Source: Streptomyces halobius (lineage in GTDB: Bacteria > Actinomycetota > Actinomycetes > Streptomycetales > Streptomycetaceae). Taken from it: a stretch of 64,000 nt of DNA. The notes under the pieces were generated by a model. That model was not told the DNA's origin. It was given only the letters and a program-made list of their open reading frames with translations, and searched no databases. The stretch spans positions 4,588,001 through 4,652,000 of the forward strand of contig NZ_CP086322.1 in assembly GCF_023277745.1 (NCBI RefSeq), read 5' to 3'. The translations under genes were made by a program, and so were the position numbers. The number at the start of each line of letters is the position of its first letter. The stretch's first letter is position 1. This document shows positions 1-64,000 of this stretch, one piece after another.

Positions 1-567
1 TACGGCGATCACCAGCCCGCTGCCCGCGGCGAACAGCAGCGGCCCGCCCAACGGCCCGGCCCGCAGCTCCACGGGCGTCAGCCCGGTACCGTTCAGGGCC
101 CGTACCGCCCACGGCGCGACCACGGCCCCCATCGCGCAGCCCACGGCCGCGGCCGGCACCGCCACCGCCAGCGCCTCGCCCAGCACCATCCGCCGCACCT
201 GCGGCCCGCCCGCGCCGACCAGCCGGAGCAGCCCCATGTCCCGCCCGCGCAGCGCCACACTGAACGCGAACGTCCCGGCGATCACGAACACCGTCACGAA
301 CGCCGAGACCACCCCGGCCATCGCCAGCACACTCTGCACCCCGCCGAGGTCCACCGCGCCGCCGGAGAGGGTATGGCGCGCACCCGCACCGTCCTGGAGC
401 GTGACGGCGGGCCCGGCGGAGGGCCGGTGCGCGCCCCAGGTGGCGGCCAGCGCGACGGCCGTCGTCCCGATCAGCGCCACCCCCAGGGCGAGGGCGACGA
501 AGGCACCCGCGAACAGCGCCCAGTAGTGGCGTGCGGAACGCACGGACAGCTGCCACATCCCGCTCAC
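1..567 (-). CDS. ABC transporter permease (FtsX/MacB type), partial
   Basis: The reading frame on the minus strand starts at a GTG (565-567) with AGGA three bases upstream. An in-frame ATG at 556-558 is an alternative. It runs off the left edge, so only the N-terminal part is present. It begins with a short basic stretch and one hydrophobic segment (HYWALFAGAFVALALG), followed by an extracytoplasmic stretch and further hydrophobic helices with the FtsX-like string VALRGRDMGLLRLVGA. This is the usual layout of permeases of the MacB/FtsX family that work with a small ATPase. The gene begins five bases after the stop of the ATPase gene, so the two are co-transcribed and form one exporter. The substrate cannot be told from the sequence. 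Confidence 0.85.
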   Translation of the reverse strand, partial: MSGMWQLSVRSARHYWALFAGAFVALALGVALIGTTAVALAATWGAHRPSAGPAVTLQDGAGARHTLSGGAVDLGGVQSVLAMAGVVSAFVTVFVIAGTFAFSVALRGRDMGLLRLVGAGGPQVRRMVLGEALAVAVPAAAVGCAMGAVVAPWAVRALNGTGLTPVELRAGPLGGPLLFAAGSGLVIAV

Positions 568-572
568 CGGTC

Positions 573-1310
573 CTAGCCGCTAACGTACGCGGCGACCTGC
601 TCCGCGGTGGGGTGGTCGAGCTTGCCGACGATCTGCCCGTCCACGAGGAAGACCACCCGGTCCGCCCAGGCCGCGGCGTGCGGGTCGTGCGTGACCATCA
701 CCACCGTGCGGCCCGCCCGGTCCACGGCCTCCCGCAGCAACCCCATGACCTGGCGGCCGGTCGCCGTGTCCAGCGCGCCCGTCGGCTCGTCCGCGTAGAC
801 GATCTCCGGCTCGGCCACCAGCGTGCGGGCGATCGCCACCCGCTGCTGCTGCCCGCCGGAAAGCTCGGCGGGCCGCCGTTTCTCCCTGCCCTCCAGCCCC
901 ACCTGGCGCAGCGCCTCCATGACGACGGCCCGTTTGGGGGCGCGGCGGCCCAGTCGCAGCGGCAGTGCGACGTTCTCGTACGCGGTGAGCATCGGCAGCA
1001 GGTTGAACTGCTGGAACACAAACCCGATCCGGTCCCGCCGGATGTGTGTCAGCTCCCGCTCGTCGCACTGGCTCAGGTCGGTCCCCCCCAGCAGCACCTG
1101 CCCGCTGGTGGGCCGGTCGAGCCCGGCGGCGCAGTGCAGCAGCGTGGTCTTGCCCGACCCCGAGGGGCCCATGACGGCGGTCATGGCCCCCTGTGGAAAG
1201 CCGAGCGAGACATCACGCAGCACCGGCGCCGGACCTGACGAGCTCTCATAGCTCTTGGACACGCCCGCCAGCTGGGTCGCGGGCAGGCGAATGTCGGTCG
1301 GGATGGTCAC
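573..1310 (-). CDS. ABC transporter ATP-binding protein (MacB/LolD type)
   Basis: ATPase of the exporter whose permease lies directly downstream. It has all the expected motifs in order: Walker A (GPSGSGKTTLL), Q-loop (FVFQQFNLLPML), signature (LSGGQQQR), Walker B (IVYADEPTGALD) and H-loop (MVTHDPHAA). At about 245 residues it has the family's normal length. The frame is open further upstream to 1424, but the alignable protein begins at the GTG ending at 1310 (VTIPTDIRL), so that start is chosen, although its ribosome-binding site is weak. Members of this family couple to FtsX-like permeases that act on lipoproteins, peptides or drugs. No regulator adjoins the operon inside the window. Confidence 0.9.
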   Translation of the reverse strand: MTIPTDIRLPATQLAGVSKSYESSSGPAPVLRDVSLGFPQGAMTAVMGPSGSGKTTLLHCAAGLDRPTSGQVLLGGTDLSQCDERELTHIRRDRIGFVFQQFNLLPMLTAYENVALPLRLGRRAPKRAVVMEALRQVGLEGREKRRPAELSGGQQQRVAIARTLVAEPEIVYADEPTGALDTATGRQVMGLLREAVDRAGRTVVMVTHDPHAAAWADRVVFLVDGQIVGKLDHPTAEQVAAYVSG

Positions 1311-1401
1311 GGGAATCAGATCCTTGTCGAAGCGGGGGACGCCAGGGCGCGGAGGGCGTACGGCCCCGGGCGCAGCGGGGGAACCTGCGCCCGGGGCCTG
1401 C

Positions 1402-2589
1402 TCAGTGGCGCGCGGACACCGCATCGGTCCGCTGCGCGGGGTGTTCGCCCTCGTCTCCGGGGGTGAGCAGCCGCATCAGGTGGCGCGCCGAGCCGTCCCA
1501 GGACCACTCCCGCGCCACCCAGCGGCGGCCCTCCGCCCCCATCTCCGCGGCCCGCGCCGGGTCGCCCAGGATGCCGGTCAGCGCCCGGGCCACCGCCGAC
1601 GACTCGTTCCCGTCCACGACCTGCCCCGTACGCCCGTCCAGCACCGTGTCCGGCGCACCGCCCGAGTCGCCGGCCACGACCGGCAGCCCGCTCGCCGCGG
1701 CCTCCAGGAACACGATCCCCAGCCCCTCGGCCTCCAGCCCCTTCTTCCGGGTACGGCAGGGCATCGCGAAGACGTCCGCCACCGCGTAGAAGGCGGGGGT
1801 GTCGGCGTGCGGCACCCCGCCCGCGAAGCGCACCGCCCCCTCGACCCCGTGCTCCCGGGCCAGCTCCCGCAGCCGCTTCTCGTAAGGCCCCTGACCGACG
1901 ATCAGCAACACCGCCTCGGGTATGCGGCTCCGGATCAGCGGCAGCGCCCTGATGAGCGCGTCCTGCCCCTTGCGCGCCACCAGCCGCGAGACACACACGA
2001 TCACACGCTTGCCATGCAGCCCGAACGACGTGCGCAGCGCCTCGGCGGCGTCACCGTCCGCCGCGTCCGCGGCGAACGCGGTGGCGTCCACCCCCGGCAC
2101 CAGCCGGCTCATCCGCCCCCGCGGCGCCAGCGCGGGCTCGATGCGCGTCCGCGTGTACTCCCCGAGGTACGTGACCACGTCCACCCCCGCGCCGATCCGC
2201 CGCATCAACTGCCGTGCCCCGGGCGTCTTGGCCCACCAGATCTCGTGGCCGTGGGTGGTGGCAACCATCCTCCGGACCCCGGCGCGCCGCAGCGCGGGCG
2301 CCATCAGCCCCAGCGGCGCCGCGGCCCCGAACCACACCCGGTCACAGCCGTGCGCCCGGGCGATCTCCACGGCCCGCCGGGTCGCCCGGCGGGTGGGCAG
2401 CAGCATGCGGGTGGTGTCCCGGATGACCGGGAACGGCAGCGTCGCGTCGTACGCGGCGGCACCGGGCTCGTGCGAGGTGTAGACGACGACCTCGTCCTTC
2501 GGTATCCGCGTGGCCATCGCGTGCACAAAGGTCTCGATCCCTCCCTGACGGGGCGGGAAGTCGTTGGTGATGACGAGGGTGGAGCCCAT
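1402..2589 (-). CDS. GT4 family glycosyltransferase (PimB-like mannosyltransferase)
   Basis: A 395-residue GT-B glycosyltransferase of family 4. The N-terminal half starts MGSTLVITNDFPPRQGGIE, a Gly-rich opening typical of actinobacterial phosphatidylinositol-mannoside mannosyltransferases. The C-terminal half has the nucleotide-sugar loop VGQGPYEKRL and the E-x7-E region GLGIVFLEAAASGLPVV. The open frame extends 69 codons upstream, but conservation begins at the ATG ending at 2589, nine bases after the stop of the upstream membrane protein gene. The likely reaction is transfer of mannose from GDP-mannose to a lipid or glycan acceptor at the inner face of the membrane. PimB' or a related mannosyltransferase is the best guess. 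The exact acceptor is not provable here. Confidence 0.8.
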   Translation of the reverse strand: MGSTLVITNDFPPRQGGIETFVHAMATRIPKDEVVVYTSHEPGAAAYDATLPFPVIRDTTRMLLPTRRATRRAVEIARAHGCDRVWFGAAAPLGLMAPALRRAGVRRMVATTHGHEIWWAKTPGARQLMRRIGAGVDVVTYLGEYTRTRIEPALAPRGRMSRLVPGVDATAFAADAADGDAAEALRTSFGLHGKRVIVCVSRLVARKGQDALIRALPLIRSRIPEAVLLIVGQGPYEKRLRELAREHGVEGAVRFAGGVPHADTPAFYAVADVFAMPCRTRKKGLEAEGLGIVFLEAAASGLPVVAGDSGGAPDTVLDGRTGQVVDGNESSAVARALTGILGDPARAAEMGAEGRRWVAREWSWDGSARHLMRLLTPGDEGEHPAQRTDAVSARH

Positions 2590-2597
2590 GACTGGTC

Positions 2598-4202
2598 TCA
2601 GTTGCCTTTCGGTCGGGGCGGCTGAGCCGCGCGAACGGGGGCCTGCGGTACGGAACCGACGACGGCAGCAGGACGCACCCGGCGAGAAGAACGACGACCG
2701 TGGGAGGGAGCCGAGAACGGCGGGCCGGCGAACGAGTGGGCAGGGGCGGACACTGCCTCGGGGGTGCGCCGCGCGCCGGCCAGAGCCGCGGCACAAGCCC
2801 CTGCGCCACCGACATGGGTAGCGCTGGCCACTTTGCCCCCTATGCTCCTATAGCCCTCCACACCCTGTGCATCGGGGGGTACCACGCCCCGCCCCGGCCG
2901 TATCCGGCCCCACGACTCGGAGGCCAGCCGCGACCAGACCACCAGCACGACGGGCAACGCCAGATACCCGAACCGGCCCGCCGGCGCCAGCAGGAACGCC
3001 GCCGTGAGGCCCAGTGCCAGCCGGTCCGCGCCGGCCACCACACCGGCCGGCCGCCGCACCACCAGCGAGACGGCCACCGCCAGTGCGGCCGCGCCCAGCA
3101 GCACCACCGCCGCCAGCCAGCCGCCGGTGCCCAGTCCGGCCAGCAGGTGCCCGGGCAGCGGGCTGCTCGCCGGGGTGGGCACCGCACCCCGCCCGGTCGG
3201 GAAGGCCAGGACGTGTTCCACCATCGCGGCCGGGGTGAGCAACGCACTGGGCACGATCAGTACAGCCGCGCCCGCACCCGCCAACGCCAGGCACCTGGCC
3301 GCCGCCCGCCACCCGTACAGGCAGACCAGCACCGCCAGCGCGACCGGCAGCGCGGGCCAGGCCGTCCACTTGAAGGAACAGGCCAGCGCGAGCGACACCC
3401 CAGCGCCCAGCACCCGCCCGCGCGCCGCGAAGGCCAGCGCCAGACAGCAGACCCCGGTGAGCGGCAGGTCCACCCCGCTGACGCACAGCGGCAGCGCCAC
3501 CACCGGCGAGGCGATCAGCGCAGCCACCCCCAGGCCGTACGAGGGGACGCGCGAGGAGGAGCCGTACGACAAGCCAGCCGGTGTGCCGTACGCGCCGAAC
3601 GGCCTGCCGTACGCCCCCCGGCCCGGGAAGCCGTACGGGCCGCGGCCGGCGGTCCGCAGCACCGCACGCCCGGCGGCCAGGCACCCCAGGAACACCGCCC
3701 CGCACCACATGCGGGCATCCCCGAGCCACGCGGTGGCCCAGGTGCCCTCGCCCAGCACCGCTCGTGGCAGGCCGAGCAGCGCCATCCCCGGCAGGTACGG
3801 GTTGTAGTCCGCCAGGCCCTGCGGGTCGGGCAGGTAGGGGCTGCCTGTCGCCAGCAGCTGCGTCATCGAGCGCTCGATGACCCCCACTTCGGACTGCTGG
3901 GCCCCGCTCAGGACCAGGAGCAGCAGCGGCACCACCACCGCACCCGCCAGTGCGAGCACCACCGACGCCGCGCGCGCCCGGCGGCCCGGAAGCCACATCA
4001 CAGCGGCAGCGGCGAGGACATAGCCGACGGCGGCACACAGCCCCCACGTCCGGTGAGTGGCGAGTGCCGAGACGACCGGGAAGGCGCCCGCCCACCCGGC
4101 GGCGGCCAGCCAGCCCAGGGCCCAGGCACCGCGCCGGTCCCACCGGCACCGGTCAGCCACCGACGGCGCGGCGGGTCGGTCCAAGACTCGGTATGCGCTC
4201 AC
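2598..4202 (-). CDS. Polytopic membrane glycosyltransferase-like protein (GT87/DUF2029 type)
   Basis: A 534-residue protein with around ten hydrophobic helices (for example VVLALAGAVVVPLLLLVLSG and ALPVVLVVWSRLA). It has the loop motif YNPYLPGMALLGLP after the second or third helix and the FKWTAWP string typical of GT87-like polyprenyl-phosphate-mannose-dependent mannosyltransferases. The gene ends eight bases before the GT4 gene starts, so the two are probably translationally coupled and act in one glycolipid or lipoglycan pathway. Residues about 190-225 form an odd low-complexity insert rich in GxYG units, in a cytoplasmic or periplasmic loop. The C-terminal 70 residues are Ala/Arg/Pro-rich and look disordered. 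The membrane topology is well supported; the enzymatic role is inferred. Confidence 0.65.
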   Translation of the reverse strand: MSAYRVLDRPAAPSVADRCRWDRRGAWALGWLAAAGWAGAFPVVSALATHRTWGLCAAVGYVLAAAAVMWLPGRRARAASVVLALAGAVVVPLLLLVLSGAQQSEVGVIERSMTQLLATGSPYLPDPQGLADYNPYLPGMALLGLPRAVLGEGTWATAWLGDARMWCGAVFLGCLAAGRAVLRTAGRGPYGFPGRGAYGRPFGAYGTPAGLSYGSSSRVPSYGLGVAALIASPVVALPLCVSGVDLPLTGVCCLALAFAARGRVLGAGVSLALACSFKWTAWPALPVALAVLVCLYGWRAAARCLALAGAGAAVLIVPSALLTPAAMVEHVLAFPTGRGAVPTPASSPLPGHLLAGLGTGGWLAAVVLLGAAALAVAVSLVVRRPAGVVAGADRLALGLTAAFLLAPAGRFGYLALPVVLVVWSRLASESWGRIRPGRGVVPPDAQGVEGYRSIGGKVASATHVGGAGACAAALAGARRTPEAVSAPAHSFAGPPFSAPSHGRRSSRRVRPAAVVGSVPQAPVRAAQPPRPKGN

Positions 4203-4325
4203 CCCGTCAGTGCATCCCAGGGCAACACCTCAGGTCACGACACCTATGTCGAGAGTTCATGGTCGGGTTTTCGCTACCTTCGCCACCCCGGGCCACCCTC
4301 CCCGCCACACGTTAGGGTCCTCGCC

Positions 4326-5609
4326 GTGGAACCACGCATAGCCGTATGGGACGCGGTCAAGAGCCGCCCCCTGCGCTTCCTCATCTCGTGCTGGCCCTGG
4401 CGCTGCTGGGCGTATCTGCTCAGCGGTACAGTGCTGGGCGCGCTCACCCTGCTCGTCCTCTACGCCCTGATCGCCTTCGGGGTGGTGCTGTCCGTCGTCG
4501 GCGTCGGCCTGCTGATCCTGGCGGTGGCCGCGGTCTTCGGCATCCCCGTCGCCGCCATGGAACGCCGTCGGCTGCGGTTGGTCGAACCGACACCGGTACC
4601 CGACCCGCACCGCACCCTCCCCCGTACCGGCCCCTGGTACTGGCTGCGCAGCCGGCTGCGCGAGCGCGCCACCTGGCGCGAACTGGGCTACACCGCTGTC
4701 TTCTGCCTGGTCTTCACCGCCACCGGCATCGGCTTCGCGGCGCTGCTGGCCTTCTCGTGCCTGCTGCTGGCGGCACCGGTGATCGTGGCGGCGGTGGCTC
4801 CCGACACCGTCATGCTGATCCCCGGTGAGCCGGTATCCGGCCCCGTCGCCGCCCTGCCGGCTGCGGCCGTCGGCCTGTTGGGCCTGGTCGTGTGCGCGTA
4901 CGCGGGCGGGCTGCTGGCCGGGCTGCAGGCGCGTACCGCGTGGTTCCTGCTGGCCGCCCGCGACGAGGACCTCAGCAGCCGCGTGATGGAACTGACCCGC
5001 TCCCGGGCACGCCTGGCGGACGCCTTCGAGGCCGAGCGGCGCCGTATCGAACGCGACCTGCACGACGGCGCCCAACAGCAGCTCGTCGCGCTGACCATGA
5101 CACTGGGTTTGGCCGAGATGGAGCTCCAGGGCAGCGACTCCGGCGCGGCCGAACTGGTCCGCCGCGCCCGCGCCGAGGCCCGCCAGGCCCTCGGCCAGCT
5201 GCGCGACCTCGTCCGCGGCATCCATCCCCAGGTCCTCACCGACCACGGCCTCGCCGCCGCCGTCGAGGAGATCGCCTCCCGCAGCCCCGTCCCCGTCACC
5301 GTCGACATCGACCTGCCGCACCGCCTGCCCGCCCCCGTGGAGACGATGGCCTACTTCGCCGTCACCGAGGCGCTCACCAACGCCGCCAAACACGGCGGTG
5401 CCACCCACATCGGCATCGTCGGCTCCCTCAAGGACGGCCGCCTCACCCTGCTCATCACCGACGACGGGCAAGGGGGCGCCGATCCCACGGCGGGCACCGG
5501 TTTGCAAGGATTGGCCGACCGAGTAGCAATTCTGAAAGGCAGGCTCGTGCTGTCCAGCCCTGTCGGCGGCCCCACCCAGCTGCGTGTGGAGGTTCCGTGC
5601 TCCGTGTAG
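4326..5609 (+). CDS. Sensor histidine kinase (NarL-system type, HisKA_3)
   Basis: A 427-residue kinase. The GTG at 4326 is used because everything upstream in the frame is non-conserved. The N-terminal 200 residues contain about four membrane helices arranged like the actinobacterial 'sensor' domain (for example YLLSGTVLGALTLLVLYALI). This is followed by a coiled linker, the dimerisation and phosphoacceptor helix ERRRIERDLHDGAQQQLVAL with the histidine in LHDGAQ, and a HATPase_c domain with N-box TEALTNAAKHGGA and G-box DDGQGG and GTGLQGLADR. The stop overlaps the start of the response-regulator gene by 13 bases, so they form a coupled two-component pair. The pair is divergent from the glycosyltransferase operon. 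The signal is unknown. Confidence 0.93.
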   Translation: MEPRIAVWDAVKSRPLRFLISCWPWRCWAYLLSGTVLGALTLLVLYALIAFGVVLSVVGVGLLILAVAAVFGIPVAAMERRRLRLVEPTPVPDPHRTLPRTGPWYWLRSRLRERATWRELGYTAVFCLVFTATGIGFAALLAFSCLLLAAPVIVAAVAPDTVMLIPGEPVSGPVAALPAAAVGLLGLVVCAYAGGLLAGLQARTAWFLLAARDEDLSSRVMELTRSRARLADAFEAERRRIERDLHDGAQQQLVALTMTLGLAEMELQGSDSGAAELVRRARAEARQALGQLRDLVRGIHPQVLTDHGLAAAVEEIASRSPVPVTVDIDLPHRLPAPVETMAYFAVTEALTNAAKHGGATHIGIVGSLKDGRLTLLITDDGQGGADPTAGTGLQGLADRVAILKGRLVLSSPVGGPTQLRVEVPCSV

Positions 5610-6262
5610 TCCTGGCCGAGGACTCGGTCCTGCTGCGGGCCGGCCTCGTCGAACTGCTCACGCGCGGCGGCCACGAGGTCATCGCCGCGGTCGGCGACGC
5701 CGAGGCCCTGGCCTGCGCCGTGGACGACGACTGCCCGGACCTCGTCGTCACCGACGTCCGGATGCCCCCCGACTACGACGACCAGGGCCTCAAGGCCGCC
5801 CTCGACCTGCGCACCCGCCACCCCGGACTCGCCGTCCTGGTGCTGTCCCAGTACGTGGCCACCGCCTACGCCACCCAGCTCCTCAGCGGCGGGACGGGCA
5901 CCGGGGGCCTCGGCTACCTCCTCAAGGACCGCGTCGGCGAGGTCTCCCAATTCCTCACCGACCTGCGCCGCATCGCGGCCGGCGAAACCGTCGTCGACCC
6001 CGAGGTCGTCCGCGTACTCCTCGCCCGCCAGACCGCCGACCACCCCCTGCGGCGCCTCACCCCGCGCGAACGCGAGGTCCTCGCCCTCATGGCCGAAGGC
6101 CTCAACAACCAGACCATCGCCCACCGGCTCTCCGTCACCGAGGCCGCCGTCGTCAAACACGCCAGCAACATCTTCGCCAAACTCGACCTCGACCCCACCG
6201 ACGGCAACCGCCGCGTCCTGGCCGTCCTCGCCCACCTCCGCAACGACTCCACGCCCTACTGA
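5597..6262 (+). CDS. Response regulator, NarL/FixJ (LuxR-HTH) family
   Basis: A 221-residue transcription factor starting at a GTG inside the end of the kinase gene. The receiver domain shows the acidic pocket (LAEDS), the phosphoacceptor aspartate in VVTDVRMPP, a Ser in VLVLSQY and the Lys in GYLLKDRVG. The receiver has the slightly long MPPDYDDQGL loop seen in many Streptomyces regulators. The C-terminal LuxR helix-turn-helix reads LTPREREVLALMAEGLNNQ and continues to the recognition helix. It should bind DNA as a dimer once phosphorylated by the partner kinase. Target genes are not evident; the divergent glycosyltransferase operon is a neighbour but no operator repeat was recognised. Confidence 0.94.
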   Translation: MLRVVLAEDSVLLRAGLVELLTRGGHEVIAAVGDAEALACAVDDDCPDLVVTDVRMPPDYDDQGLKAALDLRTRHPGLAVLVLSQYVATAYATQLLSGGTGTGGLGYLLKDRVGEVSQFLTDLRRIAAGETVVDPEVVRVLLARQTADHPLRRLTPREREVLALMAEGLNNQTIAHRLSVTEAAVVKHASNIFAKLDLDPTDGNRRVLAVLAHLRNDSTPY

Positions 6263-6314
6263 TCCGGCCCAGGGCCTGGCGATCCGGCACACGGCCCAGC
6301 GATCCGGCACAGGC

Positions 6315-7820
6315 CTAGCGGCTACCGGATCCGGATCCGGCTCCACCGGGGCCCCGCAACCACGCCGCCTCGACGCGGTGAAGGTGGATGAGGACGTCGT
6401 GGCTGCGGCCGAGTGCGACGGCGTACGGGCCGTCCGGATAGTCGGTGCCGATGCTGCGCGTCGGCCGGGCCGCGGCCAGCCACCCGCGGGCCGGTGCGCC
6501 GACGGTCCGCAGGTCGACCGCGTAGTCCCGGTACCGGACCCGGTCCAGGGTCCGCTCGTTGCTGCCGGGGCCCGCCGGGCCGAGCGTCCACCGGTGGATG
6601 GCACCGTCCGGGCCGGTGGCGTTGAACGAGCCCCGCTCGAAAGCGAGGCCCACGCTCACATACCCGGAGCCGAGGCTGTCCCGCAGGAACGCGCCCTGCA
6701 CCTTCGGGTAGTGAGCGGGGTCCCGCGTCTCGTAGGCGACATGGGCGCTGTGCGCCGACAACAGCACCTTCGTGCCCGTGTGCCGCTGCCACCAGACCAC
6801 ATTGGCCGCCATCGCCGCGTCGCGGTAGCGCATACTCGAGGCAACCTGCGCGGGATCCTCGAAGTCAAAGGCGTACTGCCGAGCGGTCTGATCGATGACC
6901 CGCGCATTCTGTACGGCCCGCTCGTACGCCCTCCGGTCCGCGTCGCCCGCAGTCTGCCGCTTCATCAACTCCATCGACTTCAACGACTCCAGCAACTGAA
7001 GGGCCCGCCCCGTCCGCTCCGCCATCTCCTTGCGCTCGCCGTACGGCTTCTTCAGGTACTGATCCAGGTACGTTCCCGTCGCCACAGTGGGCCGCAGCCC
7101 GCGGTAGAGCTCACCGAAGCGGGCGCTCAACTCCGGGTGCACGCGGGCCACATAGCCCGTGACCGCGTCGTACAGCTCGGGCCCGCTCCAGGCCATGTCG
7201 TCGCCCATGAAGCGGACCGGGTCGTGCGGATGGCGGACGTTGTACGCGCGCATCCACTCGATGAGCCGCAGATAGTCGGTGTTGTCCCACCACAGGTAGC
7301 CGCCCTGGAACTCGTCCCTCATGATGCGGCGTACATCGCCCGTGCCGTGCAGCACATAGGTGTTGAGGCGCAGTCCGGTGCTCCAGCTGGCCTCCAGGGC
7401 GAAGGTGCGGAAACCCTTCTCCTCGACGAGGTGCCGGAAGAGGCGGTGCTTCAGGGCGAAGAAGTCGTGCGAGCTGTGCGTGGCCTCACCGACGCCCACG
7501 ACCCGGGCGCCGCCGACCATGCGGCCGAGGGGACGCAGATCGCGGCTGCCGCCCTGCGGCTCAACGGTCCGCAGGGGCCGAGCCCCCCGCTCGAGTGCCG
7601 CAACGACCGAGCCATCGGAGTCCCCCAGGGGGGCGGTGGACACCGACCCGGCGGCCGCGGCCGCCGGCGCCCCTGCCATCGCCGCGCCGAGCCCCATCAG
7701 CAGCCCCAGGACAAGCGCGGTGCAGCGCCGCTTACCGCGCCCCTTGCCATACCGGCCGCCTTGCCTGTCGCCGTGCCGTTTCCCATGGCATTTCCAGTGG
7801 CTTTTGCCGTGCCGTTTCAT
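6315..7820 (-). CDS. Erythromycin esterase family protein, secreted
   Basis: The catalytic region carries the EreA-type signature GVGEATHSSHDFF near residue 120, followed by FALEASW, EFQGGYLWWDN, FMGDDMA and LLSAHSAHVAY. All are hallmark blocks of the erythromycin-esterase/succinoglycan-biosynthesis-like hydrolase family. The chosen ATG ends at 7820. The frame is open to 7952, but that part is unlike protein. The N-terminus is unusual: after the start comes a stretch of HG, KRHG, RQGG and KGRGK units (about 28 residues) before a normal hydrophobic signal segment (ALVLGLLMGLGAAMAGAPA). This indicates export with a very long basic n-region, or a start further downstream. Whether it acts on macrolides or on an endogenous ester is unknown. 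Confidence 0.85.
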   Translation of the reverse strand: MKRHGKSHWKCHGKRHGDRQGGRYGKGRGKRRCTALVLGLLMGLGAAMAGAPAAAAAGSVSTAPLGDSDGSVVAALERGARPLRTVEPQGGSRDLRPLGRMVGGARVVGVGEATHSSHDFFALKHRLFRHLVEEKGFRTFALEASWSTGLRLNTYVLHGTGDVRRIMRDEFQGGYLWWDNTDYLRLIEWMRAYNVRHPHDPVRFMGDDMAWSGPELYDAVTGYVARVHPELSARFGELYRGLRPTVATGTYLDQYLKKPYGERKEMAERTGRALQLLESLKSMELMKRQTAGDADRRAYERAVQNARVIDQTARQYAFDFEDPAQVASSMRYRDAAMAANVVWWQRHTGTKVLLSAHSAHVAYETRDPAHYPKVQGAFLRDSLGSGYVSVGLAFERGSFNATGPDGAIHRWTLGPAGPGSNERTLDRVRYRDYAVDLRTVGAPARGWLAAARPTRSIGTDYPDGPYAVALGRSHDVLIHLHRVEAAWLRGPGGAGSGSGSR

Positions 7821-8147
7821 GATCCCAGGCTTTCTCCCCGCACGCGCGGGATCCATCCGGCGGGCCTCCGTCACACAGTGCGGAAAACCGTGGCCCGACA
7901 CAGGGGTTTTCCCTACCCGCGCCCGCGAACACCGTGACGGACGTCCCCTCACCCGCCCCTCCCTGAGCCCGGCTCAAAGAGCGCCCCCATGACAGGAACC
8001 TTCCTCACGAGGATCCCAAGCCACCGCACTGCCCACAAGACACCCGTACTCCGATCAGCCAGCCCTGCGTGCCGGCAACGCCGGGGGCGTGGGCGTCGGG
8101 GCCGCTGCCGTTTCCGCGGCGTCGCCGTAGCGCTGCCTCCGGTATTC
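7821..8147. other. Intergenic region between esterase gene and IS630 element
   Basis: About 330 bases upstream of the esterase gene and up to the left inverted repeat of the IS630-like element. Open frames here are short and non-conserved. It probably contains the esterase promoter, but no convincing -35/-10 pair was identified. Confidence 0.4.
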
Positions 8148-8162
8148 ACTGACTTCGGCTCG

Positions 8163-8780
8163 TCAGGGTGACGCTGGATCGTCGAGGGACAGGACGGTTC
8201 CGGCTATGAAGCCGTCGAGGGTCTCGGGTCGGTACTGGAGGCGTTTGAGGCGGTTGCGGACGAGTGTTTCCAGGCGGTCGAGGGCGACGACAGCGAGGTT
8301 GGCCAGGCTGCGTTTGACGTGTGCCCACACCGCCTCGACGGGGTTGAGGTCGGGCGCGTAGGCGGGCAGCAGGAACACCGTCAGCCACTCGCGCTGGGCG
8401 ATCAACTCCCGTATGGCGTGAGAGACATGGGTGTTCAGCCGGTCCCACACCAGCACGATCGGCGCCTTGACCAGCTGGTGCACGCCGTCGATCAGCGCGA
8501 CGAAGTCGCGTTCGCTCATGCTGCGGCGCTTGCCGGCTCCCGCCCGGTGGGTGCGCAGGCGGTGGCACAGCCGGGTGCGGGACCCGGGCCGCATCGCGAT
8601 CAGCCCGGCCACCGACAGCCGTCCCGAGCGCCCCCCGCTGACCGTCACGACCGGGGTGACGCCACGCCGACCCCACGTGCGTCCTCGGGGCGGCCGACGG
8701 GTGAAGCCTGCCTCGTCCTCGAAGCAGATGCAGCCGCCGCAGGCCGCCCGGGCTCTTCTACCTCCGCCCAGGTCGCCTCC
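8163..8780 (-). pseudogene. IS630 transposase, C-terminal DDE half
   Basis: Contains the three catalytic acids in recognisable settings: CFEDEAG, VLVWDRLNTH and DLNPVEAVW, the last followed by HVKRSLANL. The frame carrying the second and third motifs is open from 8648 to the stop at 8163. Upstream, the frame carries the CFEDEAG block and then shifts by one base within the string after ATWAEVEE. The 5' border is the IS110 insertion at 8780. Joining position 8780 to 10201 or 10205 rebuilds the codons LWKE-ATW without a break. The fragment lacks the DNA-binding domain and cannot be functional alone. Confidence 0.85.
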
Positions 8781-8983
8781 GTAAGTTGTTGGGCGGCCCG
8801 GGAGGGCCGGGTGTGGCTCAGGTTGCCTTGCCTGTAGTGGCTCGGAAGGAGTGGCCGCCCGGCTTTCCGGGGCGCCCTGGCTGCTGATTGAGATGTGCGC
8901 GCCTTGTGCGGTCGCTGATTACGGAGATGACAGCGGGGTGTTCCTCGGGCCGACAGCATGATGTTGGAGACGAGGAGGGGCGC
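8781..8983 (+). ncRNA. Putative bridge RNA of the IS110 element
   Basis: Non-coding leader of the element. It contains four guides in the order established for IS621-type bridge RNAs. GGTTGCCT (8821-8828) matches the left target GGTCGCCT (8771-8778) at 7 of 8 positions, the difference being a possible G-U wobble. GGAAGGAG (8844-8851) is the exact complement of the right target CTCCTTCC (10201-10208). ATTGAGA (8887-8893) equals the element's right end (10194-10200). TTACGGAG (8919-8926) is the exact complement of the left end CTCCGTAA (8777-8784). Spacing is 15 nt between the target guides and about 25 nt between the donor guides. Transcript ends are not known, so the range is the whole leader. 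Confidence 0.78.
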
Positions 8984-10186
8984 GTGCGCAAGGAACGGGA
9001 CCGGGTCTGGGCCGGCATCGACGCCGGCAAGGCTCATCACTGGGCCGCAGTGGTCGACGAGACCGGAGCCACCTTGTGGTCGAAGAAGATCGACAACGAC
9101 GAGTCTGCCATCCTGGCTGCGCTCGGCGAGATCCTGGCCCTGGCCGACGATGTCCACTGGGCGGTGGACATCTCCGGCACGGCCTCCGCGTTGCTGCTGG
9201 CCCTGCTCGCAGCTCACGGCCAGCGGGCCGTCTACGTGCCCGGCCGCACGGTCAACCGGATGTCCGGCGCCTACCGGGGCGAGGCCAAGACGGACGCCCG
9301 CGACGCCTACGTCATCGCTGAGACCGCCCGCCACCGCAACGACTTCACCGCGATCGACGTGCCGGCCCAGCTGGCCGCCGACCTCGCTTTGCTCACCGCC
9401 CACCGCTCCGACCTGGTGGCCGATCGGGTAAGGATGATCAATCGGCTGCGCGACGTGCTGACCGGCGTCTTCCCCGCGCTGGAGCGGGCTTTCGACTACT
9501 CGGCGCACAAGGGTGCGCTGGTGCTCCTGACCGGCTACCAGACTCCTGCCGCCATCCGGCGCCGCGGCCGGGCCCGGCTGACGGCCTGGCTAGCCAACCG
9601 CAGCGTCCGGAGTGCCGATACGGTCGCCGCCACCGCCCTGGAAGCCGCTCAGGCCCAGCAGACCGCGCTGCCCGGCGAGGACATCGCCGCCCAGATCGTC
9701 GCCGACTTGGCGGCGCAGATCCTGGCCTTGGACGACCGGCTCAACCGGATCGACAAACAGATTCGCGAGACCTTCCGCAGTCACCCGCAGGCCGAGATCA
9801 TCGAGTCCCTGCCCGGGATGGGGCCAATACTCGGAGCGGAGTTCGTCGTGGCGGCGGGCGATATGTCTGCCTACGCGGACGCCGGGCACCTGGCCTCGGC
9901 AGCCGGGCTCGTGCCCGTTCCCCGCGACTCCGGCCGACGGACCGGCAACCTTCACCGGCCCAAGCGCTACAGCCGTCGCCTACGCCGGGTGTTCTATCTG
10001 TCGGCGCAGACCAGCATCATCCGCGACGGCCCGAACCGGGACTTCTACCTCAAGAAGCGCGGCGAGGGCTGCAAACACGTTCAAGCTGTCATCGCCCTCG
10101 CCCGACGCCGGGCCGGGGTGCTCTGGGCACTCCTGCGTGACGGACGGCTCTTCACCCCCGCCCCGCCGGTCGCGCAAGCGGCTTGA
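8984..10186 (+). CDS. IS110-family transposase (DEDD RuvC-like plus Tnp20 domain)
   Basis: A 400-residue protein starting at GTG 8984 behind GAGGAGGGG. The N-terminal RuvC-like DEDD domain shows GIDAGKAHHW (first Asp), VDISGTAS and [12 protein letters not shown] (the last two acidic positions). The C-terminal Tnp_20 domain has SLPGMGPILGAEFV and the SAAGLVPVPRDSGRR region that carries the conserved Ser nucleophile. Such recombinases move the element as a circle using the RNA made from the leader. It lies on the strand opposite the IS630 gene it interrupts. No frameshift or missing motif was seen. Confidence 0.93.
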   Translation: MRKERDRVWAGIDAGKAHHWAAVVDETGATLWSKKIDNDESAILAALGEILALADDVHWAVDISGTASALLLALLAAHGQRAVYVPGRTVNRMSGAYRGEAKTDARDAYVIAETARHRNDFTAIDVPAQLAADLALLTAHRSDLVADRVRMINRLRDVLTGVFPALERAFDYSAHKGALVLLTGYQTPAAIRRRGRARLTAWLANRSVRSADTVAATALEAAQAQQTALPGEDIAAQIVADLAAQILALDDRLNRIDKQIRETFRSHPQAEIIESLPGMGPILGAEFVVAAGDMSAYADAGHLASAAGLVPVPRDSGRRTGNLHRPKRYSRRLRRVFYLSAQTSIIRDGPNRDFYLKKRGEGCKHVQAVIALARRRAGVLWALLRDGRLFTPAPPVAQAA

Positions 10187-10200
10187 CTTCGTCATTGAGA

Positions 10201-10664
10201 CTCCTTCCACAAGGTCACGGCCTGCTCGTCGCGCTCGGCCACCCGCCGTGCGGGCACCTGCGGGCTGAATCCGAGCCGGTGCATCAGCCTGGTGGCACCC
10301 GAGACGCTGTAGGAGACGTGGAACTTCCGCCCGATCAGAGTGGCCACCCGCGCGGCCGTCCACACCTGGTCCTCCACCCAGCCATGCGCGGCCGGCCCTG
10401 CTCCAGGTACCCGGCCAGCTTCTCCAGACAGCGCGACGACAGACGGCACCGCGACCCGCTCGGACCGCGCGAGGCCAGGGCCTGCACACCGCCTTCCCGC
10501 CATATCCGGTACCACTGGTAGGCCGACTTCCGGCTCACCCGCAGCCGTTGCGCCACCTCCGGCGGCTTGACCCCCTCATCGAACAGCTCGGCCGCCTGCA
10601 TGCGTACCGTCTCCCGGCGCTGACGTCCCGCAGCGGTGAGCCCGCCGCCATCCGCATACCTCCC
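10201..10664 (-). pseudogene. IS630 transposase, N-terminal helix-turn-helix half
   Basis: Encodes the DNA-binding part: the first HTH with FDEGVKPPEVAQRL and SRKSAYQWYRIWREGG, then VEDQVWTAARVATLIGRKF with a second HTH. One base is missing in a GGG run after YLEQG, which shifts the frame between these blocks. Compared with the second copy of this end at 12.36-12.51 kb, the likely GTG start (at 10664) has become GGG. The gene is cut at its 3' side by the IS110 element after the codons LWKE. Confidence 0.8.
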
Positions 10665-10768
10665 CCACCACGAAGTACAACCAACACCCCAGCCCCATCA
10701 GGGGAACCAGGAAAGATCACCCTGACGAGCCGAAGTCAGTAAACGGCAAGCTCACCGCATATGCGGAA

Positions 10769-10806
10769 GCCGGGCCCGGCAGGGGCTGGTCCCTGCCGGG
10801 CCCGGC
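10769..10806 (-). terminator. Strong GC hairpin downstream of the L,D-transpeptidase gene
   Basis: A perfect 16-bp stem (arms 10769-10784 and 10791-10806) with a six-base loop, about 35 bases after the stop of the L,D-transpeptidase gene. There is no clear U tract, as is common in Streptomyces. It sits between that gene and the IS630 end. Confidence 0.7.
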
Positions 10807-10841
10807 CCGGCGCGGCTTCCGCGCGGGTGCGCTCGTACGCG

Positions 10842-11789
10842 TCACGTACCGGGGCGGCGCCCCCACGAATAGACGCGGTCGTCCTTGGCCAGCACGTCCC
10901 ACAGCTCCTTCGCGTCGTCGTATCGCAGGTTGACGCAGCCGTACGAGCCCCCGGTGGGGTCGTAAATGTTGCCATAGACGCCGTGGAAGGCCTGGCCGCC
11001 GTTGAAGAACTGGGCGAAGGGCATCGGCGAGTCGTAGATCGTCGAGTGATGGTTCTTGTGCCTCCAGTAGATCCGGTTCCAGCCGATGCGGGTCGGGTAG
11101 CCCGGCTTGCCGCTGCGGATGGGTACCGGGCCGAAGATGACGTCCTTGCCCGCCTGCACCCACATCAGCTGGCGCGGCAGGTCCACGCAGGCGACCAGGG
11201 CGTCCCTCACCGGGCAGCGGCCGGCCTCGTTGGGGGCGCGCCTGGCCTCGATCAACCGGATCCTGCCCCAGCTGCTGGGGCCGGCGAAGCCGATGGCGGG
11301 CTGGATGTCCTCCTCGGACTGCCACCTGCGGATGACCCGGCAGTCCGCCTTGGACTGCTTGCCATCCACGGGAAGCCTGAGGAAGCGCTCGAGCTCGCGC
11401 TGGTACGGGCCGGTGAAGGAGGCGCAGGGCGCCGACTCGTCCGGCTGGCGGGCGTTCTGCGCCTCCTGCGGCGGCACGTACTCGACGGTGGTGTCGTGGG
11501 TGTCCGACTGGTCCGCCGCGCCCTTCGGAATGAGGGGCGGGAGCGCCTGGTCGGGGGTGTCGGTGTGACGCTCGTGCGGGCCGGGCGGGATGCCGGGCAC
11601 GAGGGCTTCGAGGGGTACGGCCTGGCCGGCCGGCGGCGCGGGGTCGGCTGGGACGGCCTCGACTCCCTGCGCGGCTTGGGTGGCTTGGGCAGCGGTGCTG
11701 CCGCCGAGCACAAGCGGCAGCACTGCCGCCACGGCGACGACGGCCGCGATGGGCCGCCTTCTCTTCCTCGTATTGACGGCTGGAGACAT
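10842..11789 (-). CDS. Secreted L,D-transpeptidase (YkuD fold)
   Basis: A 315-residue exported protein starting at the ATG ending at 11789, with AGAGGA just upstream. It has a signal sequence with basic RKRRR and the hydrophobic run AAVVAVAAVLPLVLGG, then a Pro-rich linker. A peptidoglycan-binding-like segment follows (ELERFLRLPVDGKQSKADC to WQSEEDIQPAIGF). The C-terminal YkuD catalytic domain contains FHGVYGN and GGSYGCVNL, which supply the conserved His, Ser-x-Gly-Cys nucleophile and Asn. These enzymes make 3-3 cross-links in peptidoglycan or attach proteins to it. The gene looks intact although it lies between two IS630 ends. Confidence 0.92.
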   Translation of the reverse strand: MSPAVNTRKRRRPIAAVVAVAAVLPLVLGGSTAAQATQAAQGVEAVPADPAPPAGQAVPLEALVPGIPPGPHERHTDTPDQALPPLIPKGAADQSDTHDTTVEYVPPQEAQNARQPDESAPCASFTGPYQRELERFLRLPVDGKQSKADCRVIRRWQSEEDIQPAIGFAGPSSWGRIRLIEARRAPNEAGRCPVRDALVACVDLPRQLMWVQAGKDVIFGPVPIRSGKPGYPTRIGWNRIYWRHKNHHSTIYDSPMPFAQFFNGGQAFHGVYGNIYDPTGGSYGCVNLRYDDAKELWDVLAKDDRVYSWGRRPGT

Positions 11790-11989
11790 TCCGTCCTCTC
11801 TCCACGGTGGGCTGCGGTGCGCGGGACCGAGCGGGGCGCGGGGGGGGACACGGCAGCACGATCCGAACCGAACGGAATCACCCATCCCGCCCCCCCTGCC
11901 CCCACCGCCACGACACGCCCCCACACTCCACCCCGATGCCATGCCTTTCCGCCCACCAGGCGTAATGGCACAGGGCCGGACCGGGGACG

Positions 11990-12360
11990 TCAGGTCGCGG
12001 CGATGTCGCGCCAGGCCGTGGCCAGGGTGGTCGCCACGTCCGAAGCGCCGATGGGGGCGCCCTCGCGGCCTGCGGCGTGCCGGCCCGCCAGGCCGTGTAC
12101 GTACGCAGCGACCGACGCCGCCTCCCGCGCATCCAGCCCGCTCGCGAGAAGCGAGCCACCCAGCCCCGACAGCACGTCGCCGCTGCCGGCCGTGGCCAGC
12201 CAGCTCGTGCCGGTCGGGTTGCCCCGCACCGGACCGCCCACCGCGTCGGCGACCAGCGTCGTCGACCCCTTGAGCAGCACCGTCGCGCCGTACTCCGCCG
12301 CCAGCCGCCGTACGGACGACAGCCGCGCCGCCTCCCCCTCCTCGCGCGCCAGGCCCAGGC
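11990..12360 (-). pseudogene. nnrD: NAD(P)H-hydrate dehydratase, C-terminal fragment
   Basis: About 120 residues matching the C-terminal third of ADP/ATP-dependent NAD(P)H-hydrate dehydratase: VLLKGSTTLVAD, NPTGTSWLATAGSGDVLSGL with the nucleotide-binding GSGD, and HGLAGRHAA. The enzyme repairs hydrated NAD(P)H. The 5' two thirds are missing: at position 12361 the sequence changes abruptly into an IS630 end. The fragment has no plausible start of its own and is judged dead. The missing half is not in the window, so a deletion or larger rearrangement accompanied the IS insertion. Confidence 0.85.
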
Positions 12361-12507
12361 TGCCTGCATGCGTACCGTCTCCCGGCGCTGACGTCCCGCA
12401 GCGGTGAGCCCGCCTCCATCCGCATACCTCACCCACCACGAAGTACAACCAACACCCCAGCCCCATCAGGGGAACCAGGAAAGATCACCCTGACGAGCCG
12501 AAGTCAG
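12361..12507 (-). mobile_element. Solo right end of the IS630-family element
   Basis: About 147 bases that match 10597-10740 with two mismatches. They include the 24-base terminal inverted repeat and the trailing TA. They retain the GTG start and the first 20 or so codons of the transposase (RYADGGGLTAAGRQRRETV). Everything else of the element is missing. It truncates nnrD on one side and ends 77 bases before the sigma-factor relic on the other. Confidence 0.88.
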
Positions 12508-12584
12508 TAGGTGGAGGTATACGGTTCCGGTCCGCCCCCGCGCCGGGACGCCGCAGCGACCCGTCCGCCACCTCAAGGGGTGAC

Positions 12585-12772
12585 ATGTCCGTAGAACTGG
12601 GCAGCTCGAAGGGGCTTTCCGCGATTCCCGCGCCCGCACTGCACGCGCATGACCACGTGCACGACGACGCCATCAACACCCGCACGCTCTCCCACTCCCT
12701 GTTCCTGCGGTCGGCCTCGCTCGACAAGGACTGCGCGGAGCGGACATACGTCCGTGACACACTCATCGAACT
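12585..12772 (+). pseudogene. SigF/SigB-type RNA polymerase sigma factor, N-terminal piece
   Basis: Starts at ATG 12585 behind AAGGGG and encodes about 62 residues ending at DTLIEL. The blocks NTRTLSHSLFLR and ERTYVRDTLIEL are characteristic of the start of Streptomyces SigB/SigF/SigG-group stress and sporulation sigma factors. The frame then enters the first nested IS110 element. The continuation appears 4.1 kb downstream at 16884. The pieces join as LIEL-TP-PLVRY, the same length as LIEL-NL-PLVRY in intact relatives. Confidence 0.82.
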
Positions 12773-12794
12773 CCCCGAGGCTGCATATATCGCG

Positions 12795-13877
12795 TCAAGC
12801 CGCTTGAGCGAGATTCTCGGAGTTCTCCCCAGCGTCTCGGTTGGAGCGTTCGAGGATCTTGAAAAGGTGGCGACAGATCGCTCGCTTGAGGCAGCGTTGC
12901 GCGTCGCGGGAGGTCTTGCCCTCGGAGATTCTGCGGGCGACGTACGCCTTCGTAACTGGGTCGAGCCGCATCCGGATCAGCGAGATGGTGTGCAGGGCCC
13001 GGTTGAGCTGTCTATCGCCGCTGCGGTTGAGGCGGTGACGGTTGGTCAGCCCGGAGGAGGCGGGAATCGGCGAGACGCCGGCGAAGGACGCGAAGGCAGC
13101 CTCGGACCGGAACCGACCGGGATGGGACCAGCTGACCAGGATCTGCGTGGCGGTGATCGGCCCGACGCCGAGCAGGTCCAGGAGCTCGGGCGCCACCTCG
13201 CGGACCAGGGCGAGCATCTCGTCCTCGAGCTCCTTGGCCTCGGCCTGCAGGGCCTGGATCCGCTGGGCAGTGGAGCGCAGGGCCCGTACGGTCATGCGGT
13301 GCTCGATGTCCTGGGCCGGCCGGTCCCGGAGCTGGGCGCAACGGGCTATCTGGACCGGACGCTTGAGCTTCCGCAGCTCGGCGCGGAGGTCGTCCGGCGC
13401 GGACACGATCAGCGACTTGAGCTGGTTGATCGCGGCGGTGGAGGCGAGGACGGCTCCATGGCGGGTGGAGAGCAGGACACGCAGGGCTTCCCGCTCGCCG
13501 CGGAGCCGGGGCTGGATCAGGTGCTCACTGGACAGGGCTTCCTTGGCTGCGCGGATCGCGTCGATCATGTCGGTCTTGCGGCCGCCACGGACGGAGGGGC
13601 GCTTGGGCCGACAGACTTCCACGACGTGCTCACCGGCCTGGTCGAGGAAGGCGGCCAGGCCGGCACCGTAGCTGCCGATGCCTTCCAGGGCCCAGCTGCG
13701 ACGGCCGGGGATGTGGGTGCGGGCGAAGTCCAGCAAGCGCCGGTATCCGCAGGCGTTGGCAGGGGCATCGCTGCTGGCCAGTACGGCACCGATGGGGCTG
13801 ACGGCGGCTGCGGCGAGGGTGTCGCGGTGGGTGTCGACGCCGATGACGCCGTCTACCTGTTCTGCGAGCATGGTCAC
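12795..13877 (-). CDS. IS110-family transposase (leftmost nested copy)
   Basis: A 360-residue DEDD recombinase. The start chosen is the GTG ending at 13877 with AAGGAG eight bases upstream. The frame stays open to 13937. Motifs: VIGVDTHRDTLAAAA (first Asp), WALEGIGSYGAG, GRKTDMIDAIRAA, then in the second domain LLGVGPITATQILVSW and ASFAGVSPIPASSG with the conserved serines. The C-terminal RRISEGKTSRDAQRCLKR is a typical IS110 ending. It lies on the strand opposite to the sigma gene. Confidence 0.92.
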   Translation of the reverse strand: MTMLAEQVDGVIGVDTHRDTLAAAAVSPIGAVLASSDAPANACGYRRLLDFARTHIPGRRSWALEGIGSYGAGLAAFLDQAGEHVVEVCRPKRPSVRGGRKTDMIDAIRAAKEALSSEHLIQPRLRGEREALRVLLSTRHGAVLASTAAINQLKSLIVSAPDDLRAELRKLKRPVQIARCAQLRDRPAQDIEHRMTVRALRSTAQRIQALQAEAKELEDEMLALVREVAPELLDLLGVGPITATQILVSWSHPGRFRSEAAFASFAGVSPIPASSGLTNRHRLNRSGDRQLNRALHTISLIRMRLDPVTKAYVARRISEGKTSRDAQRCLKRAICRHLFKILERSNRDAGENSENLAQAA

Positions 13878-14288
13878 GCGGTTGCTCTCCTTCTTGGACG
13901 GGACGACCGTGGTCGGCGTCGGCCTGGGTGGAGTCACCGCGTGGCAGAACTGTGATGAGTCACGTCGAGATGGCGGACAAGCTGCTGATCAAGCCAACGT
14001 GGTGGGCCAGGTCGACGTCGACGTCCGGCAGACATCTCGGGGGCACGACAAGCCCTGACGAGCCGTCAGTTACCTTGCGAGTCATGCCGGAACGTCGACG
14101 CCGATCCTGGCAGCAGCCCAACCCGGGCCGCAGCCCCACTCTCACAATTACCTTTTTGGTGGCCCCGCAACGGGGCGCCCGGCCTCCGGAGCTGGCATGA
14201 CTTTCTCCCCCTGTCGAACGCATGGCCTGGGGGGTGGTGTCACCGACTCCGGAGGCATCGACAGACCGCTGATTAGCGCCTCTGTGTG

Positions 14289-15329
14289 TCAAGCGGCTGC
14301 TGTGAGTTGCTTTCGCTGGTCGCGTTTCATGGTCCGGTAGACCACGTTCGAGAGCCTACGTTTGAGGGCCCGGCGGGCTTCGGTGGGTGTCTTCCCCTCG
14401 GCGATCTTGCGGCGGTAGTAGTCCTGGCCGCGGCCGCCGTCCCGGATCTGGCAGATGGCGATGATGTGCAGGGCTGAGTTCAGGGCCCGGTTGCCGCCGG
14501 TGTTGAGTCGGTGCCGGATGTTCTTCCCGCTGGAGGCGTCCAGTGGTGCGCTGCCGGTGTAGCTGGCGAAGTGGTGCTCGGTGGGGAAGCGGCTGACGTC
14601 GCCGATGTGGCTGAGGACCTTGGCCGCGAGCACGGTACCCAGTCCCGGCAGAGAGGTCAGTGTCGTGCGTGAGGCGGCGAGGGCGTCGCGCATCTGGGCT
14701 TCGTTGTCCTTGACCTGGCGGTCCAGCCGACGGAGGTCGGCCAGCAGGTCGCGGGCGATGTCACGGCGGCAGTTGTCGGTCGCGGTGATCGGTCGGATGC
14801 CCTTCATCAGGGTGGCGGCTTTGTCCGCTGACAGGCGGGTGGGGGCGCCTCCGGGCAGCAGGTCGCGCAGGACTGCGTGCAGGCGGTTGGTGATGCGGGT
14901 GCGTTCGTTGACCAGGTCGTTGTGCCGTTCGGTCAGCAAGCGGAGGATCGTGGACTGGTCCTCACGCACGACCTTGCGCAAGTCGGTGCGGAAGAGGGCG
15001 ACCTGAGCGACGTGGAGGGCGTCGGCGGGGTCGGTCTTGCGGTCGCCGCCGGTGGCCAGGAGCCGGGCCCGGGCCGACAGCGTCGAGGGAACATCGACGA
15101 CGTCCTCGTCCGCCGCGGCCAGCTGCTGGGCGAGAGTCCGGCCGAGGCCGCCGGCGCCTTCGACCGCGAAGCGTCGTTCCGGCCACTGCTCACTCCAGCG
15201 CATCAGCTGCTGGAAGGTCCCGTCGTTCACAACGAAGCGTCGCTGGCTGATCTTGTGGCCTGCGGCATCGACGGCGACGGCCGTGTGAGAGGACTTGTGG
15301 GGGTCGATCCCGATCGTGATCACGCGCAT
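14289..15329 (-). CDS. IS110-family transposase (middle nested copy)
   Basis: A 346-residue recombinase starting at the ATG ending at 15329. The longer open frame to 15398 covers part of the leader RNA. Motifs: TIGIDPHKSSHTAVA, FAVEGAGGLGRTLAQQL and DRKTDPADALHVA in the RuvC-like domain, then SLPGLGTVLAAKVL and ASYTGSAPLDASSGK in the Tnp_20 domain. The end reads YYRRKIAEGKTPTEARRALKRRL. It appears complete. Confidence 0.93.
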   Translation of the reverse strand: MRVITIGIDPHKSSHTAVAVDAAGHKISQRRFVVNDGTFQQLMRWSEQWPERRFAVEGAGGLGRTLAQQLAAADEDVVDVPSTLSARARLLATGGDRKTDPADALHVAQVALFRTDLRKVVREDQSTILRLLTERHNDLVNERTRITNRLHAVLRDLLPGGAPTRLSADKAATLMKGIRPITATDNCRRDIARDLLADLRRLDRQVKDNEAQMRDALAASRTTLTSLPGLGTVLAAKVLSHIGDVSRFPTEHHFASYTGSAPLDASSGKNIRHRLNTGGNRALNSALHIIAICQIRDGGRGQDYYRRKIAEGKTPTEARRALKRRLSNVVYRTMKRDQRKQLTAAA

Positions 15330-15564
15330 CCTGACCTGGTGCTCGAAGCGGCAGAAGTGTGCGGTGGGCACCCTGACTTGAAGTAGCGGTCCACACATTC
15401 ATGCCTCTGTCGAGCCACACCGCGTGGGTGCCGGTCAGCGGCGGCACGCTAATCATGAGCCAGCCCCACGGGGGCGGCAAGGAGCTATGCGAGCCCGTGC
15501 CGACCGGCACCCTGGACGCTACGGCTGCAGACCGAGCGTCTGGGGTCGATTCAACAAGTCAGGG
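15330..15564 (-). ncRNA. Putative bridge-RNA leader of the middle IS110 element
   Basis: Non-coding 235 bases upstream of the transposase. Read on the minus strand, it contains a right-target guide TGATTAGCG, then a donor pair ACAGAGGC (identical to the element's right end) and CAAGTCAGGG (complement of its left end), about 22 nt apart. A convincing left-target guide was not found. The order matches the first element of the window, which raises confidence. Confidence 0.55.
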
Positions 15565-15665
15565 GCATGACCACCGGCTTGTCCGCAGGTCGGGAGGCTC
15601 TTCGTAATGTGGATGTGGCGATCGGTGCCGTGGGACGGCCGGGTGAGAACGACCGGAGGAAGCAC

Positions 15666-16868
15666 GTGATCGACGTCAGCGACATCGGCGCCTTCCTCGG
15701 CCTGGACGTCGGCAAGGGCGAACACCACGCCACCGCCGTCACCCCAGCCGGGAAGAAGGCATTCGACAAGCGGCTGCCCAACAGCGAGCCCAAGCTCCGC
15801 GAGGTCTTCGCCAAGCTGAGGGCCAAGCATGGCGCCGTCCTGGTGGTGGTCGACCAGCCCGCCTCCATCGGAGCCTTGTCGCTGGCAGTCGCCCGCGACG
15901 CGGGCTGCCAGGTCGCCTATCTGCCCGGCCTGACGATGCGGCGGATCGCCGACCTCTACCCCGGCGAGGCCAAGACCGACGCCCGCGACGCATTCATCAT
16001 CGCGGGCGCAGCCCGCGCGATGCCCCACACGCTGAGATCCATCGAGCTCGAAGACGAGACCATCGCCGAGCTGGAGATGACCGTGGGCTTCGATGACGAC
16101 CTGGCCGGCGAAGCCACCCGCATCTCCAACCGGCTCCGCGGCCTGCTGACGCAGATCCACCCGTCGCTGGAACGCGTGTTGGGCCCGCGAGTGCAGCACC
16201 CAGCCGTGCTCAAACTGCTCGACCAGTTCGGTTCCCCAGCCCAGATCCGCAAGGCCGGACGCCGCAGGCTGATCGCCTTGATACGTCCGAAGGCCCCGAG
16301 GATGGCCGAGCGGCTCGTCGACGACATCTTCACGGCTCTGGACGAACAGACCGTGGTCGTGCCCGGCACCGACGCGGCCGCACTCATCGTCCCCAGCCTC
16401 GCCAACTCGCTCCAGGCGGTGCTTGACCAGCGCAAACTCCTCGCCGCAAGGATCGAGAAACTGCTGGAGAACCACCCTCTTTCCGAGGTCCTGACGTCCA
16501 TGCCGGGGATCGGCGTCAGGACCGGAGCCAGGATCCTCATCGATGTGGGCGACGGCAGCAGCTTCCCGTCCGCCGCCCACCTCGCCGCCTATGCAGGTCT
16601 CGCCCTGGCGACCCGCAGTTCCGGCTCGTCGATCCGGGGTGAGCAACCATCCCGGAGAGGAAACAAGCAGCTTAAACGGGCCTTCTTCCTGTCCGCGTTC
16701 GCGGCCCTGGCCGACCCCAGGTCCAGGACCTACTACGACAAGAAGATCGCTCAGGGAAAGCACCACACCCAAGCCCTCCTCTGCCTCGCACGACGCCGAG
16801 CCGACGTCCTCTTCGCGATGCTCCGCGACGGCACCTTCTACGACCCCCAACCCACCCCCACGGGTTGA
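15666..16868 (+). CDS. IS110-family transposase (outer copy)
   Basis: A 400-residue recombinase. GTG 15666 with GGAGGAAG directly upstream is preferred to ATG 15567, which lies in the leader. Motifs: [32 protein letters not shown] and [15 protein letters not shown] in the DEDD domain, then [15 protein letters not shown] and [15 protein letters not shown] with the serine region. The ending is [23 protein letters not shown]. Its target guides appear to be TCGAACGCA (14214-14222) and GGGGGGTG (14229-14236), now separated from the gene by the middle element. Confidence 0.92.
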
Positions 16869-16883
16869 CGAAACCCATAGGGG

Positions 16884-16984
16884 CACCCCCCCGCTCGTGC
16901 GCTACGCGGCAGCCCGCTTCCGCAGCCGCAACGAACCGATGGAGGACATCGTCCAGGTCGGAACGATCGGTCTGATCAAGGCGA
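16884..16984 (+). pseudogene. Sigma factor relic, second piece (region 2)
   Basis: Continues the reading frame of the piece at 12585: [18 protein letters not shown] followed by [14 protein letters not shown]. This is the highly conserved region 2.1-2.2 of the SigB/SigF group. After LIKA, where relatives read IDRFD, the sequence diverges and no further sigma regions occur. The gene is therefore both interrupted and truncated; about two thirds of it, including the DNA-binding region 4, is gone. Confidence 0.8.
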
Positions 16985-17508
16985 GCCCGGACACTGCCGC
17001 TCGCAACAGGTTCTTGACCTCGATCGGCCATGCATCCGCCACTGCTCCAGGGAGAGACGCGGCGGCCCTCCGGAGAAGCGGAAGGTGGAGATCACGAATG
17101 CGGACCACACCCTCCAGACGGACCATCTTCACCTCCCGGAGAACAGACGCAACATCAAACTGCTCGGCGCGAAACGACATGGGCACATGATCGGCGCAGC
17201 CGAACGGCCCCACAAGGTCGCGCGGATGCACCTGAGAACGCTACCCCGTGACGTGGCCATGCTCAGGTCCACATCGGGGGTTACCTGTCATCCTCGGGTC
17301 GCACTCTGCCGACCGGAGTTGGACGCGGCTTCGGGGTGAACGCCAATCGAGCATGCCGCAGTTCAGGCTGACCGGGATCGATAACGATGCCGACGAGGTG
17401 GAGCCCCTGATGGACGTCACGCGTCGTCACGGCGCCCTCAGTGAACCTATACCGCACTGAAGTTTGCGGAACAGGCTGGCCAACTGTGTTGCATCTGCCG
17501 AGCGCGGG
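16985..17508. other. Unassigned debris between sigma and integrase relics
   Basis: About 520 bases with only short open frames. One frame ends FRLTGIDNDADEVEPLMDV at 17351-17460 and looks protein-like, but it is 35 codons long and matches nothing I know. The rest shows no recognisable motif. It probably derives from genes lost when the island decayed. Confidence 0.35.
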
Positions 17509-17965
17509 TCAGCGCGCCGTCAGACGCGACCGCAGAAGATCGTCGAGTACACGCACGGGCGACGTCGGGTACATCGCCAGCCGTGCGTCGAGCGCTGTCT
17601 CCCACTGCTCGGCCAGCCCGACCATGAGGCGCCGGCGCATGCCATGGGTGACATGGGCGTAGCGCGCCGAGACCGAGCCGTCGATGTGACCCCGGCGATC
17701 GTCCATGAGGGTCTTCTCGGTGCCGGGTCCTCCATCACGGTCCGGTGGGTGTGACGAAGACCGTGGGGGTGAGCCCCTTGGCGATCGGGAGCCAGCAGGC
17801 GTCGGCCCGCTTACTGGCGCCACGCCCTCGGGCCGGCACACCGGGCCATGGCTCACCGAGAAGCGGCACGGGTCGTGCCTCCTGCGGCGCCTTCTTCGAG
17901 TACGAGCCGGAGACCGCCGGGGTGAACAGCCAGGTGGCGAAGCCGTTGCGGCGCCAGTGGGCTGT
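17509..17965 (-). pseudogene. Tyrosine site-specific integrase, C-terminal relic with two frameshifts
   Basis: Reads HWRRNGFATWLFTPAV at the 5' side. A frame then stops at GLTPTVFVTPTGP. Adding one C to the run of five restores GLTPHGLRHTHRTVMED, the His-x-x-Arg box of phage-type integrases. A second indel 15 bases later is needed to reach EKTLMDDRRGHIDGSV and RYAHVTHGMRRRLMVGL, the region of the catalytic tyrosine (RYAHV). The end, SPVRVLDDLLRSRLTAR, is the usual C-terminus of Streptomyces integrases. The N-terminal half is absent. The location, just downstream of a tRNA gene, fits a decayed integrative element. Confidence 0.8.
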
Positions 17966-18150
17966 GTGCTCCGACACTGCACCGCCTCGCACGAACCCGA
18001 TTTCCTTGATGGCGAGTTCAACGCGTTCGCGAGTCTCCTCCCACACACGGTCGAGGTGGTTGAGGACGTTGGACACCGTGCCCGTGGAGACTCCGGCACG
18101 GCGTGCGACGTCCACCAGCTTCGCGCCCTGGTGACCGCCGGTGCGCGCCG
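17966..18150 (-). pseudogene. LacI-family regulator, N-terminal stub
   Basis: Encodes the LacI HTH and hinge: LVDVARRAGVSTGTVSNVLN, then ERVELAIKEIGFVRGGA. The ligand-binding domain is missing. After about 50 codons the frame passes directly into integrase sequence, so the stub and the integrase relic form an in-frame chimera created by deletion. Confidence 0.75.
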
Positions 18151-18540
18151 CGCCCTGCCCTCGAACCAGGCTTTATCGAGCCCAGAGGCGCCGACTCATC
18201 CCCATTTTTCCCCCCTGCTGGGACGCTGACGTACTAATCCCTTGTCGGACTTCAACAAGGCCAAAGCAGTCGCAGAGGGCCCTCGTTCGCGTTGCAGGCG
18301 CCCCTCTGACCGCGACGTCTGCACCACCGCTGCACCGATGCGCTCCCCTCGCGCTCCCCTGCCCCTGCGCGATGCCTGAGACCTCACCTGGAAAGTTCAT
18401 AGAAATCGCAGATCAAAGCCTGTTTTCTCACTCAGCATGGCAGCCCCTCCGCAGTGTGTTAAACCTCGGACCCACGTACCCGAATACGTAGGTCATCAGG
18501 CATGCCGCGGTTAGCGTTCCATGGTCCACAAAAACGATAA

Positions 18541-18570
18541 ATCCCCAGGTCAGATGCCTGACCTGGGGAT
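18541..18570 (-). terminator. Terminator after tRNA-Thr
   Basis: A perfect 12-bp inverted repeat (ATCCCCAGGTCA at 18541-18552 and its complement at 18559-18570) with a six-base loop, ten bases beyond the 3' end of the tRNA. It is followed on the minus strand by TTTATCGTTTTT. Confidence 0.85.
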
Positions 18571-18580
18571 TCACCTCAGA

Positions 18581-18653
18581 GCCGCCTTCGGGATTCGAAC
18601 CCGAGACCTACGCATTACGAGTGCGTTGCTCTGGCCAACTGAGCTAAGGCGGC
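18581..18653 (-). tRNA. tRNA-Thr (anticodon CGT)
   Basis: A 73-base cloverleaf on the minus strand. The acceptor stem pairs GCCGCCT with AGGCGGC, the D-arm reads AGCTCAGTTGGCCAGAGC, the anticodon loop ACTCGTAAT gives anticodon CGT for codon ACG, and the T-arm carries GGTTCGAATCC. CCA is not encoded. The integrase relic starts about 600 bases downstream of its 3' end, which is the usual place for an integrated element. Confidence 0.95.
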
Positions 18654-18737
18654 GTGGTGCGCGGCCCAGTCTACACATCGTCGAGGGGTGGTCCGTACCC
18701 GGTTTAGTGGCTGGTCAGGGGGTGGGTGTGGGGTGGG

Positions 18738-20330
18738 TCACGTGCAGCGTTTGTTCTTGGGCGGGGTGGTGCCTTCGAGGAGGTAGGTGTTGATCGCGGT
18801 GTCGATGCAGTCGCTGCCGCGGCCGTAGGCGGTGTGGCCGTCGCCGTCGTACGTGAGGAGCGTGGCGCCGGAGAACTGGGCGGCGAGGGCCTTGGCCCAT
18901 TCGTACGGGGTGGCCGGGTCGCGGGTGGTGCCTACGACGACGATCGGGGCGGCGCCCTCGGCCTCGATGCGGTGGGCCTTGCCGGTGGCCTTGACCGGCC
19001 AGTACGCGCAGTTCAGGGCGGCCCAGGCGAAGTTGTCGCCGAAGACCGGGGAAGCCTTGCGGAAGCTGGGGAGGGCGGCGCGGACCTCATCCGGGCTGGT
19101 GAAGGCGGGCGGGAGGTCGAGGCAGTTCACGGCGGGGTTGGCGAACATCTGGTTGGCGTAGGAGCCGTCCGGATCGCGCTCGTAGTAGGTGTCGGAGAGG
19201 GTGAGCAGCCCGCGGCCGTTGCCGTCCTTGGCCTGGGCCAGATACTCGCGCAGGATGGGCCATGCCTGCTCGTCGTACATGGCGGCGATGACGCCTGTGG
19301 TGGCGAGGGATTCGGTGAGCCGACGGGCCTCGCCGGTGGGCAAGGGGCGTGCGTCCAGCTGCTGGAAGAAGGCGGACAGCCGTTTTCCGGCGTCGTCGGT
19401 GCTCTTGGTGCCCAGGGGGCAGTCTTTTCTCTTGATGCAGTCCGCGGCGAACGCCGTGAAGGCCGTGTTGAAGCCGGCGGTCTGGTTGAGGTTGATGGTG
19501 CGGGAGTCCAGCTCCGGATTCATGGCGCCGTCGAGGACCAGACGGCCGGAGCGGGAGGGGAAGAGTCCGGCGTACGTGGCGCCGAGGAAGGTGCCGTAGG
19601 AGGCGCCCATATAGCTGAGCTTCTTGTCGCCCAGGACCTCGCGCAGCACGTCCATGTCACGGGCGGACTCGATCGTGGAAACGTGCGGGAGCACCTTGCC
19701 GGAGCGTGACTCGCAGCCCTTCGCGAAGTCGCGGTAGGCGGTGGTGAGCTTGTCGACCTCGGCGGAATCGTCCGGAGTCTGGTCGGTCTGGGTGTATTTG
19801 TCCATCCGCTTGTTGGAGAGGCATCTGACCGGCTCGCTGCGGGCCACCCCGCGCGGGTCCACCGCCACCATGTCGTAGCGCGCGCGGACCTGCGCCGGCT
19901 GCGGCGCGTACTGCTGGAGGTAGTCGATCGCCGAACCACCCGGACCGCCCGGATTGACCATGAGGGAGCCGATGCGGGTGCCGGGACCGGTGGCCTTCTT
20001 ACGGGCCACGGCGAGTTCCAGGTCCGTGTCCGCGCTGGGCTCGGCGTAGTCGAGGGGCACCTTCAGCGTCGCGCACTGGAAGCCGGCCACACCGCAGTCG
20101 CGCCAGGTCAGCTTCTGGTCGTAGTACGGGCGGAGGTTCGCCGGAGTGGCGGTGGGGAGCGGCCCGAGGGCGGGGGACGCGCTGGGGGCGGCGCGCCCTG
20201 GGCCGGGCCCGGTGCGCTCCGGGGACGCCTCGGTGCCCGAGGGCGAACTCCCGGAGGAGCAGCCGGAGATCAGCAGAGCGGCGGCCGCGACGGCGGCGGA
20301 GGTGGTGCGGAACAGGCGGCTGGTGGCCAT
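18738..20330 (-). CDS. Exported alpha/beta-hydrolase peptidase (tripeptidyl aminopeptidase, SlpD/SlpE-like lipoprotein)
   Basis: A 530-residue protein. The lipoprotein signal has the lipobox LISGC (Cys about residue 24), followed by a Ser/Pro-rich linker. The hydrolase fold carries the oxyanion GGPGGSAIDYL, the nucleophile elbow GASYGTFLG (Ser near residue 240), a late Asp in TTRDPATPY and the His in GDGHTAYG. A C-terminal TAP-like domain ends with a cysteine-bearing IDTAINTYLLEG segment. Streptomyces homologues remove tripeptides from peptides or secreted proteins outside the membrane. It is directly downstream of holB in the same orientation but separated by 307 bases, so it probably has its own promoter. 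Confidence 0.9.
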   Translation of the reverse strand: MATSRLFRTTSAAVAAAALLISGCSSGSSPSGTEASPERTGPGPGRAAPSASPALGPLPTATPANLRPYYDQKLTWRDCGVAGFQCATLKVPLDYAEPSADTDLELAVARKKATGPGTRIGSLMVNPGGPGGSAIDYLQQYAPQPAQVRARYDMVAVDPRGVARSEPVRCLSNKRMDKYTQTDQTPDDSAEVDKLTTAYRDFAKGCESRSGKVLPHVSTIESARDMDVLREVLGDKKLSYMGASYGTFLGATYAGLFPSRSGRLVLDGAMNPELDSRTINLNQTAGFNTAFTAFAADCIKRKDCPLGTKSTDDAGKRLSAFFQQLDARPLPTGEARRLTESLATTGVIAAMYDEQAWPILREYLAQAKDGNGRGLLTLSDTYYERDPDGSYANQMFANPAVNCLDLPPAFTSPDEVRAALPSFRKASPVFGDNFAWAALNCAYWPVKATGKAHRIEAEGAAPIVVVGTTRDPATPYEWAKALAAQFSGATLLTYDGDGHTAYGRGSDCIDTAINTYLLEGTTPPKNKRCT

Positions 20331-20637
20331 GGGCGGTCCCTCGGTCTCGGTCCCTGAATCGGCTGAGTCGGCTGAATCGGCTGGGTCTGCTGATCGGCTG
20401 GAGCGGGCTGGTGTGTCGTCCGGGAGCGGCTGGAGCGGGCTTGGAGTGGTGTCCGGGAGCGGCTTCGCCTCGGGAAGGGCAAGGGGAAGTGGGGGACGGT
20501 TCTCTTGGGGGAGGGATGCAGGGGGAGCAGGAGCAGGAGCAGTGGGTGGGATCAGCGGGGAGTGTTGGAGTGGGGACTGTGAGTAGTGGATCCTTTCATT
20601 GCGTGGGGAGGGCTTGGGCTCGGGGGCGCCCGGGTCG
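20331..20637. other. Intergenic region upstream of the peptidase gene
   Basis: About 300 bases containing imperfect direct repeats of a nine-base unit (GAATCGGCT-like) at 20356-20410, followed by G-rich sequence. It should hold the peptidase promoter. No protein-coding frame is credible. Confidence 0.4.
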
Positions 20638-21939
20638 TCAGCCGGCGCGTAGGGCGGCGGTCATCGCTTCGACCGCGAGCAGGGGCGCCACATTGCGGTC
20701 CAGGGCGCCACGGCAGGCGATCACCGCTTCTATCCGGCGCAGTGTGCGCTCCGGGGTCGAATGGGCGGCGATGCGCTGGATGCTGTCACGGACCTCTTCG
20801 TTGGCGAGCGGTACCGAGGCGCCCATCTGGAGGGCGAGGACGTCCCGGTAGAAGCCGGTGAGGTCGACCAGGGCGAGATCGAGGCTGTCGCGCTGGCTAC
20901 GGGTGGCGCGGCGCTTCTGCTTGTCCTGGAGTTCCTTCATGGCGCCCGCCGTGCCGCGCGGCAGCCGGCCGCCCGTCCCGGCGGCGGCGCCGAGCGCGGC
21001 GCGCAGATCCTCGGTCTCCTTGGCGTCCACCTCCTCGGCGACCTGCTTCGCGTCCTCCCCCGCGGCGTCGATCAGCTCCTGGGCGGCCTTGAGGCAGCCG
21101 CCGATGTCATCGATGCGGAGGGGGAGCTTGAGCACCGCGGCGCGACGGGCGCGGGCGCGCTCGTCGGTGGCGAGGCGACGGGCCCGGCCGATATGCCCCT
21201 GGGTGGCGCGGGCGGCGCGGGCTGCGGCCTCCGGTTCGATGCCGTCGCGGCGTACCAGGACGTCCGCCACGGCGCTGACCGGGGGCGTCCGGAGGGAGAG
21301 GTGGCGGCATCGGGAGCGGATGGTGGGCAGGACGTCCTCGATGGAGGGGGCGCAGAGCAGCCAGACCGTACGGGGGGCCGGTTCCTCGATGGCCTTGAGG
21401 AGGACGTTGCCCGCGCCTTCGGTGAGGCGGTCGGCGTCTTCCAGGACGATCACCTGCCAGCGGCCGCCGGCCGGGGAGAGGGAGGCCCGGCGGACCAGGT
21501 CGCGGGTCTCCTTGACGCCGATGGACAGCAGGTCCGTACGGACGACCTCGACATCGGCGTGCGTGCCGGCCAGGGCGGTGTGGCAGCCGTCGCAGAAACC
21601 GCAGCCGGGGGCGCCGCCCAGCGCGCGGTCGGGATGGACGCGCCATCCGGAGGACGCCGATGAAGAATTGCGGTCGGGCGACGGGTGGGCGCATTGGAGG
21701 GCGGCGGCGAACGCGCGGGCGGCGGTGGACCGGCCGGACCCGGGCGGGCCGGTGAACAGCCAGGCGTGGGTCATCTGGGACGCGCCCGGCTGCGCGGCCG
21801 GCGCGGGCTCGGCGAGCGGCACCCCGGCCGCCGCGCCCGTCTCGCTGTCGGAGGACACGATGGCGTCCGCATCGCGCGCGGCCGCGGCGAGCTGCTCGGT
21901 CACCCGGTCCTGGCCGACCACGTCGTCCCATACCGTCAT
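20638..21939 (-). CDS. holB: DNA polymerase III delta' subunit
   Basis: A 433-residue clamp-loader subunit. The N-terminal AAA+ domain starts MTVWDDVVGQDRVTEQL, with a Walker A-like GPPGSGRSTAARA (near residue 66), a zinc cluster around GCGFCDGCHTAL and the sensor/SRC-type block VLEDADRLTEGAGNVLLKAIEEP. A C-terminal helical domain completes it. An Ala/Pro-rich insert of about 25 residues precedes the Walker motif, as in other Streptomyces proteins. It forms part of the replication clamp loader with tau and delta. The thymidylate kinase gene lies 600 bases upstream in the same direction, an arrangement conserved in many bacteria. Confidence 0.94.
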   Translation of the reverse strand: MTVWDDVVGQDRVTEQLAAAARDADAIVSSDSETGAAAGVPLAEPAPAAQPGASQMTHAWLFTGPPGSGRSTAARAFAAALQCAHPSPDRNSSSASSGWRVHPDRALGGAPGCGFCDGCHTALAGTHADVEVVRTDLLSIGVKETRDLVRRASLSPAGGRWQVIVLEDADRLTEGAGNVLLKAIEEPAPRTVWLLCAPSIEDVLPTIRSRCRHLSLRTPPVSAVADVLVRRDGIEPEAAARAARATQGHIGRARRLATDERARARRAAVLKLPLRIDDIGGCLKAAQELIDAAGEDAKQVAEEVDAKETEDLRAALGAAAGTGGRLPRGTAGAMKELQDKQKRRATRSQRDSLDLALVDLTGFYRDVLALQMGASVPLANEEVRDSIQRIAAHSTPERTLRRIEAVIACRGALDRNVAPLLAVEAMTAALRAG

Positions 21940-22537
21940 CGCTGCCCGCTGTTCCCTTCGGTTTCCGTCCTGCGTGCGTGTTGTTCTATCTGCTGGGCTG
22001 TCGTGCTGCTGTGCGGTCCTGCAGTTGGACTGTCCTGCTGCTGTGCGTGCCTTGCGCCGTCTGCTGTAGGTCGTGCTGTGTCTGTCGCCCGTGCCGTTCG
22101 CTGTAGGTCGTGCCGTCTGGTGTCAGGTCGTGCTGTACGCCTCGGGGTGTGTCCGTACGCCGCGCCGCAGGCCGTGACGTACGCCGCGCCGTAGCCCCGG
22201 CCGCGCGTCATGCCCTAGGCCATACCCCGCGTTCGACCCATTGTGGTCCAACCCACTGACAAACGAATCCGGGGAGCCGCTCCGCACCCCCGGCCGAGCA
22301 CCCCACCCGTCCCCGGAAACGGCCGTGGCCGCAGCTTCTCCGCTGCGGCCACGGGCCGGGCTTACGAGTGAACGAGAGGGTGCCACGAGACCGCTGGAAG
22401 GCCGGAGCGGGACGTTGTGAGGCTGCCACGAGACCGCTGTACGACGTCCCGACGGCCTTGGTCATGTCCTGATCACGTCCTGATCACGTCCTGGCCATGC
22501 CCCCTGGTCGTGTCCTGGTCGCGCCGGTTCCGACGGC
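21940..22537. other. Intergenic region between tmk and holB
   Basis: About 600 bases. At 22000-22200 there are degenerate direct repeats of a GTCGTGCTGT-like unit. The string GCCACGAGACCGCT occurs twice (about 22381 and 22425). The tmk terminator hairpin lies at 22321-22357. No gene was recognised. Confidence 0.45.
22321..22357 (-). terminator. Terminator hairpin downstream of tmk
   Basis: A near-perfect 15-bp stem (GGCCGTGGCCGCAGC against its complement with one bulged base) and a six-base loop, about 180 bases after the tmk stop. Confidence 0.6.
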
Positions 22538-25500
22538 CTAGCCGCGCCGTCCCCGGCCTCCCCGGCGGCCGTCCTCGCCGCCCGCCCCGTTGTCCCTGTC
22601 CTCGTCCGGACGCGAGCCCAGGAGCTCATCGGCGAGCGTCGGCAGATCATCCAGCGGGGTCTCCTCCGCCCATTCGGGTCGGCGGCGGCCACGCTGGGGC
22701 GGCTCCACCGGGCGGCCCGTCGCCGGATCGATCTGCGGGAGTTCGCGGGTCCGCTCGGTGCCCGGCTCGGCGGGGCCGGACTGCTGCCGCGCCCCTGCAT
22801 CGTTCGGGTTGTCCGGGCGGTTCGGGCCATTCGGGCCATCGTCGCGGAACACCCATCGCGGCACCCGGTCGGCGGGGTCGTCGTCCCGCGCACCGTGCCC
22901 CTGGGGGGCGGGACCGTGACCGGCGTCCCCTACGGGCGGCAGGACGGCCGTCTCGTCCGCGTCCGGGCCGGCGAAGCGGGCGTCCCGTACGGGCAGCACC
23001 GCCGTCTCGTCCGCGGCGCCCGGCGCCCCCGGCCGCGGCAGCGAGGCCGTCCGCTCACTGTCCGAGCCGGACGAGCCCGCAGCACCGGACCCACCAGACC
23101 CGCCAGGGGGACCGGCAGCCCCTGCCCCACCGGTACCGGACGAGCCGGCATCCCCGGACGCCCCGGAAGACGGCTCCCCGCCCTCCTGCGCCCGCTTCCG
23201 CAGCTCTGCGATCGGCGTCTCCGTCGTGTCCGCCTCGGCCGCATCAGCCGCGCCGGATGCACCGGCCGCCTCAGCAGCCGCAGCCGCTTCCGCAGCCGCC
23301 TTCGCCTCCGCCGCGGCCGCCGCGACCCGGGCCTGTTCGGCACGGAGCAGCGCCGCCTCCGCCTTGCGCTGCTTCTCCAGGCGGCGTTCCTCCGCCTCGG
23401 CGCGCAGCCGCGCCTCCTCCTCGGCCTGCTTGCGCAGCCGCTCCTGCTCGGCCTGGCGGGCGCGCTCCTCGGCCTCCCGGCGCTGCCGCTCCGCCTCCGC
23501 CGCCTGCCGGGCCCCCTCGGCGCGCTGCCGGGCCTCGGCCGCCTGCCGGGCCTCCTCCAGGGCCTTGGCCTGCTCGGCCTCCTGCCGCTTGCGCTCCTCT
23601 TCCTCGGCGCGCAGCCTGGCGAGCTGCGCCTGCCGCTCGCGCTCCTGCCGCTCTTCCTCCGCCTTGCGCGCGGCCTCTTCCTCGGCCCTGCGGCGGGCCT
23701 CCTCCTCGGCCGCCTTGCGGGCCTTGGCCTGCGCCTCGATCTCGGCCTCGGACAGCGGCAGGACCTGGTCGAGGCGGTGCCGTACGACCGTGGTGACGGT
23801 CTCCGGCTCCTGTCCGGCGTCCACGACGAGATAGCGCGCCGGGTCGGCGGCGGCCAGGGCCAGGAAACCGGCCCGTACCCGCTCGTGGAATTCGGCGGGC
23901 TCGGACTCCATCCGGTCCGGCGCCTCGGTGAAGCGTTCCCGCGCGGTCTCCGGGGAGACGTCCAGCAGCACCGTCAGATGCGGGACGAGTCCGTCGGTGG
24001 CCCAGCGCGAGATCCGGGCGATCTCCGTGGGCGCGAGGTGGCGTCCAGCGCCCTGGTAGGCGACGGAGGAGTCGATGTAGCGGTCGGTGATCACGATCGC
24101 GCCGCGCTCCAGGGCGGGCCGGATCACGCTGTTGACGTGCTCGGCGCGGTCGGCGGCGAACATCAGCGCCTCGGCCCGGTCCGAGAGCCCGTACGTCGAG
24201 ACGTCCAGGATGATCGAGCGCAGCCGCTTGCCGACGCTGGTGGCGCCCGGCTCACGGGTCACCACGACCTCGTGGCCCTTGCCGCGGATCCACTCCGCGA
24301 GCGCCTCGACCTGGGTGGACTTCCCGGCGCCGTCGCCGCCTTCCAGGGCGATGAAGAAGCCGGTGGCGGCGGGCGCCTGCGCCGGGTCGCCGCCGCGCAG
24401 CGCCTCCCGCAGATCGTGCCGCAGGGTGACGCCCTGCCGGTCGTCGACCTTGCCCAGCACCCATGCGGCGACCGGCAGCAGCAGCGCGCCGACCAGCATC
24501 AGGGTGAAGGCGGCACCGCCGTGCGCGAACACGAAGGATTCGTTGCCGAGGCTGTGCGGGCCGATGACCGCGGCCAGTATCGGCGCGACGAGGGCGGCCA
24601 GCGCGACCGCGATCCGTACGACGGCGTGCAGATGCTCGGTCGTACGGGCCGTGCGGGATTCCTCGGTCTCCTGTTCCAGCAGCACATGGCCGGTGTCGGC
24701 CGCGACGCCGGCGCTGACGCCCGCGAGCAGCGCCAGCAGCAGCACCGTCGTGGTGTCCGGCACCAGGCCCACGGCCAGCAGCGCGAGGCCGGTGACGGCG
24801 ACCGCCAGGGCCAGCAGCCGGCGCCGGGAGAGCGCGGGCAGCACCTTGCAGGCGCCACGGATGCCGCCGACCGTGCCGCCGGTCAGCGCGAGCACCATGA
24901 GCGCGAAGGTGGCCGGTCCGCCGTCGAGGTCGAAGGCGTGCAGGACGGCGAGCGAGACGGCCGCGGAGATCGCGGCGGCGGTCGTCGCGCAGGCGAGCAC
25001 CAGCAGCGGGACCGCGCCGGTGCGCCCCTTGTCGGCACCGTTCGCCGTCTTCGGGCGGCGCAGGCCCTCCAGCGGAGAGCGCGGCCGCGGTGTCTGCGTA
25101 TCGGGGAGCTCGATGAAGTAGAGGATCGATACGGAGGCGGCGAACAGACCGGCGGCCACATAGGAGCCGAGCGCGGCCTGGTGGGTGTCGAACCAGTCGA
25201 CGCCGGTGGCCAGCAGCTTGCCGATGAGGGTGACGGCCACCAACGCGGCGGCCGCGATCGGCAGCGCGACGAAACCGGTGCGCAGGGAGAGGCGCCGCAG
25301 CGCGTCCATGTTGTCCGGCAGCGGCCGTACGGCGGCGCCCTCGGGGGGAGGCGCGGGCAGCAGCGCGGGCGCCGCGCTCTCCCGGGCCACGGTCCAGAAG
25401 CGCTCGGCGACGCCGACGACGAAGACCGTCACCAGCAGCCAGGCCAGCGCGTCGGCCGGTGTCCAGTCGATCCAGAGCGGGGCGATGACCAGCAGCGCCA

Positions 25501-25924
25501 GCCGCACCCCGTCCGCGCCGATCATCGTCCAGCGGCGGTCCAGCGGCCCGGACGATGGGGGTCCCTCCGCGCGTTTGGCAGCGGGGGAGGTGAGCGCGGA
25601 GAGCGGGCCCAGCAGGACGGCGCCGAAGAGCAGCGTCGCCAGCAGACGCGCCGCGAAGACCACGGCGATCGCCAGGGCCGCGCCCTGGTAGCCGCCGCCG
25701 AAGGCGGCCTCGCCGCCCGCCGGTACGTACAGCGCCGCCTGGAGGACGAGCAGGACCAGGACAAGCATGGACAGGGCATCGCCGATGCCCCCGACGAATT
25801 GGGCGCTCCACAGTCGCTTCAGCGGGGCGAAGCGCAGCAGTGCGCCTACGGCGCGCTCGCGGGAGTCCGCGGCAAGGGCGCCGGAAGTGGGGGGCACGAC
25901 CGTTGGCTGCTCGGCTCGCGTCAT
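22538..25924 (-). CDS. tmk: Thymidylate kinase fused to an MFS-like membrane domain and a coiled-coil tail
   Basis: A 1128-residue fusion. Residues 1-510 are an MFS-like domain with 10-12 hydrophobic helices. The dTMP kinase domain follows at about 520-725: P-loop FIALEGGDGAGKST, REPGATSVGKRLR, DRYIDSSVAYQGAGR and the lid-region LDVSPETARER. It makes dTDP for DNA synthesis. Residues about 725-870 are an uninterrupted Glu/Ala/Arg heptad-rich segment predicted to be a long coiled coil. The last 250 residues are a Gly/Pro/Ser/Asp-rich tail. The membrane fusion is known for Streptomyces Tmk (SCO3542-type), so it is a lineage trait rather than an assembly error. The function of the added parts is unknown. 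Confidence 0.93.
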   Translation of the reverse strand: MTRAEQPTVVPPTSGALAADSRERAVGALLRFAPLKRLWSAQFVGGIGDALSMLVLVLLVLQAALYVPAGGEAAFGGGYQGAALAIAVVFAARLLATLLFGAVLLGPLSALTSPAAKRAEGPPSSGPLDRRWTMIGADGVRLALLVIAPLWIDWTPADALAWLLVTVFVVGVAERFWTVARESAAPALLPAPPPEGAAVRPLPDNMDALRRLSLRTGFVALPIAAAALVAVTLIGKLLATGVDWFDTHQAALGSYVAAGLFAASVSILYFIELPDTQTPRPRSPLEGLRRPKTANGADKGRTGAVPLLVLACATTAAAISAAVSLAVLHAFDLDGGPATFALMVLALTGGTVGGIRGACKVLPALSRRRLLALAVAVTGLALLAVGLVPDTTTVLLLALLAGVSAGVAADTGHVLLEQETEESRTARTTEHLHAVVRIAVALAALVAPILAAVIGPHSLGNESFVFAHGGAAFTLMLVGALLLPVAAWVLGKVDDRQGVTLRHDLREALRGGDPAQAPAATGFFIALEGGDGAGKSTQVEALAEWIRGKGHEVVVTREPGATSVGKRLRSIILDVSTYGLSDRAEALMFAADRAEHVNSVIRPALERGAIVITDRYIDSSVAYQGAGRHLAPTEIARISRWATDGLVPHLTVLLDVSPETARERFTEAPDRMESEPAEFHERVRAGFLALAAADPARYLVVDAGQEPETVTTVVRHRLDQVLPLSEAEIEAQAKARKAAEEEARRRAEEEAARKAEEERQERERQAQLARLRAEEEERKRQEAEQAKALEEARQAAEARQRAEGARQAAEAERQRREAEERARQAEQERLRKQAEEEARLRAEAEERRLEKQRKAEAALLRAEQARVAAAAAEAKAAAEAAAAAEAAGASGAADAAEADTTETPIAELRKRAQEGGEPSSGASGDAGSSGTGGAGAAGPPGGSGGSGAAGSSGSDSERTASLPRPGAPGAADETAVLPVRDARFAGPDADETAVLPPVGDAGHGPAPQGHGARDDDPADRVPRWVFRDDGPNGPNRPDNPNDAGARQQSGPAEPGTERTRELPQIDPATGRPVEPPQRGRRRPEWAEETPLDDLPTLADELLGSRPDEDRDNGAGGEDGRRGGRGRRG

Positions 25925-26020
25925 CTCGCCAGCCTATCGGGAGGCGGCCCGCCCGCGGACGCCCGGCCGAACAAAAGGACGGGCCCGGCAGACCGCAGTC
26001 CGCCTTGCCCGCCCATTTCC

Positions 26021-26055
26021 CGCCTGCCGGCGGCGTGCTCGGCCGCCGGCGGGCG
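26021..26055 (-). terminator. Terminator downstream of topA
   Basis: A 14-bp stem (CGCCTGCCGGCGGC paired with GCCGCCGGCGGGCG, one G-U type mismatch) and a seven-base loop, immediately after the topA stop. Confidence 0.7.
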
Positions 26056-26060
26056 TGTGC

Positions 26061-28910
26061 TCAGTCCTCCGCCGAAGCCGCCGTCTTCCGCGCCGCCGTA
26101 GCGGTTTTCTTCGCGGTCGTCTTCTTGGCCGTGGTGGTCTTCTTCGCCGCGGTCTTCTTGGCGGCCGTCTTCTTCGCCACGGTCTTCTTGGCGGCCGTCT
26201 TCTTCGCCGCCGTCTTCTTGGCCGGCGCCTTCTTGGCCGTCTTCTTCTTCGCCGGCCCCTTGGCGCGCTTCTCCGCCAGCAGCTCGTAGCCGCGCTCGGC
26301 GGTGATCGCCTCGACGTCGTCGTCGCGCCGCAGCGTCGCATTGGTCTCGCCGTCGGTGACGTACGCGCCGAACCGGCCGTCCTTGACCACCACCGGCTTG
26401 CCGCTCACCGGGTCGGTGCCCAGCTCCTTGAGCGGCGGCTTGGCGGCCGCCCGGCCGCGGACCTTGGGCTGCGCGTAGATCGCCAGCGCCTCGTCCAGGG
26501 TGATGGTGAAGATCTGCTCCTCGCTCTCCAGGGAGCGCGAGTCGGTGCCCTTCTTGAGGTACGGGCCGTAGCGGCCGTTCTGCGCGGTGATCTCCACGCC
26601 CTCGGCGTCCTTGCCGACGACGCGCGGCAGCGACATCAGCTTCAGCGCGTCCTCAAGGGTCACCGTGTCCAGGGACATCGACTTGAAGAGCGAGGCGGTC
26701 CGCGGCTTGACCGCGTTCTTGCCGGTCTTCGGGGTGCCTTCGGGCAGGATCTCGGTGACGTACGGGCCGTAGCGGCCGTCCTTCGCCACGATCTGGTGGC
26801 CGCTCACCGGGTCCCTGCCCAGCTCGAAGTCGCCGCTCGGCTTGGCCAGCAGCTCCTCGGCGTACTCCACGGTCAGCTCGTCGGGCGCGAGATCGTCGGG
26901 GACATCAGCGCGCTGATGCCCCTCGGCGTCCTTCTCCCCGCGCTCGACGTACGGGCCGTAGCGGCCGACCCGCAGCTTGATGTCGTCGCCGACGGGGAAG
27001 GACGAGATCTCCCGGGCGTCGATCGCGCCCAGGTCCTCGACCAGCTCCTTCAGCCCGCCGAAGTGGTCGCCGTCGCCGTTGCCGGCCTCCGACGCGGCCC
27101 CCGCGGCCTCCCCCTCGCCGAAGTAGAAGCGCCGCAGCCACGGCACGGCCTGCGCCTCACCCCGCGCGATGCGGTCGAGGTCGTCCTCCATCTTGGCGGT
27201 GAAGCCGTAGTCGATCAGCCGGCCGAAGTGCTTCTCCAGGAGGTTGACCACGGCGAAGGAGAGGAACGACGGGACGAGCGCGGTGCCCTTCTTGAAGACA
27301 TAGCCGCGGTCGAGAATGGTGCCGAGGATCGACACATACGTCGACGGACGGCCGATCTCCCGCTCCTCCAGCTCCTTGGTCAGCGTGGGCTCGGTGTAAC
27401 GGGCGGGCGGCTTGGTGGCGTGCCCGTCGACGGTGATCTCCCGCGCGGACAGCGCGTCGCCCTCGGCGACCTGCGGCAGCCGCCGCTCGCGGTCGTCCAG
27501 CTCGGCGTTCGGGTCGTCCGCGCCCTCCACGTACGCCTTCAGGAAACCGTGGAAGGTGATCGTCTTGCCGGACGCGCTGAACTCGGCGTCCCGGCCGTCG
27601 CTCGCCGTACCGCCGATCTTGACGGTGACGGAGTTGCCCGTCGCGTCCTTCATCTGGGAAGCGACGGTCCGCTTCCAGATCAGTTCGTAGAGCCGGAACT
27701 GGTCGCCGGTCAGTCCGGTCTCCGCCGGGGTGCGGAAGCGGTCGCCGGAGGGACGGATCGCCTCGTGCGCCTCCTGCGCGTTCTTGACCTTGCCGGCGTA
27801 CGTGCGCGGCTTGTCCGGCAGATAGCCGGCGCCGTACAGCTGCGTCACCTGCCTCCGGGCCGCGGCGATCGCGGCGCCCGAGAGCGTGGTGGAGTCCGTA
27901 CGCATATAGGTGATGTAGCCGTTCTCGTACAGCTTCTGCGCGACCTGCATCGTGACCTTGGCGCCGAAGCCGAGCTTGCGGCTGGCCTCCTGCTGGAGGG
28001 TGGTCGTACGGAACGGGGCGTACGGGGAGCGGCGGTACGGCTTGGACTCGACGGACCGGACGGTGAAGTCGGTGCTCTCCAGGGCGGCGGCCAGCGCGCG
28101 GGCGTTGGCCTCGTCCAGGTGCAGGACGTCGGTGTTCTTCAGCTGCCCGTTGGCGCCGAAGTCACGGCCCTGCGCGACACGGCGGCCGTCGACCGTGGTC
28201 AGACGGGCGGCGAGGGCGGACGGATCGCTGGCGTCACCCGCTCGTCCCGTGGCAAAGGTGCCGGTCAGGTCCCAGTACTCGGCGGAACGGAAGGCGATGC
28301 GCTCGCGCTCCCGCTCGACGACGAGACGGGTCGCGACGGACTGCACCCGGCCCGCCGACAGCCGCGGCATGACCTTCTTCCACAGCACCGGCGAGACCTC
28401 GTAGCCATAGAGGCGGTCGAGGATACGGCGGGTCTCCTGGGCGTCGACCAGCTTCTGGTTCAGGTCGCGCGGGTTGGCGACGGCCTCACGGATCGCGTCC
28501 TTGGTGATCTCGTGGAAGACCATCCGGTGGACCGGGACCTTGGGCTTGAGGATCTCCTGCAGGTGCCAGGCGATGGCCTCGCCCTCGCGGTCCTCATCGG
28601 TGGCGAGGAAGAGTTCGTCGGACTCGGCCAGCAGCTCCTTGAGCTTTTTGACCTGGTCCCTCTTGTCGCTGTTGACCACATAGATCGGCTCGAAGTCGGA
28701 CTCGACGTTCACACCGAGACGGGCCCACGACTCGCCCTTGTACTTCGCCGGGACCTCTGCCGCACCGTTGGGAAGGTCGCGGATGTGCCCGACGCTGGCC
28801 TCGACGACATAGCCGGGGCCGAGGTAGCCCTTGATCGTCTTCGCCTTGGCAGGCGACTCGACGATGACGAGTCGGCGGCCGCCCTTTGCGGTCTCGCTGG
28901 TCGGGGACAA
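26061..28910 (-). CDS. topA: DNA topoisomerase I (type IA)
   Basis: A 949-residue enzyme that relaxes negative supercoils. The start is taken as the TTG ending at 28910 (SPTSETAKGG). The preceding open frame is not conserved. The TOPRIM domain begins RRLVIVESPAKAKTIKGYLG and includes ATDEDREGEAIAWHL. The active-site tyrosine is in GYITYMRTDSTT near residue 335. The C-terminal part has four topoisomerase repeats, each with a GRYGPYV/GRFGAYV block (DGRYGPYVTEI, NGRYGPYLKKG). The last 60 residues are tandem AKKT/AAKKT units. In Streptomyces such lysine repeats raise DNA binding and processivity. The gene is next to tmk, a conserved order. Confidence 0.96.
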   Translation of the reverse strand: MSPTSETAKGGRRLVIVESPAKAKTIKGYLGPGYVVEASVGHIRDLPNGAAEVPAKYKGESWARLGVNVESDFEPIYVVNSDKRDQVKKLKELLAESDELFLATDEDREGEAIAWHLQEILKPKVPVHRMVFHEITKDAIREAVANPRDLNQKLVDAQETRRILDRLYGYEVSPVLWKKVMPRLSAGRVQSVATRLVVERERERIAFRSAEYWDLTGTFATGRAGDASDPSALAARLTTVDGRRVAQGRDFGANGQLKNTDVLHLDEANARALAAALESTDFTVRSVESKPYRRSPYAPFRTTTLQQEASRKLGFGAKVTMQVAQKLYENGYITYMRTDSTTLSGAAIAAARRQVTQLYGAGYLPDKPRTYAGKVKNAQEAHEAIRPSGDRFRTPAETGLTGDQFRLYELIWKRTVASQMKDATGNSVTVKIGGTASDGRDAEFSASGKTITFHGFLKAYVEGADDPNAELDDRERRLPQVAEGDALSAREITVDGHATKPPARYTEPTLTKELEEREIGRPSTYVSILGTILDRGYVFKKGTALVPSFLSFAVVNLLEKHFGRLIDYGFTAKMEDDLDRIARGEAQAVPWLRRFYFGEGEAAGAASEAGNGDGDHFGGLKELVEDLGAIDAREISSFPVGDDIKLRVGRYGPYVERGEKDAEGHQRADVPDDLAPDELTVEYAEELLAKPSGDFELGRDPVSGHQIVAKDGRYGPYVTEILPEGTPKTGKNAVKPRTASLFKSMSLDTVTLEDALKLMSLPRVVGKDAEGVEITAQNGRYGPYLKKGTDSRSLESEEQIFTITLDEALAIYAQPKVRGRAAAKPPLKELGTDPVSGKPVVVKDGRFGAYVTDGETNATLRRDDDVEAITAERGYELLAEKRAKGPAKKKTAKKAPAKKTAAKKTAAKKTVAKKTAAKKTAAKKTTTAKKTTAKKTATAARKTAASAED

Positions 28911-30073
28911 CTTCGCTCTTCTCTCCGGTCGACGCTTGTGATACTCCCGGGCCGGACGCTCGGGGCGTTCTGCGGTGACGCTTGACGCTGCGGAGTGTGA
29001 CGGTACATCCCGCCCTCGTGTCAAACGGAAAAACCCCGCAACGCCACTCGAACGGTAACCCGATGTACTTTCTAAACAGTCACACGGTACCCACATCCAC
29101 CGAAGGTCGTCCTAATGAAGGCTACGTCCCGATCGGAGCTTGTACCCGGGTTCCGTGAGGCGCTTGCATCGGGGACGCCGGCCGAAGAGCGGATCGGCGA
29201 CCGGATTCCGGTCTGTGCGCATGTGCCGCATCAGCGAGGATAAGCAGGAAGAGAAGGCAATCGGCGTCCGGCGCCGGCCGGCCCGTTGCCGTGACACGGC
29301 CGACACGATCGGTTACGTGGTAGGTGCCCCTACACGGACAGCCACATCACCGCCGCTGACCCGACACACAGCGCCCGGCGTTCCTGACCACGGTGCGCGA
29401 TCTCCGGACCCGCCGTACGGAGGAACGCGTACCGCCGCATGGCCTGACGGCCGTGGAGGAGAAGCGCGTCGTACGACTTCCCGAAGATCTTCTACGGCTG
29501 AGCCGCACCCTCTCCGTGCATGCGAACGGCCCCTCGGTGGCGTACCCAGCAGCGTATCCGGCAACGGCCCCACCGGTCGGGCTGCCGTCAGCGCCGAGGG
29601 CGGCGGTGACGGGCCGGGCGTCGATCTGCTCGCATCGAAAGCGTCGCCGTCGGCGGCGAGGGGCGAGCAGGTCCCGCACGGCCGGAGAATGCGGGGCGGC
29701 GGTCGAGGCACCCAGCGTGCGGTGACGGCATCCGTGCCGTTCATGTCGTCTCTGACCTGTGCTTTCTTCACTGGTCAGTGACAACATCGGCAAACCGACT
29801 ACCTGCCTTCATGCCGCCCGGGACCGCACTCGGCGCCCGCCACGGGTCCCGGACGATCTTCCGCGGCCCCGCCGCCACCTCCTGTCTTCCCGTCCGGGAC
29901 CCGTGCGCCGGGCTTCCTGAGGCGCTCTTGAGTTCGCTTCTTGAGTCGCTTTCCTGCTGTGGGCACGGATTCTTGCTGTGGGCACGGAAGACGGCTGGCA
30001 GGATGGACGCGGCACGGCTCACCGCGTCGGGCCGAGGACTACCGTCACCACGCACTCGGGGGGTCAGATCAGC
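28911..30073. other. Long gene-free region between topA and the next gene
   Basis: About 1.16 kb. The first 130 bases upstream of topA are relatively AT-rich (28990-29110) and probably hold its promoter, which is supercoiling-sensitive in S. coelicolor. From 29110 to 30070 many frames are open in this GC-rich DNA, but none shows conserved motifs, a ribosome-binding site with a good start, or convincing codon periodicity. It may hold a decayed gene or an unannotated RNA; nothing specific was recognised. Confidence 0.5.
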
Positions 30074-30586
30074 ATGGCGAACCAGTACCCCGGACCGCCG
30101 CAGGAGCAGCCCGGCCAGAATCCGTACACCGCACCGCCAGGCGGCAAGCCCGGTGACCCCGGGTACGGCTGTCCGCAGGCCCCTGCGACGCCGCCGCCCG
30201 GCCCGGCGCCCCAGGGCCCGCCGCCTGCGCCGGCCGGCGGCGGGATGCAGCTGCTGTCGCTCGGCGACATCTCGGTGACCGGCGACACGATCATGACGCC
30301 GGGTGGTCCGATGCCGCTCAAGGGCGCGGCGTGGACGGCGACGGACATGTCGCGGTCGGAGGAGCGGATCCCGGCGTACGCGATCGTGCTCGCCATCGTC
30401 TTCTTCATGGCCTGCCTGCTCGGGCTGCTCTTCCTCCTGATGAAGGAGCGCACCACGACCGGGTTCGTACAGGTGACGGTGGCCAGTGGCGGCCGGCACC
30501 ACGCCACGATGATCCCGGTGCAGTCTCCCGACCAGGTCATGTTCGTACTCAACCAGGTCAATTACGCCAGGTCGCTGAGCGTGTGA
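30074..30586 (+). CDS. Pro/Gly-rich membrane protein of unknown function
   Basis: A 170-residue protein; the ATG at 30074 starts MANQYPGPPQEQPGQ. The first 60 residues are Pro/Gln/Gly-rich and disordered. Residues about 65-100 form a compact soluble segment (LLSLGDISVTGDTIM). A single helix PAYAIVLAIVFFMACLLGLL is followed by a conserved tail ERTTTGFVQVTV. The order suggests a cytoplasmic N-terminus with one membrane anchor. It is conserved in Streptomyces next to a DUF2752 protein, and the downstream gene follows after 75 bases in the same orientation. No function is known to me. Confidence 0.7.
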   Translation: MANQYPGPPQEQPGQNPYTAPPGGKPGDPGYGCPQAPATPPPGPAPQGPPPAPAGGGMQLLSLGDISVTGDTIMTPGGPMPLKGAAWTATDMSRSEERIPAYAIVLAIVFFMACLLGLLFLLMKERTTTGFVQVTVASGGRHHATMIPVQSPDQVMFVLNQVNYARSLSV

Positions 30587-30661
30587 GCCCATGGACCGGA
30601 TGGAACCTGTGAGCCCGAGGCGGCCCGTGCCCCTGAGGGAATCCGTTAACCGGGGGAAGTC

Positions 30662-31177
30662 GTGAAACTGCAGGAATCCGTGAAACTGCGGGAGTCCGTG
30701 AGCCCCGTGAAGCCCGTCGGCCCCGTAGAGCCCATGGGCCCTGTCGTACAGCCCGTGTTCTCCGCACAGCCCATCGGTCCCACCGCCGCGTCGATCCGGA
30801 AGCGCACCCTCCTCCGAGCGGCGGCCGCGCTCGGTGTCGGTGCGGCGGGCGCCGTCTACCTCTGGAACACCAATCCGCACCAGCCCGGACAGCTCCTCCT
30901 TCCCTGCCCCTTGAGGTGGGCGACCGGGGTGCTGTGCCCGCTGTGCGGCGGCACACGGATGGCGTACGACCTGCTGCACGCGGATGTCGTGACGGCCTTC
31001 CACGACAACATGGTGCTGCTCGTCCTGGGCGTGCCCGCCATGGTCTACGTCGTCGCACGCTGGCTGACCGCGGGGCTGAAGGGCCGCTATTTCCGGCCGC
31101 GGCTGACCGCCCGTGGCAATGCCGTGGTGCTGGGCATCGCGGCGGTGTGGATGGTCGCCCGCAATCTCGTCGGCTGA
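30662..31177 (+). CDS. DUF2752 membrane protein
   Basis: A 171-residue protein starting at GTG 30662 behind GGGGGAAG. The N-terminus contains a partial tandem repeat (KLQESVKLRESV) and many Val/Pro dipeptides. Three hydrophobic helices follow. Between the first and second lies the DUF2752 hallmark FPC/LPCPLRWATG with CPLCGGTRMAYDLLH, a Cys-rich loop that could bind metal. It is in an apparent two-gene unit with the membrane protein upstream. The biochemical role of the family is unknown. Confidence 0.82.
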   Translation: MKLQESVKLRESVSPVKPVGPVEPMGPVVQPVFSAQPIGPTAASIRKRTLLRAAAALGVGAAGAVYLWNTNPHQPGQLLLPCPLRWATGVLCPLCGGTRMAYDLLHADVVTAFHDNMVLLVLGVPAMVYVVARWLTAGLKGRYFRPRLTARGNAVVLGIAAVWMVARNLVG

Positions 31178-31282
31178 CCGGGCCCGGCCGACGAGGTTCG
31201 GGCCGGGCCGGCCCGTCCGGCCCACGTCCGCCGCGGACCGAACCGCCCCGGACCGGACCGAACCGCCCCGGACGGTCCGCCG

Positions 31283-31714
31283 TCAGCGGACAGTGACCGT
31301 GACCACCGGCGAGACCGTGCTGCCCGCGGCGACGCGGAGCTCGTTGACGCCCTTGATGCCGAGCTTCACCCGCACTCCGTACGTACCGCCGGCGTTCACC
31401 GGCGCCGACGCGGGCAGCGAGACCCACTTGGTGCCCTGCTTCTGCTGGACGGTGACCTTGCTGCCGGCCTTGCTGCCGGCCTTGCTGCCGGCCTTGCTTC
31501 CCTTGGCGACGCCGGTTATGCGGAACTCCTGCCAGGCATTGACCGTGGTCGCACTGGCCTTGGCGGTGAGCGACGCGGCCGCCGGCGCGGTGGCCACGAC
31601 GGGGGCGGGCGCGTGCAGCTGCTCCGGCGTCGTGGCGAAGGCGGCCGCCGAACCTCCGGCGAGCAGGGCTACGGCGACCACGCCGACGGTGGCGTAACGG
31701 AGTGCACGGTTCAT
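31283..31714 (-). CDS. Small secreted protein with Ig-like domain and GSKA repeats
   Basis: A 143-residue exported protein. The ATG ends at 31714 with GAGGA upstream. The signal peptide is clear (ALRYATVGVVAVALLAGGSA with AFA cleavage site). The mature part reads as one beta-sandwich-like domain. In its middle is a fourfold tandem repeat GSKA encoded by 12-base DNA units at 31454-31505, a likely site of slippage. It is convergent with the DUF2752 gene. The function is unknown; it may be a wall-associated or surface protein. Confidence 0.7.
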   Translation of the reverse strand: MNRALRYATVGVVAVALLAGGSAAAFATTPEQLHAPAPVVATAPAAASLTAKASATTVNAWQEFRITGVAKGSKAGSKAGSKAGSKVTVQQKQGTKWVSLPASAPVNAGGTYGVRVKLGIKGVNELRVAAGSTVSPVVTVTVR

Positions 31715-32076
31715 ATCGGTCCTCACTGATGAGCCTGTTGTGAGCCTGCTGTGGGCCTGCTGTGGGCCGGCGGTGAGACTCTGGACGGCCCTCGTCACGG
31801 CCCTCGTCGAGGAACACGGGCGACCGGAAGGGAAAGTTCCTTCGAACCGTGACGCACCGGCCACCTGCGACAGAACCGGCCATAAGCGAATGCGGCTTTT
31901 CCGTACGGCAGTTGGGAAGCGGACCGGACACCGGCCGCAGACCTGACCGAAACCGTACGGTCGGTGGTCGGCTACTCGATCCCGTCGCAGCTGTCCACTC
32001 CCGCTCGGCGGTCCGGCCACCGGCGCTGCCGGGTGCGCGCGCGCCCTACCCGGTGCTGCCACGTACGCGCCCCGCC

Positions 32077-32274
32077 CTACAGCGACACCAGCAGCCAGCA
32101 CCCCGCGGCCAGGAACAGCACCCCGAACAGCATCGCCGCCATCGCTCCGACCGGCCGGCTGGCCCCCTCGGCGACCGGCGCGCCGGTCCGTACGGCAATG
32201 CCCGTCCACAGCAGCAGTCCGGCACCGAACAGGGCGAAGGCCGCCCCGGCGAAAGCTGCGGGTCCACTCTCCAT
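32077..32274 (-). CDS. Small two-helix membrane protein
   Basis: A 65-residue protein with two hydrophobic segments (AAFALFGAGLLLWTGIAV and AMLFGVLFLAAGCWLLVSL) linked by a short polar loop. The size, start ATG and helix pattern resemble small conserved Streptomyces membrane proteins. Its upstream region is short and the ribosome-binding site is only moderate. No family is assigned. Confidence 0.5.
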   Translation of the reverse strand: MESGPAAFAGAAFALFGAGLLLWTGIAVRTGAPVAEGASRPVGAMAAMLFGVLFLAAGCWLLVSL

Positions 32275-32432
32275 ACGGGCAGCGTGGCACCCCCGGACAG
32301 CTCCCGGGCGAACTCTGGGTGAACGGCGTCCGCTTTCCGCCTCCGCCGTTACTCCGCGCCTGCTCCCCCTTCCCCCGTCGTCCTCTTCCCCGTCTCCCCC
32401 TCGCCCGCCCTCCTCCGCCTCCCCCCTCCGGA

Positions 32433-33983
32433 TCAGCTCCCCGGCGCCACCGGCTCCAGGAACCCCTGCTCGATCAGCAACCGGATGGCCTCCGGCGTAC
32501 GGTCCCGCAGCCGGACCGGATCCTCGCCGACGAGCTGGGCGATGGCGTCCAGAATCCGCCCGGCCGGCAGCGAGCCGTCACACACCCCGGCGAAGCCCGC
32601 ACCGACCGTGTCCACCTTCGTGGCCCGCCGCATTCCGCGGTTCTGACGTAGCACCACATGCTCCGGGTCCTCCGCGCCGGGCAGCCCGACCTGCTCCTGC
32701 ACCACCTCGTCGGCCAGCCGGAAGTGGCCGGACAGCAGCGCCGCGTCGTCCGTCGCGCGCAGATAGTCCTGACTCTCGAAGTGCCGTGCCACGCAGTCCC
32801 CCAGCGGCTGTTCGACCGGGTGGGGCCATTCCTCGACCGTGACGGACGGGTGCTCCGCGCCGGACTTGCGCAGCGCGATCCAGCCGAAGCCGACGGCCTT
32901 GGTCTTGCGCGCCTCGAATTCGTCGAGCCAGGCGTCGTACCGCGCGGCGTACGCCGCCTCGTCGGCGCGGTGGTCGCCGGCGTCCCGCAGCCACAGCTCG
33001 GTGTACTGGGTGACGTCCTGCACCTCCCGCTGCACGATCCAGGCGTCACAGCCGCGCGGCACCCACGAGCGCAGCCGCTCGGTCCACTCCTCGCCCTCCG
33101 CATGCTCCCAATTGGCCAGCAGCTGGCAGTAGCCGTCGTCGTTGAGATGCGCGGCGGCCTGCTGGACGAGCGTCCGGCACAGGTCGTCGCCGCCCATCCC
33201 GCCGTCCCGGTACGTCAGCCGGGCCCCTTCAGCATGGCGGGGCGAGATCACGAACGGCGGGTTGGACACGATCAGGTCGAAGGTCTCCTCCCCGACCGGC
33301 TCGAACAGCGACCCCTCCCGCAGCTCAGCCGGCCGCGCCCCGGACAGCGCCAGCGTCAGCGCGGCGATCCGAAGCGCCCGGGGGTTGAGGTCGGTGGCCG
33401 TCACCTGGGTGGCGTGCTGGGCGGCGTGCAGCGCCTGGATGCCGGAGCCGGTACCGAGATCGAGCGCCCTGCCGACGGGCCGGCGGGTGGTGATCCCGGC
33501 GAGGGTCGTGGAGGCGCCGCCCACGCCGAGCACCAGCTGCGCACGCTCCGCTTCCCCGACGCCCCGGATGCCGCCCGCGCCGCCGACCGCGCAGCCCAGG
33601 TCGGAGACGATCCACCAGTCCTGGCCCTCGGGGCCTCCGTACGGGCGGACGTCCACACGGGCGCGTACGTCGTCGCCCTCCTGCACCAGCCAGCCGTCGG
33701 TGAGGCAGTCCGCCACCGGCAGCGCGGCCCGGGCCCGCCGCAGCGCCACCGGGCGCTGCAACAGAAACAGCCGCACCAGGGTCTCCAGGGAACTGTCGCC
33801 GCGGGTCGCCCGCAGCGCGGGGACCGTCTCGCTGCGGGCCAGCGCGGCATACGCCGGCGCGCCCAGCAGGTCCAGCAGGCCGTCGGCGGTGAAGGAGGCG
33901 GCCAGCAGCGCTTCGCGCAGCCGGGCGGTACGGGCGCTGCTCTCGGGATCCTGGGCATCTGCGGTGGGGAGGTGCGTACTCAC
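32433..33983 (-). CDS. SAM-dependent methyltransferase with NPPF motif
   Basis: A 516-residue protein starting at the GTG ending at 33983 (STHLPTADAQ). An ATG nine bases upstream is possible. The N-terminal 150 residues form a DUF7059-like helical domain. The central Rossmann methyltransferase has motif I DLGTGSGIQAL, an acidic loop TATDLNPRAL and the catalytic IVSNPPFVISP, which marks enzymes that methylate an amide or amino nitrogen (PrmC or DNA/RNA N6 type). A C-terminal extension of 150 residues completes it. It sits in the conserved block between topA and hppA. The substrate is not known; a ribosomal or translation-factor target is plausible. Confidence 0.85.
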   Translation of the reverse strand: MSTHLPTADAQDPESSARTARLREALLAASFTADGLLDLLGAPAYAALARSETVPALRATRGDSSLETLVRLFLLQRPVALRRARAALPVADCLTDGWLVQEGDDVRARVDVRPYGGPEGQDWWIVSDLGCAVGGAGGIRGVGEAERAQLVLGVGGASTTLAGITTRRPVGRALDLGTGSGIQALHAAQHATQVTATDLNPRALRIAALTLALSGARPAELREGSLFEPVGEETFDLIVSNPPFVISPRHAEGARLTYRDGGMGGDDLCRTLVQQAAAHLNDDGYCQLLANWEHAEGEEWTERLRSWVPRGCDAWIVQREVQDVTQYTELWLRDAGDHRADEAAYAARYDAWLDEFEARKTKAVGFGWIALRKSGAEHPSVTVEEWPHPVEQPLGDCVARHFESQDYLRATDDAALLSGHFRLADEVVQEQVGLPGAEDPEHVVLRQNRGMRRATKVDTVGAGFAGVCDGSLPAGRILDAIAQLVGEDPVRLRDRTPEAIRLLIEQGFLEPVAPGS

Positions 33984-34120
33984 GGTCCCCATTGTCGGGG
34001 CAACCACTGACAATCGGCGACGGCCCGGCGCCACGCCCCCGCTCGGGCGCGTCGCCGGGCCGTCCGCCGGGCGCCGGAAACCGGCCGGCGGCGGTTGTGG
34101 AGCGTTCTCGCTACGGCTGC

Positions 34121-34699
34121 CTACGACTTCTTGGGCGACGGCGCCGGGGAGACCTTCCCGCCCTGCGCCTGACAGCCCTTCTGCGCGGCCATGGCCTTGC
34201 CGACGTCGCCGGACTCCAGTTTCTTGAAGGCCGCCTCGCTCTGCTCGTTGAGCTTGTTGATGCCTTTGGAGAGTTTCCGCAGGCCGTCCGCGAACTTCAG
34301 CTTGTCCTTGGTGTCCAGCGCCTCGACCTGCTTCTTGAGGTCGGCGTATCCCCTGGACAGCGAGTTGAGTTCCCTGACCGCGTTCTTCTGGGCCTCCTCG
34401 CCGCCTTCGCTCGGCGGGGGGCCCGCCTTGTCCAGGGACTTGGCCAGCGAGGCGTAGGCGTCGGAAATCTTCTGGAAGGCGGCCGCATCGGTCTGCTGGA
34501 CCTTCTTGGAGTCCGCGCTGCCGTCATCCGCCGTCTGCATGGCGGCGTTGGCGTCCTGGATCTTCTTGAACTGGGCCTGCGCGGGGTCGCAGAACCTCTT
34601 CGCCCAGTCGTTGAGCTCTTTGTTGTCGTCGCCGCAGCCCGTCAGCGCGAGGAGAAGTGCCGCACCGCCGGACAGTGCAGCCACTAGCTTCTTGTTCAC
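34121..34699 (-). CDS. Small lipoprotein with helical domain
   Basis: A 192-residue lipoprotein. The GTG ending at 34699 is preferred because GAAGGG lies eight bases upstream; an ATG 18 bases earlier is also in frame. The signal KKLVAALSGGAALLLALTGC ends in the lipobox cysteine. The mature part is almost wholly alpha-helical with Lys/Glu/Gln-rich heptads (FKKIQDANAAMQ, YADLKKQVEAL) and resembles extracytoplasmic coiled-coil lipoproteins. It ends Pro/Ser/Lys-rich. The function is unknown. Confidence 0.75.
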   Translation of the reverse strand: MNKKLVAALSGGAALLLALTGCGDDNKELNDWAKRFCDPAQAQFKKIQDANAAMQTADDGSADSKKVQQTDAAAFQKISDAYASLAKSLDKAGPPPSEGGEEAQKNAVRELNSLSRGYADLKKQVEALDTKDKLKFADGLRKLSKGINKLNEQSEAAFKKLESGDVGKAMAAQKGCQAQGGKVSPAPSPKKS

Positions 34700-34835
34700 C
34701 GGATTGGTCCCTTCCATGGCTCTCGGCCCCGGAACATACACGGCCAAAGGGCCTGGCCGACGAGTCGGGCATCGCGGCCGCCCCTCATTGCAGCCATTTG
34801 CACCAAGGAGCGCAGGACCACCCGAGCACACCGAG

Positions 34836-34876
34836 GGCGGGCGTCCGGCGCACGCAAAACGCGCCGGACGCCCGCC
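34836..34876 (-). terminator. Terminator downstream of hppA
   Basis: A perfect 16-bp stem (arms 34836-34851 and 34861-34876) with a nine-base A-rich loop, about 40 bases after the hppA stop. Confidence 0.8.
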
Positions 34877-34917
34877 CGTTGACCTGCTCGGGGGCCTTTT
34901 CGCCGAAGCCGTCCCGG

Positions 34918-37341
34918 CTAGGACACCACCGCCGTCTCCGCCGTCTCCGCCGACTTCGCGGTCTTCTCGGTGAGCTCCCGGTTTCCGGAGTTGCCTTCGT
35001 CGCCCATGGCGATACCGCGCCTCTTGGAGATGTACACCGCACTGACGATGACACCGATCGCGAGCACCGCGACCGCGATCCGCACCCCGATGCTCTTGTC
35101 CTCGCCGTAGGAGAACTTGACCACGGCGGGCGCGATCAGCAGGGCCACCAGGTTCATGACCTTCAGCAGCGGGTTGATCGCCGGGCCCGCGGTGTCCTTG
35201 AACGGGTCGCCGACGGTGTCGCCGATGACCGTCGCGGAGTGCGCCTCGCTGCCCTTGCCGCCGTGGTGCCCGTCCTCGACGAGCTTCTTGGCGTTGTCCC
35301 ACGCGCCACCGGAGTTGGCGAGGAAGACCGCCATCAGCGTGCCGGCGCCGATCGCGCCCGCCAGGAACGAGCCGAGCGCGCCCACGCCGAGCGTGAAGCC
35401 GACCGCGATCGGGGTGAGCACCGCCAGCAGTCCCGGGGTGGCCAGTTCGCGCAGCGCGTCCTTGGTGCAGATGTCGACGACGCGTCCGTACTCCGGCTTC
35501 TCGGAGTAGTCCATGATCCCGGGGTGCTCACGGAACTGCCGGCGCACCTCGAAGACCACCGCACCGGCCGACCGGGACACCGCGTTGATCGCCAGCCCGG
35601 AGAACAGGAAGACGACCGAGGCGCCGAGGACCAGACCGACCAGGTTGTTGGGCTGCGAGATGTCCAGGCTCAGCCCCATCCCGCTGGCGGCGTCGCCGAC
35701 CTCCCGTACGGCCGTGGCGATCGCGTCCCGGTACGAGCCGAAGAGCGCGGCCGCCGCCAGCACCGCCGTCGCGATGGCGATGCCCTTGGTGATGGCCTTG
35801 GTGGTGTTGCCGACCGCGTCCAGGTCGGTGAGGACCTGCGCGCCGTCGCCGGTGACATCGCCGGACATCTCGGCGATGCCCTGCGCGTTGTCGGAGACCG
35901 GGCCGAAGGTGTCCATGGCCACGATCACGCCGACGGTGGTCAGCAGGCCGGTGCCGGCCAGGGCCACCGCGAACAGCGCCAGCATGATGGACGTGCCGCC
36001 CAGCAGGAACGCACCGTAGACGGCCAGGCCGATCAGCACCGCCGAGTAGACCGCCGATTCCAGGCCGATCGCGATTCCGGACAGGATGACGGTGGCCGGT
36101 CCGGTCAGCGAGGTCTTCCCGATGTCCCGTACGGGCCGCCGGTTGGTCTCGGTGAAGTAGCCGGTCAGCTGCTGGATCAGCGCGGCGAGCACGATGCCGA
36201 TGGCGACCGCCACCAGTGCCAGCACCCGGGGGTCGCCGCTGTGGCCGAGGATGTCCGGGTCGGTGACGCCGGCCAGGTCCTGGTACCGGGACGGCAGGTA
36301 GCTGAACACCGCGACGGCCACCAGGATCAGCGAGATCGCCGCGGAGATGAAGAAGCCGCGGTTGATGGCGGTCATGCCGCTGCGGTCGGTGCGCCGGGGC
36401 GCGACGACGAAGATGCCGATCATCGCCGTGAGCACACCGATCGCCGGGACCATCAGCGGGAAGGCGAGTCCGGCGTTGCCGAAGGCCGCCATGCCCAGGA
36501 TGAGCGCGGCGACCAGTGTCACGGCGTACGACTCGAAGAGGTCGGCAGCCATGCCGGCGCAGTCGCCGACGTTGTCGCCCACGTTGTCCGCGATGGTGGC
36601 GGCGTTGCGCGGGTCGTCCTCGGGGATGCCCTGCTCGACCTTGCCGACAAGGTCGGCGCCGACGTCCGCGGCCTTGGTGAAGATACCGCCGCCGACCCTC
36701 ATGAACATCGCGATCAGCGCGGCGCCCAGACCGAAGCCCTCCAGCACCTTGGGCGCGTCGACCGCGTAGACGAGCACGACACAGGAGGCGCCGAGCAGGC
36801 CGAGCCCCACCGTGAACATCCCGACGACGCCGCCCGTACGGAAAGCGATCTTCATCGCCTTGTGCGAGACCGCCGTAAGATCCTTTTCCTTGGTATCGCC
36901 CTCGGCCGGAGTGGCTTCCCGGGCTGCGGCCGCCACACGCACATTGGCGCGTACCGCGAGCCACATGCCGATATAGCCGGTGGCCGCGGAGAAAGCGGCG
37001 CCGATCAAGAAGAAGGCGCTGCGTCCCGCACGCTGTGTCCAATCGTCCGCGGGCAGCAGCATGAGCAGGAAGAACACCACGACGGCGAATACGCCGAGGG
37101 TCCGCAACTGCCGTCCCAGATAGGCATTTGCGCCTTCCTGGATGGCGGCCGCGATCTTCTTCATACTGTCGGTTCCCTCGCCGGCCGCCAGCACTTGGCG
37201 CACCAGCACCGCCGCGACCGCCACCGCCGCCAGGGCGACGACGGCGATCATCAGCACGAGGCTGCGATTGTCGGTCGTCAGCGACGGTCCGGCCAGAAAA
37301 GAGGGGGTGTCAAGCAACTGAGGGGTGTAAGGCCCCGCCAT
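34918..37341 (-). CDS. hppA: Membrane H+-translocating pyrophosphatase, K+-independent type
   Basis: An 807-residue integral protein that hydrolyses pyrophosphate and pumps protons. The ATG ends at 37341 behind AAGGAGG. It has about 16 hydrophobic helices. The substrate-binding acidic motifs are visible: FTKAADVGADLVGKVEQ with EDDPRNAATIADNVGDNVGD, and near the C-terminus SVVFLFSGLAINAV and NSGGAWDNAKKLVE. In VGNTTKAITKG (about residue 513) the Lys after GNTT is the residue that distinguishes K+-independent from K+-dependent enzymes, which have Ala. A C-terminal Glu/Ala/Thr tail follows the last helix. The upstream 500 bases lack genes and probably contain the promoter. Confidence 0.95.
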   Translation of the reverse strand: MAGPYTPQLLDTPSFLAGPSLTTDNRSLVLMIAVVALAAVAVAAVLVRQVLAAGEGTDSMKKIAAAIQEGANAYLGRQLRTLGVFAVVVFFLLMLLPADDWTQRAGRSAFFLIGAAFSAATGYIGMWLAVRANVRVAAAAREATPAEGDTKEKDLTAVSHKAMKIAFRTGGVVGMFTVGLGLLGASCVVLVYAVDAPKVLEGFGLGAALIAMFMRVGGGIFTKAADVGADLVGKVEQGIPEDDPRNAATIADNVGDNVGDCAGMAADLFESYAVTLVAALILGMAAFGNAGLAFPLMVPAIGVLTAMIGIFVVAPRRTDRSGMTAINRGFFISAAISLILVAVAVFSYLPSRYQDLAGVTDPDILGHSGDPRVLALVAVAIGIVLAALIQQLTGYFTETNRRPVRDIGKTSLTGPATVILSGIAIGLESAVYSAVLIGLAVYGAFLLGGTSIMLALFAVALAGTGLLTTVGVIVAMDTFGPVSDNAQGIAEMSGDVTGDGAQVLTDLDAVGNTTKAITKGIAIATAVLAAAALFGSYRDAIATAVREVGDAASGMGLSLDISQPNNLVGLVLGASVVFLFSGLAINAVSRSAGAVVFEVRRQFREHPGIMDYSEKPEYGRVVDICTKDALRELATPGLLAVLTPIAVGFTLGVGALGSFLAGAIGAGTLMAVFLANSGGAWDNAKKLVEDGHHGGKGSEAHSATVIGDTVGDPFKDTAGPAINPLLKVMNLVALLIAPAVVKFSYGEDKSIGVRIAVAVLAIGVIVSAVYISKRRGIAMGDEGNSGNRELTEKTAKSAETAETAVVS

Positions 37342-37857
37342 TCGTCCTCCTTGACGTTTGGCACATGGGCGCGCGGAAGCACGCTCAGGCGTCCTGAGCA
37401 AGATGTGGACGGATTCTAGGGAGCCGCTCTAGATCAAAACAGTGCGCGACAAAGGGAATTCGCCGGTAGCCGCGAAGATCAAAAGGAAGACGCCCGTGAA
37501 ATTCGCCCGGACGAAGGAATGCACCGAATTCGCTGACAGTCGCCCGACGATCTTTCTTTCGTACCGATCGCACGGTGATCGCCGCTGCTCACCGAGGCGC
37601 GCGGCGGCGTGCTTCGCCAGTGATGGGGGTGACGGCAGGGGCGGTTGGTCCCGTCCGTGGCCGCCGGACGGGACCGTACGACGCGGCGCCCGTCACCGCG
37701 GGAATCGGCTGACAGGACATCACGTCGAGTCCGGATCGCCTCGCATGACGGCTGACGCACGAGGGTGGCAGGGTGTCCTAGGGCTGCGCGGTGCCCCTCG
37801 CGCACGGAGGCCGTCCGCGCATACCGGGCAGGACGATTCCCTTGCCGCCTGAGGAGC
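37342..37857. other. Intergenic region upstream of hppA
   Basis: About 500 bases. The part at 37420-37560 is clearly less GC-rich than its surroundings and includes AT runs suitable for promoters. The remainder overlaps the decayed end of the next gene. No coding frame is supported. Confidence 0.4.
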
Positions 37858-38297
37858 CCTGGACGGTACGGACCCGAGTGAGGCTCATACAGAAGGCGGC
37901 GTCGGTGCCTTTCGCGGTGATGTCGTAGTGGGCGACACCGCTGTCGTCGCGGAACTCGCCGATGCGGTCTTCCGGTCCGCCTCGGCGCGGGCCGCGGCGT
38001 CGGCGGCCGTCAGGCCGACACGAACGAGCCCCTTCCGGCCGGTTTCCCGTCCGCGTTCTCGACGGCGTCCCTTATCAGCCACTCGTCCTCGTCAGCGCCC
38101 GGAAGGGCGGAGCTCTTCAGGGCGGTGGCGGCCTTGCGGACCGCCCCGCCCAGCGCATCATCGCTCCAGCGACTGCTGGACGACATCCCGTACAGGACGA
38201 CGCCCGCGAAGACCAGCGTGAGCACGATCAGCGCAAGGCCGACCGGATTGCGGTGGTGGTAGACGTAACGCGTCGTCCCCCACCGGCTGCGGACCAA
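37858..38297 (-). pseudogene. Membrane-anchored protein gene broken by two frameshifts
   Basis: Three frames together give one sensible protein. The first (from TTG near 38297) encodes a cytoplasmic start, a helix PVGLALIVLTLVFAGVVLYG and an extracellular part ending RDAVENADGKPAG. The second continues GLVRVGLTAADAAARAEADR. The third continues EDRIGEFRDDSGVAHYDITA and ends around FCMSLTRV. Each join needs a one-base indel. Either the gene is decayed or the assembly has two errors here. It precedes the anti-sigma gene in the transcription order of the opposite strand's block. No family is recognised. Confidence 0.45.
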
Positions 38298-38337
38298 GAC
38301 CGGCTCGTCATCGGCCCCTGACGCCGCACCGAGGGCG

Positions 38338-38766
38338 CTACGGAACGGCCGGAGCGGGCGCCGTGGGCCAGCTCATCCGGATCACTCCGCCGCATTCCCC
38401 GGAGGTCACCTCTACGTCGTCGACCAGCCCGCTGATGACGGCGAGACCCATCTCGTCCTCGCCCTCGGACTCTCCACCCTCCGCGCCTTCGGCGCCGGCG
38501 CCCGTCGCGGCGCCGGCGGGCACTTCGTCACCCACCTCGATCGAGAACGTCTTCTCGTCCTCGATCAACCGCACCTGGACCGGGGCCGCGATGTCATTGC
38601 TGGCGTGCAGCCCGACCGCGCGGCTGCACGCCTCGCCCACGGCGAGCCGCACCTCGTCCAGCACGGCCTCGTCCACCCCGGCGCGCCGGGCCACGGCAGC
38701 AGCGACCAGACGCGCGGTCCGAACGTGCTCGGGAAGGGCGCTGAAACGAAGTTCGACGGTGGCCAT
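38338..38766 (-). CDS. RsbW-like anti-sigma factor partner of BldG, degenerate kinase motifs
   Basis: A 142-residue protein starting at the ATG ending at 38766 behind GAGGGGG. It lies just downstream of bldG and corresponds by position to SCO3548, which interacts with BldG. The GHKL fold is recognisable (LDEVRLAVGEACSRAVGLH, GLAVISGLVDDVEV, GGVIRMSWP). In typical RsbW/SpoIIAB kinases the N-box reads EACTNAV with a metal-binding Asn. Here the residue is Arg (EACSRAV). The G1 region is replaced by a Gly/Glu-rich insert (residues about 85-110). This suggests a binder with weak or no kinase activity. It may respond to the phosphorylation state of BldG instead. Confidence 0.88.
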   Translation of the reverse strand: MATVELRFSALPEHVRTARLVAAAVARRAGVDEAVLDEVRLAVGEACSRAVGLHASNDIAAPVQVRLIEDEKTFSIEVGDEVPAGAATGAGAEGAEGGESEGEDEMGLAVISGLVDDVEVTSGECGGVIRMSWPTAPAPAVP

Positions 38767-38872
38767 GCCATCCCCCTCGATTTGCGGACGTGCGACGCGG
38801 GGGGCCGGACGGCTACGTCCGGGACCCCCCACTACTTCCTCCCCGCGCCGGGGCGCGGGCACCTGGAAACCG

Positions 38873-39214
38873 TCAGTCGGTCGCGGCGACGGCTTCGTCG
38901 ACCGAGGTGTGGATCGGGAACACCTTGGTCAGACCGGTGATACGGAAGATCTTGAGAATGCGCTCCTGGTTGCAGACCAGGCGCAGCGAGCCCTCATGGG
39001 CACGCACCCGCTTGAGTCCGCCGACCAGCACGCCGAGCCCAGTGGAGTCGAGGAAGTCAACACGTTCCATGTCCACCACGAGGTGGTAGCTTCCGTCGTT
39101 CACAAGCTCGACCAGCTGCTCCCGCAGCTTGGGCGCGGTGTATACATCAATCTCGCCACCGACCTCGACGACCGTACGGTCGCCAACGGTCCGGGTCGAC
39201 AAGGACAGGTCCAC
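38873..39214 (-). CDS. bldG: Anti-sigma factor antagonist BldG
   Basis: A 113-residue STAS protein starting at a GTG behind GGAGG, the same length as S. coelicolor BldG. The phosphorylation site is in [18 protein letters not shown], with the serine of DST as the acceptor, and the N-terminal [20 protein letters not shown] is the usual STAS core. BldG controls aerial growth and antibiotic production through partner switching with anti-sigma factors, including the adjacent gene product. A 106-base gap separates the two genes, and the divergent helicase gene starts 80 bases on the other side, so bldG promoters must lie in or next to that interval. Confidence 0.96.
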
Positions 39215-39294
39215 GGATCCTCCAGCACCTTGCTATCGAGCGGTCGCCCCCCTGGGGCCTCCCCACCGTAGGTAGGGGCGGATCGGCAGCCGCG

Positions 39295-41736
39295 ATGGCA
39301 TTCAATCACTTACGAGCAGGCGTGCACGACGCCTTGCCAGCATTGTCCGTCACTCCGGTGACACACTCGGTGCCGATGGCCTCCAATCGACTCCCGCCGG
39401 ATGCGGGCGCCGGCCCGCCCCCAGGCATGATCCTCGACCGCCTGACCCGGGGCGCGGCCCGCGCTGCGCGCATCACTCATACGGAGCACTTGCCCCCGCG
39501 GTTCGGCAGCCATGCCGACTGGCCCGAAGAGATCCGGCCGGAAGTGATCGACGCCATTCGTTCGGCCGGAATCGATCGGCCCTGGGCTCACCAGGCACGG
39601 ACGTCCGAACACGCGCTGCGCGGCGCGTCGGTCGTCGTCGCCACCGGCACCGCCTCGGGCAAGTCGCTGGCGTATCTCGCACCGGTCCTCTCCACGCTCC
39701 TCGACGGCTCCGAGGCGCCGAACGGGCGGGGAACCACGGCCCTTTATCTGGCCCCGAGCAAAGCGCTGGCGGCCGATCAGCGGCGCGCCGTACGCGAGCT
39801 GGCCGGGCCACTCGGCACGGCCGTCCGGCCCGCGGTCTACGACGGTGACACCCCCGTCGAGGAACGCGAATGGGTCCGCCAGTACGCCAACTACGTGCTG
39901 ACCAACCCCGACATGCTGCACCGCGGCATCCTCCCGGGGCACCCTCGCTGGTCCTCCTTCCTGCGCGCGCTGCGCTATGTCGTGATCGACGAGTGCCACT
40001 CCTATCGCGGGGTGTTCGGCTCCCATGTCGCGCAGGTCATCCGCCGGCTGCGCCGCGTCTGCGCCCGCTACGGCTCCGAGCCGGCCTTTCTGCTCGCCTC
40101 CGCCACCGCCGCGGAACCGGCGCAGGCGGCCACCCGGCTCACCGGCCTGCCCGTGGTGGAGATCACAGAGGACACCTCGCCCCGGGGCGAGGTGGTCTTC
40201 GCGCTCTGGGAGCCGCCGCTGACCGAACTGCACGGTGAGCAGGGCGCCCCCGTCCGCCGCACCGCCACCGCCGAGACCGCCGATCTCCTCACCGACCTCG
40301 CCGTCCAGGGCGTCCGCAGCGTCGCCTTCGTACGCTCCCGGCGCGGTGCCGAACTGATCGCCCTGATCGCCCAGGAGCGGCTCGCGGAGGTGGACCGCTC
40401 GCTGCCCTCGCGGATCGCCGCGTACCGCGGTGGCTATCTGCCCGAGGAACGCCGTGCCCTGGAACGCGCCCTGCACAGCGGGGATCTGCTCGGCCTGGCC
40501 GCCACCACCGCGCTCGAACTGGGCGTGGACGTCTCCGGCCTCGACGCGGTGCTCATCGCCGGCTATCCGGGCACCCGCGCGTCGCTGTGGCAGCAGGCGG
40601 GGCGGGCGGGACGCGCCGGGCAGGGCGCCCTCGCCGTTCTCGTGGCCCGCGACGATCCGCTGGACACCTATCTCGTGCACCACCCCGAGGCGCTCTTCGA
40701 CCAGCCCGTCGAGTCCACGGTCCTGGACCCCGACAATCCCTATGTCCTCGCCCCGCACCTGTGCGCGGCGGCCGCCGAACTCCCGCTCGCTGAAGCCGAC
40801 TTCCGGCTCTTCGGCCCCGCGACGGCCGGGCTGCTGCCGCAGCTGGAGTCCGCGAGTCTGCTGCGCCGGCGCGCCACCGCCTGGCACTGGACGCGGCGCG
40901 AGCGGGCCGCCGATCTCACCGACATCCGCGGCCAGGGCGGCTCGCCGGTGCAGATCGTCGAGGAGGGCACCGGTCGGCTGCTGGGCACCGTGGACGCCGG
41001 CGCCGCGCACACCACCGTCCACGAAGGCGCCGTCCACCTCCACCAGGGCCGTACCTATCTCGTCCGTCGCCTCGACCTGGAGGACGATGTCGCCCTCGTC
41101 GAGGAGGCCAACCCGCCCTACTCCACGACCGCGCGCGACACCACCGCCGTCTCCATCCTCGAAACCGACACCGAGGTCCCCTGGGGCGACGCCCGGCTGT
41201 GCTTCGGCTCCGTCGAGGTCACCAATCAGGTCGTCTCCTTTCTGCGCCGCAAGCTGATCACCGGCGAGGTCCTGGGCGAGACCAAGCTGGACCTGCCGCC
41301 GCGGACGCTGCGCACCCGCGCGGTGTGGTGGACCGTCACCGAGGACCAACTCGACGCCGCCCGGGTGCATCCCCGGCAGCTGGGCGGGGCGCTGCACGCC
41401 GCCGAGCACGCCTCCATCGGCATGCTGCCGCTCTTCGCCACCTGCGACCGCTGGGACATCGGCGGCGTCTCCGTCCCCCTCCATCCGGACACCCTGCTGC
41501 CGACGGTCTTCGTCTACGACGGCCATCCCGGCGGCGCGGGTTTCGCCGAACGTGCCTTCCACACGGCTGTCGAGTGGCTGACCGCCACCCGTGAGGCGAT
41601 CGCCTCCTGTGAGTGCGACGCCGGATGCCCGTCCTGCATCCAGTCCCCCAAGTGCGGCAACGGCAATGACCCGCTCCACAAGCGGGGCGCGATCCGCCTT
41701 CTGGGAGAGCTGCTGCGCGGGGTTCCGAAGGGGTAG
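39295..41736 (+). CDS. DEAD/DEAH-box helicase with DUF1998 zinc domain (MrfA/SftH-like)
   Basis: An 813-residue superfamily-2 helicase. Motif I reads VVATGTASGKSLAYL (about residue 115), motif II DECHSYRG (about 231), motif III ASATAAEP, motif V/VI region LELGVDVSGLDAVLIAGYPG and QQAGRAGRAGQ. The C-terminal MZB/DUF1998 zinc motif has four cysteines in CECDAGCPSCIQSPKCG. B. subtilis MrfA of this family repairs mitomycin-type DNA lesions. It is conserved beside bldG and the tad genes (the 'helicase/secretion neighbourhood'). ATG 39295 is used; an ATG at 39376 is possible. Confidence 0.93.
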   Translation: MAFNHLRAGVHDALPALSVTPVTHSVPMASNRLPPDAGAGPPPGMILDRLTRGAARAARITHTEHLPPRFGSHADWPEEIRPEVIDAIRSAGIDRPWAHQARTSEHALRGASVVVATGTASGKSLAYLAPVLSTLLDGSEAPNGRGTTALYLAPSKALAADQRRAVRELAGPLGTAVRPAVYDGDTPVEEREWVRQYANYVLTNPDMLHRGILPGHPRWSSFLRALRYVVIDECHSYRGVFGSHVAQVIRRLRRVCARYGSEPAFLLASATAAEPAQAATRLTGLPVVEITEDTSPRGEVVFALWEPPLTELHGEQGAPVRRTATAETADLLTDLAVQGVRSVAFVRSRRGAELIALIAQERLAEVDRSLPSRIAAYRGGYLPEERRALERALHSGDLLGLAATTALELGVDVSGLDAVLIAGYPGTRASLWQQAGRAGRAGQGALAVLVARDDPLDTYLVHHPEALFDQPVESTVLDPDNPYVLAPHLCAAAAELPLAEADFRLFGPATAGLLPQLESASLLRRRATAWHWTRRERAADLTDIRGQGGSPVQIVEEGTGRLLGTVDAGAAHTTVHEGAVHLHQGRTYLVRRLDLEDDVALVEEANPPYSTTARDTTAVSILETDTEVPWGDARLCFGSVEVTNQVVSFLRRKLITGEVLGETKLDLPPRTLRTRAVWWTVTEDQLDAARVHPRQLGGALHAAEHASIGMLPLFATCDRWDIGGVSVPLHPDTLLPTVFVYDGHPGGAGFAERAFHTAVEWLTATREAIASCECDAGCPSCIQSPKCGNGNDPLHKRGAIRLLGELLRGVPKG

Positions 41737-41739
41737 CGG

Positions 41740-42414
41740 GGCGGGCTTCCGGTGGTGGGGCGGGGTGCCGCTCCGCGAGCGGCGGGACGGCCTGGCGGAC
41801 GCCGTGGCGCCGCGCGGCCGCGTGACCGCCGTCCGCCTGTTGGCCGCCGCCCGCGAGATGGCCGCCGTCCGCGAGATGGTGGCGGTCTGCCTCTCGGCCG
41901 CCTCCGCGTCGGCCGGGCGAGTCGCCGGCCTCCTGGTGCGGACCGGCCGTGCGATCGCCGTCCCGGCACTGTCCGGGCTCGTTAGCGCCGCCCCGGCTCC
42001 GTCCGGCCGCGCCACCGCTGTCCCGGCGCCGCGCGGTCGCCCCCGTACGGGCGTCGCCGGCCCGGCCCGAGCCCGTACCCGGGACGTGAACGGGCTGCGG
42101 CCGGCCTCTGCGGAGACGTCGGCGACCGGCCCCGTCAGGGCACAGCGCACCAGGCGGGTGTGCTGGGCGGCCGCCACCCGCCGCGCCGCCGCGCACGCCG
42201 CCGCCGGGCCTTGGAGGGCGCGATCCGCGGCGGCCAGCGCCGCCAGGTCCGCGGCGCCGCCCGCCCGGTGCCGCACCGTGACGGCCTGGCCGACGCCGAT
42301 CAGCGCCATGAAGACCGCGCACAGCGCCGCCGCCGCGAACACCGTCCACACCGTCGCCGAACCCTCATCGCCCCACCGTCTCCTCCGCAAGAGCCACCGC
42401 CTCCCCACTGACAC
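41740..42414 (-). CDS. TadE-like protein of the helicase/secretion neighbourhood, 3' end uncertain
   Basis: The N-terminal 110 residues are family-like: DEGSATVWTVFAAAALCAVF with one membrane helix, then AVTVRHRAGGAADLAALAAAD and a Cys pair (AACAAARRV, LVRCAL). Such proteins are pseudopilin-like partners in Tad systems. The frame has no stop until 39310, which would add 900 residues antisense to the helicase. The tail from about 42100 is an Ala/Arg/Thr/Pro repeat without conservation. I give the range up to the helicase stop. A lost stop codon, a frameshift or a real long tail cannot be told apart by eye. The start GTG at 42414 overlaps the upstream gene by 50 bases. Confidence 0.6.
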
Positions 42415-42766
42415 GGGCCGTCAGCCGGCCCACACCGGGCAGTTCGGCCGCGACCCGTACGCGCACCACCTCGCCCTCCCTCGTCAGTGCCACCCGCGCG
42501 CCCGGTGGAGCCGCGGCGCGCGCCACCTGGAGCACCGCCGACCGTGGTTCCGACCGGGCCGCCGCCCGTGCGGCGGCCCGTGCCGCGTCCACACACTCGA
42601 TCCGGGCGCAGACCGCCATCAGGCCCCAGACGAGCGCCGCGACGACCACCACCAGCACCGGCATCACCACAGCCGTCTCGGCTGTCACGGAGCCCGCGTC
42701 ACGCACGAACCGCCCGGCGGCGGGGCCACCGGGGCGGCCCCTGCCCGCACTCTCAGACCTGGACAT
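42365..42766 (-). CDS. TadE-family minor pilin
   Basis: A 133-residue protein starting at the ATG ending at 42766, which overlaps the end of the Flp-like pilin gene by 14 bases. It has a short basic start, then GSVTAETAVVMPVLVVVVAAL, the TadE pattern with a Glu at the fifth position after the putative prepilin-peptidase Gly-Ser. A beta-rich C-terminal part follows. It belongs to the pilus/secretion operon running leftward from the cpaE-like gene. The pilus itself may not be made because tadA is disrupted. Confidence 0.85.
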   Translation of the reverse strand: MSRSESAGRGRPGGPAAGRFVRDAGSVTAETAVVMPVLVVVVAALVWGLMAVCARIECVDAARAAARAAARSEPRSAVLQVARAAAPPGARVALTREGEVVRVRVAAELPGVGRLTARVSGEAVALAEETVGR

Positions 42767-42947
42767 CGAGCGCCCGTTGGAGCACCGATCGCAGCATCCC
42801 CTGGACCGCTCCACTCGTCACGATCTTGTAGAGCACGGCCGCCAAAGCACATGCGGCAAGCGTCGTCATGGCGTATTCCGCCGTCGCCATGCCCCGGTCC
42901 GGCCGCGCCGTACGCAGCTCCGTCCACCACCGTCGAAACATCGCCAT
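42753..42947 (-). CDS. Flp-type pilin (DUF4244)
   Basis: A 64-residue protein. The leader ends TARPDRG, then MATAEYAMTTLAACALAAVL. The prepilin site is G|MATAEY with Glu at +5 and Tyr at +6, exactly the Flp pilin rule. The rest is one hydrophobic helix and a short tail. Start ATG follows a GGGGGATGG-type ribosome-binding site. It is the likely major pilin of the Tad apparatus. Confidence 0.88.
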   Translation of the reverse strand: MAMFRRWWTELRTARPDRGMATAEYAMTTLAACALAAVLYKIVTSGAVQGMLRSVLQRALDVQV

Positions 42948-42974
42948 CCCCCTTGAACTCGCCCCATCGACAGG

Positions 42975-43805
42975 TCAGTTACGTCCCAGCAGCCCGCTCG
43001 CCAGGCCGATCAGCACCGGCGCCACCCCGAGCGTCAGAAACGCCGGCAGAAAGCACGCGGACAGCGGCAGGGTGACCAGCACCCCCGCCCGCCGGGCCCG
43101 CGCGGCCGCCGCCCGGCCCCACTCGGCCCGGAGCTCCGCGGCGATACGCGACACCGGCTCGACGGCCGGCACCCCGGATATCCCGGCGCGCGCCATGCAC
43201 CGGGCCAGCCCTTCGGCTCCGGGAAGGGCCGCCAACCGCGCCCACACGACGTCCGGTTCGCCACCCAGGCGCAGTTCCGCCGCCACATGGCGCAGCCGCT
43301 CGGCAACGGTCCCGTCGAGCGACCGGCCCACCGCCTCGGCCGCCTCCCGCGGCCCGGCCCCCGCCGCAAGACAGGCCGCCAGCAGATCGCCGGCCGGCGC
43401 GAGCTCCGTACGCACCACGGCGCGCTCCAGCTTCCGTTTCTCCGCGGCCCGTTGCCGTACCAGCCACTTGTGCGCCCCGGAGCCCACGGCGAGCCCCGCC
43501 GCTACGCCGGCCACGCCTCCCACGAGGACGGCCACAAAGGCCGCCGCCCCGAGCGGCCCCGCCCACCGCCTCAGCGCATCGGCCCGACGACCGCCGTCCG
43601 TTGCGGTGCGTGCCCTGTCGCGCCACCCGGGCAGCGTGTTTCGACGCGCCGGCCGGGGCGCGCCCAGAATGGCGGGCACCCGTTTCCGTACAGCCCGGCC
43701 GCGGCGGGCCCGCCTCGCCCATGCGCCCGTCCACAGCGCACCCAGTACGGCCGAAACGGCCGTCCCCACCCTGTGGACAACTTCCGGGTCAGCACCTGGA
43801 TTCAC
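42975..43805 (-). CDS. tadC: TadC-like inner-membrane platform protein
   Basis: A 276-residue type II/IV secretion F-domain protein. It has an N-terminal helix (VVHRVGTAVSAVLGALWTG), an Arg-rich cytoplasmic stretch, a double helix (PLGAAAFVAVLVGGVAGVAAG), the cytoplasmic F domain with LAACLAAGAGPREAAEAVG and a final hairpin SACFLPAFLTLGVAPVLIGL. The start GTG lies inside the end of the TadB-like gene (17-base overlap), so they are co-translated. Confidence 0.85.
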   Translation of the reverse strand: MNPGADPEVVHRVGTAVSAVLGALWTGAWARRARRGRAVRKRVPAILGAPRPARRNTLPGWRDRARTATDGGRRADALRRWAGPLGAAAFVAVLVGGVAGVAAGLAVGSGAHKWLVRQRAAEKRKLERAVVRTELAPAGDLLAACLAAGAGPREAAEAVGRSLDGTVAERLRHVAAELRLGGEPDVVWARLAALPGAEGLARCMARAGISGVPAVEPVSRIAAELRAEWGRAAAARARRAGVLVTLPLSACFLPAFLTLGVAPVLIGLASGLLGRN

Positions 43806-44727
43806 CGCACTCCCCTCCCCCTCTCACAGCTGCTGATGCCTTTCTGCGCGCATCCGGATCGCGCCCCACCGCCGGCATCGCATCGGCGATGATCCGGGCG
43901 GTCCAGGCCACCCCGCCCCACTCCAGTAGCCCGCCGATCACCAGGCAGCCCCAGCCGGCCGGAGTGTGCAGCAGGACCCGCAGCGGGTCCGCGCCGAGCG
44001 CGCTGCCCATCAGCAGCCCGCACACCGGCAGCAGCGCGAGCATCAGCGCGGTGGCCCGGGGGCCCGCCAACTGGGCGCGCAGCTCCTCCCGTTGATCACG
44101 CCGCGCGCGGAGCCCGGACGCGATCCGCTCCAGCCCGGCGGCCAGTCCGCCGCCGCCTTCCACCGCGACCTGCCAGCACGCCGCCATGCCCGTCAGCCCT
44201 TCGGAGCCCGGCAGCCGCGCCGCCGCACGCAGCGCCCGGGGTACGTCCCCTCCGTAGCGCGCGGCCGCCCAGACCGCCGAGCCTGCCGCCCCGAGGCCCG
44301 GCGTCTCCATGGCGAGCAGAGCCTGAGCCGGCTGCCGCCCCGCGCGCAGTTCGCCCGCCACTCCCGCGCAGAGACCGATCACTTCGCCGGTCCGCCGGTC
44401 CCGTTCACGCTCCGCCCCGCGCGCCGCCAGCCGGCGACGGACGACGAACAGTGCCGCCACCGAGGCGAGTAAGGGCACCACCGACCCGCCCAACACGCCG
44501 ACCCCGACCCCCACCGGCAGGCACCAGACCTCCTGCCCGATACGCCCCCGGCACGCGCGGCGCGCGAGCCGCCGCCCCGTCATCACCCAGCCCGCCCGTG
44601 GGCCCGCCCCCTCGGCGAGGAGCGCCCGAGCCCGGCGCGCCGTGCCGTCCCGCCCACCGCCGGCCAACCAGCCGGCGGCCCCCGCGCAGAACACCGCACC
44701 CCCATCCCAGATCAACGCGACCGTCAT
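43789..44727 (-). CDS. tadB: TadB-like inner-membrane platform protein
   Basis: A 312-residue F-domain protein starting at the ATG ending at 44727, which overlaps the last codon of tadA. It has helices near both ends (VALIWDGGAVFCAGAAGWLAG, CLPVGVGVGVLGGSVVPLLA, ALMLALLPVCGLLMGSALGA) and the conserved cytoplasmic region LCAGVAGELRAGRQPAQAL. It pairs with TadC to form the base of the pilus motor driven by TadA. The overlap with tadA means that disruption of tadA should also reduce its translation unless the mobile element supplies a promoter; none is apparent on this strand. Confidence 0.86.
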   Translation of the reverse strand: MTVALIWDGGAVFCAGAAGWLAGGGRDGTARRARALLAEGAGPRAGWVMTGRRLARRACRGRIGQEVWCLPVGVGVGVLGGSVVPLLASVAALFVVRRRLAARGAERERDRRTGEVIGLCAGVAGELRAGRQPAQALLAMETPGLGAAGSAVWAAARYGGDVPRALRAAARLPGSEGLTGMAACWQVAVEGGGGLAAGLERIASGLRARRDQREELRAQLAGPRATALMLALLPVCGLLMGSALGADPLRVLLHTPAGWGCLVIGGLLEWGGVAWTARIIADAMPAVGRDPDARRKASAAVRGGGECGESRC

Positions 44728-45038
44728 GGCAGCTCGCCCCCGCCCCGTGCGCACAGCCGCATCAACCGCCCCCAGCCGCGCGCCTCCTGGAAGCCGTCCG
44801 GGCGCCAGATCGCCGCCGGAACGGTGATCACGAACCCGTCGCGGTCCCGCTCCAGGACATGGACCTCGGCGATCCGGCGCCGGCCGTGCCGGTCCCGTAC
44901 GAGATGCAGGACCACCGAGACGGCCGCGGCCAGCTGGCTGTGCAGCGCGGCGCGGTCCAGGCCGGCGGTCGAGCCGAGCGCCTCCAGCCGGGCGGGGACA
45001 TCGCAGGCGGCATTGGCATGGACCGTGCCGCAGCCCCC
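44724..45038 (-). pseudogene. tadA: Tad secretion ATPase, C-terminal piece
   Basis: The reading frame (GCGTVHANAACDVPARLEAL to the stop at 44724) is the end of the CpaF/TadA ATPase. It starts with the second half of the His box, CGTVHAN, and contains the C-terminal all-beta segment RRRIAEVHVLERDRDGF. The rest of the gene lies 9.1 kb away at 54165-55011 beyond the inserted element. The pieces join in frame as NTGHEGGCGTVHAN. Confidence 0.92.
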
Positions 45039-45066
45039 CGGGTGCCTTCCCTAACCCTCCATGGGC
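45021..45066. other. attL of the integrative element
   Basis: The left junction. Chromosomal tadA sequence (CCGTGCCGCAG) is followed by a run of six C (45034-45039), then element sequence GGGTGCCTTCCCTAACCCTC. The element arm is an imperfect inverted match to the arm at attR (GTGCCT...TAACC...CATGG in both). The exchange occurs inside the C run, most likely at CC. Confidence 0.8.
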
Positions 45067-45096
45067 TCAGGGAACCGCTGCGCTCTAGGGACCTCC

Positions 45097-46653
45097 ATGC
45101 AACAGCCCACCTGCGTGATCTACGACCGCCTGTCCCGTCTCTTCGCCGAGGAAGCCCCCGACCACCGCATTGCCGCGTGCCATGCGTACGCCGAACAGCG
45201 CGGCTGGAAGGTGGTGCACGTCGCCACCGACACGAACGTCAGCGGAGCAAGCAAGCTCGAAGACCGGCCCGGTATGCGGGAAGTACTTTCTTGGCTTCCG
45301 CGTGTTGACTACGTCATTGCCGCGAAGCTGGACCGGTACGCGCGAAGCGTCATGGAGTTTCAGCGGCTTCTCGACGCTGCAAAATCCACCCGCACGACGG
45401 TCATCACAGCAGACGGCGTTGTAAGCCCGGAAAACGCAAGCATAATCATCAACGTTCTTGCCGCATTCGCTGAATACGAGCGGGACATGATTACGGCGCG
45501 CATCACGGACAGCAAGAAGCATTTCCGTTCGCGCGGCAACCACCTGGGCGGACTTGCGCCCTACGGATACGCGGTTACCGGTCCAGTGAACGACAAGCGT
45601 TGGACTCTCGACGAAACCGCCGCAGCTGTCATCCGAGAATGCGCGGACAAGCTCATAAATCACGGCGCGACATTGACCGGGCTTGCTCGTGAGCTGAACG
45701 AGCGCGAAATTCTCCCTCCGGCGGAGCACGCAAGGCAGCGGGACGGACGCAAGTTGCGTGGCGGAAAATGGCATACCACGACGCTGCGGGACGTGCTTTA
45801 TACGCCTGCCGTTCGCGGATGGCTGGTGCAGTCCGTTCCTGGCAAGAAGCGCGGAGCAGTCCATAACCAACCCGTCCTTGACGCAGAAGGACGGCCGGTA
45901 TCCGCCGGACCCGAAATCCTCAACGGCGAAACCTGGGCAGCAGTACGCGCAATACTTGATGGCAGGTCAAAGGGGCGCGGAGCAGAGCGCAGCGGTAAGG
46001 CCCTACTCCTTCACGTGGCACTGTGCTCCGAGTGCAACGGACCCATGTACCGGCAGCGTCGTGAGGTCAAAGGCAAGGACTACAGCACGTACGTATGCCG
46101 CGCCGGGGTCGGCAAGCGGGGAATTCACCGCCCGAACGTCGTCACTGCGCACTACCTAGACGAACTCGTTTCCGCTGACTACTTGAAGCGGTTCGGCGCA
46201 TTCGCGCTCATGCGCTGGATGGAGCCTGACGGCAGCGCGGTGCTGCAACTCTCCGAAGTGACAACGCAGATTGAGCGCCTTGCCGGAAACCTGGCACAGC
46301 TAGACCCGAACGGAACGGCGGCGCGCGTGGCCATCGCGCAACTCACGGCACTAGAAAACCGGCAGGCTGAATTGCGTGCGGAAGCTGACCACTCCGAAGG
46401 CCGCTGGGTGGACGCTGGCGGCACCGTGGCGGACGAGTGGCAGCGACGCACCGAAGAGGGACGACGGGCCTTGTTGGCGGATCTAGGGGCGCGGGTTGTG
46501 GTCCGCCCGGCAACCCCCGGCGCGCCACGACGATTCGACTCGTCACGGGTGTCGGTTGATTTCGAAGGCCCGGCATGGTTCCGCAGTGATCCTGCGGCAG
46601 CAGAACTTGCCGCCACCGCTACTGGAGAGCGTGAACACCAGCAGGCGGCGTAA
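45097..46653 (+). CDS. Large serine integrase
   Basis: A 518-residue recombinase. The ATG at 45097 gives MQQPTCVIYDRLSRLF; an ATG at 45061 lies in the att site. The N-terminal resolvase domain has the catalytic Ser at residue 13 (YDRLSRL), the Arg-bearing KLDRYARSVMEF and AAFAEYERDMITARI. The recombinase domain follows (APYGYAVTGPVNDKRW, TLRDVLYTPAVRGWL). The zinc ribbon has CSECNGPMYR and YVCRAG, and a coiled-coil segment TQIERLAGNLAQLDPN. It sits next to attL, the usual location. It should integrate the element into tadA; excision would require a directionality factor, for which one of the small genes is a candidate. Confidence 0.95.
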   Translation: MQQPTCVIYDRLSRLFAEEAPDHRIAACHAYAEQRGWKVVHVATDTNVSGASKLEDRPGMREVLSWLPRVDYVIAAKLDRYARSVMEFQRLLDAAKSTRTTVITADGVVSPENASIIINVLAAFAEYERDMITARITDSKKHFRSRGNHLGGLAPYGYAVTGPVNDKRWTLDETAAAVIRECADKLINHGATLTGLARELNEREILPPAEHARQRDGRKLRGGKWHTTTLRDVLYTPAVRGWLVQSVPGKKRGAVHNQPVLDAEGRPVSAGPEILNGETWAAVRAILDGRSKGRGAERSGKALLLHVALCSECNGPMYRQRREVKGKDYSTYVCRAGVGKRGIHRPNVVTAHYLDELVSADYLKRFGAFALMRWMEPDGSAVLQLSEVTTQIERLAGNLAQLDPNGTAARVAIAQLTALENRQAELRAEADHSEGRWVDAGGTVADEWQRRTEEGRRALLADLGARVVVRPATPGAPRRFDSSRVSVDFEGPAWFRSDPAAAELAATATGEREHQQAA

Positions 46654-46673
46654 ACCCGCCTGAGCGCCCCTTA

Positions 46674-46710
46674 CGGCCCGTCGCCGGGAAATTCCCCCAG
46701 CGGCGGGCCG
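46674..46710 (+). terminator. Terminator after the integrase gene
   Basis: An 11-bp stem (CGGCCCGTCGC paired with GCGGCGGGCCG, one G-U pair) around an A/T-containing loop, 20 bases after the integrase stop. Confidence 0.65.
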
Positions 46711-46925
46711 TTCGCGTGCCTGCAGGCCACACAGAGGCGGGGGCAGCCCTCACGCTCCCCCCTTCAGGGAGGACTCAGCGTCGGAGATGAGAGCCAACGT
46801 CATTTGTTACGTATCCCAAGTGTCATGTACCTACTTTTCTAAAAGTACGTGAGAAATACACAAGATTTCAGAAGACGTGGTACTCACCACACCCGTTTTC
46901 ATAACACCCGCCATGGAGGGAAACC

Positions 46926-47315
46926 GTGGGCTACTACACATGGGAGAGCGGCAGTCGCCGCACGCACTGCGTGCGCTGCGATCGCCTCCTAAGCGGACGG
47001 CAAGAGATGGTCTGCTCGCCTGCCTGTCGTCAAGCCCTCAAGAGGGCAGCCAGGCTCACCAATGGACAACGACGGGGAAGAGACTGCCCCCGCTGCAATG
47101 ATCTATTCGATCCGGTGAACCAGCATCAAACGATCTGCGAGGGGTGCGCCGCCGAGGAACGTCAAGCGGCCGACGCTGCAAGGTGGGATGCAGTCTGCGG
47201 ACTCGATGGGTGCGATGACAACGCCGGTTGGCTCGGCGACGGCAGACCGCGCAAATACTGCTCTCCTGCACACAGACAGAAGGCTTACCGTCTTCGCAAG
47301 CGCGCTTACGGCTGA
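46926..47315 (+). CDS. Cys-rich zinc-binding protein
   Basis: A 129-residue protein starting at GTG 46926 with GGAGGGAAACC directly upstream. It contains two or three zinc-finger-like units: CVRCDRLL...CSPACRQAL, CPRCNDLF...CEGC, and CGLDGCDD...KYCSPAHRQKAYRLRKR. The last unit resembles small phage and plasmid DNA-binding proteins of actinobacteria. The upstream 200 bases are unusually AT-rich (46800-46900) and probably contain its promoter. It could be a regulator or a recombination directionality factor. Confidence 0.75.
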   Translation: MGYYTWESGSRRTHCVRCDRLLSGRQEMVCSPACRQALKRAARLTNGQRRGRDCPRCNDLFDPVNQHQTICEGCAAEERQAADAARWDAVCGLDGCDDNAGWLGDGRPRKYCSPAHRQKAYRLRKRAYG

Positions 47316-47447
47316 ATTTCAGGCAACCCTTGCGCTCCAGTAAAGGTTGACGGGGTGCGCGGGGTGTGACCGGTGGTCGTTGAGATTCCATCTCCGACCC
47401 CGGTTACCCGCTCTCCCTCATGCGCCTGACGGGGCGCACGAACGACC

Positions 47448-47506
47448 AAGCCCGGATCTCTCGCCGGACAACTGCCGTCACAGTTGCGCGAGAGGTCCGG
47501 GCTTTT
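47448..47506 (+). terminator. Rho-independent terminator upstream of the capsid gene
   Basis: Stem of about 17 bp (AAGCCCGGATCTCTCGC against GCGAGAGGTCCGGGCTT) followed by TTTTCGC. It separates the Cys-rich gene from the capsid transcript, so the capsid gene needs its own promoter or read-through. Confidence 0.8.
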
Positions 47507-47520
47507 CGCATGTCTAGACC

Positions 47521-47540
47521 ACCGACTCACGTGAGTCGGT
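47521..47540. promoter_or_regulatory. Perfect 20-bp palindrome just upstream of the capsid start
   Basis: ACCGACTCACGTGAGTCGGT is a complete two-fold symmetric sequence, ending four bases before the ATG of the protease/capsid gene. It occupies the place where a ribosome-binding site would be. It may be an operator, or fold as an RNA hairpin at the 5' end of a leaderless-like message. Confidence 0.6.
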
Positions 47541-47544
47541 GATC

Positions 47545-49023
47545 ATGAATCCCATTCCCATTGGGGGTCCCTTGCATAGCGCCACCGAAACTCGCGCGCT
47601 CGCACGCGCACTGTCAGCCCGAAGTGTGGGCGAGACGCTTACGATTCGCGGATATGGAATCGTCTTTAATTCCCCGTCTACTCCGCTGGGCAATCCGCCT
47701 TTCGTTGAACAGATCAGCCCCGCTGCCTGGTCCCCGGAAAATGACGAGACAGACGTTATTTGCACGTTCGACCACGACACGAAGAATTACCTAGGTCGCC
47801 GTTCAGCCGGAACACTCCGGTTGGGTGCAGACCAGACCGGTATTTGGTTTGAATGCGACCTCCCGGATACGGCGGCAGGGCGCGATGTGTTCGCGCTGGT
47901 TCAGCGTGGCGATATTTCCGGCTGCTCGTTCACGTTCAGGGCTGACGATGACGAATGGTCGAAAACGGCGGATGGAACGCCCCTACGTACCGTCACGCGA
48001 ATGCGCGTGCTCGAACTGGGGCCGGTCCTCAATCCTGCCTATCCCGATACCACTGTTGCCGTGCGTTCCATGCAGAGCGCCGGAATCACCCCTGCAACTG
48101 CGAGCACCGAAGAGAGCGATTCCATGAACGGCATTTACCCGTCCGGCGTTACTGGCGTTGTCACTGACGACGAAGCCAATCGTTCCCGTGATGAGATCAA
48201 GGTACTTGGCCGGTCGCTCTCCGAGGTGCGTGAAAAGGATTGGATCGACGCGGAGGGCTCGGCGTATGCGCCGGAAATCCTCTCTGCTGCCGGGAAGGGC
48301 TCCAAGCTGATCACTAAGGTTGCCGTCTTCCCGTTCAATCGGCAGCGCGGCTATGTGTCGATCGCGCCGAAGGTGACGGCCGTTCTCCAGCCGAGAAATG
48401 AGGCGGCTATATTCATTGAGAACGAAGTCACGGCCCCCGATTTTCGCGCGGTAAAGGTATCCGCCATGGTGAGCGTCGATAAGGACACGCTGGCCGACGT
48501 ACCGCCCACTGAGGCGGCTATTAACACCAGCCTCGCCGCTGCGATCGGCCAGCGGATCGATAACACGCTAATCAATGGTGGCACTGACGGAGACGTTACG
48601 GTTTCCGGAATGCTCGCTGACGGCACGGCCACCACCGTTACAGCTATCGGTTTCGATGAGATTACGGACGCTATTGCCCGCGTTCGGGATTCGGGCGGTG
48701 AGGCCACGGCTGTTATGGGTTGCCCAAGCGCTATTGCCGCGATCCTCAAGAGGGTGGATAGCAGCAAGCTGGACAAGATTCCTGAGCTAATTGCTATCCC
48801 GGACCTTGCCGACGGCACGGTTGGTCTTCCCGCTGGCACGGTCCTTGTCGCTGACCTTGATTCTGTTGCCGTGGCAATGCGCAAGAACCTTGAAATCTAT
48901 AAGACGGAATATGCGCCGGAAGCGTTCGAGCGGGACCGCGCTTTCATTGCGGGGCGCTCGCGAATCGGGTCCGTCGTGCTTGCCGATCCCGCACGCGTCC
49001 AGGTGCTCAAGGTCGGCGCGTAA
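47545..49023 (+). CDS. HK97 prohead protease - major capsid protein fusion
   Basis: A 492-residue protein (a GTG six bases upstream is an alternative start inside the palindrome). Residues about 10-180 are an HK97-type prohead serine protease: IRGYGIVFNS, then the catalytic His in CTFDHDTKNYLG (about residue 77), and Ser in GDISGCSFTF (about 128). A short linker with an internal ATG at 48124 leads to a phage capsid domain of about 300 residues: PFNRQRGYVSIAPKVTAVLQ, KVSAMVSVDKDTLADVP and ALKRVDSSKLDKI-like E-loop to P-domain order, ending ARVQVLKVGA. Protease and capsid are usually separate genes; here they are one chain. No scaffold or portal gene adjoins it. Confidence 0.88.
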   Translation: MNPIPIGGPLHSATETRALARALSARSVGETLTIRGYGIVFNSPSTPLGNPPFVEQISPAAWSPENDETDVICTFDHDTKNYLGRRSAGTLRLGADQTGIWFECDLPDTAAGRDVFALVQRGDISGCSFTFRADDDEWSKTADGTPLRTVTRMRVLELGPVLNPAYPDTTVAVRSMQSAGITPATASTEESDSMNGIYPSGVTGVVTDDEANRSRDEIKVLGRSLSEVREKDWIDAEGSAYAPEILSAAGKGSKLITKVAVFPFNRQRGYVSIAPKVTAVLQPRNEAAIFIENEVTAPDFRAVKVSAMVSVDKDTLADVPPTEAAINTSLAAAIGQRIDNTLINGGTDGDVTVSGMLADGTATTVTAIGFDEITDAIARVRDSGGEATAVMGCPSAIAAILKRVDSSKLDKIPELIAIPDLADGTVGLPAGTVLVADLDSVAVAMRKNLEIYKTEYAPEAFERDRAFIAGRSRIGSVVLADPARVQVLKVGA

Positions 49024-49349
49024 TGCCCTGCCGGTGCACGACTTGTCGTCGAATAATCAAGGAGCAAGCCGAAGCACGCAGAGAACGGGAATCACAATTC
49101 TTGGAAAGCGTGCGCAGTAAGGCGACGGCTGCCGGTTTCCCCGGACTCCTACCCTGTCTCATCGGCGAGTGCCGCAACGGTGACAGTCTCCGATATCACC
49201 CCCCGGAACAGGTAGACATTATTGACCCCGCGTTGGTTCGCGAGCGGTGCGGCGTGATCATTCCGGCCGCCAAGAAGTCGGGCCTGTCCCTTGCCTGCAA
49301 GGGATGCCAGAGTGCACTTCACTGGGCGGGGGTGTTTCTCGTTGATTAG
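49023..49349 (+). CDS. Small Cys-rich protein downstream of the capsid
   Basis: A 108-residue protein whose ATG overlaps the capsid stop (TAATG), so it is translationally coupled to it. Cysteine pairs CRCTTC at the start, CLIGEC in the middle and CKGC near the end could bind zinc. Arg/Glu-rich helices lie between them. It matches no family I recognise. The tight coupling suggests a role with the capsid, for example in assembly or cargo binding. Confidence 0.65.
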   Translation: MPCRCTTCRRIIKEQAEARRERESQFLESVRSKATAAGFPGLLPCLIGECRNGDSLRYHPPEQVDIIDPALVRERCGVIIPAAKKSGLSLACKGCQSALHWAGVFLVD

Positions 49350-49698
49350 CGACCGAACTCGTCAGCGGCTAATCCGATGGGCGGCCGTCGTCAAGCCCGT
49401 ACCTGCTGAGCGTGAGCCCCTGCTAGTCGAGACCGCAGCGCGAATGGCTGAGATCGGACGGCGCGGCATTCATCTGCGGTGCGATTGCTGCGACGGCAAC
49501 GGGCCTGCGTCGGCGTTGGTGTTGGCGTGGTCGCTGCCTATCCGTTCGGGAGGGAAACGCGAGCGCCACAACATCCGTATGTCGTGCGTCGGTTGCTGGC
49601 GAGAGACCGGAAGGAACGACGGCCTGAGCGTTCCTCACGGTGCTGCCATCGCTCGCAAGACCGTTCCGCGTGAGGCAGACACAATCATCTGTCTTTGA
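49342..49698 (+). CDS. Hypothetical Cys-rich protein
   Basis: About 118 residues if started at TTG 49342, which overlaps the previous stop; the frame is open from 49291. It has CDCC and CVGC motifs 40 residues apart (LRCDCCDGNGPASAL, MSCVGCWRETGRND) that may bind zinc, in a layout vaguely like an HNH zinc-ribbon but without a clear HNH triad. Function unknown; the start is uncertain. Confidence 0.5.
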   Translation: MISDRTRQRLIRWAAVVKPVPAEREPLLVETAARMAEIGRRGIHLRCDCCDGNGPASALVLAWSLPIRSGGKRERHNIRMSCVGCWRETGRNDGLSVPHGAAIARKTVPREADTIICL

Positions 49699-49833
49699 TG
49701 CGTCGGGGAGGGCGGGGCGCGTGAGAAGTCGAAGCGGCTTGGTCAATCCCGATCCCGGCCCAAGCAAAAACGCTGCGTCCGTAACGAACACGCCCGTCGG
49801 CGTTGTTCGTCTTACCCGAATGGAGGTTCAGCC

Positions 49834-50262
49834 GTGAAGGTACTCGCCTGTCAGCACAAGCCGTGTGGCAAGCGGTTTCCGAAGAACGCCGATGCGCGGC
49901 AGCGGTATTGCGATAGCCGTTGCCGTGTCGCTGCGTCACGGGCTCGCCGGGCTTCGGCGCGGAATGGCGGGCTTGCCCCCGTAAAGCCCCTGAGCGCCCC
50001 TGAGGGCAGCGCGGAACGACTCGATGACGTACGGGCGCTCTGGGATGCGCTGATCCGTCAGGTAGCCGCTGACGGCCTCATGGTCATCGGTGCCAGCGGG
50101 CTCCCCGTCGCTCATCCGGCGCTCAGGTACTTCTCTGCGCTGCACTCCGCAATGCGTGACCTTGAGAACGGCACTGCATCCGGCAGCGAGGAAAGTGTGC
50201 TGGAACAGATGCAACGGCTTGCCCAACAGGCGCTTGACGAGTACGACCCGGAGGACTTTTGA
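49834..50262 (+). CDS. Zinc-finger protein with terminase-small-subunit-like tail
   Basis: A 142-residue protein starting at GTG 49834 behind TGGAGG. The N-terminus is a zinc finger of the CQHKPCGKRF...RQRYCDSRC type that recurs in actinobacterial phages and plasmids. The C-terminal half (LWDALIRQVAADGLMVIGAS, then GLPVAHPALRYFSALHSAMR) resembles the end of P27-type terminase small subunits, which read GxxGQPVxHP followed by an amphipathic helix. If correct, it would recognise DNA for packaging into the encoded capsid. This assignment is tentative. Confidence 0.5.
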   Translation: MKVLACQHKPCGKRFPKNADARQRYCDSRCRVAASRARRASARNGGLAPVKPLSAPEGSAERLDDVRALWDALIRQVAADGLMVIGASGLPVAHPALRYFSALHSAMRDLENGTASGSEESVLEQMQRLAQQALDEYDPEDF

Positions 50263-50444
50263 TGCCCGATCGGCACTCTGTAAGCGATCAACTAGGCGCG
50301 CTTGCTTGTCGGTTGGGTGACGCCGATGACCCGCCGACGCATCCCCTATGGGGGCCGTTCGCCGCCCTCTTCACGGCGGAGATCGGGCGTGTTCCGCACC
50401 CTACCGACTTGTACGCCTGCATGGTCTGCCCGTGCCACTTCTGA
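50262..50444 (+). CDS. Small hypothetical protein
   Basis: A 60-residue protein starting at the ATG that overlaps the previous stop (TGATG). It contains PLWGPFAALFTAEIGRVPHP and ends with a Cys pair (CMVCPCHF). Translational coupling makes expression plausible. No family is known. Confidence 0.5.
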   Translation: MPDRHSVSDQLGALACRLGDADDPPTHPLWGPFAALFTAEIGRVPHPTDLYACMVCPCHF

Positions 50445-50678
50445 CGCTGCCCCCGTTCCTGCCGACCCCTAGCGAGAACGGGGGCTTTCTGCGTGCTCCG
50501 GGTGCCTTCGATTCGAAGGGTTGCACGGTGCCGGCTCAGGGGCTGAACAGGTCAGGCCCCCCTGTCATTGCTGGGCAGTCACACCCCTTCGATTCCTAGG
50601 TCCCCCGCCTAGCCTTCGCTGGGCGGGTGCGGGGCCTTTGGCGTGTTCCGAACGGGTTGTCGGGCGTACGCTCGACCC

Positions 50679-51848
50679 ATGAGTACTGCGGGGCAGAGGG
50701 TCAAGGAAGTCCGCAAGCGTCGCGGACTGTCTCAGCGTGAGTTGGCGGATGCGTCGGGGGTCTCGCTCTCGACCATTCGGAAGCTCGAACAGGGCGAACG
50801 GGCGACGGCACGCCTGGAGACGCTGCGCAAGCTCGCGCACGCGCTGAGGGTGCCAACCATGAGGCTCGCCGGGGAGCCGAACCCGGAGGATGCCAGTGCG
50901 GAGACGGTAGACCGCTGGACGGCCGTCCGTGAGGCTCTGGAACGTCCGCCGCTCGCTCCGGGCCTGGACGACGAACCGCCGACCGTCAGCGGCGTACGGG
51001 CAGCCCTGCGCGAGACGGAGCCCCTGTTTTCCGGGGATCAGTTCGCCGCCCTGTCCGTGATGCTGCCGCCCCTGCTGCGAGACGCCGAAGCGCTCGGCCC
51101 CGAAGGGCGACGCGTCCGCGTTCGGCTCTTGCAACTCGCTGGATGGCTCATGGTTCAGACGCGTCAGTTCAAGGCCGCTGAGACGGCCCTAGAGCGCGCC
51201 CTAGACGATGCCGCAGACCGGCTAGAGGGTGCGGCCACGGTCAACACCCTGTGCTGGCTGCTGCTGCGCCAGGGAGAGCTAGGTAAGGCATACGACCTGG
51301 CCGTCAAGTGGGCGGACGAGACCGAGCCACGCATGTCCCGCGCAACGCCTACTGAGCTGAGTACGTGGGGCTGGATGCTCTTGCGCGTGTCTGCTGCTGC
51401 TGTGCGGAACTCTCAGCCGGGTGAAGCCGAGGACGCGTTGAAGTTCGCGACAGCAGCAGCCGTTGCCCTGGGCCGTGAGCACGCGCCGGAGAACGACTTC
51501 CTGCGCACCTTCGGACCGACCACGGTCAAGCTGAAGGCCGCCGAGAATGCTGGAGTGATCGACCGGCCGGACATGGTTCTGAGGCTCGCCGAGCGCATCC
51601 CGTTCTCAGGGCTCAAGCCCACGTCGAACAACCGCAACCGTCACTTGCTGGACGTGGCCGACGCGTACGTGAAGACAGGCGACTACGCCGAGTCGTTCGG
51701 CAAGTTGCAGCAGATCAACGCCGATAGTCCCGAGTGGCTGCCGAACCAGCGTTATGCCCGAGACATCCTTGGCCGGGTGATCAGCGGGCGAAGGACGTTG
51801 ACGGTGGAGATGCGGACCATGGCCAACGTGGTGGGGCTGCCGCTGTAG
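50679..51848 (+). CDS. XRE-family regulator with TPR-like domain
   Basis: A 389-residue protein with the ATG at 50679. The N-terminal XRE helix-turn-helix reads VKEVRKRRGLSQRELADASG and VSLSTIRKLEQGERATARLE. The remaining 300 residues are helical repeats resembling TPRs (FKAAETALERALDDAADRLE, YAESFGKLQQINADSPEWL). Regulators of this design in Streptomyces often control an adjacent accessory gene or respond to a signal peptide. It is a candidate binder of the palindrome at 47521 and the likely master regulator of the element. Confidence 0.88.
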   Translation: MSTAGQRVKEVRKRRGLSQRELADASGVSLSTIRKLEQGERATARLETLRKLAHALRVPTMRLAGEPNPEDASAETVDRWTAVREALERPPLAPGLDDEPPTVSGVRAALRETEPLFSGDQFAALSVMLPPLLRDAEALGPEGRRVRVRLLQLAGWLMVQTRQFKAAETALERALDDAADRLEGAATVNTLCWLLLRQGELGKAYDLAVKWADETEPRMSRATPTELSTWGWMLLRVSAAAVRNSQPGEAEDALKFATAAAVALGREHAPENDFLRTFGPTTVKLKAAENAGVIDRPDMVLRLAERIPFSGLKPTSNNRNRHLLDVADAYVKTGDYAESFGKLQQINADSPEWLPNQRYARDILGRVISGRRTLTVEMRTMANVVGLPL

Positions 51849-51948
51849 CGATGTGGCACTTCCCGCTGATGGCTACCCAAAGTGCCACAGACAAGCGGTC
51901 GTTGGACTTCCAAGGTGGTTGCACCGGACCACCGAGGGGACGCCGACG

Positions 51949-52230
51949 ATGGCTAAGAGATCAGACGCAGACCGACAGCGCAGACGGGACCTTGCCGACG
52001 CAGCGTCGGGGATGGAGCGCGCTTGGGTCCCCAACCCTGGCGTGCTGGTCAAGGACACCCATCGGGGGCAGGTGGGTACAGCCGTGGGCTGGGACGGTCC
52101 CACGGGCACGGTGACGCTCGCCCCGCTGGACGGCGACGGCGAGCCGTGGGAAACGACCGAGTACAAGCCCCCGAACGAAGTTGACCGGCTATGGGCTCGC
52201 ATGAGCAGGGTCAAGGCTGGCAAGCAATGA
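51949..52230 (+). CDS. Small basic protein of unknown function
   Basis: A 93-residue protein (ATG 51949 behind GAGGGG). Basic N-terminus MAKRSDADRQRRRDLADAAS, then a compact SH3-like beta segment (DTHRGQVGTAVGWDGPTGTV) and a basic end. It begins a chain of three overlapping small genes that leads to the radical SAM gene. No family is recognised. Confidence 0.6.
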   Translation: MAKRSDADRQRRRDLADAASGMERAWVPNPGVLVKDTHRGQVGTAVGWDGPTGTVTLAPLDGDGEPWETTEYKPPNEVDRLWARMSRVKAGKQ

Positions 52231-52451
52231 CCGCCCCCGCGAGGATCCAGAGACGCCCTGCGCCCCCGTTACCGCCCCCACGGCTCGTGCGCCTCATAGA
52301 CGACCCGGAAGGGCCGTACGCGAACTCTGAGCCCGGTTGGTGGACGGAGTACGGCGGAGCGTGCGACCCCGTGTCGGGCGTCGTCTATATCCCCCAGGGA
52401 AACCCAACGCCACCGTGCCGCATCCCCGGATGCCACCGGCACAGCAAGTGA
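52227..52451 (+). CDS. Small Pro-rich protein with C-terminal CxxxC
   Basis: A 74-residue protein whose ATG overlaps the previous stop (ATGA). It has a Pro/Arg-rich start, an aromatic centre (GWWTEYGGACDPVSGVVYIP) and ends CRIPGCHRHSK. Small size and Cys content make it a possible substrate or partner of the downstream radical SAM enzyme, but there is no recognised leader-peptide motif. Confidence 0.5.
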   Translation: MTAPARIQRRPAPPLPPPRLVRLIDDPEGPYANSEPGWWTEYGGACDPVSGVVYIPQGNPTPPCRIPGCHRHSK

Positions 52452-52549
52452 TCCGCTTCCGGCGCTGGGTGCTGCGCGCGTTCATGATCAGTGCAACTCT
52501 CCTGACGTACGCGCTAGTTGCCTACGTGATCACCGCTCTTAACCCATAG
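52448..52549 (+). CDS. 33-residue single-helix membrane peptide
   Basis: GTG 52448 overlaps the previous stop (GTGA). The peptide is FRRWVLRAF followed by the hydrophobic helix ISATLLTYALVAYVITAL. The tight coupling and the clean basic-then-hydrophobic pattern support it despite its length. Confidence 0.5.
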   Translation: MIRFRRWVLRAFMISATLLTYALVAYVITALNP

Positions 52550-52705
52550 ACGCCCGCCCGGTCGCACGCCCCCTCATTCCCATGAAGCGGAGTCGGCCGG
52601 GCGGGGCCATCACCCGCCCCTCTCGCGGTCACCAGGAAGGCGCGCACCACGTGTTCCCCCACGCAGTGCGGACCGCTTGAGGGGCGGGCCACTCACACAC
52701 TCACA

Positions 52706-52722
52706 GTCTGAAGGAGTCAGAC
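52706..52722 (+). promoter_or_regulatory. Hairpin presenting the ribosome-binding site of the radical SAM gene
   Basis: GTCTGA-AGGAG-TCAGAC: a perfect 6-bp stem whose five-base loop is exactly the Shine-Dalgarno AGGAG, ending one base before the ATG. Opening or binding of this stem could control translation. Confidence 0.5.
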
Positions 52723-52723
52723 G

Positions 52724-53641
52724 ATGAGCGCTGCCCAAAACCCGTTGAAATTCGCATGGTTAGAGGTCACGGGGCTCTGCAACGAGTCCTGTGATCACTG
52801 CTACGCCGACTCGTCCCCCAAGGGAACGCACGGCACGATGACCGCGCAGGACTGGAAGGGCACCATCGACCAGTTGGCGGCCATGGGCGCTGACGACGTC
52901 CAGTTCATCGGCGGGGAACCGACGCTATACCCGCACCTGCGGGAGTTGATCACGCACGCCCACGGGGCGGGGCTGGGTATCGAGGTGTTCTCGAACCTGA
53001 CCCATGTCCGCGAATCCCTGTGGGAGACGTTCAAGGCGTGCGGGGTCAAGCTCGCTACGTCGTACTACTCGGACACGGCCGCCGACCACGACAAGGTGAC
53101 CCGGCTCCGGGGCTCCCACAAGCGGACCCGCGCGAACGTCGCCAAGGCGCTTGACCTGGGTATCCCGCTGCGGGGCGGAGTCGTCGCCGTGAACCAGGAA
53201 CAGCGCGTGAAGGAGGCTGCGCAGGACCTTCTGACCCTTGGCGTGGAAACGGTCGGCGGAGACCGTACGCGAGCGTTCGGACGAGCCAGCAAGGGCGCCG
53301 CCCCGACGATCGCTGATCTGTGCGGGCACTGCGCCCACGAGAAGTGCGCCATCGGCCCGGCCGGCGACGTGTGGCCGTGCGTGCTGGGACGCTTCCTGAC
53401 CATCGGCAACGTGCTGGACGCTCCCCTTTCCGAAATCTGGGGCGGGGCGCGCATGGCGGAAGTGCTGGCCGACATCACGGCCGTGCACGGAGGAGGCGTG
53501 CAGTCCTGTACTCCCCCGCAATTCCTCCCCATGTGCGGGCCGTGTGGCCCGTGCGTCCCCTCTGTGGGGCACTGTGACCCGAAGGAAGCCAACAGCGCGC
53601 CCACGACGGCTACGATCAGCGCACCCGCATTGAGTCGCTGA
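52724..53641 (+). CDS. Radical SAM/SPASM-type enzyme
   Basis: A 305-residue enzyme. The 4Fe-4S SAM site is CNESCDHC near residue 20 (VTGLCNESCDHCYAD), followed by FIGGEPTLYP, the GGE SAM-binding motif. The C-terminal auxiliary cluster region has many cysteines: CGHCAHEKC, GDVWPCVLG, and CGPCGPCVPSVGHC. This is the SPASM/twitch pattern of enzymes that modify peptides or proteins (RiPP maturases, AnSME). No classic precursor gene was found, although the small coupled genes upstream are candidates. It is unusual cargo for a capsid-bearing element. Confidence 0.88.
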   Translation: MSAAQNPLKFAWLEVTGLCNESCDHCYADSSPKGTHGTMTAQDWKGTIDQLAAMGADDVQFIGGEPTLYPHLRELITHAHGAGLGIEVFSNLTHVRESLWETFKACGVKLATSYYSDTAADHDKVTRLRGSHKRTRANVAKALDLGIPLRGGVVAVNQEQRVKEAAQDLLTLGVETVGGDRTRAFGRASKGAAPTIADLCGHCAHEKCAIGPAGDVWPCVLGRFLTIGNVLDAPLSEIWGGARMAEVLADITAVHGGGVQSCTPPQFLPMCGPCGPCVPSVGHCDPKEANSAPTTATISAPALSR

Positions 53642-53654
53642 GCAAGGAGGATCA

Positions 53655-54002
53655 GTGGATCACGGCGACGACTTCCACGGTTGGTTGAATGGCGACTATG
53701 CCAGTCAACCGGTGCAGCGATCAGAAGAAGAGTGGGCCTTGATCGCTGGATACGTGCGGTATGCGGCAAACAAGGTCGGGCCGACACTGCCGTTGTGTCT
53801 CCCCGGAGAACCGCAGGAGTGCGGGCGGACGGCACAGCAACACGTGCTCGTCTGGGGGGCGGCCCTCAAAGCGGCAGCCCAAAGCCTGATCGAGGAAGCT
53901 GCACCGGCCCCGGCTAACGCAGCGTTCGCGTCAGGGCCGCTGTACCAACGCCACCTAGCGGAACTGCGCGCTTCGAAGTCCACGCCACCCGGCAACGGGT
54001 GA
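53655..54002 (+). CDS. Small helical protein downstream of the radical SAM gene
   Basis: A 115-residue protein starting at GTG 53655 with AAGGAGGA upstream, 13 bases after the radical SAM stop. It is acidic at the start (DHGDDFHGWLNGDY) and then helical (EEEWALIAGYVRYAANKVG). It probably belongs to the same transcript. Function unknown. Confidence 0.6.
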   Translation: MDHGDDFHGWLNGDYASQPVQRSEEEWALIAGYVRYAANKVGPTLPLCLPGEPQECGRTAQQHVLVWGAALKAAAQSLIEEAAPAPANAAFASGPLYQRHLAELRASKSTPPGNG

Positions 54003-54133
54003 TCGATCCCCCTGAGCGGCCCCGTCCATGCGTCTTCCCCCCGTGACGCGTGGGCGGGGCTTTCTGTGCTGTGCGCCAACCGGCCCCCTGACCAGGGGTG
54101 TTGTGCTAGCTGCGACCCTTCGCTGAGCCGTGC

Positions 54134-54190
54134 CCTTCCATGTATGGTTAAGCGAGGCACTCACCCTCATGCCCCGTATTGAGGGCCGCC
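54134..54190. other. attR of the integrative element
   Basis: The right junction. Element arm CCATGTATGGTTAAGCGAGG then CACTCA, CCC (54164-54166), and tadA sequence TCATGCCCCGTATTGAGG. Together with attL this gives attB GCAGCCCCCCTCATG and an attP centred on GGCACTCACCCGGGTGCC, which is nearly palindromic as expected for serine integrases. Confidence 0.8.
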
Positions 54191-55011
54191 AGCAGCGCCG
54201 TGACCTCGGCGCCGCGCACTTCGCCCACGACCAGCCTGTCCGGTCGCATGCGCAGCGCCTGCCGGACGAGGTCTTTGAGCGTCACCCGTCCGACGCCCTC
54301 CTGGTTGGCGGGCCGCGCCTCCAGCCGCACCACATGGGGATGGTCCGGGCGCAGCTCGGCCGAGTCCTCGGCCAGCACGATCCGCTCGGCCGGTCCCACC
54401 AGCCCCAGCAACGCGCTGAGCAGCGTGGTCTTGCCCGCGCCGGTACCACCGCTGATCAGGAAGGACAGGCGGGCGGCCAGCAGCGCGCCGAGCAGCCGGT
54501 CGCCGCCCGGCGGGACCGTCCCGGCCGCGACCAGCTCCGCGAGCCCGAAGGCCCGGGGCCTGAGCACCCGCAGGGACAGACAGGTTCCGGCGACCGCCAC
54601 CGGAGGCAGCACGGCATGCAGCCGCGTGCCGTCCGGCAGCCGGGCGTCCACATACGGCCGGGCGTCGTCCAGCCGTCGCCCGGCCACCGCCGCCAGCCGC
54701 TGGGCCAGCCCGCGCACCTGCGCCGCGTCCCGGAAGCGCACGTCCGTACGCTCCAGCCCGGCGCCCCGGTCGACCCACACCTCGTCCGGCGCGGTGACCA
54801 GGACATCCGTCACGTCGGGCGCGGCCAGCAGTGGCTCCAGGGGCCCGCTGCCGACCATCTCGGACCGCAGCGCGGCCACCACGCCCAGCACCTCGGCGTC
54901 CCCGAGGAGCCGCCCCTCCTCCCGCAGCGCCACCGCCACCCGCGCCGGAGTCGGTTCCGCCCCGGTCTCGGCCAGCCGCCCGCGCACCACGTCCAGCAGT
55001 TCCGGGGTCAT
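54148..55011 (-). pseudogene. tadA: Tad secretion ATPase, N-terminal piece
   Basis: The ATG ending at 55011 overlaps the stop of the cpaE-like gene (ATGA). About 282 native codons include PLLAAPDVTDVLVTAPDEVW, the Walker A GGTGAGKTTLLSALL (about residue 187), the Asp box VLAEDSAEL and MRPDRLVVGEVRGAE (Walker B). The native sequence stops in the His box at NTGHEGG, where the element begins. The frame then runs six codons into the element and ends. Without the C-terminal part the motor is probably inactive. Confidence 0.93.
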
Positions 55012-56135
55012 GCCCGACCACCGCCCCGCGTCTCCCCGGAAGCCGGCCCGCCGTCCGCCGGCACCCGTTCCCAGAATTCCGCGCAGAACCGGGCCAGCGG
55101 TCCGCGCACGTTCGCTCCCGGCGGCGCACCGCGCGAGTGTTCCTCCAACAGGCCGCCCTCCCACGGCAGTTCACCTGCCAAGGGGAGCTCCAGGAGGTTG
55201 GCGATGTCGTCCGGCTTCAGGTCGGCCCGCGTCCCCGGGACACCGCGCGCCACCATCCGCAGATCCCGCAGCGCCGCCCGGACCCCGGCCGCCACCCGCC
55301 GGGACGCGGCGAACGCCCGCACTTCCATGGGGACGAGGAGCAGCCCCACATCCACCTGCGCCAGCGCTTCCGCCGCCGCTTCGTCGATCTGACGCGGCAG
55401 GTCCACGACCACGACTCCGCCGCCGCGGCGCGCCGCCGCCATGACCGCGCGCACGGCCTCCGGCGGGATGGCGGCCTCGGGGCCGCGATCCCAGCTCAGC
55501 ACCCGTAACGCATGCAGCCGCGGCAGCGACTCCGCCAGGGCTCCGCAGGCCACCCGGCCGCGCGAGGCGGCGAAGTCGGGCCAGCGCAGCCCCTTCTCCC
55601 TCTCCCCGCCCAGCAGGACATCGAGCCCGCCGCCCAACGGATCTCCGTCCACGAGCATGGCGGGGCGTCCGCTGCGGGCGGCTGTGACGGCCAGCGCGCA
55701 GGCAAGGGTACTCGCCCCGGCGCCGCCGCGGCCGCCGATGACGCCGACCGTGAGCGCCGGCGGCCCGACGCCCTCGGCAGCGTCGGCGATCCGGTCCACC
55801 AGCCAGCGCTCGTCACCGGGGAGCGTCACCACCCGCTCCGCCCCGATGGCGACGGCCCGCTTCCAGAGCCCGGGGTCATGCGCGTCCGAGCCGATGAGGA
55901 TGACGCCCGCTCTGCGTCCGGCGCCGTCCAGCCGGGCCGCGCGGTCCTCGCCGACGAGCACCAGCGGCGCCGCTTCCCAGCCCCCCGCAGGGGCCGGCGG
56001 GCCGTATGCGACTTCGGGCAGCGTGCCCGCCGCCGCGCACAGCCGCAGAAGATCGTCGAGGAGCCGTTCGTCCTCGGTGATGATCAGCGGTCCGCCCCGA
56101 TCCCCGCCGGTCCCGCCCGGCCGTTCGGATGCCAT
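55008..56135 (-). CDS. ssd: CpaE/Ssd-like MinD-family protein
   Basis: A 375-residue protein with the ATG ending at 56135; the open frame to 56282 is not conserved. An atypical receiver-like N-terminal half (LIITEDERLLDDLLRLC, VILIGSDAHD) is followed by the MinD/ParA domain with deviant Walker A VIGGRGGAGASTLA (about residue 130), MLVDGDPLGGGLDVLLGG and VVVDLPRQID. CpaE homologues localise the Tad pilus machinery; in mycobacteria Ssd is linked to septum regulation. It is the first gene of the tad operon, and its 3' end overlaps tadA by four bases. Confidence 0.88.
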   Translation of the reverse strand: MASERPGGTGGDRGGPLIITEDERLLDDLLRLCAAAGTLPEVAYGPPAPAGGWEAAPLVLVGEDRAARLDGAGRRAGVILIGSDAHDPGLWKRAVAIGAERVVTLPGDERWLVDRIADAAEGVGPPALTVGVIGGRGGAGASTLACALAVTAARSGRPAMLVDGDPLGGGLDVLLGGEREKGLRWPDFAASRGRVACGALAESLPRLHALRVLSWDRGPEAAIPPEAVRAVMAAARRGGGVVVVDLPRQIDEAAAEALAQVDVGLLLVPMEVRAFAASRRVAAGVRAALRDLRMVARGVPGTRADLKPDDIANLLELPLAGELPWEGGLLEEHSRGAPPGANVRGPLARFCAEFWERVPADGGPASGETRGGGRA

Positions 56136-56621
56136 GGATCCGGCCACGCTCCGTCCCCCTATCGCTACACAACACACCCATCCGCGAACTCCGCGGACTT
56201 TTACGGTGCGGCGATCGGGAAAATCGCGGGGATCTTGACCCAAATCTGTGGACAACTCCGCGCCTGTGAATATCCCTGTCACCTATTCAAGCGACGAACA
56301 GCCACTTCTGAGGCGCGAGAGGGGGCTTCCACAGAGCAGCCCGACAGCTACGCTGCGTAACGAGATGCGAGTCGATGCCGGAGAGGTGATGCGAGGGGAA
56401 GGGGAGCGACCGGATCCGGGGCCGACACCGCAAAACCCGTCCGGACATGCGACGACCCCCGCCGGGGGGGAGAGCGGGGGTCGTCCCCACGGCCGACTCG
56501 GGGGGGGAGGAGCCGGACCGGGTTAGCACGGTCGCGAACGATCCGTGACTTCCATGGTGTACCCGAGAGCCTTCTCAGGCAAACCCACGCGCCGCACCTT
56601 ACGCCGAATGGTTGGCGCCCT
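56136..56621. other. Divergent intergenic region between cpaE/ssd and the HAD gene
   Basis: About 485 bases with promoters for both directions expected. A strong hairpin (12-bp arms GACGACCCCCGC at 56451-56462 and its complement at 56474-56485) lies inside. An AT-richer patch at 56195-56300 is the best promoter candidate for the tad operon. Confidence 0.5.
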
Positions 56622-57491
56622 ATGCTCACCCCCGTGGAAAACCACTCCGTGCCTCACTCGGCTCCCCGTACTGCCGCGTTCTTCGACTTGGACAAGACCG
56701 TCATTGCAAAGTCGAGCACGCTGACCTTCAGCAAGTCCTTCTACCAAGGTGGCCTGATCAATCGCCGGGCCGTACTGCGCACCGCATACGCCCAGTTCGT
56801 GTTCCTCGCGGGCGGCGCGGATCACGATCAGATGGAGCGGATGCGCGAATATCTCTCGTCGCTCTGCCGCGGCTGGGATGTGGCCCAGGTCCGCGAGATC
56901 GTCGCCGAGACACTGCACGATCTGATCGACCCGATCATTTATGACGAGGCGGCCTCGCTCATCGAGGAACACCACGCCGCCGGCCGCGATGTCGTGATCG
57001 TCTCCACCTCGGGCGCCGAGGTCGTCGAGCCGATCGGCGAACTCCTGGGCGCCGACCGGGTCGTGGCCACCCGGATGGTCGTCGGCGAGGACGGCCGTTT
57101 CACCGGCGAGGTCGAGTACTACGCCTACGGACCGACCAAGGCCGAGGCCGTGCGGGAGCTCGCCGCGTCCGAGGGCTATGACCTTGAGCGCTGCTACGCG
57201 TACAGCGACTCGGCGACCGATGTGCCGATGCTCGAAGCGGTCGGCAACCCCTGTGCGGTCAACCCGGACCGGGCGCTGCGCCGCGAGGCGCAGAGCCGCG
57301 GCTGGCCGGTACGGTCCTTCACCCGCCCGGTGCCGCTCAAGCAGCGGCTGCCGGTGCTGTCGCTGCCGCCGCGCCCGGTGCTCGCCGTCATCGCCGCGGT
57401 GAGCGCGGCCGTCGCCACGGCGGGCCTGGTCTGGTACGCGAGCCGACGCAGAACAGGAAGAGAACAGCTCGCCCGTATTACCCGCGTTTGA
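56622..57491 (+). CDS. HAD-IB family phosphatase with C-terminal membrane anchor
   Basis: A 289-residue protein. ATG 56622 is used; GTG 56634 is possible. HAD motif I is FFDLDKT (both catalytic Asp), motif II VIVSTSG and motif III with YAYGPTKAEAV and YSDSATDVPML. The C-terminus has one hydrophobic helix (VLAVIAAVSAAVATAGLVWY) and a basic tail, so it is anchored with the catalytic domain in the cytoplasm. The family includes phosphoserine-phosphatase-like and lysophospholipid enzymes. The S. coelicolor homologue beside ssd has been annotated as linked to morphological differentiation. The substrate is unknown. Confidence 0.88.
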   Translation: MLTPVENHSVPHSAPRTAAFFDLDKTVIAKSSTLTFSKSFYQGGLINRRAVLRTAYAQFVFLAGGADHDQMERMREYLSSLCRGWDVAQVREIVAETLHDLIDPIIYDEAASLIEEHHAAGRDVVIVSTSGAEVVEPIGELLGADRVVATRMVVGEDGRFTGEVEYYAYGPTKAEAVRELAASEGYDLERCYAYSDSATDVPMLEAVGNPCAVNPDRALRREAQSRGWPVRSFTRPVPLKQRLPVLSLPPRPVLAVIAAVSAAVATAGLVWYASRRRTGREQLARITRV

Positions 57492-57853
57492 AGGCAAACG
57501 TAAAGATCTGCAGGCTGGGGTTCCGCTTATCCCGCATCGGTAGTACAAAGGATTTACGGCCCGCGAGACCGAGGTCATCCGAGAGGAGCACCTTTAACGC
57601 AGTAAGGCCCACGGACCGATGCATGAAAGCCGGGTACCCACGCGACGCCGACCCGTCGATTACGGGCCAGCCGCACCAGGTAACCGGACAAAGATTCCGA
57701 CCTGATCGGCAAATTCCGTGCACGCATGGTAACCCGGCGGACATGCCAGCGGCGGTACCGCAGGTATGGGTACCGCCGCAGCCCTGTTCAGGGGCGGACG
57801 ATCCGGAATCACGGCTCCTGGCTGGTGTTCGCGCCCCGCTCCGCGGCCCGTGT
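57492..57853. other. Intergenic region between convergent genes
   Basis: About 360 bases of moderate GC content between the HAD gene and the Fic-like gene, which face each other. No hairpin with a long perfect stem and no coding frame with motifs were found. It could carry a small RNA or decayed sequence. Confidence 0.4.
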
Positions 57854-58711
57854 TCAGGCCGCGCCGCGCTGCAGCGCCTCACAGACCGCGGTGCTCTCCC
57901 GGGAGCCCAGCTGCACCGCGCGTCCACAGTGCGCGATCCATGCCCCGACGCCCTCCGGGGCGCCCGAGACATAGCCCTCCAGGGCCGCGAGATAGGCGGC
58001 GCGCCCCTCTTCGGCGTGCCCGACCTCCGCAGGGCAGATCGACTTCGGGTCCAGGCCGCTGCCCACCAGCACGATCCGTTCCGCCGCCCGCGCCACCAGC
58101 CCGTTGTACGACGCGAAGGGCCGCAGCGCCAGCAGCTCGCCATGCACCACCGCGGCGCTCACCAGGGCCGGCGCCTGGGTACCGGCCAGCAGCAGCCGCG
58201 CCAGCCCGTCCAGCCGTCCGGCGACCTCGTCGGCGTCCGGCAGCGGCAGCTCGACCAGCGGTTCGTGCACCGGCTCGCCGGCCAGCCGCGGCCGGCCGAC
58301 CGTGTCGTCCGGGGTGACGCCGCCGGCCGCCACCAGGTGGAGCCGGGCCAGCACCCGCAGCGGCGACTGCCGCCAGACGCTCAGCAGCTGGCCGGCCTCC
58401 GCGGTCAGCCGCAGCGCCGCACCGACCGTCCGCGGCTCGCCCTCGACTCCGAAGTCGGTGCGCCGCCGGACCTCTTCGAGCACCCAGTCCGCACCGGAGA
58501 GCGCAGCGGAAGCGCGCGCTCCGCGCAGCGCGGCCTCCGAGGTGACCTCGTTGCTGCGGCGTCGCATGATCCGGTGCCCGTAGACCCGGTCCACGGCCTT
58601 GCGCACGGAGTCCACGGAGTCGGCGACCCCCGGGAGCGACGCCAGGGCCGCGAGCGGGTCGGCGCTCGCCTTCGGGGGAACGGGGGACGTTCCCCCGGGA
58701 ATTGCAGCCAT
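57854..58711 (-). CDS. Fic/DOC-fold protein with degenerate catalytic motif
   Basis: A 285-residue protein starting at the ATG ending at 58711. The helical part includes VHGELLALRPFASYNGLVAR. Active Fic enzymes have HPFxxGNGRxxR at this spot; here the catalytic His is Arg and the glycine-rich anion loop is ASYNGLVAR, so AMP transfer is unlikely. Upstream are LHLVAAGGVTPDDTVGRPR and LVSAAVVHGEL, also Fic-like. Streptomyces homologues are often annotated only as oxidoreductase or hypothetical. It is divergent from the ATPase gene 95 bases away. Confidence 0.7.
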   Translation of the reverse strand: MAAIPGGTSPVPPKASADPLAALASLPGVADSVDSVRKAVDRVYGHRIMRRRSNEVTSEAALRGARASAALSGADWVLEEVRRRTDFGVEGEPRTVGAALRLTAEAGQLLSVWRQSPLRVLARLHLVAAGGVTPDDTVGRPRLAGEPVHEPLVELPLPDADEVAGRLDGLARLLLAGTQAPALVSAAVVHGELLALRPFASYNGLVARAAERIVLVGSGLDPKSICPAEVGHAEEGRAAYLAALEGYVSGAPEGVGAWIAHCGRAVQLGSRESTAVCEALQRGAA

Positions 58712-58806
58712 GGGTATGACCCTACGCACCACCGGACCAGACCCCTCGAAGGAGTGGTCTTCTTCACGCAAACCTCTCACTGAAAGCGATATGACGATTA
58801 CCCTTG

Positions 58807-59793
58807 GTGAACATGAAGATCGCTTTCGTGGGTAAGGGTGGCAGCGGCAAGACCACCCTCTCCTCCCTGTTCATCCGGCATCTCGCCGCGGCCCGTGTCC
58901 CTGTGATCGCGGTGGACGCCGATATCAATCAGCATCTGGGCGCCGCCCTCGGCCTGGACGAGACGGAGGCCGCCGCACTGCCCGCGATGGGCGCCCATCT
59001 CCCGCTGATCAAGAACTACTTGCGCGGCAGCAACCCGCGGATCCCGTCCGCCGAGACGATGATCAAGACGACGCCGCCGGGCGAGGGCTCGCGGCTGCTG
59101 CGGGCCTCGGGGGACAACCCCGTCTTCGACGTCTGCGCACGGACCGTGCCGCTGGACGACACCTCCGTACGGCTGATGGCGACCGGCCCGTTCACCGAAT
59201 CCGATCTGGGCGTGGCCTGTTACCACTCCAAGGTCGGCGCGGTCGAACTGTGCCTGAACCACCTCGTGGACGGCCGCGACGAGTACGTCGTCGTCGATAT
59301 GACGGCAGGCTCGGACTCCTTCGCCTCCGGGATGTTCACCCGCTTCGACATGACGTTCCTGGTGGCCGAGCCGACCCGTAAAGGCGTCGCCGTCTACCGC
59401 CAGTACAAGGAATACGCACGGGACTTCGGCGTTCCCCTGAGGGTGGTGGGCAACAAGGTGCAAGGCCCCGACGACCTGGCGTTCCTGCACGCGGAGGTGG
59501 GCGGCGACCTGCTGGTGACCGTCGGGCACTCGGACTGGGTGCGCGCCATGGAAAAGGGCCGTCCGGCCCCCTTCTCCCGCCTGGAGGACGCCAACCGCCG
59601 CGCCCTCGCGACGCTGCACACCGCGGCCGACGAGGCGTACGAGCGCCGTGACTGGGAGCGCTACACCCGCCAGATGGTGCACTTCCACCTGAAGAACGCG
59701 GAGAGCTGGGGCAACGCCAAGACGGGCACGGACCTGGCGGCGCAGGTCGACCCCGCCTTCGTCCTCTTCGAGGGAACACCACAGCCCGCCTGA
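58807..59793 (+). CDS. MinD/CooC-type ATPase
   Basis: A 328-residue P-loop protein; GTG 58807 is taken as start, with TTG 58804 and ATG 58813 as alternatives. The deviant Walker A is KIAFVGKGGSGKTTLSSLF with the signature Lys, followed by VIAVDADINQHLG (Asp of Walker A' region) and VVVDMTAGSDSFASGM. The nucleotide-base loop VGNKVQGPDD is also visible. CooC-type proteins insert metals or mature metalloenzymes, and MinD-types position structures. No client metalloenzyme gene adjoins it. Confidence 0.85.
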   Translation: MNMKIAFVGKGGSGKTTLSSLFIRHLAAARVPVIAVDADINQHLGAALGLDETEAAALPAMGAHLPLIKNYLRGSNPRIPSAETMIKTTPPGEGSRLLRASGDNPVFDVCARTVPLDDTSVRLMATGPFTESDLGVACYHSKVGAVELCLNHLVDGRDEYVVVDMTAGSDSFASGMFTRFDMTFLVAEPTRKGVAVYRQYKEYARDFGVPLRVVGNKVQGPDDLAFLHAEVGGDLLVTVGHSDWVRAMEKGRPAPFSRLEDANRRALATLHTAADEAYERRDWERYTRQMVHFHLKNAESWGNAKTGTDLAAQVDPAFVLFEGTPQPA

Positions 59794-59812
59794 CCCGATG
59801 GCCCGCCCCTTT

Positions 59813-59839
59813 CGGCGCCCTGCCCCCAACAGGGCGCCG
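59813..59839 (+). terminator. Terminator after the ATPase gene
   Basis: A perfect 10-bp stem (CGGCGCCCTG and its complement) with a seven-base loop, 20 bases after the stop. Confidence 0.75.
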
Positions 59840-60216
59840 TGGCGTTTCCGGACCCATGGGAGAACACCTCCGGCCGCCCGCCCGGAGGTGGCCCGGCCGC
59901 ACCTCGTTCCCCGTGGCGCAAGGCCCGTCCGAGTGATGAACAGGGCCAATTTTCGGCAACCGCTATTTCCCCCGAGCAGGGAAGGGCAAGTTCGGCCGAT
60001 TACCACCGGATTCACCCAACAGAGGGAATGACTGGCTCGTATGCCCGAAAAGACTTCTCTTTCTCTTTACGCGTCATTACGATTCATTTACCGATGCTTG
60101 AGAGTAGCCGGAGCGTCACTCTTAGTGACAATCGCCGGGCGTCTCGCGTCCCGCCGCAGCACACCGCCGCCCACGATCGCGCCCCGCGCGACCGCGCCGC
60201 CCCGGAGGAGACGGGA
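59840..60216. other. Promoter region of the SulP/carbonic anhydrase gene
   Basis: The stretch 60030-60110 is markedly AT-rich for this genome and probably holds the promoter. At 60115-60129 lies the palindrome GTCACTCTTAGTGAC (6-bp arms, three-base centre), a possible operator. The SD CGGAGGAG precedes the ATG. Confidence 0.5.
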
Positions 60217-62550
60217 ATGTCGCAGACAGAGAAACCGCAGCAGCCTTCGGGGGTCCCCCCCGAGCCGTCCCGTCCGGAACCGGCGCCCGAGCACCGCACC
60301 GAGCGGCCCCGCGGCGCGGTCCGGCGGGACCTCTCCGCCTCGATCGTGATCTTCCTGCTCGCCGTCCCGCTGTCGCTCGGGCTCGCCCTCGCCACCGGTG
60401 CCCCGCTCCAGGCCGGGTTGGTCGCCGCGGCGGTCGGCGGCATCGTCGCCGGTCTGCTCGGCGGTGCCCCGCTCCAGGTGAGCGGGGCGGCGACCGGCCT
60501 CCTGGTGGTCACCGCCGATCTCGTCCAGCGCTACGGCTGGCGCGCCACCTGCGCCATCACGGTACTGGCCGGTATGGCCCAACTCGCCCTGGGAGCACTG
60601 CGTGTGGCCCGCGCCGCGCTGGCCATCAGCCCGGCGATCGTGCACGGCATGCTCGCCGGCATCGGGGTCACCATCGCCATCGGGCAGCTCCATGTGGTGC
60701 TCGGCGGCAGCCCGGACAGCTCGGCGCTGGACAACGCCGCGGCGCTGCCCGGCCAGTTGGAGGATCCGCACGCCATCGCGATGCTGATCGGCGCCATCAC
60801 CATCGCCGTGCTGGTGGGCTGGGGACGGCTGCCGGGCCGCGTCGGGCGGTGGGCGCGGGTCTTCCCCGCTCCGCTGGTCGCCGTCCTCGCCGCGACGGCC
60901 GTCAGCGCGGGAATGACCGTGCCACGGGTGGAGCTGCCGTCCTGGCACGTGCCCGCGCCTCCCACGCTGCCGGACGCCTCCTGGGCGGCCATCGCCGCCG
61001 CGGTACTGACCGTCACCCTGGTCGCCAGCATGGAGTCGCTGCTGGCGGCGGTGGCCGTGGACCGGCTGGCGTCCGAGCAGCCGGACGCCCCCAAGGGCCG
61101 CGCCCACCTCAACCGTGAACTGGCCGGCCAGGGCATGGCCAATGCCGTCTCGGGAATGCTCGGCGGCCTGCCGATCTCCGGGGGCGCGATCCGCGGCTCG
61201 GCCAACGTGAAGGCCGGCGCGGTCAGCCGCTGGGCCACCGTGCTGCACGGGGTGTGGGTGCTGCTCTGCGCGGGCCTGCTGGCCGCCGCGCTGGAGCTGA
61301 TCCCGCTGGCCGCGCTGGCCGCCCTGGTCATGTTCATCGGCGTACGGATGGTGAGCTTCGCCCACATCCGGCATGTGCAGCGGCATCGCGAATTCCCGGT
61401 GTACGCCGCCACGTTGGGCGGGGTCGTCGTCTTCGGCGTCCTGCACGGCGTGGCGACCGGCGGCGCGGTCGCGGTGTTCCTGGCGCTGCGCCGCCTGACG
61501 CACACCCGGGTCACGGTGACGGAGGAGCCCGACGGCCACCGGGTGCGGGTCAGCGGCCAGTTGACGTTTCTGGCGGTGCCGCGGCTGACCCGGGCGCTCG
61601 CACGGGTGCCCGCGGGCGCGAACGTCGTCGTCGAGCTGTGCGGTTCGTTCATGGACCACGCCGCCTACGAGGCGCTGCAGACCTGGTCCGCCGCTCATCA
61701 GGCGCGGGGCGGCTGGGTGACGCTCGGCGGCCGCTCGGGCCGGCCGATCGCCGAGCCGGCCAGCGCGCATGCCTGCCGCCCGTGGACGCCCTGGCGCAAC
61801 CATCACTGCACCCGGTCCGCCCTGGCCCGCGAGTCGGCCTCGGAGACCAGCGGCAGTCAACTGCTGGGCGGCGTCAGCGCGTTCCAGCGTCATACGGCCC
61901 CCTTGGTGCGCGAGGAGCTGGCCCGGCTGGCGCGCGAGGGTCAGCGGCCCACCCAGCTGTTTCTGACCTGCGCCGACTCCCGGCTGGTCACGAGCATGAT
62001 CACATCCAGCGGGCCGGGTGATCTGTTCACCGTCCGCAATGTCGGCAATCTGTTGCCGCCACCGGGCTCGGACGCCTCCTGCGACTCCGTGGGAGCGGCG
62101 ATCGAGTACGCGGTCGAGGTACTGAAGGTCGGCTCGATCACGGTATGCGGGCATTCGGGCTGCGGTGCCATGGCGGCGCTGCTCAGCTCCGCGACGGCCG
62201 CGTCACAGCACGCCCGGGAAACCGACGAGTCCACCCCCCTCACCCGCTGGCTACGGCACGGTCGGCCGAGCCTGGCCCGTATGCAGCGGATCGGACGGCT
62301 GGGACGGGGCGAAGTCGCCCTCGCCGAAAGGCCGGTGGCGGACGATCACGAGCGGCTGGCGCTGGTCAACGTCATACAGCAGCTCGACCACCTCCGGGCG
62401 CACACCTGCGTGGCCCGCCGGGTCGCCGAGGGCTCGCTGACGCTGCACGGCATGTACTTCCATGTCGCCGAGGCCCAGACGTACGTCCTGGACGAGGCCA
62501 CCCGCCGGTTCTCCGCGGTCCGTCCGGAACCGGCTCCGCTCACCACCTGA
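60217..62550 (+). CDS. SulP-family transporter - STAS - beta-carbonic anhydrase fusion
   Basis: A 777-residue protein (ATG 60217). A Pro/Glu-rich start is followed by about 11 helices of a SulP anion transporter (GAVRRDLSASIVIFLLAVPL, ISPAIVHGMLAGIGVTIAIG, GGLPISGGAIRGSANVKAGA). A short STAS-like domain follows at about 440-510 (VRVSGQLTFLAVPRLTRAL). The C-terminal 200 residues are a beta-class carbonic anhydrase with the zinc ligands in CADSR (about 584) and GHSGC (about 645). The transporter most likely moves bicarbonate or sulfate, and the anhydrase converts CO2 and bicarbonate at the inner membrane face. Such fusions are known in actinobacteria. Confidence 0.92.
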   Translation: MSQTEKPQQPSGVPPEPSRPEPAPEHRTERPRGAVRRDLSASIVIFLLAVPLSLGLALATGAPLQAGLVAAAVGGIVAGLLGGAPLQVSGAATGLLVVTADLVQRYGWRATCAITVLAGMAQLALGALRVARAALAISPAIVHGMLAGIGVTIAIGQLHVVLGGSPDSSALDNAAALPGQLEDPHAIAMLIGAITIAVLVGWGRLPGRVGRWARVFPAPLVAVLAATAVSAGMTVPRVELPSWHVPAPPTLPDASWAAIAAAVLTVTLVASMESLLAAVAVDRLASEQPDAPKGRAHLNRELAGQGMANAVSGMLGGLPISGGAIRGSANVKAGAVSRWATVLHGVWVLLCAGLLAAALELIPLAALAALVMFIGVRMVSFAHIRHVQRHREFPVYAATLGGVVVFGVLHGVATGGAVAVFLALRRLTHTRVTVTEEPDGHRVRVSGQLTFLAVPRLTRALARVPAGANVVVELCGSFMDHAAYEALQTWSAAHQARGGWVTLGGRSGRPIAEPASAHACRPWTPWRNHHCTRSALARESASETSGSQLLGGVSAFQRHTAPLVREELARLAREGQRPTQLFLTCADSRLVTSMITSSGPGDLFTVRNVGNLLPPPGSDASCDSVGAAIEYAVEVLKVGSITVCGHSGCGAMAALLSSATAASQHARETDESTPLTRWLRHGRPSLARMQRIGRLGRGEVALAERPVADDHERLALVNVIQQLDHLRAHTCVARRVAEGSLTLHGMYFHVAEAQTYVLDEATRRFSAVRPEPAPLTT

Positions 62551-62697
62551 CCTGCGAACCGCCGGGCCGCGGAGCCCACGCGGCGCACAATCCGACAGGT
62601 CTACACCAATATTTATCCACAGCCCTTGTCAGGGCCTGGTACGGGCTGATGAGCTATGTCCCGGGACACATCGGACGCCCTGGGAATGGGAGATGTC

Positions 62698-64000
62698 GTG
62701 AGCAACGAAAGTCTGGCCAATCTTCTCAAGGAAGAGCGGCGGTTCCCCCCGCCCGCCGAGCTGGCCACGCACGCCAACGTCACGGCAGCCGCGTACGAAC
62801 AGGCCGCGGCGGACCGGCTGGGCTTCTGGGCCGAGCAGGCGAAACGCCTGTCCTGGGAGACCGCGCCCACCCAGACACTCGACTGGTCCGACGCGCCCTT
62901 CGCGAAGTGGTTCGCCGACGGCAGGCTCAATGTCGCCTACAACTGCGTGGACCGCCATGTGGAGGCCGGCCTGGGCGACCGCATCGCCCTCTACTTCGAG
63001 GGCGAGCCGGGCGACACCCGCGCCCTCACCTACGCCGACCTGCAGCGCGAGGTCTGCAAGGCCGCCAACGCACTGACCGAGCTGGGTGTGCGGGCCGGCG
63101 ACCGGGTCGCCATCTATATGCCGATGATCCCGGAGACGGTCATCGCCATGCTGGCCTGCGCGCGCCTGGGCGCCCCGCACTCCGTCGTCTTCGGCGGCTT
63201 CTCCGCGGACGCGCTGGCGACCCGTATCGAGGACGCCGACGCCCAGGTCGTCATCACCGCGGACGGCGGCTACCGGCGCGGCAAGCCCGGCGCCCTCAAG
63301 CCGGCCGTCGACGAAGCCGTCGCGCGGGTGGACCGGGTGCGTCATGTCCTCGTCGTCCGCCGCACCGGCCAGCCCCTCGAAGAGGCTGGGGGGACATGGC
63401 ACGACAGCCGTGACGTGTGGTGGCACGACCTGGTCGACCGCCAGTCGGACCAGCACACCCCCGAGGCGTTCGACGCCGAGCACCCGCTCTTCATCCTCTA
63501 CACCTCCGGCACGACCGGTAAGCCGAAGGGCATCCTGCACACCACCGGCGGCTACCTCACCCAGGCGGCATACACCCATCACGCCGTCTTCGACCTCAAG
63601 CCGGAGACCGACGTGTACTGGTGCACCGCGGACGTCGGCTGGGTGACGGGCCACTCGTACATCACCTACGGCCCGCTCGCCAACGGCGCGACCGAGGTGC
63701 TCTACGAGGGCACGCCCGACACCCCGCACCAGGGCCGGTGGTGGGAGATCGTGCAGAAGTACGGCGTCACGCTCCTCTACACCGCGCCGACCGCGATCCG
63801 CGCCTGCATGAAGTGGGGCGATGACATCCCGGCGAAGTTCGATCTGTCGTCCCTCCGGGTCCTCGGGTCGGTCGGCGAGCCGATCAACCCGGAGGCGTGG
63901 ATGTGGTACCGCAATCACATCGGCGCCGGCACCGCGCCCATCGTCGACACCTGGTGGCAGACGGAGACCGGCGCGATGATGCTCAGCCCGCTGCCGGGCG
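62698..64000 (+). CDS. acs: Acetyl-CoA synthetase, partial (3' end outside window)
   Basis: GTG 62698 with GGGAG five bases upstream begins [15 protein letters not shown]. About 434 codons are present and the gene runs off the right edge (the full enzyme has about 650). The AMP-forming acyl-CoA synthetase core is visible: FKWF-type start [19 protein letters not shown], the phosphate-binding loop [33 protein letters not shown] and the adenine region [12 protein letters not shown] with WWQTETGA. It activates acetate to acetyl-CoA. Its conserved location downstream of the carbonic anhydrase gene fits Streptomyces synteny. Confidence 0.95.

Follow-up and report, generated by a model that had tools for sequence, protein, structure and literature searches.

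Predicted bridge RNA of an IS110-group element in Streptomyces halobius and a possible link between start-signal guides and an antisense frame among its relatives

Within the window, meaning the whole 64,000-nt stretch of Streptomyces halobius DNA analysed here (GCF_023277745.1, NZ_CP086322.1, 4,588,001-4,652,000, forward strand), an IS110-group element lies inside the transposase gene of an IS630 element (Table 1). The locus raises the question of whether an RNA read from the element's own leader could have addressed it to this site, and of how such an address relates to those carried by its relatives.

Table 1. Features of the IS110-group element, its predicted bridge RNA and the interrupted IS630 element, in window coordinates
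Feature	Position	Strand	Remarks
IS110-group element, both CT core copies counted	8777..10202	+	1426 bases; empty IS630 sites elsewhere show the junction
Left target CCCAGGTCGCCT	8767..8778	+	core CT 8777-8778
Right target CTCCTTCC	10201..10208	+	core CT 10201-10202
Left target guide (LTG) CTCAGGTTGCCT	8817..8828	+	covaries with flanks over relatives
Right target guide (RTG) GGAAGGAG	8844..8851	+	covaries with flanks over relatives
Left donor guide (LDG) ATTGAGA	8887..8893	+	identical to right end 10194-10200
Right donor guide (RDG) TTACGGAG	8919..8926	+	complement of left end 8777-8784
Target-binding stem-loop	8796..8873	+	outer arms 8796-8818, 8853-8873; apical stem 8830-8832/8839-8841; RNAalifold and pair counts
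Donor-binding stem-loop	8874..8939	+	arms 8874-8883, 8931-8939; pair counts and similar stem in free alifold without left end
IS110 transposase (recombinase) gene	8984..10186	+	GTG start, 400 aa
Candidate -35 box TTGACT	10183..10188	+	promoter of excised circle; motif only
Candidate -10 box TAAGTT	8782..8787	+	17 nt from -35 box in circle; motif only
Short antisense ORF	9980..10195	-	ATG in right end; 71 codons; ended by sense CTA codon
IS630 element split by IS110 element	8148..10740	-	inverted repeats 8148-8166 and 10722-10740
IS630 transposase, N-terminal half (HTH_33)	10192..10515	-	
IS630 transposase, C-terminal half (DDE_3)	8163..8648	-	

Guides and fold of the predicted bridge RNA

The ends of the element are read directly as CTCCGTAA (8777-8784) and ATTGAGA (10194-10200), and comparison of empty with occupied IS630 sites revealed that IS110 inserts at a dinucleotide core, without a longer target duplication. 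The encoded transposase matches DEDD_Tnp_IS110 (E 5e-49) and Transposase_20 (E 4.4e-19), and D13, D62, D104, D107 and S316 are each kept in 83-85 of 85 relatives; D62 takes the second DEDD position, that of E60 in IS621, an equivalence drawn by spacing without a significant alignment. Once joined, the ends carry TTGACN-N17-TAAGNN in 70 of 76 relatives, a resemblance to a promoter at the level of the motif only. The sole Rfam match at gathering thresholds in the whole window was one tRNA.

The four guide strings of the initial annotation were found where it had placed them, GGTTGCCT at 8821-8828 and the other three as in Table 1. The left match reaches 12 nt (CTCAGGTTGCCT against CCCAGGTCGCCT); the two U-for-C mismatches claimed earlier are present over this length, only a single one falling inside the 8-mer read earlier. 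Two 95% relatives carry the matching C in place of a U of the window LTG. Scored at the guide positions, the actual insertion site gets 19 of 20, which none of the 6265 CT-centred window sites reaches (maximum 17), and if the leader may be read at any two positions in order, one in 1500 random CT sites reaches 19. An unoccupied exact match to CAGGTYGCCTCCTTCC was not found in the 9.24 Mb genome, where one site carries 1 mismatch and 39 sites carry 2 mismatches, compared with 16 for a reversed control pattern.

The relatives provide the test of pairing between guide and flank. Over 72 element-flank rows, the window's included (79 guides were parsed, and 7 without a usable left flank were dropped), LTGs match their own flanks at 7.72 of 9 positions against 5.27 for shuffled pairs, and RTGs match theirs at 5.72 of 7 against 3.92 over 61 rows, from which 10 loci whose right end was truncated or misplaced had been dropped, along with one interrupted by a contig end. 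Restriction to distinct guides gave 7.75 against 5.24 (LTG, 44 rows) and 5.89 against 3.82 (RTG, 36 rows); in each of these comparisons 0 of 5000 shuffles did as well, and the same holds when only the CAT class is taken (47 LTG and 44 RTG rows). A few guides fit poorly, namely L134 and L069 for the RTG and L006 and L007 for the LTG. The LDG and RDG are nearly invariant over 32 leaders, leaving hardly any variation by which covariation could be judged. Insertion of identical guides at unrelated sites had been named as evidence against guidance; in other genomes, groups sharing one guide (L066-L068; L077, L078, L083 and L122; L224, L245 and L246; L243 and L254-L256) occupy several sites of the guide's general type, although single RTGs fit unevenly within them.

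RNAalifold consensus folding and pair counts give a two-stem covarying structure. In the target stem, 98.7% (helix 1) and 97.9% (helix 2) of cells are paired and 6 of 23 pairs are changed on both sides; in the donor stem (helix 3), 97.3% of cells are paired and 3 of 8 pairs are so changed. The whole fold of 33 pairs has 98.1% of cells paired and 9 double-sided changes against 3.0 in shuffled alignments (0 of 500), the structure scored in these pair counts being partly drawn from the same alignment. Because the fold of the single window RNA is uninformative, being no better than shuffles (z -0.93), it is the alignment that carries the structure. In the initial consensus fold the left end paired with the RDG (columns 1-8 with 156-163), and part of the LDG was paired as well; the left end/RDG pairing is read as guide-donor complementarity, and the refold was made without the left end, with two LDG-RDG pairs remaining. 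As to the internal loops in which all four strings were expected to lie, the LTG and RTG clearly share one, and the LDG and RDG lie in a second loop to which the free fold adds these two mutual pairs. Together, the guide-flank matches and the covarying fold across relatives support the view that a bridge RNA probably directed the insertion into IS630.

The five genomic copies and their IS630 carrier

Each of the five near-identical copies of the element in this genome has the same target, a single base position of an IS630 transposase gene, and none lies at an unrelated site. Two 95% relatives occupy the same IS630 site with a perfect LTG. Of 32 IS630 loci, two were partial; among the other 30, 28 are without IS110 at the insertion point, and 18 of these 28 carry the exact CAGGTCGCCTCCTTCC.

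The five copies need not stand for five guided insertions, since IS630 could have spread them with IS110 as a passenger after a single one, a possibility to which we give a little less than an even chance. The same IS630 surrounds all five copies while the outer flanks differ, TA lies beside both IS630 ends in 3 of the 5, and a full-length empty IS630 copy was not found in this genome. On the other side, in L001-L003 the IS110 elements are identical (0 of 1426 positions differ) and yet their IS630 flanks differ at 4-8 positions, and in 8 of the 10 pairwise comparisons of copies IS630 has changed more than IS110 with p below 0.05 (the exceptions being L001-L004 and L002-L004), which would be expected if divergence of the IS630 copies preceded the arrival of IS110. 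A like pattern of IS630 and IS110 divergence could result from gene conversion. The spread of the five copies may be due in part to the IS630 carrier.

Start-signal targeting and the antisense frame among relatives

In most relatives examined, the guides are directed at CATGGG-N-CTCC, which on the opposite strand reads as a Shine-Dalgarno sequence plus ATG, and the window element belongs to a minority class with other addresses, its own lying inside the IS630 transposase gene. An ATG stands 4-8 nt from the core at 50 of 73 loci, and 40 of these 50 open frames of at least 100 codons, compared with 39% of 321 control ATGs; at all six annotated plasmid relatives, the neighbouring gene's annotated start lies 5 or 6 nt from the core. 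As read from sequence, the start-codon guides are the bridge-RNA version of the known IS900 targeting. L079 and L165, which form the supported sister group of the window element (L165 being the sole locus added from viral contigs), have ATG-type guides, and target class changes 11 times on the tree (10-12 in bootstraps). The overall distribution indicates that the guide has been reprogrammed, presumably in the direction away from start signals. At retargeted sites, Pfam gave no match for 8 flank translations; plasmid matches of L116 point to DUF317 genes, a plasmid match of L071 also carries a DUF317 gene, and L106 matches short repeated stretches. In a later set, 33 relatives without a left end by motif stayed unclassified, comprising 32 at 49-63% identity and L216, a 95% relative whose gene is broken and whose left end is missing.

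The ATG-class relatives share a second feature. Of 55 intact ATG-class relatives whose right end could be read, 51 have an antisense ORF of at least 400 codons, and TTA, CTA and TCA, the sense codons that read as stops on the other strand, are lacking from 56 of 59 intact ATG-class elements (the exceptions being L007, L157 and L163), while 20 of 21 elements elsewhere, two of them rows from this genome, have some (L127 has none). The earlier ATG-class set had numbered 60, from which L132, with 7 stop codons and a very long branch in the protein tree, was dropped as frameshift-suspect. In the later set of 27 new elements, duplicates excluded, the three codons are lacking from 17 of 18 ATG-class elements (the exception being L257) and from 2 of 9 others, both at GTG starts; these counts become 16 of 17 and 2 of 8 without L209 and L210, which are about 50% identical and whose left ends may be misread. 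In a further set, 6 of 6 lack them as well. Codons were counted in homology-anchored genes, which replaced longest ORFs that had mixed frames in some rows and had omitted 26 partial, divergent or cut loci. The three codons number 9 in 23,434 in the ATG class, 57 in 8,332 in the others and 18 in 15,130 in host genes, that is, 0.4 per 1000 in the ATG class against 6.8 in the others, and the corresponding numbers are 44, 20 and 8 for ATA and 25, 8 and 8 for AGA. Because TTA, CTA and TCA are absent while ATA, AGA and ACA are present, we infer selection for an open antisense frame, which appears to lapse on retargeting. Of 11 independent pairs on the best tree, 8-9 agree with this expectation and 0 oppose it (p 0.004-0.008), in a test that uses weakly supported branches; with well-supported branches only, there are 5 pairs, with a mean of 2.6 as expected and 0.0 against, which is not significant.

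The frame might be kept for a Hed-like protein product made only where the host supplies a Shine-Dalgarno sequence, in place of serving as translation cover; the hed ORF on the complementary strand of IS900 is described as spanning that element (PMC8141618), the frame here is open nearly from end to end, and at fourfold third bases ATG-class pairs are somewhat more alike than other pairs (e.g., identity of 0.61 vs 0.53 at 85-90% protein identity). We regard such a product as unlikely, given that fourfold third bases, at which most changes would alter the antisense protein, are only 54-66% identical between ATG-class elements; the small excess suggests that the antisense sequence is at most weakly conserved.

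A still less probable reading ascribes the missing codons to Streptomyces codon bias or shared descent, together with looser codon use in decaying retargeted elements. The three codons are indeed rare in host genes, the elements of the ATG class are mutually related, their GTA rate is about half that of host genes, and other rare codons are about twice as frequent in retargeted elements (TCT 2.5 vs 0.9 and CTT 5.8 vs 3.2 per 1000). However, the class difference is about 18-fold for the three codons against 1.3-fold for ATA, 0.9-fold for AGA and up to 2.8-fold for TCT; the ATG class has fewer of the three than host genes, yet more ATA; two Rhodococcus relatives likewise lack them; and target class switches about 11 times on the tree. 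That the leader-flank matches are mere coincidence, arising from the freedom of choice at one locus by which one in 1500 random sites scores as high, is scarcely credible in view of the guide-flank covariation, the empty IS630 sites and the covarying fold.

Proposed explanation and comparison with known systems

We consider it probable that the window element is a bridge-RNA element whose guide was reprogrammed from the start-signal class, in which an antisense frame was selected that has since been lapsing. The target loop (LTG CTCAGGTTGCCT, RTG GGAAGGAG) would address a conserved stretch of IS630-family transposase genes and the donor loop the element's own joined ends, and the recombinase would exchange these ends with the target at the shared CT, by the mechanism of IS621. 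Insertion at a start site swaps two initiation signals: the host Shine-Dalgarno sequence comes to lie 5 nt before the ATG in the element's right end, and the left end, read backwards as CTTACGGAG, stands before the host gene's own ATG. In those relatives the antisense frame from the right-end ATG runs open through nearly the whole element, and ribosomes on it could guard transcription against termination and thereby preserve expression of the host gene, which seems the most likely function. Once a guide has come to address other sites, as that of the window element has, such cover would no longer be needed and the frame would decay. The sequence matches, the covariation and the codon depletion are observed directly; activity, selection, the direction of change and the role as translation cover are what these observations suggest. 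It further appears somewhat favoured that guide and coding content evolve as one unit, a start-signal guide being tied to a whole-element antisense frame, held open to let a host gene that is entered at its start codon remain translated and expressed, and each retargeting to IS630, to plasmid or integrative-element genes or to repeats releasing that frame to decay. Such relatives would illustrate natural and repeated reprogramming of bridge RNAs between a general address, the start signal, and special addresses in other mobile elements, and they supply studies of bridge recombinases with a large natural collection of guide-target pairs in which U-G pairing occurs and spacing varies.

The bridge RNA of IS621, in the IS110 group (Durrant 2024, PMC11208160; Hiraizumi 2024, PMC11208158), is a close model. 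IS621 and the window element have in common an RNA encoded in the left end (predicted here), the order LTG-RTG-LDG-RDG, the senses of the guides, the CT core, a promoter across the joined ends (a candidate here, by motif only) and a conserved serine in the Tnp domain. They differ in target class, in the RTG match (8 nt here, 4 paired in the IS621 structure), in the RDG match, which is contiguous in the window, and in the second DEDD residue; moreover, the best alignment with the solved chain is confined to the C-terminal part. The seekRNAs of IS1111 and IS110 elements (Siddiquee 2024, PMC11187229) also provide RNA-guided target choice by DEDD transposases; in its main text, the words Shine and IS900 are absent, while the terms start codon and ribosome binding are used with other meanings only. 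A search of open-licence PMC literature found nothing that links bridge RNAs with start signals, nor was literature on an IS900 guide found.

Relatives by protein sequence are IS116 of S. clavuligerus and IS2112 of Rhodococcus (67% and 77% protein identity), which in the one copy examined of each have a guide, a start-codon target and no TTA, CTA or TCA; their guides differ, and the right target of IS2112 starts CTCG, not CTCC. IS900 of Mycobacterium has the target motif CATGNNNNNNTCTCCTT and the complementary-strand hed ORF of unexplained function (PMC8141618; see also Doran 1997). By description and not by sequence, and with guides read here from relatives, the window element's relatives resemble IS900 in the type of site that they occupy, in their orientation there and in having a nearly full-length antisense ORF, in contrast to the window element, which lies off start-signal sites and retains an antisense ORF of only 71 codons. 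Exchanged initiation signals and host tolerance would offer a reason both for the start-signal targeting of IS900 and for its unexplained hed frame.

Proposed bridge RNA of the window element and its match to the target

The window element, an IS110-group insertion sequence, splits a minus-strand IS630-type transposase gene, a plasmid relative of which (H67) is annotated as an IS630 family transposase. The initial annotation had read the four guides of a bridge RNA in the element's leader and proposed that this RNA directed the insertion. Direct reading located all four guide strings at their positions, and the match of the left target guide (LTG) to the left target reaches 12 bases, including two U-for-C positions at which G-U pairing is possible. 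Comparison of relatives supports the proposal well, and, taken as a bridge RNA, the window RNA adds a new member to a known family. A 111-base fragment at 12358-12468 is what remains of a further IS630 insertion, or else the product of a rearrangement.

Features of the window around the IS110-group element
Feature	Position	Strand	Remark
IS630-type transposase gene, DDE_3 half	8163-8648	minus	
IS110-group element, both CT copies included	8777-10202		400-aa IS110 transposase
IS630-type transposase gene, HTH_33 half	10192-10515	minus	
111-base fragment	12358-12468		97% identical to IS630 right end (10590-10700), same orientation
Second, different IS110-family transposase gene	12795-13937	minus	PF01548, PF02371; 2.6 kb from the window element
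tRNA gene	18580-18653	minus	Rfam

When the guide positions are kept fixed, the actual insertion site scores 19 of 20, against a maximum of 17 among the other 6265 CT-centred sites of the window; when guide positions are chosen freely in the leader, one in 1500 random CT sites scores 19. Comparison across relatives is a stronger chance test than the single locus. Among 114 loci, 83 had a distinct leader and flank, 80 of these exceeded 68% identity, and 79 had parsable guides; 72 of the 79 offered a usable left flank, and the right target guide (RTG) was assessed on 61. With wobble scored as half and small shifts permitted equally in real pairs and shuffles, the LTG matched its own target at 7.72 of 9 positions versus 5.27 with targets shuffled (72 loci), and the RTG at 5.72 of 7 versus 3.92 (61 loci). 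Neither score was reached in 5000 shuffles, whether all rows were used, one row per guide (LTG 44, RTG 36), or only the start-codon class, whose target is a reversed Shine-Dalgarno sequence plus ATG (47 and 44 rows). In a fixed register, the LTG scored 5.82 versus 3.94 shuffled. Single guides fit poorly at L134 and L069 (RTG) and at L006 and L007 (LTG). The left target of L007, CATTGAGAGC, resembles the right end of the same kind of element, which may point to insertion in tandem or to an element that once lay next to it.

A consensus fold from an alignment of 32 leaders revealed a long stem, formed by 8796-8818 and 8853-8873, that encloses the LTG, a small apical stem and the RTG. Refolding without the left end gave a second stem (approximately 8874-8883 with 8931-8939) enclosing the left and right donor guides, between which it draws two pairs. 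In these two stems, 98.1% of cells are paired, a percentage biased upward because this alignment had in part served to draw the structure, compared with 37-54% in slid versions. Pairs changed on both sides, which are less affected by this bias, numbered 9 versus 3.0 in shuffles (0 of 500). The covariance fold that the initial annotation had suggested as a check thus yields two covarying stems, with the target guides in one and the donor guides in the other.

The IS630 target and the five copies of the element

The IS630 left half was present in 57 of 392 genomes of the genus (E 1e-60), and the 30 best loci were compared at the insertion point. The IS110 element is absent from 28 of these; 18 of the 28 hold the exact 16 bases CAGGTCGCCTCCTTCC, and 22 continue ungapped into IS630-like sequence. 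The two occupied loci are the window's own and L175, which matches S. hygroscopicus ATCC 21589 (L115). The L115 element is 95% identical to the window element over its first 1264 bases, the remainder being absent, and its left guide, CAGGTCGCCT, matches perfectly. In a third genome (L216), the left end is lost, the right end abuts IS630 and CTCCTTCC, and the same perfect left guide is found. Because the guides of L115 and L216 are perfect, the U in the window LTG probably represents drift that came later.

Five near-identical copies in this genome share one common target, and their outer flanks differ. The copies may have been spread by IS630 carrying the IS110 element, or evened by gene conversion; however, IS110 is identical in three copies whose surrounding IS630 differs at 4-8 positions, and the excess of changes in IS630 over IS110 reaches p < 0.05 in 8 of 10 copy pairs. 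Entry of IS110 into IS630 copies that had already diverged is favoured by this pattern.

Translation starts and the antisense frame

The flanks of most relatives read CATGGG-N-CTCC, which is GGAG, a spacer and ATG when reversed. The left flank is long enough to be examined in 73 loci; 50 of these have an ATG 4-8 nt from the CT core, and an open frame of 100 codons or more follows from 40 of them, versus 39% of 321 nearby control ATGs. Six relatives on annotated plasmids were fetched afterwards, including IS116 (S. clavuligerus) and IS2112 (Rhodococcus); in all six, annotation places the start of the adjacent gene 5 or 6 nt from the core, and the guides encode the same kind of address. For some elements, one guide accompanies several different start sites within one genome. 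Taken together, the flanks, annotated starts, guides and multi-site elements indicate that translation starts are the usual address of this lineage's bridge RNA.

The joined ends of the element read CATTGAGA-CT-CCGTAAG, or CTTACGGAG-TCTCA-ATG when reversed, so that insertion at a start site would exchange initiation signals: the host Shine-Dalgarno sequence would stand five bases before the element's ATG, and the element's GGAG would precede the host ATG. The frame from the element's ATG is antisense to the transposase and in codon phase; it is therefore stopped within the gene only by sense TTA, CTA or TCA. Of 100 distinct pairings of element and flank, 85 retain a complete, undisrupted transposase gene; 59 of these have an ATG 3-9 nt from the core, 21 (two from this genome) have none there, and 5, with guides of the ATG type, have unknown flanks. 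The three codons are absent from 56/59, 1/21 and 5/5 of these, respectively, and from all six plasmid elements. They occur 9 times in 23,434 codons of the ATG class, all in the three exceptions, 57 times in 8,332 codons of the 21 others, and 18 times in 15,130 codons of 49 host genes at target sites. In the ATG class, the others and host genes, ATA (44, 20, 8) and AGA (25, 8, 8) show no depletion, and GTA (41, 23, 57) stands in the ATG class at about half the host-gene rate. Codon use is looser overall in retargeted elements, by up to 2.8-fold (TCT), versus 18-fold for TTA/CTA/TCA. Stops in the remaining two antisense frames average 10-13 in either class.

Of the 55 ATG-class elements whose right end is readable, 51 have an antisense ORF of at least 400 codons, and in 45 the ORF stops no more than 65 bases from the left end or passes through it; for L155, one of the four short ones, the right end was misplaced. 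In the window, the frame is stopped by CTA after 71 codons. Fisher's test of target class against antisense stops gave 1e-14, with descent disregarded. On the DNA tree, target class changes 11 times (10-12 in bootstraps); the best tree, many of whose branches are weakly supported, yields 11 independent pairs, 8-9 of which go as expected and none opposite (p 0.004-0.008), and supported branches alone leave five pairs, too few for a test. A later set of 787 genome slots, some repeating earlier genomes, supplied 27 new intact elements, two of which are only about 50% identical and possibly misread, and several of which are copies from one genome and so partly non-independent; the antisense-stop codons are absent from 17 of 18 in the ATG class and present in 7 of 9 others, the remaining two lying at GTG starts. 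L257 is a start-codon element with an antisense stop. L127 (target TATGTGTT) is apparently off a start codon and has none; its start codon was perhaps lost after insertion. Broader relatives (L203-L208, L212, L213, L261-L284; 49-63% identical, with a different left end) carry 0-4 such codons each.

Role of the frame, retargeting and known systems

Fourfold third bases are 54-66% identical among ATG-class elements, only somewhat above the rest, and most changes at them alter the antisense residue. Openness of the frame is thus better kept than its sequence, which makes it more likely that translation itself matters than that a particular protein does. Since the frame mostly ends near the host start, it fits the need of translational coupling to the host gene or of cover against termination, either of which antisense translation might provide. 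This link between the address of the guide and the antisense frame is what a specialist would find surprising.

The window element, addressed to IS630, lies outside the start-codon class. L116 is addressed to a site near a DUF317 gene, and the L071 site has a relative on a plasmid also carrying a DUF317 gene. Two guide lineages (L099/L106; L054, L055, L057, L149) strike a repeated locus at two points 16 nt apart, both within a single conserved, repeated stretch seen in their left flanks; L087 and L130 address another repeat. In the tree, the supported sister of the window element (L079 and L165) belongs to the start-codon type, whereas L116 and L045, which follow, do not. The tree by itself gives no direction, and a change away from start sites is argued for because an open frame is lost more easily than gained. 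In seven retargeted elements (L084, L096, L071, L106, L054, L056, L057) no right end could be recognised, and they may be remnants that no longer move.

IS621 has E60 at the second acidic DEDD position, whereas transposase residue 62, assigned to that position by its spacing, is D in all 85 relatives. Start-site targeting by IS900 was reportedly the subject of a paper by Doran in 1997. One article gives start sites as the targets of IS900, with CATGNNNNNNTCTCCTT (PMC8141618). The start-site address, already known for IS900, is shared by most relatives of the window element, and its reading from the guides is new as far as our literature search reached.
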